Below, in pieces: positions 1 through 38,402 of a DNA stretch of 38,402 bases (its first letter is position 1; the number at the start of each line of letters is the position of its first letter). The DNA is from a virus. Position numbers and translations under genes: made by a program. The notes beneath the pieces are model-generated. The model made no database searches. It had not been told where the DNA came from and saw only the letters and a list, made by a program, of their open reading frames with translations. The stretch spans positions 1 through 38,402 of IMG/VR virus record IMGVR_UViG_3300011113_000167, one strand, 5' to 3'.

Positions 1-172
1 GGGCGTTCATGCCACAGCCGGTGATGCTGTTGCGCTGGGTGAAGGCAAGGGGGAAACGCTTGGCCCCAGATACAGGGTGCGTCCACTCAAGAGCAGGATG
101 GGTGCAGTGACCATCGTCATGAGTGTGGGTAAACGGTATGAAATACCGGCAGTCTGAACACAGTTTCATCAT
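1..172 (-). CDS. Small Cys-rich protein, allele A (3' end cut off by the window edge)
   Basis: The gene starts with ATGATG at 172 and stays open to the window edge, giving 57 residues without the C-terminus. It is the second allele of the complete gene at 37713-37946. The visible part carries a CxxC pair (LCSDCRYF), then C at GHCTHP and CG at TGCGMNA, which suggests a small metal-binding protein. Compared with the other allele it has I for R after CRYF and H for Q in the THTQDDGH stretch. The start is preceded by a GAGAGG Shine-Dalgarno-like sequence. The function is unknown. Confidence 0.7.
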   Translation of the reverse strand, partial: MMKLCSDCRYFIPFTHTHDDGHCTHPALEWTHPVSGAKRFPLAFTQRNSITGCGMNA

Positions 173-217
173 GAGAACCTCTCATCTGGTGGTTAGGAGT
201 AGATAAGGTTATAGGTA

Positions 218-451
218 TTAGTCTGTCATGTCAAGTCCTTTCCAGAGCTTTGCGTCTGGGCCACAGGGGCCTCTATGTCTGTTGTCTATACAGCTTCCTA
301 TGCCTCTGCGGCCTTTCCAGGGGTTGGCAGCGCAGCACATGACTGTGCCGCCTCCTGCGTAGCGTTCCAGGTCAGGAATGGGGCGGTAGTGGGCGCAGGT
401 GAAGCACTGTTGCTTTTGCTGGGGCCAGTCAAACTTGGGCAGAGTCCACAT
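218..451 (-). CDS. Small Cys-rich putative zinc-binding protein, allele A
   Basis: This 77-aa protein has Cys at 16, 19, 38, 39, 53 and 62 and a CGPDAKLW motif near the C-terminus. That pattern is typical of small phage proteins presumed to bind zinc; no function is assigned. It overlaps the upstream 39-aa gene by 23 bp, so translation is probably coupled. The allele at 37992-38225 differs at only six residues although about 16 bases differ, including two arginine codons changed from AGA to CGC or CGT. This indicates purifying selection and a genuine gene. Confidence 0.8.
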   Translation of the reverse strand: MWTLPKFDWPQQKQQCFTCAHYRPIPDLERYAGGGTVMCCAANPWKGRRGIGSCIDNRHRGPCGPDAKLWKGLDMTD

Positions 452-548
452 CGCCAGTCACCCACAGGGCTGCAGTAATGGTTACGGGGTCAATCCTCTG
501 TCCGTCTTTGGCGGCGTTGAGAATCTTGTTCGCGTCTGATTTGCTCAT
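429..548 (-). CDS. Small hypothetical protein (39 aa), allele A
   Basis: The protein starts MSKSDANKILNAAK and ends ALWVTGDVDSAQV. It lies in a chain of overlaps: its 5' part overlaps the 58-aa gene (490-666) by 59 bp in another frame and its 3' end overlaps the next gene by 23 bp. The only substitution against the other copy within this gene (position 501) is synonymous here (GGA to GGT, Gly) but non-synonymous in the overlapping frame, which favours this frame as coding. No strong Shine-Dalgarno is visible, so expression may depend on translational coupling. The function is unknown. Confidence 0.6.
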   Translation of the reverse strand: MSKSDANKILNAAKDGQRIDPVTITAALWVTGDVDSAQV

Positions 549-666
549 CGACAGCGATCTCACGTAACCGCTGTGCCTCCAGAAAACGGAAATAGAACTC
601 TCGCTCTCGGGTTGTTTCGTACTTCTTTCTAAGTTCATCTAAACGCTCATCTAAGTGGGAAATCAT
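490..666 (-). CDS. Small charged helical protein (58 aa)
   Basis: With the ATG at 666 the protein begins MISHLDERLDELRKKYETTR and is very rich in Arg, Glu and Gln, so it is probably one long alpha-helix or coiled coil. I chose 666 because AGGAAAGG lies six bases upstream. A GTG at 750 in the same frame would add 28 residues but has only an A-rich upstream region. It overlaps the 39-aa gene in a different frame. It is the first gene after the 440-bp non-coding stretch in the direction of transcription. The function is unknown. Confidence 0.55.
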   Translation of the reverse strand: MISHLDERLDELRKKYETTREREFYFRFLEAQRLREIAVDEQIRREQDSQRRQRRTED

Positions 667-1000
667 CGGGGGCCTTTCCTGTTGGGGGCCGAGCGCCCCA
701 GCCCTAGCGATCAGGGGCGCGGTCGGGCTGTTGGTATTTGTATTCTTCACTCTTTTTTAAATTTGGGCGAAGCGCAGGCATCCGAACACTCGCGTGTGGA
801 TAACTTGTCCACAGGACAAGGCTGCTCTCGTTTATCTAGGTTAACTGGGCCTTCACCACAGGCTATCTCCCAGCTCCCCTTTTCACTGCCCCGAGGGATG
901 CTCACCCAGGAGACACAAGGAGGACGCACCACGTTTATCTGAGTCTGTCGCAGCAACATTCTCAAGGGCTGGATGAAAGCCCCGGTCAGCTCCACCAACG
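667..1000. other. Non-coding stretch with DnaA-box-like sites, possible origin
   Basis: No convincing gene is visible here on either strand. At 795-803 TGTGGATAA is a perfect reverse-complement match to the DnaA box TTATCCACA, and 805-813 TTGTCCACA is a one-mismatch box. Together (795-813) they form a near-perfect 19-bp inverted repeat. The 9-mer CGTTTATCT occurs twice, at 829-837 and 932-940. Such clustering is common at replication origins, and this phage shows no initiator or polymerase of its own. The stretch may also hold the promoter of the minus-strand genes starting at 666, but I see no good -35/-10 pair. Confidence 0.45.
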
Positions 1001-1072
1001 AAAAAGCCCCTAACTACTGCTCCCGGTGGAAACTCTCTGTAGTGGCAGAGAGCGGAAGCATGAGTTAGGGGC
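1001..1072 (-). terminator. Intrinsic terminator with a long nested stem-loop
   Basis: On the minus strand a perfect 10-bp stem (GCCCCTAACT with AGTTAGGGGC, plus positions 1063-1072 and 1006-1015) is followed directly by TTTTT (1001-1005). The 47-nt loop contains a second perfect stem, CTCTCTG (1033-1039) with CAGAGAG (1046-1052). It lies 36 bp after the stop of the gene at 1108-1350 and would end the ArdC operon. The extended branched form is unusual for a plain terminator. Confidence 0.8.
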
Positions 1073-1107
1073 CTTACACGCTGGTTTCCACGCCAACGGG
1101 GGCAATC

Positions 1108-1350
1108 TTAGAACAGCATCACAATCCCTGCAAGCCCCAGGGCTACTAGGGATAACACCAACGCAGTCCCTAGCTGATGGCTTGGGGGCCCTTCCCACCA
1201 GTCGGGGTACTGGGTGGGGCAGGCTTCCAGCATTGACCCGTAGACCCGCTGGGGCCTCCATGCTAGGTCTGTAAGCTCCTGGTCTGTACGCAACCGCTTG
1301 ATGATGGGCGCGCGCGGATAGCTGGGCGTAACCTTTGATCTGTAGTTCAT
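1108..1350 (-). CDS. Small membrane protein with a C-terminal anchor
   Basis: This 80-aa protein has a polar N-terminal part (about residues 1-58) and a C-terminal hydrophobic segment (GTALVLSLVALGLAGIVMLF) that is a clear transmembrane helix ending at the C-terminus. The start ATG at 1350 shares an ATGA overlap with the stop of the upstream gene and is preceded by AGGAG at good spacing. It is the last gene before the structured terminator at 1001-1072. The function is unknown; inner-membrane location is inferred from the helix. Confidence 0.75.
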   Translation of the reverse strand: MNYRSKVTPSYPRAPIIKRLRTDQELTDLAWRPQRVYGSMLEACPTQYPDWWEGPPSHQLGTALVLSLVALGLAGIVMLF

Positions 1351-1616
1351 GGGGAACTCCTAGTTTCGAGCTGGTTCGCCAATTCGTCCATTGTTGGTTC
1401 GCCATCCCTGCGGTACAGGCGGTCCACGGCTTCCTGGTACTGCCCGAGGGCTTCCATAGCCGAATTCCACCACCGAAACATCTGTGGATCGCGCATAGCC
1501 AACAGGACGCACTCCAGCTCCATGGCCAGTCGCTTGGCATGGCCAGCAAGCTCGACTTCCTTTTCCCACGCTTCAAACTGATAGCGCGGGATGGTGACAG
1601 GATCATCCGGGCTCAT
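1347..1616 (-). CDS. Hypothetical protein (89 aa)
   Basis: The protein begins MSPDDPVTIPRYQFEAWEKE and is acidic and helical. I prefer the ATG at 1616 because it forms an ATGA overlap with the stop of the membrane protein gene at 1613-1744. An in-frame upstream ATG at 1655 would lie inside that gene and lacks a ribosome binding site. Its own stop overlaps the ATG of the next gene by four bases, so three genes are coupled in series. I do not recognise the family. Confidence 0.75.
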   Translation of the reverse strand: MSPDDPVTIPRYQFEAWEKEVELAGHAKRLAMELECVLLAMRDPQMFRWWNSAMEALGQYQEAVDRLYRRDGEPTMDELANQLETRSSP

Positions 1617-1744
1617 GGCAGGAACCAGAATAGGGCCAGGGGCATGGCGATGCACATGGCGAGTAGGAAAGCCGCTAGGAAGTCCATAGCAGCCCTTCTA
1701 CGGGCTTCTAGGTGTTCGTCAAGGGGTCGATAGGTGTAACGCAT
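1613..1744 (-). CDS. Tiny single-span membrane protein (43 aa)
   Basis: The product starts MRYTYRPLDEHLEARRRAAM and continues into a hydrophobic helix (DFLAAFLLAMCIAMPLALFW) near the C-terminus. The ATG at 1744 has TTTAGGAG about nine bases upstream. Its stop overlaps the ATG of the following gene (ATGA). The Arg-rich stretch before the helix suggests that the N-terminus stays in the cytoplasm. No function can be assigned. Position in the ArdC operon and translational coupling to its neighbours support it as a real gene. Confidence 0.65.
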   Translation of the reverse strand: MRYTYRPLDEHLEARRRAAMDFLAAFLLAMCIAMPLALFWFLP

Positions 1745-1764
1745 GGTAAGGGCTCCTAAAGGGC

Positions 1765-2013
1765 TTAACGGGTGCGGTGCACGATGGCTTGAATCTCAGC
1801 GGCTATCATGGTTCGGTCATGGCCGGACATATGGCCTAGCGCGTCCATGATCGCGCTGAATAGGTCTGTGCTGGCTTCACGCTGAGAACCAGCGTTGCCA
1901 TTAAAAACCTCATGCCAAGCCCTGTTATTGGCTTGCATGACTCGCTCAAGATCAGCGAGCGGCATCCGGTCAATATATGCTTTAAGAATGCGGGTATGCT
2001 CTGAAATATTCAT
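1765..2013 (-). CDS. Hypothetical early protein (82 aa)
   Basis: The protein begins MNISEHTRILKAYIDRMPLA and is predicted to be mostly helical. I choose the ATG at 2013 because AGGAG sits about ten bases upstream; an in-frame TTG at 2022 would be almost on top of that site. It lies between the ArdC-like gene and the small membrane protein gene, in the same direction, with a 74-bp gap from the ArdC stop. I do not recognise a known domain. Confidence 0.75.
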   Translation of the reverse strand: MNISEHTRILKAYIDRMPLADLERVMQANNRAWHEVFNGNAGSQREASTDLFSAIMDALGHMSGHDRTMIAAEIQAIVHRTR

Positions 2014-2087
2014 GGCTGACAAGCTCCTATAGTTAGGTGCAGGATTGCACTGGATAGGGCACCCTTAGATGCCCTACTCCGCTGAAA

Positions 2088-2939
2088 TCAAGCAGCGATT
2101 AGCTCTTCCTCTTCCTGGTAGCTCTGGATGAAGCTAGCAGCCTTCTCAGCCAGTGCAGCAGCCTTGAAGATAGCCCTATCGTTGTCACGCAGACACTTCA
2201 GCCAGTGATCTATATATCCGGCGTGGCGTAGGTCACCCTGGATTTGATGGTCGGCGCAGAGCATTGCAGCACCCAGCTCAGCTACCAGCTCTTCGAAAGC
2301 ATACGCAGAGTCGCCGAAACGCTGACCGAAAACCCGGTCTAAACGCTTGTCAGAGCCCGTCCAGTGCACCAGCTCATGAAAGGCTGTGGCGTAGTAATTA
2401 GCCTTGTCAGCGAACGTAGAGAGCTCCGGCATCCTAATCAAATCAGCACTTGGCACAAAGCAAGCCACATCACCACCATGCCGAATGACTGCCCCGGTGT
2501 TGCGAATCGTTGACTCGCAATGCTCCAGCCGTTCCCCTTCTGGCTTAGGCTGTACCGGCTCGAACTGGATGCCGTCCACTTGATCGGCGTTAAACACTAC
2601 AAAGCTCTTCAGCACCGCCACATTCTTGGCGTGCAGCTCACCCTCTCGCATTTCTTCGATAGTCAGCGGCTTATAGAACGTGATATGCGTTCCCTTCTCA
2701 CCCTTGCGAACGTTAGCCCCTGCGGCTTGCCATTGCTTGAACGTAGCCCAGCGATTAGAGCTAAACCGTACGCCACTCATGGCGAGTAGTAGGCGATTGA
2801 TGCCCCGGTAGGGCTTGAGGGTGAATGCGTTGCAGTCAGCACCAGCGGCTGCACCAGCGTTCCAAGGCTTAATCCAGGGTGTAGCACCCTTCTCAAGCTC
2901 AGCAATGATGCGAGCGGTAACGTCAGCGTAGAGTGTCAT
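2088..2939 (-). CDS. ardC: ArdC-like antirestriction protein
   Basis: This 283-aa protein has the two-part layout of the ArdC family: an N-terminal ssDNA-binding domain (about residues 1-120, with TPWIKPWN and YRGINRLLL) and a C-terminal zincin-like metallopeptidase domain with FHELVHWTGSDKRLDR, where HExxH provides zinc ligands and the catalytic Glu. Family members bind ssDNA and protect incoming DNA from host restriction. First position behind a regulated promoter fits expression at entry. I chose the ATG at 2939 (AGGAG nine bases upstream) over the GTG at 2945, which lies only three bases from it. Confidence 0.88.
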   Translation of the reverse strand: MTLYADVTARIIAELEKGATPWIKPWNAGAAAGADCNAFTLKPYRGINRLLLAMSGVRFSSNRWATFKQWQAAGANVRKGEKGTHITFYKPLTIEEMREGELHAKNVAVLKSFVVFNADQVDGIQFEPVQPKPEGERLEHCESTIRNTGAVIRHGGDVACFVPSADLIRMPELSTFADKANYYATAFHELVHWTGSDKRLDRVFGQRFGDSAYAFEELVAELGAAMLCADHQIQGDLRHAGYIDHWLKCLRDNDRAIFKAAALAEKAASFIQSYQEEEELIAA

Positions 2940-2960
2940 GGCCACAGGCTCCTAGTGTTG

Positions 2961-2983
2961 CATCACGATGATGTGACGTGATG
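2961..2983 (-). promoter_or_regulatory. Inverted-repeat operator candidate at the ArdC promoter
   Basis: CATCACG (2961-2967) and CGTGATG (2977-2983) form a perfect 7-bp inverted repeat with a 9-base spacer. It sits immediately downstream of the proposed -10 box, covering the expected start of transcription. A repressor bound here would shut off the ArdC operon. No repressor gene is identified nearby, so the protein that binds is unknown. Confidence 0.5.
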
Positions 2984-3011
2984 ATTATCGGTAAAGCATA
3001 GCCATTGTGAA
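2984..3011 (-). promoter_or_regulatory. Sigma70-like promoter for the ArdC operon
   Basis: On the minus strand a TTCACA -35 box (plus 3006-3011, one mismatch to TTGACA) and a GATAAT -10 box (2984-2989, one mismatch to TATAAT) are separated by 16 bases. The predicted transcript starts near 2977 and reaches the ArdC ATG after about 40 bases. This is an inference from sequence. Confidence 0.5.
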
Positions 3012-3425
3012 CTAGGACAAACCCTAAGACCCTATGTCTATGGTCTATCTTCTATATAATTAAGTAATAAAACACTAGTCGCTTATGACCTACGCATTGT
3101 GTGTGTGTATAAGTAAGCAGACTATCGGTACTCGGTAAGGGATAGGGACTACCACTATCAGCCCGGCCAAGTCGATAGCTTTGGGCTATGGGCCTGGGGC
3201 CTGACCCTTCCCCTAGGCGCGGGGAGTGGGCGTAAGGCGTAAGGCGCAAGCATGGGCTCGGGACGGGGCGCCATCCCTGCGCGGCGGTTGCGACAACAGA
3301 GATGCGGTGACGGAGATGGGTCGGAGGGTCGGGTTTGGCGTGACCCCAACTCTTCTCCTCCCCAAAAAAAAGTACACTTTTGGTGCCGGTAGGGCATTGC
3401 CGGTGTCTCTCCTTGATAGAGATTG
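3012..3425. other. Divergent non-coding region between early and late blocks
   Basis: No credible gene is seen between the ArdC promoter and the late genes. The part around 3025-3075 is AT-rich, a GT tract lies near 3097-3107 followed by TATAAG (3108-3113), and GTAAGGC is repeated around 3233-3247 in a GC-rich stretch. It probably contains the late promoter and leader RNA, and could alternatively contain origin elements. No -35/-10 pair on the plus strand is strong enough to name. Confidence 0.4.
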
Positions 3426-3451
3426 GGGCTACCTTGCGTAGCCCTTTTTTT
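3426..3451 (+). terminator. Intrinsic terminator just upstream of the late operon
   Basis: GGGCTAC (3426-3432) and GTAGCCC (3438-3444) form a perfect 7-bp stem with a 5-base loop, followed by seven T residues. No plus-strand gene ends here, and the first late gene begins 36 bases downstream. It therefore probably acts on a leader transcript, as an attenuator or a target of antitermination. Confidence 0.8.
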
Positions 3452-3486
3452 ATGTGTAGGATGGTGTTACTTGTAGAGAGATAGAG

Positions 3487-3711
3487 ATGACGATACAGGC
3501 GATAGAGTTGAGCAAGGGTGTTGATCTTCCCAAGCCTCGGGTGGTGTTTGCGTACCCGTATGGGGAGATGGAGGTGGGGGATTCGTTTGTGGTGCCTGCG
3601 GAGTACAGGGCCAAGGTGCTCAACGCCAACTATCGAGCTGGCAAGCGGTTGGGCAGGAAGTTTGTAGCCAGGTCAGAGGGTAATAGTTTGAGGGTCTGGA
3701 GGGTCTTATGA
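3487..3711 (+). CDS. Small hypothetical phage protein (74 aa)
   Basis: First gene of the late block. The protein carries FAYPYGEMEVGDSFVVP, then RAGKRLGRKFVARSEG and ends RVWRVL. This is a conserved small beta-rich phage protein type with a basic second half; it may bind nucleic acid but no activity is established. The start lies after a GAGAGATAGAG stretch. Its stop overlaps the next ATG (ATGA). It is not an obvious small terminase, which has not been identified in this genome. Confidence 0.75.
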   Translation: MTIQAIELSKGVDLPKPRVVFAYPYGEMEVGDSFVVPAEYRAKVLNANYRAGKRLGRKFVARSEGNSLRVWRVL

Positions 3712-3926
3712 AGACGGACAGGCTGTGGATGGAAGAGGATGAGTTGAGGGCTGAGCTGGAGGTGATGGATGCTCGGTTGTTCTTGGCTGGTATTGCTTTT
3801 CAGTCTTTGCTGGACAGGTTGGAGGAGGCTGCGCGGGAGGGGTATGTCGCCGGATATTCAGATGCGGTTGTACGAATCTCGGGAGTTGTTCCGGCGAGAG
3901 ATCAGGGCTGCGTTGTCGTGCACTAG
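3708..3926 (+). CDS. Hypothetical protein (72 aa)
   Basis: The protein begins MKTDRLWMEEDELRAELEVM and has a helical acidic N-terminal half. It starts in a four-base overlap with the preceding gene. Its 3' third (3844-3926) overlaps the next gene in another frame, and the C-terminal tail there looks less gene-like. It may be a short helical protein. The function is unknown. Confidence 0.6.
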   Translation: MKTDRLWMEEDELRAELEVMDARLFLAGIAFQSLLDRLEEAAREGYVAGYSDAVVRISGVVPARDQGCVVVH

Positions 3927-4068
3927 GAAGTCGCAGAAGATTAAGTTGGTCAAGAGGTGGCAGGAGCAATACCCGCCGATATTGTGGGAACAGTTGTTGT
4001 CGGTAGCCAGGAAGCCCGAAGTTGCTAAGAAGATTGCTGACTGGTATTTAGAGAAACCCAATACATGA
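3844..4068 (+). CDS. Small basic protein preceding the terminase (74 aa)
   Basis: The ATG at 3844 follows GGAGGGG closely and gives MSPDIQMRLYESRELFRREI. The protein is helical and basic. An upstream ATG at 3769 would add a hydrophobic Trp-rich stretch read inside the previous gene and is unlikely. The stop overlaps the terminase ATG (ATGA). Position and size would suit a small terminase or a terminase accessory protein, but I see no sequence proof. Confidence 0.65.
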   Translation: MSPDIQMRLYESRELFRREIRAALSCTRKSQKIKLVKRWQEQYPPILWEQLLSVARKPEVAKKIADWYLEKPNT

Positions 4069-5828
4069 ATTTCAATCTGGCCCAGTTTTACAAGTTTTGC
4101 TCTGAACTCAAGATTGAGACTAAAGAGCAGGGCTTACGCAAGATGGATAACTTGCTGGGCACGCAGACGTATGTGATGGACGAGATAGCGCGTGGGCTGG
4201 CGCAGGATGTTCATTTCTTTGTGATCTTGAAGGGTCGTCAGCTGGGGATTACGACGATCTCGTTGGCGCTGGACTTGTACTGGCATTTCACGCACCCTGG
4301 TTTGCAGGGGACGCTCACGACGGATACGGAGGAAAACCGTGACATGTTCCGCAGCACCTTGTCCATGTATATGGACGGTTTGCCTAAGGAGTACAGGATT
4401 CCCGCAGTACAGCACAACCGTAACCAACTTTCGCTCAAGAACAGAAGTCGCCTCTTTTATCAAGTTGCGGGGCTTAGGGCCAAGGGCTCTTTGGGTCGCG
4501 GCAAGGCCATTACGTACTTGCACGGAACAGAAACCAGTTCTTGGGGAGATGAGGAGGGGCTAGCGTCTTTGCTGGCTTCTCTTGCGGAGACAAATCCTGA
4601 CCGGCTGTATTTGTTTGAGTCTACGGCTCGTGGCTTCAACATGTTCCACGACATGTACAAGACGGCCAAGTCAGCTAGGACACAGAGGGCTATCTTCTGC
4701 GGCTGGTGGCGTAACGAGTTCTACAGCGTGGATGCCAAGAGCAAGATTTACCAGGTGTACTGGGATGGCAAGCTCACGGCAGAAGAGAAGGAGTGGGTCA
4801 AGGACATCAAGAAGCTCTACAACGTAGAGATCAACTCCCGGCAGATGGCCTGGTGGCGCTGGAAGATGCACGAGGGCATCAAGGACGAGGCGCTGATGTA
4901 CCAGGAGTTTCCTCCTACCGAGGACTACGCCTTTGTCATGACCGGCACCAGCTTCTTCTCTACCTCGCGGTGTACAGAAGCAGCCAAGGAATCTAAGCGG
5001 CTAACGCCTGACAGCTACCGCTATGCTTTCGGGGCTCTGTTCCAAGACACAGAAGTGCTCAAGAGCACAGAGCGGCTGGGCGTGCTCAGGATATGGGAAG
5101 AGCCCATAGACAACGCCTACTACGTTATCGGGGCTGACCCAGCCTACGGTTCGTCTGACTGGGCTGACAGGTTCTGTATCCAGGTCTACCGCTGCTACGC
5201 AGATGGACTAGACCAAGTGGCTGAGTTTGCAACCTCTGAGCTCAACACCTACCAGTTTGCGTGGGTCATCTCCCACCTGGCTGGTGCCTACAAGAACTCC
5301 ACGCTTAATCTGGAAGTCAACGGGCCTGGGCAGGCGGTCATCAACGAAATCAGAAATCTCAAGAGAATGGCCGTGAGCATGAACAACGCCACAGGCCGTG
5401 GGCTGATGGATGTGCTCGGGAGCATGACCAACTACATCTGGCGTCGCAATGACACGCTCGGCGGCCTGTCCAACTCTATAGGCTATCTGACCACGCACTC
5501 CAGCAAGGAGCGCATGCTCAACTACATGAAGGATTACTTTGAGCGCGGGATGATGACCATTCGCAGCATGGATACGCTGGAGGAGATGAAGAGCATCGTG
5601 CGCGAGAACGGCACCATCCATGCTCCAGGCCGTGCCAAGGATGACCGTGTGATCGCCTCTGCGCTGGCTGCTGTTGCCTACGCAGAGCAGGTGCAGCCCC
5701 GGCTCATTGCCGCACGTATCACGCGCAATGTCTCAGAAGCCCAAGAGCAGATGACGCCTGGTGAGGCACAGGTGGGGCGCAACGTGGCTGACTATCTCAA
5801 GAAAATCGGCATCTATGGCAGCGCATGA
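4065..5828 (+). CDS. terL: Terminase large subunit
   Basis: This 587-aa packaging motor has an N-terminal ATPase and a C-terminal RNase H-like nuclease. Visible motifs are a Walker A-like KGRQLGIT (56-63), the FESTARG segment (184-190) typical of the ATPase coupling region, GADPA with D358 starting the nuclease domain, E417 in LNLEVNG, and KDDRVIASALA (525-535) giving the last catalytic Asp. It pumps DNA into the prohead through the portal (8025-9698) and cuts the concatemer. The start overlaps the previous stop by four bases and the end overlaps the glycosyltransferase gene by 14. Confidence 0.95.
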   Translation: MNFNLAQFYKFCSELKIETKEQGLRKMDNLLGTQTYVMDEIARGLAQDVHFFVILKGRQLGITTISLALDLYWHFTHPGLQGTLTTDTEENRDMFRSTLSMYMDGLPKEYRIPAVQHNRNQLSLKNRSRLFYQVAGLRAKGSLGRGKAITYLHGTETSSWGDEEGLASLLASLAETNPDRLYLFESTARGFNMFHDMYKTAKSARTQRAIFCGWWRNEFYSVDAKSKIYQVYWDGKLTAEEKEWVKDIKKLYNVEINSRQMAWWRWKMHEGIKDEALMYQEFPPTEDYAFVMTGTSFFSTSRCTEAAKESKRLTPDSYRYAFGALFQDTEVLKSTERLGVLRIWEEPIDNAYYVIGADPAYGSSDWADRFCIQVYRCYADGLDQVAEFATSELNTYQFAWVISHLAGAYKNSTLNLEVNGPGQAVINEIRNLKRMAVSMNNATGRGLMDVLGSMTNYIWRRNDTLGGLSNSIGYLTTHSSKERMLNYMKDYFERGMMTIRSMDTLEEMKSIVRENGTIHAPGRAKDDRVIASALAAVAYAEQVQPRLIAARITRNVSEAQEQMTPGEAQVGRNVADYLKKIGIYGSA

Positions 5829-6615
5829 CAACCTGACCATCGTGGCCATCTATGGCCACAACGATGGCACAAGCGCCATTCCTGCCATGCTCAAGAGCCT
5901 AGAAGAACTACCCGGCTCACAAGGGCTGCTGATCTCCCCTAGACGCCCTAAAGACCTTCCCAAGCACATCCGGCACAAGTCCTGCCACAAGATGAGCTAC
6001 CAGCAGTACTCGCTGTTTGTCATGTACTGCCTGCACCACTACATCAAGACCTCGCACTGCCTGATCGTGCAGGACGACGGCTGGGTGCTCAACGGCAAGA
6101 ACTTCAAACCCGAGTACTACGACTACGACTACATAGGCGCACCAGCCCACGCAGGCTACAAAGACAACAACCTGTACTTCTCGTTTAACTGGCTGCATGT
6201 GCCAGAAGCTGTGCCGGTGCTCAACGGCGGGTTCTCGCTGCGCTCAAAACGCTTCCTGCGCTGCTTGGGCAGGCGCGGCCTCATGTACGCCTTCTTCACA
6301 GCCCAGCCCATGTGCAACGAAGATGTGCAGCTGTGCACCTTCATGCGCAAACCACTGGAAAAGCTAGGCATGCGCTTTGCCCCCGTTAAGGTAGCCTTGA
6401 ACTTCAGTCTGGAGTACGCTGGCCCAGGACTACACGACAAGCTCAAATTCAACAAGCTGCTGGGTCACCACGGCCCAACCCGCAAGCTGCTGCCTAACAA
6501 TCACATACAAATCACCAAGCCTCTATCAGAAGTGAGTAATTACTATCGTGAGATAGAGTTTCTGGACTGGCTGCAAGACAATGGATACACGGTAGAGTTT
6601 CATGAGCCATCCTAG
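5815..6615 (+). CDS. DUF5672-type glycosyltransferase
   Basis: This 266-aa protein has the hallmarks of the DUF5672 glycosyltransferase-like family: QDDGW (86-90) as the acidic metal/sugar-nucleotide motif, YDYIGAP (104-110) and NGGFSLRSK (137-145). I start at the ATG at 5815, which overlaps the terminase by 14 bp; upstream in-frame codons are within the terminase gene. The next gene is a methyltransferase overlapping by 14 bp. The pair may modify a sugar on the virion, on DNA or on the host surface. The substrate is unknown. Confidence 0.85.
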   Translation: MAAHDNLTIVAIYGHNDGTSAIPAMLKSLEELPGSQGLLISPRRPKDLPKHIRHKSCHKMSYQQYSLFVMYCLHHYIKTSHCLIVQDDGWVLNGKNFKPEYYDYDYIGAPAHAGYKDNNLYFSFNWLHVPEAVPVLNGGFSLRSKRFLRCLGRRGLMYAFFTAQPMCNEDVQLCTFMRKPLEKLGMRFAPVKVALNFSLEYAGPGLHDKLKFNKLLGHHGPTRKLLPNNHIQITKPLSEVSNYYREIEFLDWLQDNGYTVEFHEPS

Positions 6616-7138
6616 TCAAATGAACTTCGTGGCCAGTGTTGCCAAGATGTACCCGGCACACTTCTTCAACAGCCGTGTTGTGGAGGTAGGCTCGCTCAAC
6701 ATCAATGGCAGCGTGCGCCAGTTCTTTTCCCAGCCCACTTTCTACGTCGGCTGCGACCTCGGCCCTGGCCCTGGCGTGGACATCATCTGCCCAGGCCACA
6801 AGCTGCCCTTCCACGACGAGACTTTTGACGTTGCCATCTCCTGCGAGTGCTTTGAGCACGACAAAGACTGGTACATGACCTTCAAACGCATGATGGAACT
6901 TGTCAAACCTATGGGTCTGGTCATCTTCACCTGCGCCACAACAGGCCGTCCTGAGCACGGAACCACCAAAAGCAACCCTTTTGACGCTCCTTTCACCAAT
7001 GATTACTACAAAAACCTCACAGAAAGGGACTTTTTTGAGGGTTTTGACCTTGAAAGGCGCTTTTATAGGCATGAATTTAGGGTCAATGAACGCTCCCACG
7101 ACCTGTACTTTTGGGGTCAAAAATGCAGCCAATCCTGA
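6602..7138 (+). CDS. SAM-dependent methyltransferase
   Basis: A 178-aa class I methyltransferase. SAM-binding motif I is VVEVGSLNINGS (26-37), the acidic strand-2 loop is VGCDLGPG, and the post-strand motif is FDVAISCECFEHDKDW, with a GLVIFTCA strand following. This resembles the Methyltransf_11 group acting on small molecules or sugars; DNA methylase motifs such as DPPY or PC are absent. It overlaps the glycosyltransferase upstream by 14 bp and the next gene by 16 bp. The target is not known. Confidence 0.85.
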   Translation: MSHPSQMNFVASVAKMYPAHFFNSRVVEVGSLNINGSVRQFFSQPTFYVGCDLGPGPGVDIICPGHKLPFHDETFDVAISCECFEHDKDWYMTFKRMMELVKPMGLVIFTCATTGRPEHGTTKSNPFDAPFTNDYYKNLTERDFFEGFDLERRFYRHEFRVNERSHDLYFWGQKCSQS

Positions 7139-7515
7139 CAAAAGTCGAGCTCAAACGCATCATCAAGCGGTTTTTTGCTGACCAAGACCGTGGAATCAGC
7201 ATCAAACTGTTCTGCGAGCTGTGCGGCATCAGCGAAAAGCACATGCTGGACGTGTTTTTCTACGAGTCACAGCCGCTAACCGAGTACATCCAGCGCCGGG
7301 TGAGCAAGGGCTACCAAGAATGGCGTGCCGGGAACGTGCGGGTGATGAAAAACAGGGACAACACCCGCTTTGTGGAGTACCGCAAGACCCCACAACCGCC
7401 CATCTACCGCTCTACCGGCCTAAAAGTGACGCCAGACGGCATCAAAATTCGTGTTGGATTGGTCAACCGGCACGATTACAGTGAACTTGACCTTGACGAA
7501 GCACTAAGAGGGTAA
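7123..7515 (+). CDS. Hypothetical protein, possible HTH DNA-binding (130 aa)
   Basis: I start at the ATG at 7123 (MQPILTKVELKRIIKRF); a TTG at 7111 would add four residues. Residues about 10-50 contain a basic helix followed by ISIKLFCELCGISEKHM, which reads like a helix-turn-helix. The rest is basic and ends LDLDEALRG. It sits between the modification genes and a small zinc-ribbon-like protein. It could bind DNA, but this is inference only. Confidence 0.65.
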   Translation: MQPILTKVELKRIIKRFFADQDRGISIKLFCELCGISEKHMLDVFFYESQPLTEYIQRRVSKGYQEWRAGNVRVMKNRDNTRFVEYRKTPQPPIYRSTGLKVTPDGIKIRVGLVNRHDYSELDLDEALRG

Positions 7516-7518
7516 CTT

Positions 7519-8028
7519 ATGGCTGTTCTACACGACTACTTCTGCTCCGAGCACGGCATTTTTGAGGCTTGGGAGGCAAAATGCCCCATGAAAATCTGCA
7601 AAGGCGAGATTTCTAAGGTGTTTTTGCAGCCCGTGGGCCTCAAAAGCGACAAAACCAAGGCTACAGACCGCAATCTGCAGGGTTTGGCCCAAGATTTCGG
7701 CATGACCGACATCAAAAGCACCCGAGAGGGCGAACACCAGACCGGATACCTCAAACGCAACAACCAGCTCACCGATAAGCAGTTTGAAGAGGCTGGCGAG
7801 GCGATGCAGGCGATGGCTCAGCAGCAACCACGTGAAACCAGGCCCGGTGACAGCGTGATTTGGGGTGGAGGTGGCTCCATTTCCATGAACTCCGTGCTTG
7901 GAGGCCAGTTCAAATCGGTGGCTGGAGAGCAAGTGAGCATTCACCCCAAGCAAACGGGCAATTTGACGGGGCCACGGGCGGCGAGTTACATTGCCGACCA
8001 AGATAACCTTCAAGTTGACAGGTCATGA
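7519..8028 (+). CDS. Hypothetical protein with a Cys-rich N-terminus (169 aa)
   Basis: The N-terminus (FCSEHGIFEAWEAKCPMKIC) has three Cys and a His in an incomplete zinc-ribbon-like layout. The middle is polar with a helical EEAGEAMQAMAQQQ part, and there is a GGGGSISMNSVLGGQ linker. The stop overlaps the portal ATG by four bases (ATGA). AGAGGGT precedes the ATG. Genes of this kind often sit before the portal in related podovirus-like phages; the role is not established. Confidence 0.7.
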   Translation: MAVLHDYFCSEHGIFEAWEAKCPMKICKGEISKVFLQPVGLKSDKTKATDRNLQGLAQDFGMTDIKSTREGEHQTGYLKRNNQLTDKQFEEAGEAMQAMAQQQPRETRPGDSVIWGGGGSISMNSVLGGQFKSVAGEQVSIHPKQTGNLTGPRAASYIADQDNLQVDRS

Positions 8029-9698
8029 GAATCCCAACTGAAGCCCTGGAGCGCGAGCAGTTCTACCTAGACCTGATCGAAAAGTGCTCGGTTTCTATGA
8101 ACCAGCGCAAGGCTGACTACCTTGGGCTTCGCAGTTGGTATCTCTTTGGCAACGGGCTGGACTCTGCGCCAGCCCTGTACAACAAGATTTATCCGCACAT
8201 CGACCAGCTCACGAGCTTCCTGTACTCGGCTGAGACAACACGCTTTTCTATCGTCACCGGCGCGTCTGTCCCCGACGCCGAGCACTCCAAGATTCCCGTG
8301 CTCACCCGCGCACTCAATGATGAGTGGGCCAACTCCAACGCCGACCAAGTGTTTGCACAGGCCACCTCCTGGGCGCTGTGCTACAACACCACGTTCATCA
8401 AGCTGGTGATCAACAAGGGCATCCACCCCTACCTCGTGGAGCCCAACTGCATTGGCGTGCTGCGCGAAGACATCCCCGGTCTGGCCCAGCAAGAAGCTAT
8501 CGTGCAGGAGTACTACATCACCAAGAGTGAGTTGTACTCTCGTCTGTACAGCCACCCGCACCGCGACGAGATCGTCAAGCGCGTCAATGCAGCAGAACAT
8601 CAGCGCACCGACAGCCCCGAGGGCGTCGAGCGCATCCTGATGTCGCAGACCAACCCGACGATGTACGGCAACGTCAACCTCGACCTCAGCGGCAACGAGC
8701 GTTACAAAGCCCAAGTCTCGGAAGACGTGGTTCGCATGATCGAACTGTGGGTCTACAACGACGACATCAAAGACTACCAGGTGGTCACCAAGGCCGACCC
8801 GGACGTCATCATCTATGACCGCCCAGGCGAGATGGTGTGGATGAAGGGCGAGCTGCCTTTCGTGCAGGTCTGCCCCAACCCGCTGTACGACTACTTCTGG
8901 GGCCAGTCTGAGGTATCTCGGCTGGTCTACCTGCAAGAGTTGCGCAACAAGCGCATGGCTGAAATCCTAGACCTGCTGAGCAAGCAAGTCTCGCCACCCA
9001 CGGCGCTCATCGGCTTTACCGGCATCTTGGACGAGAAGAACTTTGCGCTCAACCGCGCAGGGGGTTTGCTGTCCACCGACATGCCCAACGCAAAGGTTGA
9101 GAAGCTGGCTCCGAATATCCCTAACGACCTGTTCAGAGAAATCGGCGAGATTGACCTGATGTTTGAAGAGGCATCGGGAATCGTATCCGTACTTCAAGGC
9201 CGGGGAGAAGCTGGGGTTCGCTCTTCGGGCCATGCTTCTCAACTTGCACGCCTAGGTTCTAGCCGCGCCAAGAAACGCGCCCTCATCATTGAGGATGCGC
9301 TAGAAAAGATGGCCACGCTGTACCTCAAGGCCATGCAGATTTACAGCCCGACGCACTACAAAGATACGCACGGGCAAGTTTTCTTCCCAGGCCAGTTCAC
9401 ACGTGACTTCATGGTCAAGGTAGACGCGCATTCCAACTCGCCCATCTTCATGGAAGACATGCGGCAGATGGCGTTCTCACTCTACAACGCCAAGGTCATC
9501 GACAAGGAAAGCCTGCTCGACCTGACCGACCCGCCCATGAAGCAGCAGCTCAAAGAGCGTCTGAAGATCATGGAAGAAAAGGAAGCAGCTATGCAGGCTG
9601 CAGCAGCAGCCGCACAGCAAAAGCCGCCAGAGAATGTGCCCCAGCCTCCGCAAGAAGCCGGTGGCGGGATGTCTCCAGACCTGCCGCTTATCCAGTAA
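8025..9698 (+). CDS. Portal protein (head-tail connector)
   Basis: This 557-aa protein has the size and helix-rich composition of podovirus portals. Early segments LGLRSWYLFGNGL and YNKIYPHIDQLTSFLYSAET look like the portal clip/stem entry; FWGQSEVSRLVYLQELRNKRM and RSSGHASQLARLGSSRAKKRA resemble stem and crown helices, and the C-terminus is Gln/Pro-rich and disordered. It would form the dodecameric ring through which DNA is packaged. It follows the terminase block and precedes the scaffold and capsid genes, the usual order. Confidence 0.85.
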   Translation: MRIPTEALEREQFYLDLIEKCSVSMNQRKADYLGLRSWYLFGNGLDSAPALYNKIYPHIDQLTSFLYSAETTRFSIVTGASVPDAEHSKIPVLTRALNDEWANSNADQVFAQATSWALCYNTTFIKLVINKGIHPYLVEPNCIGVLREDIPGLAQQEAIVQEYYITKSELYSRLYSHPHRDEIVKRVNAAEHQRTDSPEGVERILMSQTNPTMYGNVNLDLSGNERYKAQVSEDVVRMIELWVYNDDIKDYQVVTKADPDVIIYDRPGEMVWMKGELPFVQVCPNPLYDYFWGQSEVSRLVYLQELRNKRMAEILDLLSKQVSPPTALIGFTGILDEKNFALNRAGGLLSTDMPNAKVEKLAPNIPNDLFREIGEIDLMFEEASGIVSVLQGRGEAGVRSSGHASQLARLGSSRAKKRALIIEDALEKMATLYLKAMQIYSPTHYKDTHGQVFFPGQFTRDFMVKVDAHSNSPIFMEDMRQMAFSLYNAKVIDKESLLDLTDPPMKQQLKERLKIMEEKEAAMQAAAAAAQQKPPENVPQPPQEAGGGMSPDLPLIQ

Positions 9699-9707
9699 GG
9701 AGCCACC

Positions 9708-9875
9708 ATGCAAAACAATGGCAGCCCGTCTTCCGGTGTGCAGCAACCCACCGCAGACCAGCCCCGCTACTCTACGGATCAGCTGCGTGCAGAGGAAAAA
9801 GCACCCACCATGCAGTACCGCCAAACCAACATCAAGACGTATTCCGGGCGTTACAACCGCCCTACTCGTCGTTGA
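9708..9875 (+). CDS. Small Gln-rich hypothetical protein (55 aa)
   Basis: The ATG at 9708 has AAGGAG seven bases upstream. The protein starts MQNNGSPSSGVQQPTADQPR and ends YSGRYNRPTRR; it is polar, basic at the C-terminus and probably disordered. It sits between portal and head-assembly genes, so it may be a minor virion component. No family is recognised. Confidence 0.6.
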   Translation: MQNNGSPSSGVQQPTADQPRYSTDQLRAEEKAPTMQYRQTNIKTYSGRYNRPTRR

Positions 9876-9880
9876 TGCTA

Positions 9881-9909
9881 TTGACAACCGAGAAGTAAAC
9901 ACTTACAAA
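9881..9909 (+). promoter_or_regulatory. Candidate internal promoter for the head genes
   Basis: A perfect TTGACA (9881-9886) is followed after 17 bases by TACAAA (9904-9909). It lies in the 53-bp gap before the gene at 9929 and would raise expression of the scaffold and capsid genes. The -10 box matches TATAAT at four of six positions. Confidence 0.45.
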
Positions 9910-9928
9910 CTCGCCCAACGAGGTATAT

Positions 9929-10387
9929 ATGAGCGTCCCAGCCGAAAAACTGATGGAGCTTATGCGCGGCCAGCAATCCGCTGGCGCTGCCATGCCCAAA
10001 ATTGAAGTCGAGATGGAAGACAAAGAGGAGATGTCCAGCGAGGACACGCCTCCTATGGGCTCTCCTATGTCCACTCCTGAGCCAAAACTGGGCAACAAAG
10101 AGGGCGCATTGGTCAATATCGGCATCGTCATCGACATGCTGGAGCAGTCTTTGCCTGCTTTCGGAGCAGATTCGGAAGAGGGTAAAGTGGTAATGGACGC
10201 CATTTCCAAGCTCAACAAGATGCTCGGAGGGCGCAAGTCTTCCGTTAATGAGTTGCAGCAAGCTGAAATCATGCAGCTCATGCAAACATTGCCCCAGGCT
10301 GGTGGCGCAACGCCTGAAGGGCGTGCAATGGCACAAGCGCCCATCCCCGGTGCACCCATGATGGGCGCACTACAACCCAAAATGTAA
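9929..10387 (+). CDS. Hypothetical head-region protein (152 aa)
   Basis: The N-terminal half is acidic (KIEVEMEDKEEMSSEDTPP), followed by a helical region (VNIGIVIDMLEQSLPAF, KVVMDAISKLNKMLGG, LQQAEIMQLMQTL) and a Pro/Ala/Met-rich tail. A GAGG site precedes the ATG. It lies between portal and scaffold, so a role in head assembly, for example as an assembly chaperone, is plausible. No family is recognised with confidence. Confidence 0.65.
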   Translation: MSVPAEKLMELMRGQQSAGAAMPKIEVEMEDKEEMSSEDTPPMGSPMSTPEPKLGNKEGALVNIGIVIDMLEQSLPAFGADSEEGKVVMDAISKLNKMLGGRKSSVNELQQAEIMQLMQTLPQAGGATPEGRAMAQAPIPGAPMMGALQPKM

Positions 10388-10397
10388 GGAGTCTTAA

Positions 10398-10580
10398 ATG
10401 GACTTGTTCAAACCCCGTGGTGCTGCTGCCCCCCGTCGTCCTACGGACAACAACCAGCAGAACGGCCAGATGGTCAACACCCCTCGCTTCTCTCAATTTG
10501 GTGGCCTTGACAGCGCCAGCAAGTACAAGAAGAACGCGATGGCTGTGCAAAAGCCTGGTGACGGCAAAAAAGTTATCTAA
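10398..10580 (+). CDS. Small basic hypothetical protein (60 aa)
   Basis: The protein begins MDLFKPRGAAAPRRPTDNN and is rich in Pro, Gln, Asn and basic residues, probably unstructured. AAGGAG lies seven bases before the ATG. It is 21 bp upstream of the scaffold gene and may be a minor virion or assembly factor. Nothing more can be inferred from sequence. Confidence 0.65.
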   Translation: MDLFKPRGAAAPRRPTDNNQQNGQMVNTPRFSQFGGLDSASKYKKNAMAVQKPGDGKKVI

Positions 10581-10601
10581 TTTAGATAAGAGGGTAAAGC
10601 T

Positions 10602-11132
10602 ATGTCACTCGAAAACCTTGATCCTTCCGCTCGCGATGAGTTGGCCGCACTGGCGCAGCAACTCGCTGAGAACCCTGAGACTCGTAAAGAGTTCTTGCGC
10701 ATGACCAAGAAGGTCAAACCCGACCTTCCCATTCCTGAGCTTGAACTTGAGAACACCGTCAACAAGGCGGTGGCTCAGTCTGACCAGCGCGTGCAGCAAC
10801 TGGAAGCCAAGTTGCGCGAGAAGGAAGCAATGGACACTCTTGAGAAGCGCCGTCAGGCTCTGATTGAGAAAGGTCTGATTGAGTCTAAGGACGACATCAA
10901 GGCAGTGGAGAAACTCATGCTGGAGCGCGGTATTACCAACCACGAGACAGCCGCTGAGTACCACAAGTGGATGAAGCAGGCTGCTACGCCGACTTCTTCT
11001 GGCTACAACCCCAATGCTGTCAAGCAATTTGACCTTGGACGTTACTGGAAGAACCCGACTGGCGCAGCCCGTGATGAAGCGGTCAAGGCTCTGACTGAGT
11101 TGCGTAAACCTACGCGACCCATCGGGCTTTAA
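10602..11132 (+). CDS. Capsid scaffolding protein
   Basis: A 176-aa charged, helical protein with a long central coiled-coil (LENTVNKAVAQSDQRVQQLE into KLREKEAMDTLEKRR, about residues 48-90) and a basic C-terminal region ending PTRPIGL, suitable for contacting the capsid shell. Its size and position directly before the major capsid gene match podovirus scaffolds, which guide shell assembly and then leave. The evidence is composition and gene order, not a signature motif. Confidence 0.75.
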   Translation: MSLENLDPSARDELAALAQQLAENPETRKEFLRMTKKVKPDLPIPELELENTVNKAVAQSDQRVQQLEAKLREKEAMDTLEKRRQALIEKGLIESKDDIKAVEKLMLERGITNHETAAEYHKWMKQAATPTSSGYNPNAVKQFDLGRYWKNPTGAARDEAVKALTELRKPTRPIGL

Positions 11133-11162
11133 GAGGGTATCTTTTTAAAGTAAGGAGGCCAT

Positions 11163-12164
11163 ATGGCTATCGGTGGCGGCATCCTTCCGGCAGCAGGCTC
11201 AACTCAACTTACCGAGTTGACCTATGTCACCCGGAGGGCGTTTATTCCCAAGATGGTTGTACAGCTGTACAACTCCACGCCTCTCATGGCGGCTCTGATT
11301 GCCAACAGTCAGCAAGCCTCGGGCGGTGTGTCTTCCGTGGTTGTGCCCGTGCAGGGCGCTCAGTTCGTAAATGCTCAGTGGTCAGACTACAGCGGCTCGT
11401 TCGCTCAGCCGTCTGTCCAGCAGGGCGCTTACAACGCTGAGTTCAATCTGAAACTCATGATCTCCCCCGTGCCTTTCCTGGGCATGGAAGGTGCCGTCCA
11501 GCAAGACGCCGCCGTGATTCCGCTGATCGAAGCTCGCATGAACGATGCGACCAACGTGATGATGGACGCGATGGCCACCTCGCTGTACAACAACACCACC
11601 AACACGCAGCAGTTCACTGGTCTGCCGTTGGCTGTTGCTGATTCCGGCACCTACGGCAACATTGACCGCTCCACCTACACCTGGTGGAAGAGCAAGCAGT
11701 ACGCTGCAGGCTCGGTCAACCCGACCCGTCAGAACATCCTGCAGTACATCTCCGGCACCGTAAAGAACGGCGCTGAGATGCCCAGCTTCGGTGTCTGCGG
11801 TTTCGGTACTTGGACGCTGCTGGCTCAGGACTTTGTGGGCCAAGAGCAGTACGTCATCACTCCGGGCTCGGGCTTTGACGGCGACCCCAACGGGCCGCAG
11901 GCTGCATTCCGCGCCCTGATGGTTGCTGGCGTTCCCATCTATCCCGATCCGTACTGCCCCGAGGGCACGGTGTACTTCCTCAACACCAACTACCTGTCGC
12001 TCTACATCCATGAGCAGGGTTCGTTTGTGTTCACAGGCTTCGAGTCCACCCTGCCGAACTGGCAGATTGGTTACGTCGGTGCGGTGCTGATGATTGCCGA
12101 ATTGGTAAACGTCAAGCCCAAGGCGATGTCCAAGGTGACGGGCTACAACTACCTCACCCTGTAA
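11163..12164 (+). CDS. Major capsid protein
   Basis: This 333-aa protein has the expected length for an HK97-fold capsid subunit without a protease. It starts MAIGGGILPAAGSTQLTELT and has the segments RRAFIPKMVVQLYNSTPLMA near the N-terminal arm and IEARMNDATNVMMDAMATSL as the likely spine helix, with beta-rich regions after. The Shine-Dalgarno is very strong (TAAGGAGGCC, just before the ATG), consistent with high expression. It follows the scaffold and precedes decoration-like proteins. Confidence 0.88.
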   Translation: MAIGGGILPAAGSTQLTELTYVTRRAFIPKMVVQLYNSTPLMAALIANSQQASGGVSSVVVPVQGAQFVNAQWSDYSGSFAQPSVQQGAYNAEFNLKLMISPVPFLGMEGAVQQDAAVIPLIEARMNDATNVMMDAMATSLYNNTTNTQQFTGLPLAVADSGTYGNIDRSTYTWWKSKQYAAGSVNPTRQNILQYISGTVKNGAEMPSFGVCGFGTWTLLAQDFVGQEQYVITPGSGFDGDPNGPQAAFRALMVAGVPIYPDPYCPEGTVYFLNTNYLSLYIHEQGSFVFTGFESTLPNWQIGYVGAVLMIAELVNVKPKAMSKVTGYNYLTL

Positions 12165-12176
12165 GGAGTACTCGTC

Positions 12177-12494
12177 ATGGCACTCGGACTTAACAAAATC
12201 CTCGTTGCAGGCGCACTGACCAACTCGGCTGGCGCCTACTTTCAAACCACCACGGTCACCGCGACCACGGCTGGTACGAAGGTTCCTGCTGGCACCTACC
12301 TGATGTTTCCCACGGCAAACGTGACTGTCACGGCCAACAATGGCTCGTCAATCACCACGCTGATGGCTAACAACACTGGTGGCGTGCTAATCTCTGACGG
12401 CATCAACGTGTTTGTCAACGCCGCTTCTACCAACACCACCGTGACTCTCGTGACTGTGGATGGTGGCGAAGCCGTTTCAAGCACCTACGCTTAA
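12177..12494 (+). CDS. Putative head decoration-like protein (105 aa)
   Basis: The protein is rich in Thr, Val, Asn and Gly with alternating beta-type sequence (TTTVTATTAGTKVPAGTYLM, TNTTVTLVTVDGGE). It follows the capsid gene with AAGGAGT upstream. Beta-rich small proteins here are often capsid decoration or fibre-like parts. No specific family is recognised. Confidence 0.6.
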   Translation: MALGLNKILVAGALTNSAGAYFQTTTVTATTAGTKVPAGTYLMFPTANVTVTANNGSSITTLMANNTGGVLISDGINVFVNAASTNTTVTLVTVDGGEAVSSTYA

Positions 12495-12504
12495 GGAGTA
12501 GGCA

Positions 12505-12915
12505 ATGAACGCGAATCATGTAGGTGCACTCTACCCTGACCGATTCGGCAGCTTTGGTGTTGGCAAGCAGGCCACCGTTAACATCGGTGCCACTAGCAAC
12601 GCCGCAGCTACGATCTTCATGGGTGGTGGTTCTAGCTACATCGTTCGCCGTATCGTTGTCGCAAACGCCAACAAGAACATTGCAACCGGCAATGTGAGCA
12701 TTCTCACCAGCAATGATGGGAATGCTTCCAACGCCATTGCAAGCGCAACCTTGTTGTCCAACGTCACCAGCACTTCGACCTTCCAAAACCTGACCCTTGC
12801 GGCTGGCGCGGCTACCACCGTGTACAGCGCAGGGGCCTTGTATGTCAAGGTCAACACTGCTGTGTCGGATGGAACTTGTGACATCACGGTATTTGGCGAT
12901 GTTGTAACGCTATGA
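12505..12915 (+). CDS. Putative virion surface protein (136 aa)
   Basis: A beta-rich protein with QATVNIGATSNAAATIFMGG and a C-terminal DGTCDITVFGDVVTL. AAGGAGT precedes the ATG. It resembles small tail- or head-associated beta-sandwich proteins. The stop overlaps the next ATG by four bases (ATGA). Placement suggests a decoration or head-completion role, without proof. Confidence 0.6.
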   Translation: MNANHVGALYPDRFGSFGVGKQATVNIGATSNAAATIFMGGGSSYIVRRIVVANANKNIATGNVSILTSNDGNASNAIASATLLSNVTSTSTFQNLTLAAGAATTVYSAGALYVKVNTAVSDGTCDITVFGDVVTL

Positions 12916-13253
12916 GCGATGTTGTCTACGTAACCAGTGACGACGAGCAGACCTTCTCTGCGGAGTTCTGCGCTGTCGAATACACGTTCAAGAAGGGTGA
13001 AACGACTGCCCTGCCTATGGCAGCAGCACGACACATCTTCGGTTGCGGCGACAATGACAAGATGCCGTACCTGATCCGTTTGGGTTGGGTACGGCTCAAC
13101 ACCGAATACGAAAAAGGATTGGAGAGGTTGGCCAAGATTAAGTTCTCGGCAGAGCCTCCAAGCAAAGGCCGCTCGTTACCCTCGGCGGTTGGGGTAGTAC
13201 CTCTGCACGTTGAAAAACGTGCAGGGGGAAAAGCCAATCCTAGGGCTGCTTAA
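12912..13253 (+). CDS. Hypothetical head-tail region protein (113 aa)
   Basis: The first 80 residues contain FCAVEYTFKKGETTALPMAA and HIFGCGDNDKMPYLIRLGWV; the rest is Lys/Pro-rich and disordered. It sits between the decoration-like protein and the adaptor with a four-base overlap at its start. The IRLGWV motif is common in small phage structural proteins of this position. The function is unknown. Confidence 0.65.
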   Translation: MSDVVYVTSDDEQTFSAEFCAVEYTFKKGETTALPMAAARHIFGCGDNDKMPYLIRLGWVRLNTEYEKGLERLAKIKFSAEPPSKGRSLPSAVGVVPLHVEKRAGGKANPRAA

Positions 13254-13265
13254 TATGGACGCTAA

Positions 13266-14108
13266 ATGGCAACGCTATCTTCCTACCTTCTGGAAGTGCA
13301 AAGGCTCTTGCACGATGCTAACAGCGTCTTCTGGAGCGAAACCGAGCTAACTGATTACATCAATGAAGCTCGGGAAGAGGTTGTACGCGACACTGGCTGT
13401 CTGCGTAAGCTGCAGATTTCCTACACGCCTCTAGCTCCTGACGGCACAGCAGCGGTTATTTGGACGCAAGGTGCAACTGTCACTACCGGCAGTTACATCT
13501 TCTCCAACATCTTCATCTACGAGGTTGTCTCTGGCGGTGTACTGGGCACTTCTGCCCCTCCGTATCCGTCAGGAGCCAATGTCTTCCCGCCAACCACCAA
13601 CTTTACAGACGGCACGGCCACGCTGCGCTACGTCGCCAACGCAGAAATCATCCCGTACTCTGCGCTACCACAGGGCGACCAAACGCTAGACGTTATCAAC
13701 GTGACCCTGTACTGGGGCAACTCACGCATTCCGCTGCGGTATCTGCCGTGGTCTGACTTCAACGCACAGTTGCGTTATTGGCAGAACTACGTAGGCCGTC
13801 CGGGGTGCTTCTCTACCTACGGACAGAAATCACTCTACATCTCACCCGTGCCTGACCAGTCATACACGGTTGAGGTGGATACCGTCATGCTGCCTGCTCC
13901 CTTGAGCCTTGCCACCGCTAGTGCTGTGGACGAGATCAAAGCACCGTACACCAACCCTGTTCAGTTTTACGCAGCCTACAAGGCCAAGTACAAGGAACAG
14001 AGCTACGGAGAGGCAGAAATCTTCAAACAACAATACCTCAAGGATGTGCAAGGAGTGCTCAACACCGTGTACACCCGCCGCATTCCAAGCCCATACTCGC
14101 AGATTTAA
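13266..14108 (+). CDS. Head-tail adaptor protein (tail tubular A / gp4-like)
   Basis: A 280-aa protein beginning MATLSSYLLEVQRLLHDANS, with VFWSETELTDYINEAREEVV, which is the typical N-terminal helical part of podovirus adaptor proteins. A beta-rich insertion follows (about residues 50-150). The C-terminal helical part (FYAAYKAKYKEQSYGEAEIF) also matches the adaptor layout. It would dock below the portal and connect to the tail tube protein encoded next. Confidence 0.8.
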   Translation: MATLSSYLLEVQRLLHDANSVFWSETELTDYINEAREEVVRDTGCLRKLQISYTPLAPDGTAAVIWTQGATVTTGSYIFSNIFIYEVVSGGVLGTSAPPYPSGANVFPPTTNFTDGTATLRYVANAEIIPYSALPQGDQTLDVINVTLYWGNSRIPLRYLPWSDFNAQLRYWQNYVGRPGCFSTYGQKSLYISPVPDQSYTVEVDTVMLPAPLSLATASAVDEIKAPYTNPVQFYAAYKAKYKEQSYGEAEIFKQQYLKDVQGVLNTVYTRRIPSPYSQI

Positions 14109-14111
14109 ATT

Positions 14112-16361
14112 ATGGCAGCGGCTGAACAGAAGAAGTCCTACGCTGTCATCAAGAATTTCCTTGGTATCAACACCAAGGCAAACCGCACTGCGATTGATGA
14201 AAAGGAATTTGCCTGGATTGAGAACGCCATGCCCATCGGGTTTGGCAACATTAAGATCATTCCAGCGCAAAAGACGGTGCGAGATAGCGGCAACACAGCC
14301 GTTGTCTTCGCCAACACCACCGTACACCTGACATCTGCCAACATCCTGCTGGACGACTACATCATGTCGTTCGATGACGCAGGCGGTGCCCAGTACTTTG
14401 ACATCACCACAGGCACAAAAGGCAATGTGGCACCTGTCAATACCTTCTCCGGCGATGATGTCAACACCGCTCAGTACAAAAACGAGCTGGTCATCATCGG
14501 TGACCCGGAAAAAGGTCTGTTTACCTGGAATGGCACAAACCTTGTCAGCGGTAATTCTGTTGGTTACATAGGCATCACCAACCCAGGGTCTGGCTATACG
14601 CAGGCTCCGGTGGTCACAATCTCTGCGCCCAACCAGGCCAATGGCGTACAGGCGCTTGCAGAGGCCACGATTACCACGGCTGCAGGTGGCGTGCGTGCAA
14701 TCGTCGTTGACACGCCTGGTACTGGCTACACCACTGTCCCGCTTGTCACGATTTCTGCCCCTGACATTGCTGGAAGCGTCACCGCCAAAGCATCGGCAAC
14801 GATTAGCAGCGGCAATGTGGTGTCCATTACGGTCACGGAAACAGGTAGTGGTTACATCAAAACGCCTACCGTCACCATCACAGGTGGCGGCGGCGCTAGT
14901 GCCAACGCAGTTGCCACCATCAGCACAGGGCAACTTACCAGCATCTTCCTCACAGAAGCAGGTTCTGGCTACACATCGCCACCCACTGTCACCATTGAGG
15001 CTGCGCCAGCCGGTGGAACCAATGCTACTGCTATTGCCCAGCTCACGACATTTAAGAAAGGCACAGTCTCTGTCGTTGTAACCAACGGCGGCAGTGGCTA
15101 CGCCAACGCTGCCAACGTCGTTGTCACTATCGGCAATGCAACTGGCTACACCACCAAGGCTACGGCCACAGCAATTGTCAGCGGCAATACGGTCAACCAA
15201 ATCATCATGACCAATCCTGGGGCCGGGTATACCTCGACCTCTAACGTGGTGGTGACGATTACGGGCGGCGGTGGCAGTAACGCAGCAGCAAAAGCCATTG
15301 TCAACACAGACGATGTGCAGGATGTGGCCACGTTTGGTGGCAGAGTGTGGATAGCTTCTGGAAGAAACCTGTACTACTCGGCTGCAGACAGCGCCACCGA
15401 CTTCACATCTGTCTCCGCAGGCAGCTTGACGCTCACAGACTCAACCCTGCGCGGCAACATCAAGGCTATTGTTTCTGCCAACAACTTCCTGTACATCTTT
15501 GGCGAGACAAGTATCAACATCATTTCTGACTTGCGTGTGACACAAGAGGGCACAACCCTCTTTACCAACACCAACGTCAGCGCCAGTATTGGCACAGGCC
15601 GCACAGACGCTATCTTTCCGTACTTCCGCAGCTTGCTGTTCATGAACGACTACGGCATGTACGCCCTGGTCGGTTCTACCACTAGCAAGTTGTCAGACAC
15701 GCTAGATGGCATCTTCCCAAACATCGACTTCACACAGCCGATAACGGGTGGTCAGGTTTTGATCAACAACATCCTGTGTGCCGCATTTAACTTCACCTAC
15801 AACGACCCCGAGACATCACCACCAACTCCACGGCAGGTGCAGGCCATCTTCTTTGACAAGAAATGGTTTATTGCTAGCCAAGGAGCTATTGACTATGTGG
15901 CCTCGGTTCCGGTTGCAGGAACAATTCGCTTGTATGGCACCGCTGATAAAGACCTGTATCAGCTCTACGGTAACGATAGTGCGCCAATCAACAGCATCAT
16001 CAAGACGGCGCTCATGCCGCTCAATGATCCTATCCGCACCAAACAAGCATTGAAGTTTGGTGTGGAAGCCACGCTGTCGGAAAGCGCAACCTTTGACATC
16101 ACTGTAGACAGTGAAGTGGCATCTAGCCCTGTGTACACGCTGAGCAACAACATCCAGTGGCTCAACAACGCAGGTCAAGTGATTCCCTGGACTAACAACT
16201 CATCTCAAGTTATTGGCTGGCTGCAGTCTTCTGGCTATTTCCTCTACAAGTCAGATGCCCAACAATATGGCAAATACCTGGGCCTCACGCTCACCAGTAG
16301 CGACCCAGGGTTTGTGGTCAACACGTTTGAGATGGAACACGAATTAAGAGTGAGGTTCTGA
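14112..16361 (+). CDS. Tail tube/hub protein with six GSGYT repeats
   Basis: This 749-aa protein starts with KNFLGINTKANRTAIDEKEF and IENAMPIGFGNIKIIPAQK, the usual opening of podovirus tail tubular B-like proteins. Residues about 150-397 are an insertion made of six tandem repeats around [NT]xGxGYxxxPxVTI, spaced 39-45 residues. After it the typical region resumes (VWIASGRNLYYSAADSATDF, FGETSINIISDL). The C-terminus ends EMEHELRVRF. It would form the tail nozzle under the adaptor; the repeats may build a protruding beta-structured domain. Confidence 0.8.
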   Translation: MAAAEQKKSYAVIKNFLGINTKANRTAIDEKEFAWIENAMPIGFGNIKIIPAQKTVRDSGNTAVVFANTTVHLTSANILLDDYIMSFDDAGGAQYFDITTGTKGNVAPVNTFSGDDVNTAQYKNELVIIGDPEKGLFTWNGTNLVSGNSVGYIGITNPGSGYTQAPVVTISAPNQANGVQALAEATITTAAGGVRAIVVDTPGTGYTTVPLVTISAPDIAGSVTAKASATISSGNVVSITVTETGSGYIKTPTVTITGGGGASANAVATISTGQLTSIFLTEAGSGYTSPPTVTIEAAPAGGTNATAIAQLTTFKKGTVSVVVTNGGSGYANAANVVVTIGNATGYTTKATATAIVSGNTVNQIIMTNPGAGYTSTSNVVVTITGGGGSNAAAKAIVNTDDVQDVATFGGRVWIASGRNLYYSAADSATDFTSVSAGSLTLTDSTLRGNIKAIVSANNFLYIFGETSINIISDLRVTQEGTTLFTNTNVSASIGTGRTDAIFPYFRSLLFMNDYGMYALVGSTTSKLSDTLDGIFPNIDFTQPITGGQVLINNILCAAFNFTYNDPETSPPTPRQVQAIFFDKKWFIASQGAIDYVASVPVAGTIRLYGTADKDLYQLYGNDSAPINSIIKTALMPLNDPIRTKQALKFGVEATLSESATFDITVDSEVASSPVYTLSNNIQWLNNAGQVIPWTNNSSQVIGWLQSSGYFLYKSDAQQYGKYLGLTLTSSDPGFVVNTFEMEHELRVRF
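14559..15302 (+). repeat. Six tandem protein repeats (GSGYT type) inside the tail tube gene
   Basis: Repeat cores are at residues 157-170, 202-214, 244-256, 283-295, 326-340 and 368-383. All read roughly PGSGYTxxPxVTI and are followed by a Gly/Ala-rich linker. They are divergent at DNA level, so this is an old amplification. Confidence 0.85.
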
Positions 16362-16362
16362 C

Positions 16363-18798
16363 ATGGCCGTCCCGTACACCTTTGCTGGCGCTACTTCTTC
16401 TATCCCGCTGTCACAGCTGGATACAAACTTCGCATCCACCATCACGCTGGGCAATACCGCTATCCAACTGGGTAACACGGTAACCACGCTCAACAACATG
16501 ACGTTGGCTAACGTCACCATTTCCAGCGGGAATGTGACCATCACCAACGTCACGGTCACGACGGCTAACGTTACGGTTGGCAACATCACCACGCTTACCG
16601 GCACCAGCGCGACCTACACCAACATCACCAGCGGCAACGTCACCATCACGGGGGGCACGCTCAACAATGTTGCTATTGGCGGCACCACGGCAGCTTCTGG
16701 CGCATTTACCACGCTGTCTGGTAATGGCGCTTTCTCGCTTACAGGCGACCAGGTGCAGATTTCTGAAGGCGGCACAGGACAGACAACGGCCAACGCAGCC
16801 TTCAACGCGCTGGCCCCCTCGCAGACGAGCAACTCTGGCAAGTATTTGAAGACGGATGGCGCCAATACCTCCTGGGATGCTATCGACATCAACACTGCCG
16901 ACATCACCGGCACGCTGCCAATCCTCAACGGCGGTACTGGTCAGACGACAGCTAACGCTGCGTTTAACGCCCTAGCTCCGTCCCAAACCTCCCAGTCTGG
17001 CAAGTACCTTAAGACTGACGGCACTAACGCTTCTTGGGATGCGCTGGATATTTCTACCGCTGACATTACCGGAACCCTGCCTATTGCCAACGGTGGTACA
17101 GGCTTGACGGCTCTGGGAACAGGCGTGCAGACGGCGCTGGGGCAGAACGTCACAGGCTCTGGTGGCATCGTACTGGCCACCTCACCTGTGCTGACCACGC
17201 CTAACCTCGGTACGCCCTCAGCAGCTACTTTAACGAACGCTACTGGCCTTCCGATCTCTACAGGTGTCTCGGGACTTGGGACAGGCGTAGCCACGGCCTT
17301 AGGAGTCGCTGTAGGCTCTGCTGGGGCCTTTGTAGTCAACGGCGGTGCTCTGGGTACTCCTTCGTCTGGTACGGTCACTAACCTTACTGGTACGGCCTCT
17401 ATCAACATCAACGGTACTGTTGGTGCTACTACCCCGACCACGGGAGCATTCACGACTCTGAGTGCGTCTGGGAACATCACTGTCTCAGGCGGCACCGCCA
17501 ACGGAGTGGCCTACCTCAATGGGTCAAAGGTGCTGACCACGGGGAGTGCGCTGACTTTTGATGGGACGAATTTGGGTCTGTCAAACAGTGCGGCGGCAAC
17601 GGTAGTAAAAATTGATGGCTCTGGTCGATACAAGCAGTTTGAAACTTATTCTTCTGGAACTAGACAGTTTTACATTGGATGGGATAACACCAGTCAAGTA
17701 GCAAACATTACAAACGACAACAATTATCCAATCCTGTTCAGCATTACAGGCTCCGAACAAATGCGCCTGACCTCCACAGGTCTGGGCATTGGGACGAGTT
17801 CGCCTGCATTTAAACTGTCTGTTCAAGGCAATGCAATCATCGCCGGATCAAACCCGTATTTGGCATTTGGTGCAAGCGCATCATCTGGTTCAACCCCAAC
17901 CTATATCGAAAGAAATGGAACAACAGGGCTGCAAACCTTCTACAACAATGGCACGGGCACAAACGGCGCAATGGCTTTTGTTATCGGTGCTGGTTCAGAA
18001 GGAATGCGCCTCGACTCCTCCGGTAACTTGGGCATTGGGACGAGTTCGCCCCTTGCAAGATTAGATGTTGTATCTGCTTCTCAAAATCTCAGCAGAGTTA
18101 GAAGTAGCGGGGCAAATGAAGCGGTTTTTCTTTTCCAAAATTCAAACACAGGAACTAGTGCTGGCGACGGACTTTATTTAGGCATCGTCGCCGCGATGGA
18201 TGCGTACTTGTGGAATTACGAAAATAACCCAATTATTTTTGGCACCAACAACGCAGAACGCGCCCGGATTACCTCGGGTGGGGATTTGTTGGTTGGGACG
18301 ACCAATGCTGCTCAAGGTGCGGGTAACGGTAACAAGCTAATTTCGAACGGCGCGGTTTGGGTAGTTAACGCCGCTACAGGCGATGGCTTTTCTTATTACA
18401 ACTCATCGGCGGCGGCTTACAGGTTCTATGTAAGCGCAGCAGGAACTATCAGCGCCACCAACACAACCATCAGCGCAATCTCAGATCAGCGGTTCAAGGA
18501 AAACATCGTTGACCTTGATGTGGGCCTAGATGCGGTCATGGCGCTCAAACCACGCAAGTTTGACTGGAAGGCCGGTAAGGGCAAGGACATCAAGGGCGAC
18601 CGTGGATTCATTGCCCAAGAGTTTGAGCAGGTATTCCCTGACCTGATTGATGAGTGGAAAGACCCTGCACCGGAAGGTGAAGAACCCTACAAGTCGGTGC
18701 GTCAAGACCTGATTCCCGTGCTTGTGAAGGCCATCCAAGAACTGAAGGCTGAACTCGACACGGTGAAAGCCGAACTTGCAACCCTGAAAGGAAACTGA
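16363..18798 (+). CDS. Tail fibre with C-terminal S74 autoprocessing chaperone
   Basis: An 811-aa trimeric-type fibre. The first 70 residues are simple beta repeats of NTVTT/NVTI type. Residues about 140-250 hold two tandem copies of a GGTGQTTANAAFNALAPSQT module. LGIGTSSP occurs twice further on, typical of fibre tips. The C-terminus (ISDQRFKENIVDLDVGLDAV to the end) is a peptidase S74 intramolecular chaperone: S707 fits the cleavage-site Ser and K712 the partner Lys five residues later. A final coiled coil (AIQELKAELDTVKAELATLK) follows. It likely binds the host surface. Confidence 0.9.
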   Translation: MAVPYTFAGATSSIPLSQLDTNFASTITLGNTAIQLGNTVTTLNNMTLANVTISSGNVTITNVTVTTANVTVGNITTLTGTSATYTNITSGNVTITGGTLNNVAIGGTTAASGAFTTLSGNGAFSLTGDQVQISEGGTGQTTANAAFNALAPSQTSNSGKYLKTDGANTSWDAIDINTADITGTLPILNGGTGQTTANAAFNALAPSQTSQSGKYLKTDGTNASWDALDISTADITGTLPIANGGTGLTALGTGVQTALGQNVTGSGGIVLATSPVLTTPNLGTPSAATLTNATGLPISTGVSGLGTGVATALGVAVGSAGAFVVNGGALGTPSSGTVTNLTGTASININGTVGATTPTTGAFTTLSASGNITVSGGTANGVAYLNGSKVLTTGSALTFDGTNLGLSNSAAATVVKIDGSGRYKQFETYSSGTRQFYIGWDNTSQVANITNDNNYPILFSITGSEQMRLTSTGLGIGTSSPAFKLSVQGNAIIAGSNPYLAFGASASSGSTPTYIERNGTTGLQTFYNNGTGTNGAMAFVIGAGSEGMRLDSSGNLGIGTSSPLARLDVVSASQNLSRVRSSGANEAVFLFQNSNTGTSAGDGLYLGIVAAMDAYLWNYENNPIIFGTNNAERARITSGGDLLVGTTNAAQGAGNGNKLISNGAVWVVNAATGDGFSYYNSSAAAYRFYVSAAGTISATNTTISAISDQRFKENIVDLDVGLDAVMALKPRKFDWKAGKGKDIKGDRGFIAQEFEQVFPDLIDEWKDPAPEGEEPYKSVRQDLIPVLVKAIQELKAELDTVKAELATLKGN

Positions 18799-18800
18799 AA

Positions 18801-19130
18801 ATGGCAACGACTTTCAACTGGGTCATCACGGCCCTTGACTGCATCCCCCAAACCCCCGAAGGCGCGGACTATGTGGTCACAGCCCACTGGACTTGCAACG
18901 GCACGGACGGAACCTACAACGGCTCCGTCTACAGCACCTGCTCGTTCCCGGTCACCCAAGGCAGTTCATTCGTGCCGTATGCCGATCTGACTCAGGACAC
19001 TGTGCTTGGCTGGTGCTGGGATAACGGCGTAGACAAGGATGCTACTGAAGCTGCCGTACAGCAGCAGATCGACAACCAGATTGACCCCCCGATCATTCAA
19101 CCGCCTCTGCCCTGGAGCCAAAATGGTTAA
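18801..19130 (+). CDS. Small fibre-associated hypothetical protein (109 aa)
   Basis: The protein begins MATTFNWVITALDCIPQTP and carries VVTAHWTCNGTDGTYNGSVY. This type of short protein often follows fibre genes in related phages, and its role is unknown. Trp- and Cys-rich beta-strands suggest a compact domain. It starts two bases after the fibre stop and overlaps the next gene by eight bases. Confidence 0.7.
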   Translation: MATTFNWVITALDCIPQTPEGADYVVTAHWTCNGTDGTYNGSVYSTCSFPVTQGSSFVPYADLTQDTVLGWCWDNGVDKDATEAAVQQQIDNQIDPPIIQPPLPWSQNG

Positions 19131-19452
19131 CTCACCTTTTACCGCCTCTGGTAACACCGTTACCTTCACCGCTGCTGCCACCGCTCCGACGGCTGTGCAG
19201 GCTGTTTCCACCACGCTGGGAGGCAACCAGTACCGTATCCTTAACTCAGGGTCGGTAACCGTGTTCTTGGGTGTTGGGTCTACTGCGTCTGGAGCAGGCA
19301 ACAATGCTGCGGTAGTCAGCACCACGGGTGCGTCTATTCCGTTGTTTGCCAACAGTGCGCAAATCCTGACCTTTACCCCTAATGCGTACTTCACTGGTGC
19401 AACTGCCAGCGGTACTGCTGTGGTGTATGTCACGCCTGGTGATGGCAACTAA
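19123..19452 (+). CDS. Small beta-rich virion protein, paralogue 1 (109 aa)
   Basis: I start at the ATG at 19123 (MVNSPFTASGNTVTFTAA). The body contains AVQAVSTTLGGNQYRILNSG and VTVFLGVGS, and the end is AVVYVTPGDGN. The gene at 30128-30454 encodes a clear paralogue with the same order of motifs. A compact beta-sandwich used on the virion, possibly on a fibre or tail, is likely; no family name is certain. Confidence 0.75.
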   Translation: MVNSPFTASGNTVTFTAAATAPTAVQAVSTTLGGNQYRILNSGSVTVFLGVGSTASGAGNNAAVVSTTGASIPLFANSAQILTFTPNAYFTGATASGTAVVYVTPGDGN

Positions 19453-19469
19453 GACGGTGCTGTAGGGCC

Positions 19470-19808
19470 ATGAACTTCGACGACCTATCAAATGTCAAGT
19501 TTGGGGATGTCGATGGCCTTGGCCGTATGCTCTTTGAGAACGGATTGCAGCACCGTTTGTTCTACAACATCTTGGGTGACCAGGGTGTTGCCATTCCAGA
19601 CTATCCGATCATGGAAGCAGAGCCTGCCAATCTTGATGATTGGCTATTTGTGCACAACCAAATGCACCAGGCTATTGCCTCCTTGCTCAACCTGGATAAT
19701 CCGTTTCAGTTGCTGGACGCAGATTGGAATGTGGAAGAAGACTTTTATGACTGGCTTGGCGTCCATGAAAGCATCCACAAACAGATTGCCCAAAGGCTAG
19801 GGGTTTGA
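19470..19808 (+). CDS. Hypothetical acidic helical protein (112 aa)
   Basis: The protein begins MNFDDLSNVKFGDVDGLGRM and includes VHNQMHQAIASLLNLDNPFQ and VHESIHKQIAQRLGV. Two similar HNQMHQ/HESIHKQ segments occur, each near the end of a helix pair, which hints at an internal duplication. It is encoded just before the giant virion protein. I do not recognise a family, but a structural or assembly role fits the context. Confidence 0.65.
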   Translation: MNFDDLSNVKFGDVDGLGRMLFENGLQHRLFYNILGDQGVAIPDYPIMEAEPANLDDWLFVHNQMHQAIASLLNLDNPFQLLDADWNVEEDFYDWLGVHESIHKQIAQRLGV

Positions 19809-19809
19809 C

Positions 19810-22800
19810 ATGGCATTGCAGCAAGAGATGGACGAGCAAGAGCTGCTGAACGTAGTAGCCCAAGATGAGCAACGCTCTAGCGTCATGTCATTGGTGCCTA
19901 CGTTTAGGGCATTTATCTACGAAGGTGGGCGCAATGACGAACAGGCCACCATCCGTGGACTGGCTTATGCCATTTCCAACGGCCTTACGCCGCAGCAAAC
20001 CGTAGACTTGTTCAATGCTGCGCTGGGCACGTCATTTACCGTTGAAAACTACAACGCTGCTGTTAGCTTTTACAACGATCAAATCCAAGCAGAGTTAGCT
20101 GCTCCTGCTGCGGCACCCGCCCCTGCTCCCGCCCCTACTCCTGCACCAGCACCGACCCCGGCTCCTGCTCCAGAGCCTGCACCAGCTCCTGCTCCAACAC
20201 CCGCGCCTGCACCAGTTGATGAAGCTGCAGCCGTTGACACGATTGACCAAGACATCCTAAACCTTGTTGCCGCTGAGCAGCAAGCGCCCACTCCTGCACC
20301 CGCGCCAGCTCCAACGCCTGCTCCGGCTCCAGCGCCAGTTGCTGCTGCGCCTGCACCCGCTGCTGAAGAGACTACGCAGAATGATCCTCTGCGCTTTGAT
20401 GGCGACCTTGGATACATCACCAACAATGCTATTGAGCGCCAGCTAGACGCTATCCGTCAGAAGTATCCAGACGCAGAAATCACGCCCATCTTGCAAGAAG
20501 GTGAGCCCACACGAGAAGGTGATCCGACCTATCTTCCCAGCATCAACTTCATTCAAGTTAGGCAAGCGACAAAGACACCAGGGCTAAACGTAGCGTTTGG
20601 CGTTGATACCAGTGGCAACAAGATTGCAGGCACGGACAAGTTCTTCCGCAACCAATCCTTCTTCCAAAGCCCAGTCTTTGGCATTTTGGTTTCTGCTGTT
20701 CTTCCTGGTCTTGGTGAGTTCTTTGCTGCCCAACTGGCTGCTGCTGGAGTTGTAACAGGACAAGTAGCAACGACGGTAGGTAACGCACTAGCCAAGATTG
20801 CTGTAGATGTAGCAGCAGGTAAAGACTTTGGCGACTCAGTTCGTGATGTTGCGCTGTCTACGGCTATTAGCTCTGGCATGCCTAACCTTGGGCCGTCTAT
20901 TCAGAACTTGGTAGGCGACCCACAACTGGCTCAAGTGCTGCAAAGTGCTGGTAATGCGGCCATTACCACTGCTGCACAGGGTGGTGATGGCTCTGCCATT
21001 CTGCGCTCTGCCATTGCCGCTGGTTCTGGAGCCGCTGTAGGACAGCAAGGTGGTGCAACAGCTGGTGCTGTAACACGCAGTTTGGTAGCCACGGGCGACC
21101 CTGCTGCTGCGTTAACAGCAGGTGTTGGTCAGTTAGCAGGACAAGGCGGTCAGGTTGTTGCTCAAAACATTGCTGACCAAGGTGTATCCAGACTACCTTC
21201 TACAGCCCCGACAACAACGGTAACGACAGGGCCAAATCTGTCTACTAGTGTCGGTGGTTTTGGCGGCACTACGCTAGATACAGAAGCCACGAGATTTAGT
21301 GGCGTTGGCGATATGCGCGGTGGTTTTGATCCCAACAGCCAAGAAGCGTTGATTGCTCAAGGCATGTTGCCGCAAGGTGTGCGAATCCAAACATTCAATC
21401 AGCTAGAAGCTGTGCGAGTGTTGTCGCAAGCCAATCCTGCGCTGTTGGCAAGCATGAGCCAAGGCGATCTTAACGAAGCCGCTGGCTACATCCTTAACAA
21501 CCAAGAAGAACAACTTGCTCAAAAGGCTGTTACTACACCGGCAGGCCAAGGGCTTGGTTTGGTGCCACGAGCTGCCAACATTTTTACAGTTGAAACCATT
21601 CCAGAAGATCAATTGCCTTCATTTATAGAAGATCAAGGCGCTGTTTATTCTCTGATTGGTAACCGTGCTTTCCGCATTGCCTCACAAGACGAAGTTTCTA
21701 GAGGTGACGCCACCATTCTTTACGATGATAAAGGCCGCGCTTACTATGGTGTTGAAGTCTTTGGATTTACTACGCCTGGTAAAAAGTTGACCGCTGAAGA
21801 ACAAAAAGACGTTCTACAGCAACAATACACGACAGAGGCTTCACAGCAAATAGACCCTGAGACTGGTCAGCCCATGCTGTTGACTGCTGGTACTGGCGGC
21901 AACATTGGCGCAGCAAACATAGTTGGAGGCACTGCTGCGGCTGTTGCCAAGGGTGTTGGCGAACAACTTGGTTATCTTGGCACCTTGACTGGTAGCCAAA
22001 AGCTGCAAGATGTAGCCGCCAATCTCACAAGCTATGGCACAGGCGCAACTTCCGCAAATGTGCGTCTAGGCCAGCAAGACATCATCAACGCCATTGCTAA
22101 CGCAGATGGCGTGTTAGGCAAAGCTGTAGCTACTATTACCGCTTCTGCTCGCAATCCTGCTGCGCTGCTGGACTGGGGAATCTCAGAAGGCGTGCAAGAA
22201 ATTGCTCCGTTGCTCACCGGTGTTGGGGTGGGCCGTGCTGTAACTGCCGCAGCAAAACTAGCACTTGGCGAGCGTATTGCTAGCAAATATGGTGTGGCTG
22301 CAGCCGTTGGCACTAACGCAGCCACAGACGCCGGTGAGTCTGCTATTGCAACCTATCAGCAGGTCAAAGAAAGCCTGATAAACCGTGGGTTTAGTGAAGA
22401 ACGCGCCTCTCAGATTGCAATGCCTGCAGCTCTGGCTAGCGGTTTTATCACGCTAGTAACGTCTGCTGTCGGTGAGTCTGAGCTTGTTGCTGCTGCTACC
22501 CGTGGTGTTCCTGGCAGGGTTGGCCGCTCTATCGTTCGTGAAACGCCGTCTGAGTTTGCAGAAGGGTTTGGTCAGGGTGTGGTTGAAGCTGTTGCCATCA
22601 CCAACAGACTGCCGACTATTGACCAAGCATTGACTCAAGGTTTTGTGGAAGCCCTGGTAGGAGGCACAACTACAGGCGGCATCACTGCTGGGCAGTCTGT
22701 GCTTGCTGGTACAGGCGCAGGAACTGGGACAACCGCACTGCCTGGTGTTGGAGCTGCGGCTACCACTACGCCTGCGGTTGTTGTCACATCTAATCCCACA

Positions 22801-24507
22801 ACTGCGGTGGTGATCGACAGCACGGGCAACACTTTAACCGTCAGCAACAACACTGGCACGACCCTCACACCTGGTTCGTCCGTTAGTCTGGATACCGTAA
22901 ACAACACGGTAGTTTCTCCGACCACGGCTGCTGCAACCACAACAACCACCGGCACAGAAGCCACCACAACACCCAGCACTGCGCCAACAACTGCACCAAC
23001 GACTGCTGCAACTACAGCCACAACGGCTGCAACAGAAACAGCGTCACAGAAAGCATTGCGCGATGCTGCTGCTGCGCAGGGCGTCACACTGCCTACTGAT
23101 TGGTTTGGGTTGTCCGGCGAGGCTAAAGCTACTTGGCTGTCCAACAACAATGTTTCTGCTGAAACCATCACTGCTCTAGCAGGCGCAGATGGGTTGGCCG
23201 CACTGCAAGCTGTTGGCTATGTAGACAAAACCAAAGCAGCACCAGCCACGACCAACAACACCGCCGTTGTCATCAGCTCTGACACCAACAACACGTTAGT
23301 GATAACTAACAATGGCACCGTTACGCTGGTTAACAACGGTACAGGCAACACGTTAAACACGGGTGCGGTTGTTAACCTAGACGCCACCAACAACACAATT
23401 ACGAACAACACAGGCACCGTCAACACCAATGTTGCCAACACAGGCGCTGACGCCAACAACACGCCGCCTACAGCAGCCACGGCCAATAACATCAATAACA
23501 CCGTTACTAACTTAGCCACATCCCAGTTGGTAACGCCCAATGATGTCAACTCTGGCGCTGCAGCCACGGCAGTGGTTAACGTGGTGGCGCAGACAGATGC
23601 CACATCTCAAACGGCTGTAAACGTAACCCAGGACGTTGTAAACCAAGTAGCTGGCACTGCGCCCACAACCGCAGCGGCAGATACCGTCACTGCAACTGCT
23701 CCGACCACGACTCCCGGCACATCTACGGCTGTGGTGGTAGCCGTTGACCCGGATACCAACAACGTGTTGGTTATGGATAGCGCGGGTGCTGTGCAGGTGG
23801 CCACAGCCTCTCCTGGCACCGCGCCTGGTGCGACGGTAGATATTGCTGTTGATCCCACCACGGGAGCGGCAACGGTGGTGACGGCACAACCCGCTACGCA
23901 GCCAGAGACTGCTACACAACCTGAGACTGCTACGCAGCCGGAAACGACTACGCAGCCGGAAACTGCTCCTGCTACTGCGCCGGTTACACAAGCCCAGCCG
24001 GAAGTTGAGCCCGAGGTTACGCCGACAGCTCAGCCGGAGACACAGCCTGAGCCAGAAAGTCAGCTAGAAACTCAGCCAGAAACCCAGCCTGACACCACAA
24101 CTCAGCCAGAAACAACGCCCACAATCAATATCACACCCAACGAAGAAGCGTTGATTGGTGAAATTTTGCGGCTAATTTCTCGTGAGCAAGGGCCGATGAT
24201 TGGCGGTGTGGAAGGTATTCCAGAGTTTGGTGTGACTCCTAGCGGTGTGCCGGAAGATGAGGCGGCAGCTCGTCGGGCTACTGAGCGCAGGCAGCAAACT
24301 GGATCACCTCGTGGTGGCGCAGCTATTACGCCTTTGTTCTCTCCGCAACAGCGCGGTACTGTGGCTAGAACTTTGGGTTCTACTGCTCTGCAGGAATCAT
24401 TGACAGCATTTAGACCAGCGGGTGAAATCCGTGCTGGTACTGGTAAGCCTCGTAAAAATGTGTGGAACGAGGCTTCTTTGCGGCTAAAAGACGCACTAGG
24501 ACTGTGA
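19810..24507 (+). CDS. Giant low-complexity virion protein (1565 aa)
   Basis: The first 95 residues are a folded helical domain. Then come Pro-Ala repeats (about 97-136 and 157-187), a hydrophobic stretch near 288-335 (VFGILVSAVLPGLGEFFAAQ), Ala/Gly-rich helical regions with possible membrane-active segments, and from about 990 on Thr/Asn/Gln-rich repeats. Three copies of a beta module (TAVVIDSTGNTLTV type) and a QPETxT repeat tract lie near the C-terminus, which ends in a short charged helix. Size, position and the hydrophobic parts suggest an internal virion protein ejected with the DNA, but this is inference. Confidence 0.75.
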   Translation: MALQQEMDEQELLNVVAQDEQRSSVMSLVPTFRAFIYEGGRNDEQATIRGLAYAISNGLTPQQTVDLFNAALGTSFTVENYNAAVSFYNDQIQAELAAPAAAPAPAPAPTPAPAPTPAPAPEPAPAPAPTPAPAPVDEAAAVDTIDQDILNLVAAEQQAPTPAPAPAPTPAPAPAPVAAAPAPAAEETTQNDPLRFDGDLGYITNNAIERQLDAIRQKYPDAEITPILQEGEPTREGDPTYLPSINFIQVRQATKTPGLNVAFGVDTSGNKIAGTDKFFRNQSFFQSPVFGILVSAVLPGLGEFFAAQLAAAGVVTGQVATTVGNALAKIAVDVAAGKDFGDSVRDVALSTAISSGMPNLGPSIQNLVGDPQLAQVLQSAGNAAITTAAQGGDGSAILRSAIAAGSGAAVGQQGGATAGAVTRSLVATGDPAAALTAGVGQLAGQGGQVVAQNIADQGVSRLPSTAPTTTVTTGPNLSTSVGGFGGTTLDTEATRFSGVGDMRGGFDPNSQEALIAQGMLPQGVRIQTFNQLEAVRVLSQANPALLASMSQGDLNEAAGYILNNQEEQLAQKAVTTPAGQGLGLVPRAANIFTVETIPEDQLPSFIEDQGAVYSLIGNRAFRIASQDEVSRGDATILYDDKGRAYYGVEVFGFTTPGKKLTAEEQKDVLQQQYTTEASQQIDPETGQPMLLTAGTGGNIGAANIVGGTAAAVAKGVGEQLGYLGTLTGSQKLQDVAANLTSYGTGATSANVRLGQQDIINAIANADGVLGKAVATITASARNPAALLDWGISEGVQEIAPLLTGVGVGRAVTAAAKLALGERIASKYGVAAAVGTNAATDAGESAIATYQQVKESLINRGFSEERASQIAMPAALASGFITLVTSAVGESELVAAATRGVPGRVGRSIVRETPSEFAEGFGQGVVEAVAITNRLPTIDQALTQGFVEALVGGTTTGGITAGQSVLAGTGAGTGTTALPGVGAAATTTPAVVVTSNPTTAVVIDSTGNTLTVSNNTGTTLTPGSSVSLDTVNNTVVSPTTAAATTTTTGTEATTTPSTAPTTAPTTAATTATTAATETASQKALRDAAAAQGVTLPTDWFGLSGEAKATWLSNNNVSAETITALAGADGLAALQAVGYVDKTKAAPATTNNTAVVISSDTNNTLVITNNGTVTLVNNGTGNTLNTGAVVNLDATNNTITNNTGTVNTNVANTGADANNTPPTAATANNINNTVTNLATSQLVTPNDVNSGAAATAVVNVVAQTDATSQTAVNVTQDVVNQVAGTAPTTAAADTVTATAPTTTPGTSTAVVVAVDPDTNNVLVMDSAGAVQVATASPGTAPGATVDIAVDPTTGAATVVTAQPATQPETATQPETATQPETTTQPETAPATAPVTQAQPEVEPEVTPTAQPETQPEPESQLETQPETQPDTTTQPETTPTINITPNEEALIGEILRLISREQGPMIGGVEGIPEFGVTPSGVPEDEAAARRATERRQQTGSPRGGAAITPLFSPQQRGTVARTLGSTALQESLTAFRPAGEIRAGTGKPRKNVWNEASLRLKDALGL
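20098..20370 (+). repeat. Pro-Ala repeat tracts in the giant virion gene
   Basis: Two tracts of alternating PAPAPTPA-type codons (about 20098-20216 and 20280-20370) separated by an acidic linker with DTIDQDILNLVAAEQ. They would form stiff extended linkers. The DNA is also repetitive (gctcctgc-type) and prone to slippage or misassembly. Confidence 0.8.
22797..23880 (+). repeat. Three copies of a beta-rich module in the giant virion gene
   Basis: Copies around 22797-22920, 23254-23415 and 23721-23880 each read TAVV-x2-D-x-NTL-x-V, then a GT pair, a PG or TG turn and a D-x-NT strand. They are separated by Thr-rich or helical linkers. Divergence between copies is high, so they are recognised only at protein level. 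Confidence 0.65.
23886..24120 (+). repeat. QPET repeat tract in the giant virion gene
   Basis: A run of QPETxT/QPE-x2 units with acidic and Thr-rich spacing. Several near-identical 15-18 base units (cagccggaaactgct type) occur, which makes copy number changes likely. The encoded segment is probably disordered. Confidence 0.8.
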
Positions 24508-24508
24508 A

Positions 24509-25459
24509 ATGGCATCGTTTATCAAAAACATGACCCAGGTTGGTGGCGGTTCCCGCCAGATTGCACGTTTGTTGCAGGCAAAAGCGCCTCCCAACCACAT
24601 CCTGGCCTATATCACGCCAGAAGAAGCCAACTTGCTAGAGGCGCGTGGCGGCAGCGGAAGGGAAGACCCCAACACGGGTATTCCTACTTTCCAGGTGGAA
24701 GAGCCACCTATGGATATGTTTACCCCGCCAGCAGACACGGTTGCTCCTATTGAGGACACCGGAGCGTTTGACTTTGGTGCAGGTGCAGAAACTTACAGCC
24801 CATTTGTGGACTACGGGTTTGGCACGCTGAATCAACCACTGCAGCCGCCGCCTGTGCTTAACGAGCTGGGCCAGCCTGCATTGCTAGAGACTCCGCAGCC
24901 TTTGCGTGCAGAAACAGGTTTGCGTGAGCCTACGGCGGCTGATCGTGCAGCAGCGCCAGCAGCAGCAGGAGGTGATGACTTCCTCAAGCGCCTAGCGTTG
25001 GCAGGCGTGACGGGTTTGTTTGGTGCTCGTCAGGCTCGTGCAGCACAGCGCACAGCCGGTGCAGCAGCAGAAGAACAGCGTGCACTAGGACGCCCATACC
25101 AGGAGCAAGGGCGCCAGTTGCAGGCAGCAGCTCAACGTGGTGAGTTGAGCCCAGTAGCCCAGCAGTCTATGCAGGCACTGCGTGCTCGACTGGCGCAGGG
25201 TGCTCAGGCCCGTGGTGGCGTGGGTGCAGCCCAGGCTATGCAGCAGGCTGAGAACTTCCGTCAACAGTTGTTGCAACAGCAGTTTGATTTTGGCTTGAAG
25301 CTGGCTCAGATTGGTGATCAGTACGCTGCTGGCGCTATCAAGACTGGATTGCAGGCTGACCAATACGTCAACAGCCTAACCAATTCTTTCTTTAGCAACA
25401 TTGCGCGTACTTTGTTCTCGCAACCTGCACAGCAACCGCAACCGCCTGGAGGCCGCTAA
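24509..25459 (+). CDS. Internal virion-like protein (316 aa)
   Basis: The N-terminal part includes IARLLQAKAPPNHILAYITP, followed by a Pro-rich acidic middle and a long Ala/Gln-rich helical C-terminal half (RQLQAAAQRGELSPVAQQSM, AMQQAENFRQQLLQQQFDFG). It ends in a Pro/Gln tail. The stop and the next start share one base (TAATG). The helical C-terminal half resembles podovirus internal (ejection) proteins. Confidence 0.7.
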   Translation: MASFIKNMTQVGGGSRQIARLLQAKAPPNHILAYITPEEANLLEARGGSGREDPNTGIPTFQVEEPPMDMFTPPADTVAPIEDTGAFDFGAGAETYSPFVDYGFGTLNQPLQPPPVLNELGQPALLETPQPLRAETGLREPTAADRAAAPAAAGGDDFLKRLALAGVTGLFGARQARAAQRTAGAAAEEQRALGRPYQEQGRQLQAAAQRGELSPVAQQSMQALRARLAQGAQARGGVGAAQAMQQAENFRQQLLQQQFDFGLKLAQIGDQYAAGAIKTGLQADQYVNSLTNSFFSNIARTLFSQPAQQPQPPGGR

Positions 25460-27114
25460 TGGCTGAAGAACTCGCCAAGATTGATACCGAGGTCAAGGTC
25501 ACTGAGCCTAAGCCACAGGCGGGTGGGCGCTTGTCGTTTTCCGACATCATGGGTGTGCGCCAACCTTTTACGCAAAAGAAGGGCGAACTGCGTGAAGAAA
25601 TAAAAGGCACGGAAGGCGAGATTCTTGCTGGTCAGCAGGCCCAAAAGGAAATTGGCGCTGAAGGCAAGATGGCTGTTGAGCAACAAACTGCTGCAGAAGT
25701 AGGTGGCGCTCAGCAACGCTTTCAGCAAAAGATGCAGGCAGAGCCGCTACCGGCTTTTGTCCCGAGCCAAGACAACTTCAAAGACATTGCTGGTCTGTTC
25801 TCGTTGATCGGCGTGGTGGGCATGGTGGCTGGCAAGAGCAGTGGGCTTGCGGCCATGAATGCCATGAACGGCATGTTGGAAGGCTACCGTGCAGGACGCA
25901 ACGACCTGTACAAGCGTGAGCGTGACGTCTTTGACAAGAACTTCAAGACGATGCTGCAAAAGCACGCTGAGTTCCGAAAAGAGATGGATGACGCTATTAA
26001 GTTAGCGCAGACTAACAGGCAGGCAGGATTGCAGGCGGCAGAGCTTGCTGCTGTCAGGGCCGGGTCTGAAATTGTGAAAGCACAAGTTAGACGTGGTGAC
26101 CTTCTCGGTGCTTATGAAACTGTGAAGGACGCAGAAACTGGAGCAGTCAAAGCCCTAGAGATGGTCAACGCAAACGTCAATGCAGAAATTGCTGCTCGTG
26201 AGAGAGCAAAACAGGCAGCTCAAGCATTGGCTCAACGCAATGTTCAGTTGGTGCAAACGCCAGAAGGTCTGCGTACTATTGATGTAGGCACGGTGCCACG
26301 TGCAACTCCAGAAGAAATGGCAAAGGCAACGCCATTCAAAGGTGGTGGACAGCAAGCAAGAGCTGGTCAAAACGCATTGATCTTTGCATCTCGCGTGTAT
26401 GGCAACATTGAAAACGCTGCCCAAGATTTGCAAAATATCATGACGCTGCCAGGTGTTGCTCAGTCTCCTGTGTTAGCCGGGATTATTGGCACAGACCCAG
26501 GAACTGCCATCAGAAGCATGGGCGCATTGGTTGCTCGGTCAATTACCACTCCAGAGCAAAAAGCCTTTGAACAGATTACCAACAGCCTAGACGCAGCATT
26601 GTCACGTCTTGAGGCGCAAGGTCTTGCTTCTGGCGCTACCAAGTCTAGTATTCAGAGCTTTAACGCACTCAAGCCTCGTGCCGGTGACAAAGCTATCAAC
26701 ATGGCGTTGTACATAGCCAGAGTTAAACAGGAGATTGAGACTGGCATTCGTGTGCATGACAAGATGCCTGGCACTACAGACGAGCAACGCACGGCAACCA
26801 AAGAGATTCTCAACAATCTAGATAAGGTTGTGCCATATGACGTAACGGATGTGCTTTCCGTTCTTGGTCGTGGTCGATCAACGATTGACGACAAGATGCA
26901 AAAGTTGCTGCAGGTGCCACCTGTTGCTCGTGGATACGACGCCACCGTAACTGGACAAACGCAACCAGCAGCCGCACCTGCCGCTACACAAGCTCCAACT
27001 GGACAGGTTGACATTACGCAAGAGCGTCAACGTGCTCAACAAGCCATTGCCAATGGCAAGGATGAGGAGCAGGTTCGCAAGCGGTTCAAAGAAAGAACTG
27101 GCCAGGAGCTGTAA
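25459..27114 (+). CDS. Internal virion-like protein (551 aa)
   Basis: Mostly helical. The first 90 residues are charged and Gln-rich. A short Gly/Ala hydrophobic segment (LFSLIGVVGMVAGKSSGLAA) lies near 112-131 and could be membrane-active. Extended coiled-coil and Ala-rich helices follow (RERDVFDKNFKTMLQKHAEF, AAELAAVRAGSEIVKAQVRR). The C-terminus has a helix TQERQRAQQAIANGKDEEQV. It lies between two similar helical proteins, all with one-base TAATG junctions, and could be one of three ejection proteins. Confidence 0.7.
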   Translation: MAEELAKIDTEVKVTEPKPQAGGRLSFSDIMGVRQPFTQKKGELREEIKGTEGEILAGQQAQKEIGAEGKMAVEQQTAAEVGGAQQRFQQKMQAEPLPAFVPSQDNFKDIAGLFSLIGVVGMVAGKSSGLAAMNAMNGMLEGYRAGRNDLYKRERDVFDKNFKTMLQKHAEFRKEMDDAIKLAQTNRQAGLQAAELAAVRAGSEIVKAQVRRGDLLGAYETVKDAETGAVKALEMVNANVNAEIAARERAKQAAQALAQRNVQLVQTPEGLRTIDVGTVPRATPEEMAKATPFKGGGQQARAGQNALIFASRVYGNIENAAQDLQNIMTLPGVAQSPVLAGIIGTDPGTAIRSMGALVARSITTPEQKAFEQITNSLDAALSRLEAQGLASGATKSSIQSFNALKPRAGDKAINMALYIARVKQEIETGIRVHDKMPGTTDEQRTATKEILNNLDKVVPYDVTDVLSVLGRGRSTIDDKMQKLLQVPPVARGYDATVTGQTQPAAAPAATQAPTGQVDITQERQRAQQAIANGKDEEQVRKRFKERTGQEL

Positions 27115-29108
27115 TGAACGGATACGAAGACCTGCCTGACAAGGCAAAAGACGCTGATCCGTACGGCGACATTCCACAAGGGAAAGGTGGCGCTGCGTTT
27201 GGCATTTATCCCAAGCAGCGTGCTACGCCTTCCAAGCCAGAAACCAAGCAAGCCATGAGCCGGTTTGCCGAGACAACTGGCGAGCTTCTTGGCTTGGGAA
27301 CAACAAAAGAGCCTGAGTTTGCTCCTGGTCAGATTGCAACGGCAGGTGGTGTTGGTGCCGTTGGTGGAGCTGTTGCGCCCCAGGTGTTGCGTACTACTGG
27401 CGGTGTTCTTAGCCGTATCCCAACTATTCCTACCAGAGCTGCTGGCGCTGGATTGACTGCACTTGGCACAGGATTGCAGCAAACCTCCGCTGCTCGTCGT
27501 GCTGCTTTAGGTGGTGGTGGTTTTGCTGGTGCCGAGACTGGTGGACAAGTTGCCGCACTAAGCGGTTTGCCGCCTATTCTTGGCGCAGGCCCAGGTGCGG
27601 CACTTGGTATGGGTCAGGTTCCTGGCCGTCAGTTAGTGAGCACTTTGCGTGGGCGACCCGTACAAGAAGCACAAGCAGCAGTTGGAACAGAGGCTGAAGC
27701 AGCTCGACGTGCTGGTGCGCAAGCCCTTACGGCAGAGGAGCGTGCTGCCCAACAAACGGCAGCAACTCAACGGCAGACTTTGGAATCGCAAGGTTTGGCT
27801 CAAACAGAGCGTCAAGCCCAAGCTACCCGTACCGCTGAGAGAGAAGAGGCTAGAAAAGGCAAATCTCTCAGAGAGTTGGCTGGTGTACGCACGCTTCCAG
27901 AGGCCGGTGGGTTTAAGCCTATTCCGCAAACCGAGACACAGGTTGGTGAGTACATCCGTGGCCAAGCCAAGAACTTTGTAGACGGCATAAAGACGCAGCG
28001 TGCTCGTGCAGCAGATGCCAACTTTACCGGGGCAAAGACAGAAGCAGCTCAGAAAGAGGCGCTAGGCCAGTTTGTTGATACTCGCCCCATCATTGACTAT
28101 CTCAATGGCTTGCAAGCCAAGGGCGGCTCTGGCGACTACATCAACAGCATTCGCCGATTGGTGGAAGACATTGGTGGAACCAGAGGTTTTGAGGGCCTGG
28201 AGATCATTCGTCGCCGGGTTGGTGATGCGGCGTTTGGTCTGCCGGAAGAGGGCTATAAGGCCATTGGTCAGCAGCTTGCCAAGGATGTGTATGGGCAGTT
28301 GGCAAACCAAATGCGCCAGTTCTCTGGCAGTTTTGGCAAATACCTAGACGACTACAAGCGGCTGTCTCAGCCTATTGAAGTCTATGGCACGAGAGTTGGC
28401 AAGGGCCTGATCGAGACTCAAGACGCTGCAGGGCGCTACTTTAGTAAGACGGCAGATCAGATTGCCAACGATGTGTTCAAGAGCCCAGAAAGCACCAAGC
28501 AGTTTCTAGATGCTGTTGGCGGCAACCAAGAGATTGTCACGGCTGCTGCTCGTCGCTACTTTGCAGGAAAGCTAGAAGGCGTGGCAAAGCCAGAGGCTGT
28601 GGATAAGTTGCTCAAGGACAACCGGGAGTTGTTGCGGTTGCCTGGTATGCAGCCGGTTCGTCAGGATATTGAGTCGTTCAAAGCCAATCTTGTCACGTCC
28701 GAGCGCCGTGCTGGTGCGGCTCGTGGCATTGCAGAAGAGGCTAAAGGGCAACTTGCTGGCCCGATCAGCGAGGGTATGGCTCAGGCTGACAAGGCTCTTG
28801 CCGCAAGACTTAAAGACATTCAGTCTGCCAAGACGTTGTTCTCTGATTCTGTTGACGCACTGGTGGCAGCAAAACCTGGACGAGCTGTGCAGGACTTTGA
28901 CAGGACTGTGTTGCCAAAGATCAGAGATGCCGAAGTAAAGGCAGGCGTTACGATCATTGACGAAAACAAACTTCAAGAACTGCGCCAACAGTTGACGCAA
29001 CTTGATCGTGTGGCTGACAAGGTGCAGCGCACAAGACTCGTTGTCGGAGCACTGGGAACGTACCTGGTTGGTCAGACAGCGGTGAGTACGGCAGGCAGGG
29101 TGTTTTGA
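27114..29108 (+). CDS. Internal virion-like protein (664 aa)
   Basis: A 664-aa protein with a short acidic N-terminus, a long Gly/Ala/Thr hydrophobic segment (IATAGGVGAVGGAVAPQVLR and onwards, residues about 73-165) that may insert in membranes, then a long charged helical region (EREEARKGKSLRELAGVRTL, RRLVEDIGGTRGFEGLEIIR). The C-terminus again becomes hydrophobic (LVVGALGTYLVGQTAVSTAG). Together with the previous two genes it forms the probable DNA-ejection set. Confidence 0.7.
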   Translation: MNGYEDLPDKAKDADPYGDIPQGKGGAAFGIYPKQRATPSKPETKQAMSRFAETTGELLGLGTTKEPEFAPGQIATAGGVGAVGGAVAPQVLRTTGGVLSRIPTIPTRAAGAGLTALGTGLQQTSAARRAALGGGGFAGAETGGQVAALSGLPPILGAGPGAALGMGQVPGRQLVSTLRGRPVQEAQAAVGTEAEAARRAGAQALTAEERAAQQTAATQRQTLESQGLAQTERQAQATRTAEREEARKGKSLRELAGVRTLPEAGGFKPIPQTETQVGEYIRGQAKNFVDGIKTQRARAADANFTGAKTEAAQKEALGQFVDTRPIIDYLNGLQAKGGSGDYINSIRRLVEDIGGTRGFEGLEIIRRRVGDAAFGLPEEGYKAIGQQLAKDVYGQLANQMRQFSGSFGKYLDDYKRLSQPIEVYGTRVGKGLIETQDAAGRYFSKTADQIANDVFKSPESTKQFLDAVGGNQEIVTAAARRYFAGKLEGVAKPEAVDKLLKDNRELLRLPGMQPVRQDIESFKANLVTSERRAGAARGIAEEAKGQLAGPISEGMAQADKALAARLKDIQSAKTLFSDSVDALVAAKPGRAVQDFDRTVLPKIRDAEVKAGVTIIDENKLQELRQQLTQLDRVADKVQRTRLVVGALGTYLVGQTAVSTAGRVF

Positions 29109-29120
29109 TAAGGAGCAATC

Positions 29121-29294
29121 ATGAAAGACTATGCAGCAGGTTCTATGGCCGAAAAGCGTGCGGCTGACAAAGAAGCCATGCGTGGTGGCGAGAATGAGCT
29201 TGAGGGAAGCCGTCAGGCTATGGACGCCAAGCGCATGATGGAGCGTATGGACAAGAAGGCCGAGGGCCGTCCTGCTCGCAAGATGCGGAGGTAA
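29121..29294 (+). CDS. Small charged helical protein (57 aa)
   Basis: Starts MKDYAAGSMAEKRAADKEAM and ends EGRPARKMRR; a highly charged helix with basic C-terminus. AAGGAG lies six bases upstream of the ATG at 29121. It is followed two bases later by another small basic protein gene. A nucleic-acid or virion-associated role is possible, but nothing specific is seen. Confidence 0.65.
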   Translation: MKDYAAGSMAEKRAADKEAMRGGENELEGSRQAMDAKRMMERMDKKAEGRPARKMRR

Positions 29295-29296
29295 TC

Positions 29297-29470
29297 ATGC
29301 CGCTCAAGAAAGGCTCAAGCCAGAAGACTATCTCCACCAACATTGGTGAGATGGTTCGCAAGTTCAAGGACACCGGCAAGATCGGCACCAGCCGTCCTGG
29401 CAGCGTCCGCAAGGCTGTCAAGCAGGCCGCAGCTATTGCCTACGGGTCTGCACGCAAGTCCAAACGATGA
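29297..29470 (+). CDS. Small basic protein, DUF6496-like (57 aa)
   Basis: The start MPLKKGSSQKTISTNIGEMV and the later KQAAAIAYGSARKSKR closely match a common small phage protein family (DUF6496-like) rich in Lys, Ser and Ala. The activity of that family is unknown. The GGAGG before the stop of the preceding gene serves as ribosome binding site. The stop overlaps the following ATG (ATGA). Confidence 0.75.
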   Translation: MPLKKGSSQKTISTNIGEMVRKFKDTGKIGTSRPGSVRKAVKQAAAIAYGSARKSKR

Positions 29471-29679
29471 GCAAGCGTAAAGACAAAGGCATCAATCCTG
29501 AGCTAGAGAAGCACATCAATCAGCTTCTCGCAGCCGTGATGTCAGACCCCACTGCGTCTATCACCGAGAAGATGAAGGTGGTAGACCGTGCCCTAAAGCT
29601 AGAAGCTCTCAAGCAGAAGGCCGACATGGACGAGTGGGGCAGTGGCTTCTTGCATGGTGACGATGATGAGGATAGGTGA
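29467..29679 (+). CDS. Small acidic hypothetical protein (70 aa)
   Basis: MSKRKDKGINPELEKHINQL is followed by a helical region (ITEKMKVVDRALKLEALKQK) and an acidic tail ending HGDDDEDR. It starts in a four-base overlap with the previous gene. This conserved phage type (helical with acidic tail) has no assigned role. Confidence 0.7.
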   Translation: MSKRKDKGINPELEKHINQLLAAVMSDPTASITEKMKVVDRALKLEALKQKADMDEWGSGFLHGDDDEDR

Positions 29680-29713
29680 TACCATGATTATTCCTTTCTA
29701 ACCAGGAGTAATC

Positions 29714-29953
29714 GTGGACACTGATTTCGTCAAAATCGTCAACCTTGCTATCCGAGTCTTGTCTGACAGGCTCATCACGCTGCTGGCGCTGCTCACTTCG
29801 TTTGCGCTAGGGTGCTGGACGATGTGGGGGCCGATGTGGGAGCGTGTGGTTACGCTAGGAATTTTTGTTGTTTTCGCGTATCTTATTGTTTACTCTAAAG
29901 AAAGGAGCCGCCGTGAAGATAGTTCCGATGGTCAAGAGCGTAGTAACGGTTAG
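29714..29953 (+). CDS. Small two-span membrane protein (79 aa)
   Basis: The GTG at 29714 has AGGAG five bases upstream. Two hydrophobic helices are visible (LITLLALLTSFALGCWTMWG and VVTLGIFVVFAYLIVY), followed by a polar basic tail. It could be an accessory holin or simply a membrane protein; the main holin candidate is at 31671-32174. The 3' end overlaps the next gene by 41 bp. Confidence 0.65.
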   Translation: MDTDFVKIVNLAIRVLSDRLITLLALLTSFALGCWTMWGPMWERVVTLGIFVVFAYLIVYSKERSRREDSSDGQERSNG

Positions 29954-30125
29954 CAGCGTCAGCAGTAACTACATGGGTGGCAAGCCCATGTCTGCTCCTG
30001 GCGAGTTCAAGCCGGGTACTTGCACGCAAGGTTTCACGCCTGTGTTTAACTTCTCAGGCAAGCCCAACGATTACTTCAACCGCAAGCAGTCCCCGACCAG
30101 CGGTGGCGGCAAGAAGGTGTACTAA
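29913..30125 (+). CDS. Small hypothetical protein (70 aa)
   Basis: I choose the GTG at 29913, preceded by AAAGGAG, over a TTG at 29865 that lies deep inside the membrane protein gene. The protein has a Ser/Val-rich start (KIVPMVKSVVTVSSVSSNYM) and a Gly/Pro-rich body ending SGGGKKVY. It lies just before the second paralogue of the beta-rich virion protein. No function is visible. Confidence 0.6.
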   Translation: MKIVPMVKSVVTVSSVSSNYMGGKPMSAPGEFKPGTCTQGFTPVFNFSGKPNDYFNRKQSPTSGGGKKVY

Positions 30126-30127
30126 TC

Positions 30128-30454
30128 ATGGGCATCATGGCCTTCACCCCGATGGGCAACACGGTTAGCTTTACCGCTGCCGTGACGCCGCCCACTCCTG
30201 TACAAGCTGTTTCCACCACCGTTGGTGGGACGCAGTACAGGCTGCACAACACCGGCAATGTCGTGGTGTTTCTCGGGGTTGGAGGCACCGCTGCTGCGGC
30301 CACCAGTGCGGCAAACGCATCTGTAAATGGCTCGACCATTTCGCTGGTGCCCAGTAGCGTGGAGGTGTTTACCTTCAACGCAAACCAGTTCTTTACTGGT
30401 GCGACATCTAGTGGCACTGGGGTGGTTTACATCACACCTGGCGACGGGAGCTAG
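30128..30454 (+). CDS. Small beta-rich virion protein, paralogue 2 (108 aa)
   Basis: The product contains GNTVSFTAA, PVQAVSTTVGGTQYRLHNTG, VVVFLGVGG and ends VVYITPGDGS. This is the same arrangement as the protein at 19123-19452 with high similarity, so the two genes are duplicates. It precedes a C1q-like receptor-binding candidate. Function is not established; both may decorate the tail or head. Confidence 0.75.
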   Translation: MGIMAFTPMGNTVSFTAAVTPPTPVQAVSTTVGGTQYRLHNTGNVVVFLGVGGTAAAATSAANASVNGSTISLVPSSVEVFTFNANQFFTGATSSGTGVVYITPGDGS

Positions 30455-30456
30455 TC

Positions 30457-30969
30457 ATGGTTTTCCGTGTAGCCAGTAGTGTCACGACAGGCGGTGGCGG
30501 CACCTTCAGTGGCTACTACGGTAGCTTCTACAGCAGCCTAGACCAGACAGACGGCATCACACCCTACGCCATGTACTGCGAGAACACCGCAGATGCAGAC
30601 GGCGTAAGCATGGCGGTTAATGCGCTAGGCAAGAAGTCTCGCATGACGTTTGCCAATGCCGGGACGTACAACATCCAGTTCTCGGCTCAGCTCCACAACA
30701 CAGGCGGTGGCGGCTCTGGACAGACGGTCAACATTTGGTTCCGGCTTAACGGGAACAATGTTGCCAACTCTGACACCAAGTTGGTTGTTCCGTCTAATGC
30801 CCCGTATGTTGTGGCAGCGTGGAACTTCATACAGTCCCTAGCTGCCGGTGACTACATGGAGATCATCTGGTTCACAGACAACTCCAACATCATTCTTGAG
30901 CATGAGAATGCTACGGCAGTCTCTCCTGCTATTCCTTCCGTCATCATGACGGCCCAGCAAATTCGGTGA
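30457..30969 (+). CDS. C1q/jelly-roll-like receptor-binding candidate (170 aa)
   Basis: The protein has GYYGSFYSSLDQTDGITPYA, RMTFANAGTYNIQFSAQLHN, VNIWFRLNGNNVANS and a late WNFIQSLAAGDYMEIIWF. This order of strands is seen in C1q/TNF-like domains of phage and bacterial surface proteins that bind ligands as trimers. It likely sits on the virion, possibly as a receptor-binding or adhesin part. The gene follows directly after the beta-rich paralogue. Confidence 0.7.
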   Translation: MVFRVASSVTTGGGGTFSGYYGSFYSSLDQTDGITPYAMYCENTADADGVSMAVNALGKKSRMTFANAGTYNIQFSAQLHNTGGGGSGQTVNIWFRLNGNNVANSDTKLVVPSNAPYVVAAWNFIQSLAAGDYMEIIWFTDNSNIILEHENATAVSPAIPSVIMTAQQIR

Positions 30970-30975
30970 TGAGAT

Positions 30976-31176
30976 ATGACCGAGGAACCCGTTGGAACGA
31001 GGCTAGCCGTGCATGAAGCAGTGTGTGCTCAACGCTATGAGGCGATTGAGAAGCGGTTAGATGATGGCAGCAAGCGTATGCGGAATATCGAATACCTGCT
31101 GTACATCACCATAGCTGCTGTTCTCCTCGGCCCAGGCGTTGCCGCCGAGTTTGTTAAGAAGTTGCTCGGCCTGTGA
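30976..31176 (+). CDS. Small single-span membrane protein, possible lysis accessory (66 aa)
   Basis: A helical N-terminal region (LAVHEAVCAQRYEAIEKRLD) is followed by one C-terminal transmembrane helix (YLLYITIAAVLLGPGVAAEF). The layout resembles XhlA-like lysis accessory proteins, but the match is only in general form. It is directly followed by a second membrane protein, the holin and the lysozyme. Confidence 0.65.
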   Translation: MTEEPVGTRLAVHEAVCAQRYEAIEKRLDDGSKRMRNIEYLLYITIAAVLLGPGVAAEFVKKLLGL

Positions 31177-31671
31177 ATGGAGCCGGTATCTGCCATCATT
31201 GCCGCTGCTACCGCAGCCAATACTGCCTTTACTGTCATCAAGAAGATGGTGGCAACGGGCAAGGAGATAGAGCAGGTAGCCGGTCAAATAGGCAAGTGGT
31301 ACTCAGCCTTTGGCACATTTAACAGCCTAGCGGCTGCAAAGGCTAATAAGAAGCCTAGTGTCTTTAAGCGCCTCCTGCACGATGGCTCTGTTGAGCAAGA
31401 AGCTCTGCAGATCACCATGCACAAGCAGGCGCTGCACAAGCAGGAATATGAGCTCAAGTTGTTGATTATTGGCCACTACGGTGAGCGGGTCTACAACGAG
31501 ATGATTATGGAGCGGGTGCGGCTGAGGAAAGAGCGCGAGAAGAAAGAGCGAGAGCACCGGCTACGACAGCAAGAGTTCATGCTTAACGTGAAGTATGGAG
31601 CGGCGATTGCTTTACTGGCGGTTGCCGTTCTTGCTTTGTTCTATTACCTCAAAGACTTGGTGAGGCAGTAA
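31177..31671 (+). CDS. Membrane-anchored hypothetical protein in the lysis cassette (164 aa)
   Basis: An amphipathic start (VSAIIAAATAANTAFTVIKK) is followed by a charged coiled-coil middle (VRLRKEREKKEREHRLRQQE) and a C-terminal transmembrane helix (AAIALLAVAVLALFYYLKDL). Proteins like this often accompany holins in podovirus-like phages but have no firm function. The stop shares one base with the next ATG (TAATG). Confidence 0.7.
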   Translation: MEPVSAIIAAATAANTAFTVIKKMVATGKEIEQVAGQIGKWYSAFGTFNSLAAAKANKKPSVFKRLLHDGSVEQEALQITMHKQALHKQEYELKLLIIGHYGERVYNEMIMERVRLRKEREKKEREHRLRQQEFMLNVKYGAAIALLAVAVLALFYYLKDLVRQ

Positions 31672-32174
31672 TGCTTTCTTTGCTTTCTACCCTTGGCGGG
31701 CTGCTCATCTCCGGACTTCCCAAACTCCTAGAATTCTTCCAGAACAAGGCTGACCAAGCCCACGAGTTGCGGCTTGCCCAGTTGCAGAATGAGCGTGATC
31801 TGGCGATGGCGGCTCAGGGTTTTGCAGCCCAGCAGCGCATAGAAGAAATCCGCACCGAACAAGTCTCGCTGGAGACAGACGCCCGGATGACCGAGGCAGC
31901 ATTGGCGCATGACGAGAAGGTGCTGGAGAAGGCTTCCAAGTGGGTTGCCTCCTATGTAGGTACCGTGCGGCCTACGGTCACCTACATCTTTGTTCTGGAG
32001 TTGGTGGCGATCAACGCCTTCATGGCCGTGTACCTCTGGAATCACCCACACCTGATTCAAAACATTGACGATGTGCTTAGGTATTCTGACCTGATTTTCT
32101 CTACAGACGAGATGGCGATGCTAGGCGGCATCATTGGGTTTTGGTTCGGTTCTCGGGGTTGGGCCAAGAAGTGA
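31671..32174 (+). CDS. Holin, GTA-type three-span family
   Basis: A 167-aa protein with one hydrophobic N-terminal segment (LSLLSTLGGLLISGLPKLLE), a charged coiled coil (HELRLAQLQNERDLAMAAQG onward), then VRPTVTYIFVLELVAINAFM and a last IIGFWFGSRGWAKK. This layout matches holins of the GTA_holin_3TM family. It opens the inner membrane so the lysozyme encoded next can reach the wall. The stop overlaps the lysozyme GTG. Confidence 0.8.
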   Translation: MLSLLSTLGGLLISGLPKLLEFFQNKADQAHELRLAQLQNERDLAMAAQGFAAQQRIEEIRTEQVSLETDARMTEAALAHDEKVLEKASKWVASYVGTVRPTVTYIFVLELVAINAFMAVYLWNHPHLIQNIDDVLRYSDLIFSTDEMAMLGGIIGFWFGSRGWAKK

Positions 32175-32674
32175 AACTAAGCAAGGCGGGGGAAGACCTG
32201 ATGCACAGGTTTGAGGGATTTAGGAGTAAACCCTACCTATGCCCTGCCCATATATGGACGATTGGGTATGGCCATGTGCTGTATCAAGAGCAGATCAAAC
32301 TGCCCGTGATCCGCAAGGAAGGCTACACCGGGATGCTCAGAAGCGAGTTCCCGCTGAAACCGGAGGACAACCGTGTTTGGACTAAGACGGAGATCGACGA
32401 ACTATTCCACGCTGATGTCGTCATGTTTGAACGTGGTGTTCTTCGACTTGTTCCCCCTGTATCTGGGCGCCAAGGCAGCTTTGACGCTCTGGTCAGCTTT
32501 GCCTTCAATGCTGGGCTAGGCCGACTGCAAAGCAGCCAGATCAGGATGAAGGCCAATCGGGGAGACTGGTTGGCTGCCGCCGCAGGGTTTAGGAACTTCA
32601 TCACCGGGGGTGGAAAAGTACTGCCCGGTCTGGTAAAACGCAGAGAAGCAGAGATTGCTCTCTTTTTGGGGTAA
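32171..32674 (+). CDS. Endolysin, GH24 (T4-type) lysozyme
   Basis: A 167-aa lysozyme that cuts peptidoglycan. The GH24 catalytic layout is visible: E15 in RFEGFR, eight residues later C24 in PYLCPA, and five residues later T30 in WTIGYGH; Cys at the middle position is an accepted variant of the E-D/C-T triad. The later ALVSFAFNAGLGRLQSSQIR and LVKRREAEIALFL also match. The GTG at 32171 overlaps the holin stop by four bases (GTGA). No signal peptide is seen, so export relies on the holin. Confidence 0.9.
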   Translation: MKLSKAGEDLMHRFEGFRSKPYLCPAHIWTIGYGHVLYQEQIKLPVIRKEGYTGMLRSEFPLKPEDNRVWTKTEIDELFHADVVMFERGVLRLVPPVSGRQGSFDALVSFAFNAGLGRLQSSQIRMKANRGDWLAAAAGFRNFITGGGKVLPGLVKRREAEIALFLG

Positions 32675-32677
32675 GCG

Positions 32678-32938
32678 ATGAGCAAGGACAACCCAAGTCT
32701 GAGCGTAGGCAGAGGAGAGAAGCTGCCGGTATCTCAGGGTGCAGGCTTGACAGCCAAGGGCAGAGCCAAGTACAACCGTGAGACAGGCAGCAACCTCAAA
32801 GCTCCTGCTCCCAACCCGCGCACGGAGAAAGACGCTGCGCGGAAGAAATCCTTTTGTGCACGCATGGCTGGCGTGGTACGCAAGAGTAAGAACTCTGAGC
32901 GTGCGAAAGCCAGTCTAAGGAGATGGAAATGCCGATGA
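32678..32938 (+). CDS. Small basic protein, DUF6321-like (86 aa)
   Basis: MSKDNPSLSVGRGEKLPVSQ, then GLTAKGRAKYNRETGSNLKA and RKKSFCARMAGV are strongly reminiscent of a widespread short phage protein (DUF6321-like). It is highly basic. The role is unknown; nucleic-acid binding is possible. It lies after the lysozyme with a three-base gap and overlaps the next gene by ten. Confidence 0.75.
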   Translation: MSKDNPSLSVGRGEKLPVSQGAGLTAKGRAKYNRETGSNLKAPAPNPRTEKDAARKKSFCARMAGVVRKSKNSERAKASLRRWKCR

Positions 32939-33093
32939 CCCCACCTGAGAAGCGCGGCCTGTACTACAACATCAACAAGCGCAGAGCGGCTGGTCTGCCG
33001 CCTAAGAAGCCCGGTCAGGAGGGTTACCCCACCCGCCAGGCTTTTATTGATAGCAAGAAGACGGCCAAGCAGGCACGTTCTCACAAGCGTTAA
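32929..33093 (+). CDS. Small basic hypothetical protein (54 aa)
   Basis: The ATG at 32929 has AAGGAG about six bases upstream. The product, MPMTPPEKRGLYYNINKRRA ending ARSHKR, is Lys/Arg-rich and Pro-containing. It is the last late gene. Similar short basic proteins often follow DUF6321-like genes. No function is known. Confidence 0.65.
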   Translation: MPMTPPEKRGLYYNINKRRAAGLPPKKPGQEGYPTRQAFIDSKKTAKQARSHKR

Positions 33094-33095
33094 GG

Positions 33096-33121
33096 CAAAA
33101 GAAAAGGGGGCCGAAGCCCCC
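33096..33121 (-). terminator. Strong intrinsic terminator between converging operons
   Basis: On the minus strand GGGGGC-TTCG-GCCCCC is a 6-bp GC stem with a stable UUCG-type loop, followed by TTTTCTTTT. It lies just after the stop of the minus-strand gene at 33127-33354. On the plus strand the stem is there too but without a T-tract, so it may only slow transcription coming from the late operon. Confidence 0.85.
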
Positions 33122-33126
33122 TGTAG

Positions 33127-33354
33127 TCATGGGATGGTTACTTCCCAGCCATCTCTGCTATCCCATTTTGCCTTCGACAAGTATCCTGGCATTTGATAAC
33201 CGAAGTCGTAACCTCGATCTTCCAGAATCATGCCGTTGTGTTTAGCTGCTGCAGCCGCCTTGTCAGCGATCTTGCGGTCTGTGTAGAAGTACCAACTGAC
33301 CTTGCAGCCAGAACGAAGTGCGTCGGCCTTGGGATAGGCTTTCATCTTTTGCAT
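33127..33354 (-). CDS. Small hypothetical protein with its own promoter (75 aa)
   Basis: The protein starts MQKMKAYPKADALRSGCKVS and has WYFYTDRKIADKAAAAAKHN and DFGYQMPGYL. It is small, aromatic and basic. AGGAG lies six bases before the ATG. It has its own strong promoter and ends at a strong terminator, so it is a single-gene unit that may be heavily expressed early. The function is unknown. Confidence 0.75.
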   Translation of the reverse strand: MQKMKAYPKADALRSGCKVSWYFYTDRKIADKAAAAAKHNGMILEDRGYDFGYQMPGYLSKAKWDSRDGWEVTIP

Positions 33355-33380
33355 ACCATGCTCCTAGTGTGTTAAAGAAC

Positions 33381-33400
33381 TGTGAGACTTTCGACTCACA
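33381..33400 (-). promoter_or_regulatory. Hairpin/operator at the transcript start of the 75-aa gene
   Basis: TGTGAG (33381-33386) and CTCACA (33395-33400) form an inverted repeat. On the minus strand it can extend to 8-bp arms with one mismatch around a GAAA loop. It lies just downstream of the -10 box, so it could be a repressor site or a protective 5' RNA hairpin. Confidence 0.5.
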
Positions 33401-33405
33401 CTTTA

Positions 33406-33433
33406 ATTATAATCATATAATCACACCAAACAA
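33406..33433 (-). promoter_or_regulatory. Sigma70 promoter for the 75-aa gene
   Basis: On the minus strand TTGTTT (plus 33428-33433) and a perfect TATAAT (33406-33411) are separated by 16 bases. Transcription would start about 45 bp before the ATG. The surrounding sequence is AT-rich compared with the rest of the genome. This is the most convincing promoter in the window. Confidence 0.65.
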
Positions 33434-33440
33434 CTAGGAG

Positions 33441-33465
33441 TTACCCTTAGAAAAACTGAGGGTAA
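33441..33465. other. Inverted repeat between two minus-strand genes
   Basis: TTACCCTTAG (33441-33450) and CTGAGGGTAA (33456-33465) form 10-bp arms with one mismatch around an AAAAA/TTTTT loop. No T-tract follows, so it is a poor terminator. A perfect 12-bp palindrome GTAAGTACTTAC (33462-33473) overlaps its end. It could be an RNA-processing or regulatory site. Confidence 0.5.
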
Positions 33466-33473
33466 GTACTTAC

Positions 33474-33635
33474 TTACTGCACGGTAGGGTCTGCTGGTGC
33501 AGCAGGCTGCGGTGCTTGTGCCTGTACTTGCTGCATGAGCTTTTGCAGCAGTGGGAAGGCTCCTGACTGGGTTGGGAGCTGGCCAAGTACTTGCAGCAGG
33601 AATTGTGCTTCGTTGGGTTCGACTTCAAGTTTCAT
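33474..33635 (-). CDS. Small Gln/Pro-rich hypothetical protein (53 aa)
   Basis: The ATG at 33635 has AAGGA seven bases upstream. The product begins MKLEVEPNEAQFLLQVLGQL and ends in a Gln/Ala/Pro tail. A short helix followed by a disordered tail is likely. It lies 12 bp after the glycosyltransferase gene, so it is probably co-transcribed with it. The function is unknown. Confidence 0.65.
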   Translation of the reverse strand: MKLEVEPNEAQFLLQVLGQLPTQSGAFPLLQKLMQQVQAQAPQPAAPADPTVQ

Positions 33636-33647
33636 GTTGTTTCCTTT

Positions 33648-34418
33648 TTAGGGTGCAGGGATAAGCCCACCTTCAAAGAGGTAGGTGCCGAAATGACCGA
33701 GTTGCACCCAGGGTGCTGCCCAGACATCCATCTTGGCTTCACGAGCCAATTTACAAAACGCATAGTCTTCTGACAGAAGACGCTGCGATTCCTTCTCTAT
33801 AAATACGGGGAAGTATTCATAAATCAAGTCTTGAGGCTTGATAACACCACCGAGGTCACCGACATCACTGCGGTAGGTGTTGACCTTCTTCTTGAGCTTT
33901 TCAAAGACTTCGCGCTTGATAAGCATGAAGCCGGTGCCCCCGTTCCAGATACGCAGTGGCTTGTCTACGGGGACGGTGACGGCTCCTTGGTGATCTACGA
34001 GGTTGACCACGAGAGAGCCGGTGTAGCGGGTGAGTTCGTGAGCTGGCACGCCTTGCTTGACAGCCCAGTCCACACCTGCCCAGTTAATTTCCTTCTTGGG
34101 GTAGATGCCGCAGATGATGTCCTTGTCTGCTTTGACCAGGCTGATGACATCCTGCGGGTTAAACCGGATGTCTGCGTCTATAAACATCAGGTGGGTGCAT
34201 TCCTTCTTTTGCATGAAGCCGTGCACCAGTGCGTTGCGAGCACGCTGGATAAGGCTTTCGTTGAACATGAAGGAGAAGGAGACATCCATCTCTGCGGCGC
34301 GGCACAGTGTGCCCATCTGCAGCATGGACTGGGTGTAGAACCCTGTGCACATCCCACCGTACATGGGTGTAGCCACGAAGATGTGCGGCTTTGGTTTAGG
34401 CTTTTTTGCTCTTGGCAT
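33648..34418 (-). CDS. Glycosyltransferase, GT-A type
   Basis: A 256-aa protein with ATPMYGGMCTGF near the N-terminus (nucleotide-binding strand), FIDADIRF (79-86) as the DxD metal-binding motif, and GGTGFMLIKREVFEKL in the acceptor part. This is the GT-A layout of phage-encoded sugar transferases. AAAGGA lies before the ATG. It is transcribed opposite to the DUF5672 protein (5815-6615). The substrate is unknown; DNA base or surface glycosylation are options. Confidence 0.8.
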   Translation of the reverse strand: MPRAKKPKPKPHIFVATPMYGGMCTGFYTQSMLQMGTLCRAAEMDVSFSFMFNESLIQRARNALVHGFMQKKECTHLMFIDADIRFNPQDVISLVKADKDIICGIYPKKEINWAGVDWAVKQGVPAHELTRYTGSLVVNLVDHQGAVTVPVDKPLRIWNGGTGFMLIKREVFEKLKKKVNTYRSDVGDLGGVIKPQDLIYEYFPVFIEKESQRLLSEDYAFCKLAREAKMDVWAAPWVQLGHFGTYLFEGGLIPAP

Positions 34419-34430
34419 GTTGATTCCTTT

Positions 34431-34489
34431 GCTGGTTAGAAGTAGCAGACTGTCAGCAACACGGGTCTGCCAGCCATGTCCTAACCAGC
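34431..34489 (-). other. Nested stem-loop between two genes
   Basis: GCTGGTTAG (34431-34439) and CTAACCAGC (34481-34489) form a perfect 9-bp stem; inside it GCAGAC (34445-34450) and GTCTGC (34465-34470) form a second stem. The outer arm contains the stop codon of the 35-aa gene, and the structure ends just before the ribosome binding site of the glycosyltransferase. It may control translation or RNA processing of that gene. Confidence 0.6.
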
Positions 34490-34588
34490 CGGTGGAGTGC
34501 CGGACTGATCCTGCTGACTGGATGCTTGGTTGAAGCCATCTTCAAAGCCAAGCCGGTAGGCGAGATTCCAGAGGTCTTGCAGGCTCAT
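34481..34588 (-). CDS. Very small hypothetical protein (35 aa)
   Basis: MSLQDLWNLAYRLGFEDGFN then a Gln/Ser/Pro-rich tail. The first 20 residues form a likely amphipathic helix. It begins 11 bp after the stop of the nuclease-like gene. The Shine-Dalgarno is weak, so this gene is less certain than its neighbours. Its stop codon lies in the outer arm of a stem-loop. Confidence 0.5.
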   Translation of the reverse strand: MSLQDLWNLAYRLGFEDGFNQASSQQDQSGTPPAG

Positions 34589-34599
34589 GTTCAGCAGCT

Positions 34600-34920
34600 C
34601 TACGAGATGTCCTCTATCCTCAGGACATAGCGGCCTTTGCTGTTCTTCCTCCATCCATGCACCTCTATACGGATGCCTGCGTCACGCACAGCGGCCACAG
34701 TCTCAGACTCTTGTATCTTCTTGATACGCTCTGATACCGCAGAAGCTGTCACCTGCACAGCCAAAACTTCATTCTTGCGGATAGCCAGTAGATCACACCA
34801 TCCCCACAAGTCCTGACGTATCCGGGCGTGTGGGTTCCAGCGTTCTACGATAGCCACCATGTAGCCCTGCTCACGTAGGTAAGCAAGGCTGCGCTGTGTA
34901 GGCGACAGACTAGCGGCCAT
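34600..34920 (-). CDS. PD-(D/E)XK nuclease-like protein (106 aa)
   Basis: A short protein with LAYLREQGYMVAIVERWNPH, then DLWGWCDLLAIRKNEVLAVQ and VTASAVSERIKKI. The order helix, strand with Asp (CDLLAI), strand with Gln (AVQVT) matches the core of the restriction-endonuclease-like fold seen in Holliday-junction resolvases and VRR-NUC proteins. The usual E/Q-x-K ends here as QVT, lacking the Lys. It lies beside the SSB-like and recombination genes. A resolvase role is inferred. Confidence 0.65.
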   Translation of the reverse strand: MAASLSPTQRSLAYLREQGYMVAIVERWNPHARIRQDLWGWCDLLAIRKNEVLAVQVTASAVSERIKKIQESETVAAVRDAGIRIEVHGWRKNSKGRYVLRIEDIS

Positions 34921-35222
34921 CAGAAGGGCACGTCGTTATCGTCAATGTTGCGCCGGTACTTGGGTGGTACTTCTTTAGGGATGTCGGCTTCTTCGTTACG
35001 CTCGTGCTCTTTCTTCTTGCTGAAGTTGTCCTCGGCCAGTGACAGCAGAGGATAGCCACGAGAGGTGGGACGCTCCCAGCAGGCTATCTTGAGCTTCTCT
35101 CCGGCCTTGTAGTCCATCTCCAGGATGAGGTAGCCCTTGTACTTAGGCTTCTTGTTGTCAGGGGTTGAGCCCTCTTCGTAGTACATGACGCCCTTGCCGG
35201 GACGCTCTTGATGCTGGTTCAT
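34920..35222 (-). CDS. Putative single-stranded DNA-binding protein
   Basis: A 100-aa protein. Residues about 20-68 are beta-rich (YKGYLILEMDYKAGEKLKIA, RGYPLLSLAED). The tail NIDDNDVPF closely matches the acidic DDxxPF tip with which SSBs recruit partner proteins. Context supports this: nuclease-like gene downstream, HTH, RecT-like and YqaJ genes upstream. A canonical OB-fold signature is not evident, so the family remains uncertain. The start overlaps the stop of the HTH gene (ATGA). Confidence 0.6.
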   Translation of the reverse strand: MNQHQERPGKGVMYYEEGSTPDNKKPKYKGYLILEMDYKAGEKLKIACWERPTSRGYPLLSLAEDNFSKKKEHERNEEADIPKEVPPKYRRNIDDNDVPF

Positions 35223-35401
35223 GTCTTGCCTTTCACTAGGTGGTAGCGAGCAAACTCTTTCTCGCCTTGTTTCACAGTCTCTGTGTAGATGTTGTATCCC
35301 TGCTTGCGTAGCTCATCTATCCTGGCTGCAAGGCGAAAGCACCCGAATCTGGAGAGTGCTTCCACCGCAGTCAGTGTTTGACCAGCCAGCAACCAACTCA
35401 G
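35219..35401 (-). CDS. Helix-turn-helix protein with probable CTG start (60 aa)
   Basis: The frame reads LSWLLAGQTLTAVEALSRFG, CFRLAARIDELRKQGYNIYT, then a basic strand pair and LVKGKT. This is the winged-HTH type common in small phage proteins (TAVEALSRFG and RLAARIDELR). No ATG or GTG exists. A CTG at 35401 has GGAG five bases upstream and makes a CTGA overlap with the RecT-like stop, parallel to the ATGA overlaps of its neighbours. A TTG three codons later is the alternative. Confidence 0.7.
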   Translation of the reverse strand: MSWLLAGQTLTAVEALSRFGCFRLAARIDELRKQGYNIYTETVKQGEKEFARYHLVKGKT

Positions 35402-36267
35402 AATGGCTCCGCGCTGGGTTCCGTTTCCGTTGATTGCAGGGACACTTGCAACTTTGGGCCCACTTGTCCTCCGGCTTGCACAACAGCAGCTTTGAGCTTG
35501 CCCTTCTGGATGCCGTTAAACGTCTTCATAAGCTCTTCGTTGCACTTGCCCAGGGCTTCTAGCTTCCCAGTCTTTTCCTCGTCTGAGAACTTAGCAGAGG
35601 TCTGAATCTTGGCAACCATTGCGGCATACGCCTGTGTCCAGTCTTCGATGGTGTGGTGGCTGCTGTAGGCTTCTTCCATGCCAGGAACGAAGAAGGGATA
35701 GGCTGGCGCTGGGTCATTGACAGACACGGTGATAACACCCTCGTTGTCCACAATCTCAGCCTTGCCCATGTCTTTAACCTTGGCAGGCTTCTTGTCGTCA
35801 AACTCCTCGACTTCCTCGGGGGTGTAGACCCCGACCACAACACCGGGATAGACAGCACGGATACCTTCAGACAGGCAGCGAGCACGCAGCATGGCTCGTG
35901 GGTACTTGGCCCAGTTGTCCTTGGTGGTGATGCCTATTCTCTTGGCTTGCTCCATCGTCCAGGTAACGTCCAGTGAGCCGCCTTGTGGGTGACTAAAGGT
36001 GCCGGTTACTTCCCTGTCGGTGTAGACCTTCCAGTGCACAGTACCCCCGGCTTGCTGGAAACGGGCGAGCATGGCGTCGGCCTTGAGGGCCGGCCTGCCC
36101 TGTATGACGTGGTAGTCACGCATAGCCACAGCAGGGTGCAGGCTCTCTGCTTGGCACAGGAGCATGATGGCCATAGCTTCTTCTGGGTTCTTAAACCCAA
36201 ACATCTTGGACTTGGCAGCAACCTCTGCCATCGTGGTGATGTCGGACAGGGGGACTAGGTTTGACAT
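35398..36267 (-). CDS. RecT-like single-strand annealing protein
   Basis: A 289-aa protein with LHPAVAMRDYHVIQGRPALK and ADAMLARFQQAGGTVHWKVY, then WAKYPRAMLRARCLSEGIRA and YPGVVVGVYTPEEVE. These segments are typical of RecT-type annealing proteins. It anneals complementary ssDNA after resection by the YqaJ-type exonuclease encoded upstream (36275-37168). The C-terminus is acidic and Pro-rich. This pair probably repairs and concatenates phage DNA. Confidence 0.8.
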   Translation of the reverse strand: MSNLVPLSDITTMAEVAAKSKMFGFKNPEEAMAIMLLCQAESLHPAVAMRDYHVIQGRPALKADAMLARFQQAGGTVHWKVYTDREVTGTFSHPQGGSLDVTWTMEQAKRIGITTKDNWAKYPRAMLRARCLSEGIRAVYPGVVVGVYTPEEVEEFDDKKPAKVKDMGKAEIVDNEGVITVSVNDPAPAYPFFVPGMEEAYSSHHTIEDWTQAYAAMVAKIQTSAKFSDEEKTGKLEALGKCNEELMKTFNGIQKGKLKAAVVQAGGQVGPKLQVSLQSTETEPSAEPF

Positions 36268-36274
36268 GTGAACC

Positions 36275-37168
36275 TCACTTGATTAAGAAACGGCGTGAGC
36301 CGGGGACTTCAACCATGAACTGTTTGTAGACCTCTGGCATAGCGGCTTTGAACAGCTCTGTGTTGAACTTGGTGGTGGGTTTGCTGCTCTTCCACGTAGC
36401 CAGCACCTTGCCATCAAAGGTGCCCAGCGTGTCAGCTTCCCCCATGTACTTTTGCAGGTTGGTCTTGAGGATTTCTTCCATCTCCTCCAGCTGCTTCATC
36501 TCGTGCTTGACCCGCACCAGCCTGTCGCACAGCTCTTCCATAGCTGCGGTGGCAACCTTGCTGATAGCCATGCTCACAGGCCACATGGCGCGGCACTGGT
36601 CTGTGGTTTCAGCATCAGCTTGAGTACCAGACTGGACGTGGCCCCAGAGGACGGCCATCTTCTGTATCAGTTCATCCTTCTCGGCGTCCTCAACCAGCTT
36701 AGGAATGAGCACAAACTCTTGACCACCGAATAGCACAGCCAGGTAGATTTTCTTAACACCCATGACTGCGGCTTCGTGGACAAGTTGAGCCATGTCAGCA
36801 GCAGGCATGACGCCACTCTCGTCAAACTTACTTCTAACTGCAGCGTTGTAGTTCTTACACTCAACCAGAATCGGCTCGCCATTCTCACGCCCTGCGAAGT
36901 CAAAGTGAGCACGGAACCACTCGTGCTTAGGATGGGTGCGGTACTCCTCTATCTTGGTGAGCTCAACACGCAGCTTGTCTTGGGCCAGGCGCCCTATCAC
37001 TGGCTCCATGACGTGCCCCATCTGGACAGCTTCTATGTTGGACAGGTCAGGAATGGGCATCTTTCCCTGCTTTTGCAGGATTACTTCGTTGGCATAGCCA
37101 CTGGCTGCACGGCGTGTATCACTGGCCCACCACGCAGCGTTGCGTACTGCAGGATCAAAGTCAGACAT
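36275..37168 (-). CDS. YqaJ-type (lambda exonuclease family) recombination nuclease
   Basis: A 297-aa nuclease. GHVMEPVIGR (51-60) has E55, then HFDFAGRENGEPILVECKNYN gives D90, E103 and K105: the D-(x)n-E-x-K of the YqaJ fold. The C-terminal half has a coiled coil (VKHEMKQLEEMEEILKTNLQ) not needed for the nuclease core. It degrades one strand from dsDNA ends to provide substrate for the RecT-like protein. AGGAG precedes the ATG. Confidence 0.88.
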   Translation of the reverse strand: MSDFDPAVRNAAWWASDTRRAASGYANEVILQKQGKMPIPDLSNIEAVQMGHVMEPVIGRLAQDKLRVELTKIEEYRTHPKHEWFRAHFDFAGRENGEPILVECKNYNAAVRSKFDESGVMPAADMAQLVHEAAVMGVKKIYLAVLFGGQEFVLIPKLVEDAEKDELIQKMAVLWGHVQSGTQADAETTDQCRAMWPVSMAISKVATAAMEELCDRLVRVKHEMKQLEEMEEILKTNLQKYMGEADTLGTFDGKVLATWKSSKPTTKFNTELFKAAMPEVYKQFMVEVPGSRRFLIK

Positions 37169-37177
37169 GGGAATCTC

Positions 37178-37288
37178 CTAGAAGAATAAGAACTTGATGA
37201 CAAGGCCGAGCATGACAAAGGGTGCTAGCCCTATCAGCAGGAGAAGACAGGCTATCCACAGCCACATACAGGCGTCTATGAGCTTCAT
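37178..37288 (-). CDS. Tiny single-span membrane protein (36 aa)
   Basis: MKLIDACMWLWIACLLLLIG continues LAPFVMLGLVIKFLFF: almost the whole protein is one hydrophobic span. AGGAG lies six bases upstream of the ATG, which overlaps the stop of the preceding gene (ATGA). It is about ten bases ahead of the YqaJ gene. Function unknown. Confidence 0.6.
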   Translation of the reverse strand: MKLIDACMWLWIACLLLLIGLAPFVMLGLVIKFLFF

Positions 37289-37716
37289 GTCCTGCTCCTG
37301 ATGGCGGCGGCGATACAGCCTCCGTAGTTTGTGCTCGGATGGTCAATGTCCCACTGCTTTGCAATCTGAGCGCAAGCCTCACGCTCATGCGCGGCGACAA
37401 GGGCAGCGAAGCGCTCACGTTGCTGTAGTGTTTTGAGAGTGAAGTCGAAAGGGTCTTCGTTAGGGAAGTCGAAGATGGTTTCCTGCGCGAGCTGGATGAT
37501 GAGTTCACGATCCATCACTCTTTCCTTGCACTCAGGATGCACGGCTTTACAGCCTTCCCAATGTGTTGTCTGCGGCTCCGCAAGGGCTGCGCGGAGGGCG
37601 TCTATTGCCGTGTCAATTTCTCCCGGCAGACAGATTGCATGTTCGCCGATGCTCAATTTGTTGATTTCCACCAACGCCTCAAGCGCCTGCTGCGCGGCTT
37701 GTCGTAGGTTGCTCAT
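37285..37716 (-). CDS. Hypothetical protein (143 aa)
   Basis: The N-terminal third is helical (LRQAAQQALEALVEINKLSI), then a Cys-containing segment (HWEGCKAVHPECKERV) and a helical C-terminal part (AALVAAHEREACAQIAKQWD). Three Cys and several His residues are present, but no clear metal motif. It is in the chain of four-base overlaps that links the Cys-rich genes to the YqaJ gene. The function is unknown. Confidence 0.7.
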   Translation of the reverse strand: MSNLRQAAQQALEALVEINKLSIGEHAICLPGEIDTAIDALRAALAEPQTTHWEGCKAVHPECKERVMDRELIIQLAQETIFDFPNEDPFDFTLKTLQQRERFAALVAAHEREACAQIAKQWDIDHPSTNYGGCIAAAIRSRT

Positions 37717-37946
37717 CCCATATCCTCCTGCGTGTCAGGCTCAGAGGGTGAGCCAGGGCTGTATTCCCAATACTGGGCGTTCATGCCACAGCCGGTGATG
37801 CTGTTGCGCTGGGTAAAGGCAAGGGGGAAACGCTTAGCCCCAGATACAGGGTGCGTCCACTCAAGAGCAGGATGGGTGCAGTGCCCGTCGTCCTGAGTGT
37901 GGGTAAAGGGCCGGAAGTACCGGCAGTCTGAACACAGTTTCATCAT
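37713..37946 (-). CDS. Small Cys-rich putative zinc-binding protein, allele B
   Basis: A 77-aa protein with LCSDCRYF, then GHCTHP, TGCGMNAQYWEY and an acidic end. Together with the protein at 37992-38225 it shows the same CxxC ... C ... CGxxAxxW plan. It starts with ATGATG behind GAGAGG and ends in an ATGA overlap with the next gene. A partial second allele is at 1-172. Function unknown. Confidence 0.8.
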   Translation of the reverse strand: MMKLCSDCRYFRPFTHTQDDGHCTHPALEWTHPVSGAKRFPLAFTQRNSITGCGMNAQYWEYSPGSPSEPDTQEDMG

Positions 37947-37991
37947 GAGAACCTCTCATCAGTTGGTTAGGAGTAGATAAGGTTATAGGCA

Positions 37992-38225
37992 TTAGTCTTT
38001 CATGTCAAGTCCTTTCCAGAGCTTTGCGTCAGGGCCACAGGGGCCACGGCTGCGGTTGTCTATACAGCTTCCTATGCCTCTGCGGCCTTTCCAGGGGTTA
38101 GCAGCGCAGCACATGACTGTGCCGCCTCCTGCGTAGCGTTCCAGGTCAGGAATAGCGCGGTAGTGGGCGCAGGTGAGGCACTGTTGCTTCTTCTCGGGCC
38201 AGTCAAACTTGGGCAGAGTCCACAT
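37992..38225 (-). CDS. Small Cys-rich putative zinc-binding protein, allele B
   Basis: The 77-aa product differs from allele A (218-451) at residues EK for QQ, L for F, A for P, S for H and K for T. All six Cys and the CGPDAKLW motif are kept. It overlaps the 39-aa gene (38203-38322) by 23 bp. The function is unknown. Confidence 0.8.
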   Translation of the reverse strand: MWTLPKFDWPEKKQQCLTCAHYRAIPDLERYAGGGTVMCCAANPWKGRRGIGSCIDNRSRGPCGPDAKLWKGLDMKD

Positions 38226-38322
38226 CGCCAGTCACCCACAGGGCTGCAGTAATGGTTACGGGGTCAATCCTCTGACCGTCTTTGGCGGCGTTGAGAATCT
38301 TGTTCGCGTCTGATTTGCTCAT
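38203..38322 (-). CDS. Small hypothetical protein (39 aa), allele B
   Basis: The encoded protein is the same as in copy A (429-548); only a silent base differs in this gene. It overlaps both neighbouring genes in other frames. Confidence 0.6.
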   Translation of the reverse strand: MSKSDANKILNAAKDGQRIDPVTITAALWVTGDVDSAQV

Positions 38323-38402
38323 CGACAGCGATCTCACGTAACCGCTGTGCCTCCAGAAAACGGAAATAGAACTCTCGCTCTCGGGTTGTTTCGTACTTCT
38401 TT
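38264..38402 (-). CDS. Small charged helical protein, allele B (5' end cut by window edge)
   Basis: This is the 3' part of the 58-aa gene seen complete at 490-666. It lacks the start and the first residues because the window ends. One residue differs: Ser for Thr in the RRTED end, from the single substitution at 38275. On the circular genome it continues into position 629 and upstream. Confidence 0.5.
   Translation of the reverse strand, partial: KKYETTREREFYFRFLEAQRLREIAVDEQIRREQDSQRRQRRSED

Follow-up and report, generated by a model that had tools for sequence, protein, structure and literature searches.

Gene and module map of the locus

The window (the whole stretch of DNA analysed, 38,402 bases of a virus record) encodes a terminase large subunit, an SU10-type portal and a phrog_9953 capsid protein, and further an S74 tail fibre and a phage lysozyme. 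A complete giant gene occupies 19810..24507 (+), with a reading frame uninterrupted through 1565 codons. The 1565-aa protein lacks both Cys and His and is strongly acidic (net charge about -70). The Pro-Ala, Thr, Asn-Thr and QPET tracts listed for it in the first-pass annotation were all present, together with a hydrophobic module (H1), a 456-aa domain designated M and three beta modules of ~50 aa.

The set of close relatives consisted of seven contigs with proteins of 1213-1573 aa. Residues 1-97 (19810..20100; this and all following modules, + strand) were unmatched in the seven and are followed by a Pro-Ala tether (residues 98-187; 20101..20370). The lead-in to H1 (residues 188-285; 20371..20664) was 38-43% identical in 4/7 close relatives, and H1, which is hydrophobic and Ala/Gly-rich (residues 286-460; 20665..21189), was 59-68% identical in four and 26% in three. 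The M domain (residues 507-962; 21328..22695) was 69-75% identical, in close relatives only. Beta module 1 (residues 989-1038; 22774..22923), found by profile, precedes a Thr-rich linker (residues 1043-1075; 22936..23034) and a module common to L016 alone among the close relatives (residues 1076-1142; 23035..23235; 64%). Beta module 2 (residues 1151-1201; 23260..23412), predicted to be a small five-stranded barrel, is followed by a module present in 7/7 close relatives (residues 1215-1290; 23452..23679; 52-55%), and beta module 3 (residues 1306-1358; 23725..23883) by a QPET tether (residues 1363-1440; 23896..24129). The C-terminal tag (residues 1520-1565; 24367..24504) closes with GEIRAGTGKPRKNVWNEASLRLKDALGL. 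Identity to close relatives was 36-54% for the beta modules and 84-93% for the tag.

An Asn/Thr-rich tract spans residues about 1140-1230, and tandem-repeat DNA occurs at 20102-20214, 22978-23034, 23893-23967 and 24029-24113. At the QPET site relatives carried other repeats (TGTTTGT or TPETTPTTT, thus Thr/Gly or Thr/Pro/Glu), so that the position of the tether is kept and its sequence is not.

Module order was identical in the seven independent contigs. M, H1, the beta modules and the C-terminus were conserved and the N-terminus and linkers changed, which bears out the earlier view of the protein as a mosaic, with linkers between its folded parts. In M, pN was far below pS among close relatives (0.18-0.21 vs 0.66-0.76); by this comparison of sequences, M is under purifying selection and 19810-24507 is a genuine coding sequence. 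A low-complexity ORF or assembly chimera with no functional product is extremely improbable: the tandem repeats and low complexity allow assembly error within the tracts, but the shared module order, the identity of M and its low pN refute this explanation for the entire gene, leaving aside only how long the repeats in those tracts exactly are.

Properties of the modules

Three copies of a TAVVxxxxxNTLxV module had been described from the sequence. Three copies are real, but only the first fits this pattern exactly (TAVVIDSTGNTLTV); modules 2 and 3 are looser (TAVVISSDTNNTLVI and TAVVVAVDPDTNNVLVM), and a fourth TAVV, at residue 1253, sits in a different module. Per-domain E-values of the three copies ranged from 6e-12 to 7e-15 with a profile that was itself built including the window copies. 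Copies also occurred in L016 and L019 (three each), in five other close relatives (two) and in distant members (one). When the profile was built from eight distant phages alone, copy 3 scored 35 bits (best of 2000 shuffles, 10.3) and copies 1 and 2 scored 7.6 and 2.5 bits, inside the shuffle range, so that modules 1 and 2 rest on close relatives.

AlphaFold2 with 27 copies of the beta module predicted a five-stranded barrel (mean pLDDT 88.8); structure prediction of the module had been proposed as a check. Its best PDB matches in Foldseek were OB domains of PAN/Rpt (E 0.008-0.02; TM about 0.8 over the module), and the sequence profile also placed the proteasomal-ATPase OB domain first, non-significantly (E 0.07). 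At these E-values the OB likeness is a resemblance of fold only; the model supports a small OB-like barrel and has no bearing on function. The PAN/Rpt OB domain is likewise a five-stranded barrel, and the window protein differs from those ATPases in having no ATPase and no coiled coil. A BFVD search with the module returned generic small barrels only.

The hydrophobic segments of the 1565-aa protein lie at residues 288-307, inside H1, and 869-887. For M, the AlphaFold model was discarded (mean pLDDT 49, too low for fold assignment), PDB sequences gave no match, and matches to the giant PHROGs 14770 and 9880 were set aside as weak (E 0.2-1). M was colinear with the middle of the 1314-aa relative L303 across 142 columns, with non-significant similarity. 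L303, L304 and L309 form a second lineage, with tagged proteins of about 1300 aa, tethers and no significant M match, and may represent an independent enlargement.

Neither the whole 1565-aa protein nor its pieces had a significant PHROGs or Pfam match, and no catalytic domain was above threshold in these searches; a clear match to a known enzyme, named in the first-pass annotation as an outcome contrary to its reading, was thus not obtained there. No SLT or lysozyme domain was found when a peptidoglycan hydrolase of the gp16 type was looked for. A tblastn search of the protein against 50,697 phage records gave no match, and searches of GenBank phages with the whole protein, the M domain and the tag found nothing.

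A family with a common C-terminal tag

The most informative feature, missed in the first-pass annotation, was the near-invariant C-terminal tag, [x]WNxxSL[R/K], in the window GKPRKNVWNEASLRLKDALGL. Nine relatives emerged from an initial IMG/VR scan. Every one occupied the same locus, and the complete ones measured 517-882 aa; they differed at the N-terminus and shared a nearly invariant C-terminus. The C-terminal alignment and looser DNA pattern scans then gave 112 full-length sequences (242-1573 aa; some contigs twice). Nearly all family members end in the tag; sizes range from 238 to 1573 aa and the front ends are very different. Tag conservation in the pattern scans is partly search selection, because the pattern searched for was itself a piece of the tag; residues outside that pattern (KDALG, GAGEIE, R) were conserved too.

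In a reverse test, an alignment of the 316-aa protein encoded downstream was the starting point and led to 80 loci, about half of whose contigs were already known via the tag. Scored as xW[NG]xx[ST][LI][RK] among the 40 C-terminal residues of the upstream ORF, the tag was found upstream of the 316-aa gene in 77/80 loci and in 0/1101 other ORFs of the same loci (>=100 aa). Two of the three tag-negative loci were cut or without a usable upstream ORF, and one had a degenerate form. The last codons (TTA/CTA GGA) do resemble a ribosome site, and the tag was considered as a by-product of that of the next gene; such an overlap fails to explain it, because within the tag the codons for R, L, E and S are free to vary. 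Variation of codons at fixed residues indicates that the tag is selected as protein.

The second most widespread feature was H1, with a profile matching 97/112 members and 0/224 decoys. The shortest relatives (242-281 aa) consist of barely more than H1-like sequence plus tag. Membrane helices were predicted in 75/112 members vs 62/112 shuffled sequences, hardly over shuffles. RTX and dockerin models matched single members, and none of the PHROGs tail fibre families matched in a 60-member sample. Two members matched phrog_342 (T7 gp16 type); the match traced, that of L122 (21 bits, a gapped Ala-rich stretch), was taken as compositional and set aside. Searches for the tag in bacterial genomes and among the cultured phages of the collection gave no match.

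The 1565-aa protein is an unusually long member of a large family from uncultured short-tailed phages. The tagged family as such is apparently large and undescribed and belongs to uncultured podophages, and it escaped annotation because its strongly conserved residues number only about 20. The new point is the existence of a hidden family, in which the C-terminal tag is fixed and the front end free to change, rather than of a lone mosaic protein. The earlier statement that the protein is not a standard podovirus protein holds for known families, but within its own uncultured clade the gene constantly neighbours that for 316 aa. Seen in a single phage the gene looks odd, yet it is a constant component across a large group of uncultured podophages.

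Gene neighbourhood

The giant gene is followed by a coupled gene for 316 aa (24509..25459, +), whose homologue was present in 119/119 loci by an iterative profile run in a small set, and by genes for 551 aa (25459..27114, +) and 664 aa (27114..29108, +), the products of which both lack Cys and Trp. Cassette order is thus tagged protein, 316, 551 and 664 aa. In the window and in relatives the tagged gene lies 3' of the adaptor, a tail-hub-like protein and the tail fibre, and 5' of the lysozyme; the fibre gene precedes the giant gene by a few small genes, and the fibre of the window also lacks Cys. Identity to relatives decreased from the MCP (89-93%) to the tail hub (51-68%) and the 316-aa gene (36-57%); outside the close group the tagged gene was alignable over only 2-25%.

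The 749-aa tail-hub-like protein (14112-16361; 672-749 aa in relatives) carries GSGYTxxPTVTI-type repeats at about residues 150-400, which match cyanophage virion proteins. The small gene 3' of the tail fibre (18801-19130) matched DUF7936 (E 2.5e-28) and phrog_7802 and was found in most relatives checked, and the 112-aa gene immediately 5' of the giant (19470-19808) was 58-90% identical in 9/9 relatives and had no family match. Elsewhere in the window, 2088-2945 (-) encodes an anti-restriction type protein with ArdC N-terminal and MPTase-PolyVal domains, 5761-6615 (+), 3' of the terminase, encodes a DUF5672 protein, and 33648-34418 (-), in the early region, had a weak Anp1 (glycosyltransferase) match.

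Interpretation of the tagged protein

Ejection genes of podoviruses form a small operon of gp14-, gp15- and gp16-like genes with growing sizes (PMC8954989), and genes for internal virion proteins sit on the right-hand side of the core and are the most divergent (PMC10386132). The window gene likewise lies in a compact late structural cassette, a block that probably assists the passage of phage DNA into the host. By order and size, the 316-, 551- and 664-aa genes look like the usual triple (T7 gp14-15-16, P22 gp7-20-16). Because its position, the growing ORF sizes and the divergence gradient fit ejection genes, the tagged protein was read as a fourth cassette protein. On balance it is somewhat probable that it is a virion protein of a podovirus ejection (pilot) cassette, additional to the products of the three genes. 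The tag upstream of the 316-aa gene in 77/80 loci, H1 in 97/112 members and the lack of Cys, as in T7 gp15/gp16 and P22 gp7/20/16, also speak for this reading.

We infer virion location, docking, membrane insertion and ejection of the tagged protein as follows. Docking by the tag would take place at a single conserved position of the virion or its internal core, with a partner that may be encoded in the same block or may be the portal or the tail hub. At infection the protein would exit together with the other cassette proteins, and H1 would insert into, or line, a host membrane. H1 plus tag would be the basic unit, complete within the 242-281 aa of the shortest relatives. In the window lineage this unit would have grown by the addition of M, the beta barrels and two other modules; all of these would be lineage-specific insertions, and flexible, disordered tethers would join the modules and give reach. 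The added modules would probably bind envelope or DNA.

Several observations count against the ejection reading: no sequence similarity to T7 or P22 ejection proteins was found, the helix count was hardly above shuffles and the protein is strongly acidic. The RTX and dockerin matches of single members, to modules that are commoner on cell surfaces, fit an appendage better, and the Cys-free trait is shared by the fibre of the window. In the main rival explanation, possible if rather unlikely, the protein is an external tail- or head-associated appendage for which the tag is the virion anchor, the variable N-terminal parts pointing outward and binding cell surface or polysaccharide, as a tail fibre with reversed polarity. 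Proteins that contact the host usually combine a conserved end with a hypervariable, modular one; the long Pro/Thr tethers also fit, as does the nearness of the fibre gene. However, the signature of tail fibres and tailspikes (conserved N-terminal anchor, variable C-terminus) was reversed in polarity, and the S74 chaperone domain was found in the neighbouring 811-aa fibre, not in the 1565-aa protein. The shortest members are almost only Ala/Gly hydrophobic module plus tag, with no adhesin-like part, and the wide occurrence of H1, the operon coupling to the 316/551/664 cassette and the lack of tail fibre matches (0 of the 60-member sample) also argue against an appendage. The first-pass annotation had left the choice between an ejected protein with an extended tether and a tail-associated fibre; ejection is the better supported of the two, by gene position and anatomy. 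Its observation was thus confirmed and its interpretation partly supported.

A non-virion protein, acting as an assembly chaperone for the 316-aa protein or as a membrane protein of the infected cell that binds it via the tag, is quite unlikely. The invariable coupling to one neighbour and the presence of H1 agree with such a role, but 1565 aa with long tethers would make an expensive chaperone, the range of 238-1573 aa is unsuited to a simple one, and the gene lies late within the structural block.

Should the tag be a virion dock, as the ejection reading proposes, it would offer a simple means of finding ejection proteins where phages lack annotation, and would allow a test of how new functions are added to the DNA-delivery machine of podophages. 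The extension that the C-terminal peptide is a general virion-loading tag, with anything fused ahead of it travelling in the particle to be delivered upon infection, is unlikely; if true, it would be a natural cargo-delivery system with exchangeable cargo of 238 to 1573 aa and unrelated modules.

Comparison with known systems

For T7 gp14/15/16 and P22 gp7/20/16, homology searches gave no HMMER match and no hhalign probability above 20%. T7 gp14/gp15/gp16 share with the window cassette a late position among structural genes, adjacent genes that increase in size, mosaic evolution, a hydrophobic member and few or no Cys (gp15 and gp16 are Cys-free). The tagged protein differs from them in having no transglycosylase domain, a far wider size range and a universal C-terminal tag, and the window cassette in having a fourth gene at its head. 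In P22, gp7/gp20/gp16 are encoded by three tandem genes (229/471/609 aa) comparable to the 316/551/664 order, all Cys-free, and gp7 resembles the window family in its Gly/Ala-rich hydrophobic end; unlike in the window, no tagged giant stands in front.

Stenotrophomonas phage BUCT555 has a distantly related capsid protein (29%) and an ejection block (an SLT protein and a 434-aa DNA ejection protein) that is similarly placed, adjoining a fibre gene. Unlike the window, this block contains no tagged protein, and the window cassette profiles did not match it. Related capsid genes (86-88%) occurred in contigs of two MAGs labelled uncultured beta proteobacterium, which hints at a betaproteobacterial host, a link that MAG binning error could account for.

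The Manatee Spring phages MW202825 and MW202753 have capsid proteins 89% identical to that of the window and carry this cassette and tag at the corresponding position, their tagged proteins being of 616 and 276 aa, respectively, vs 1565 aa in the window. The homologue in MW202753.1 (L012; 17057-17884) is unannotated, and that in MW202825.1 (L011; 17817-19667) is labelled 'ribonuclease E', a label that probably stems from compositional similarity.
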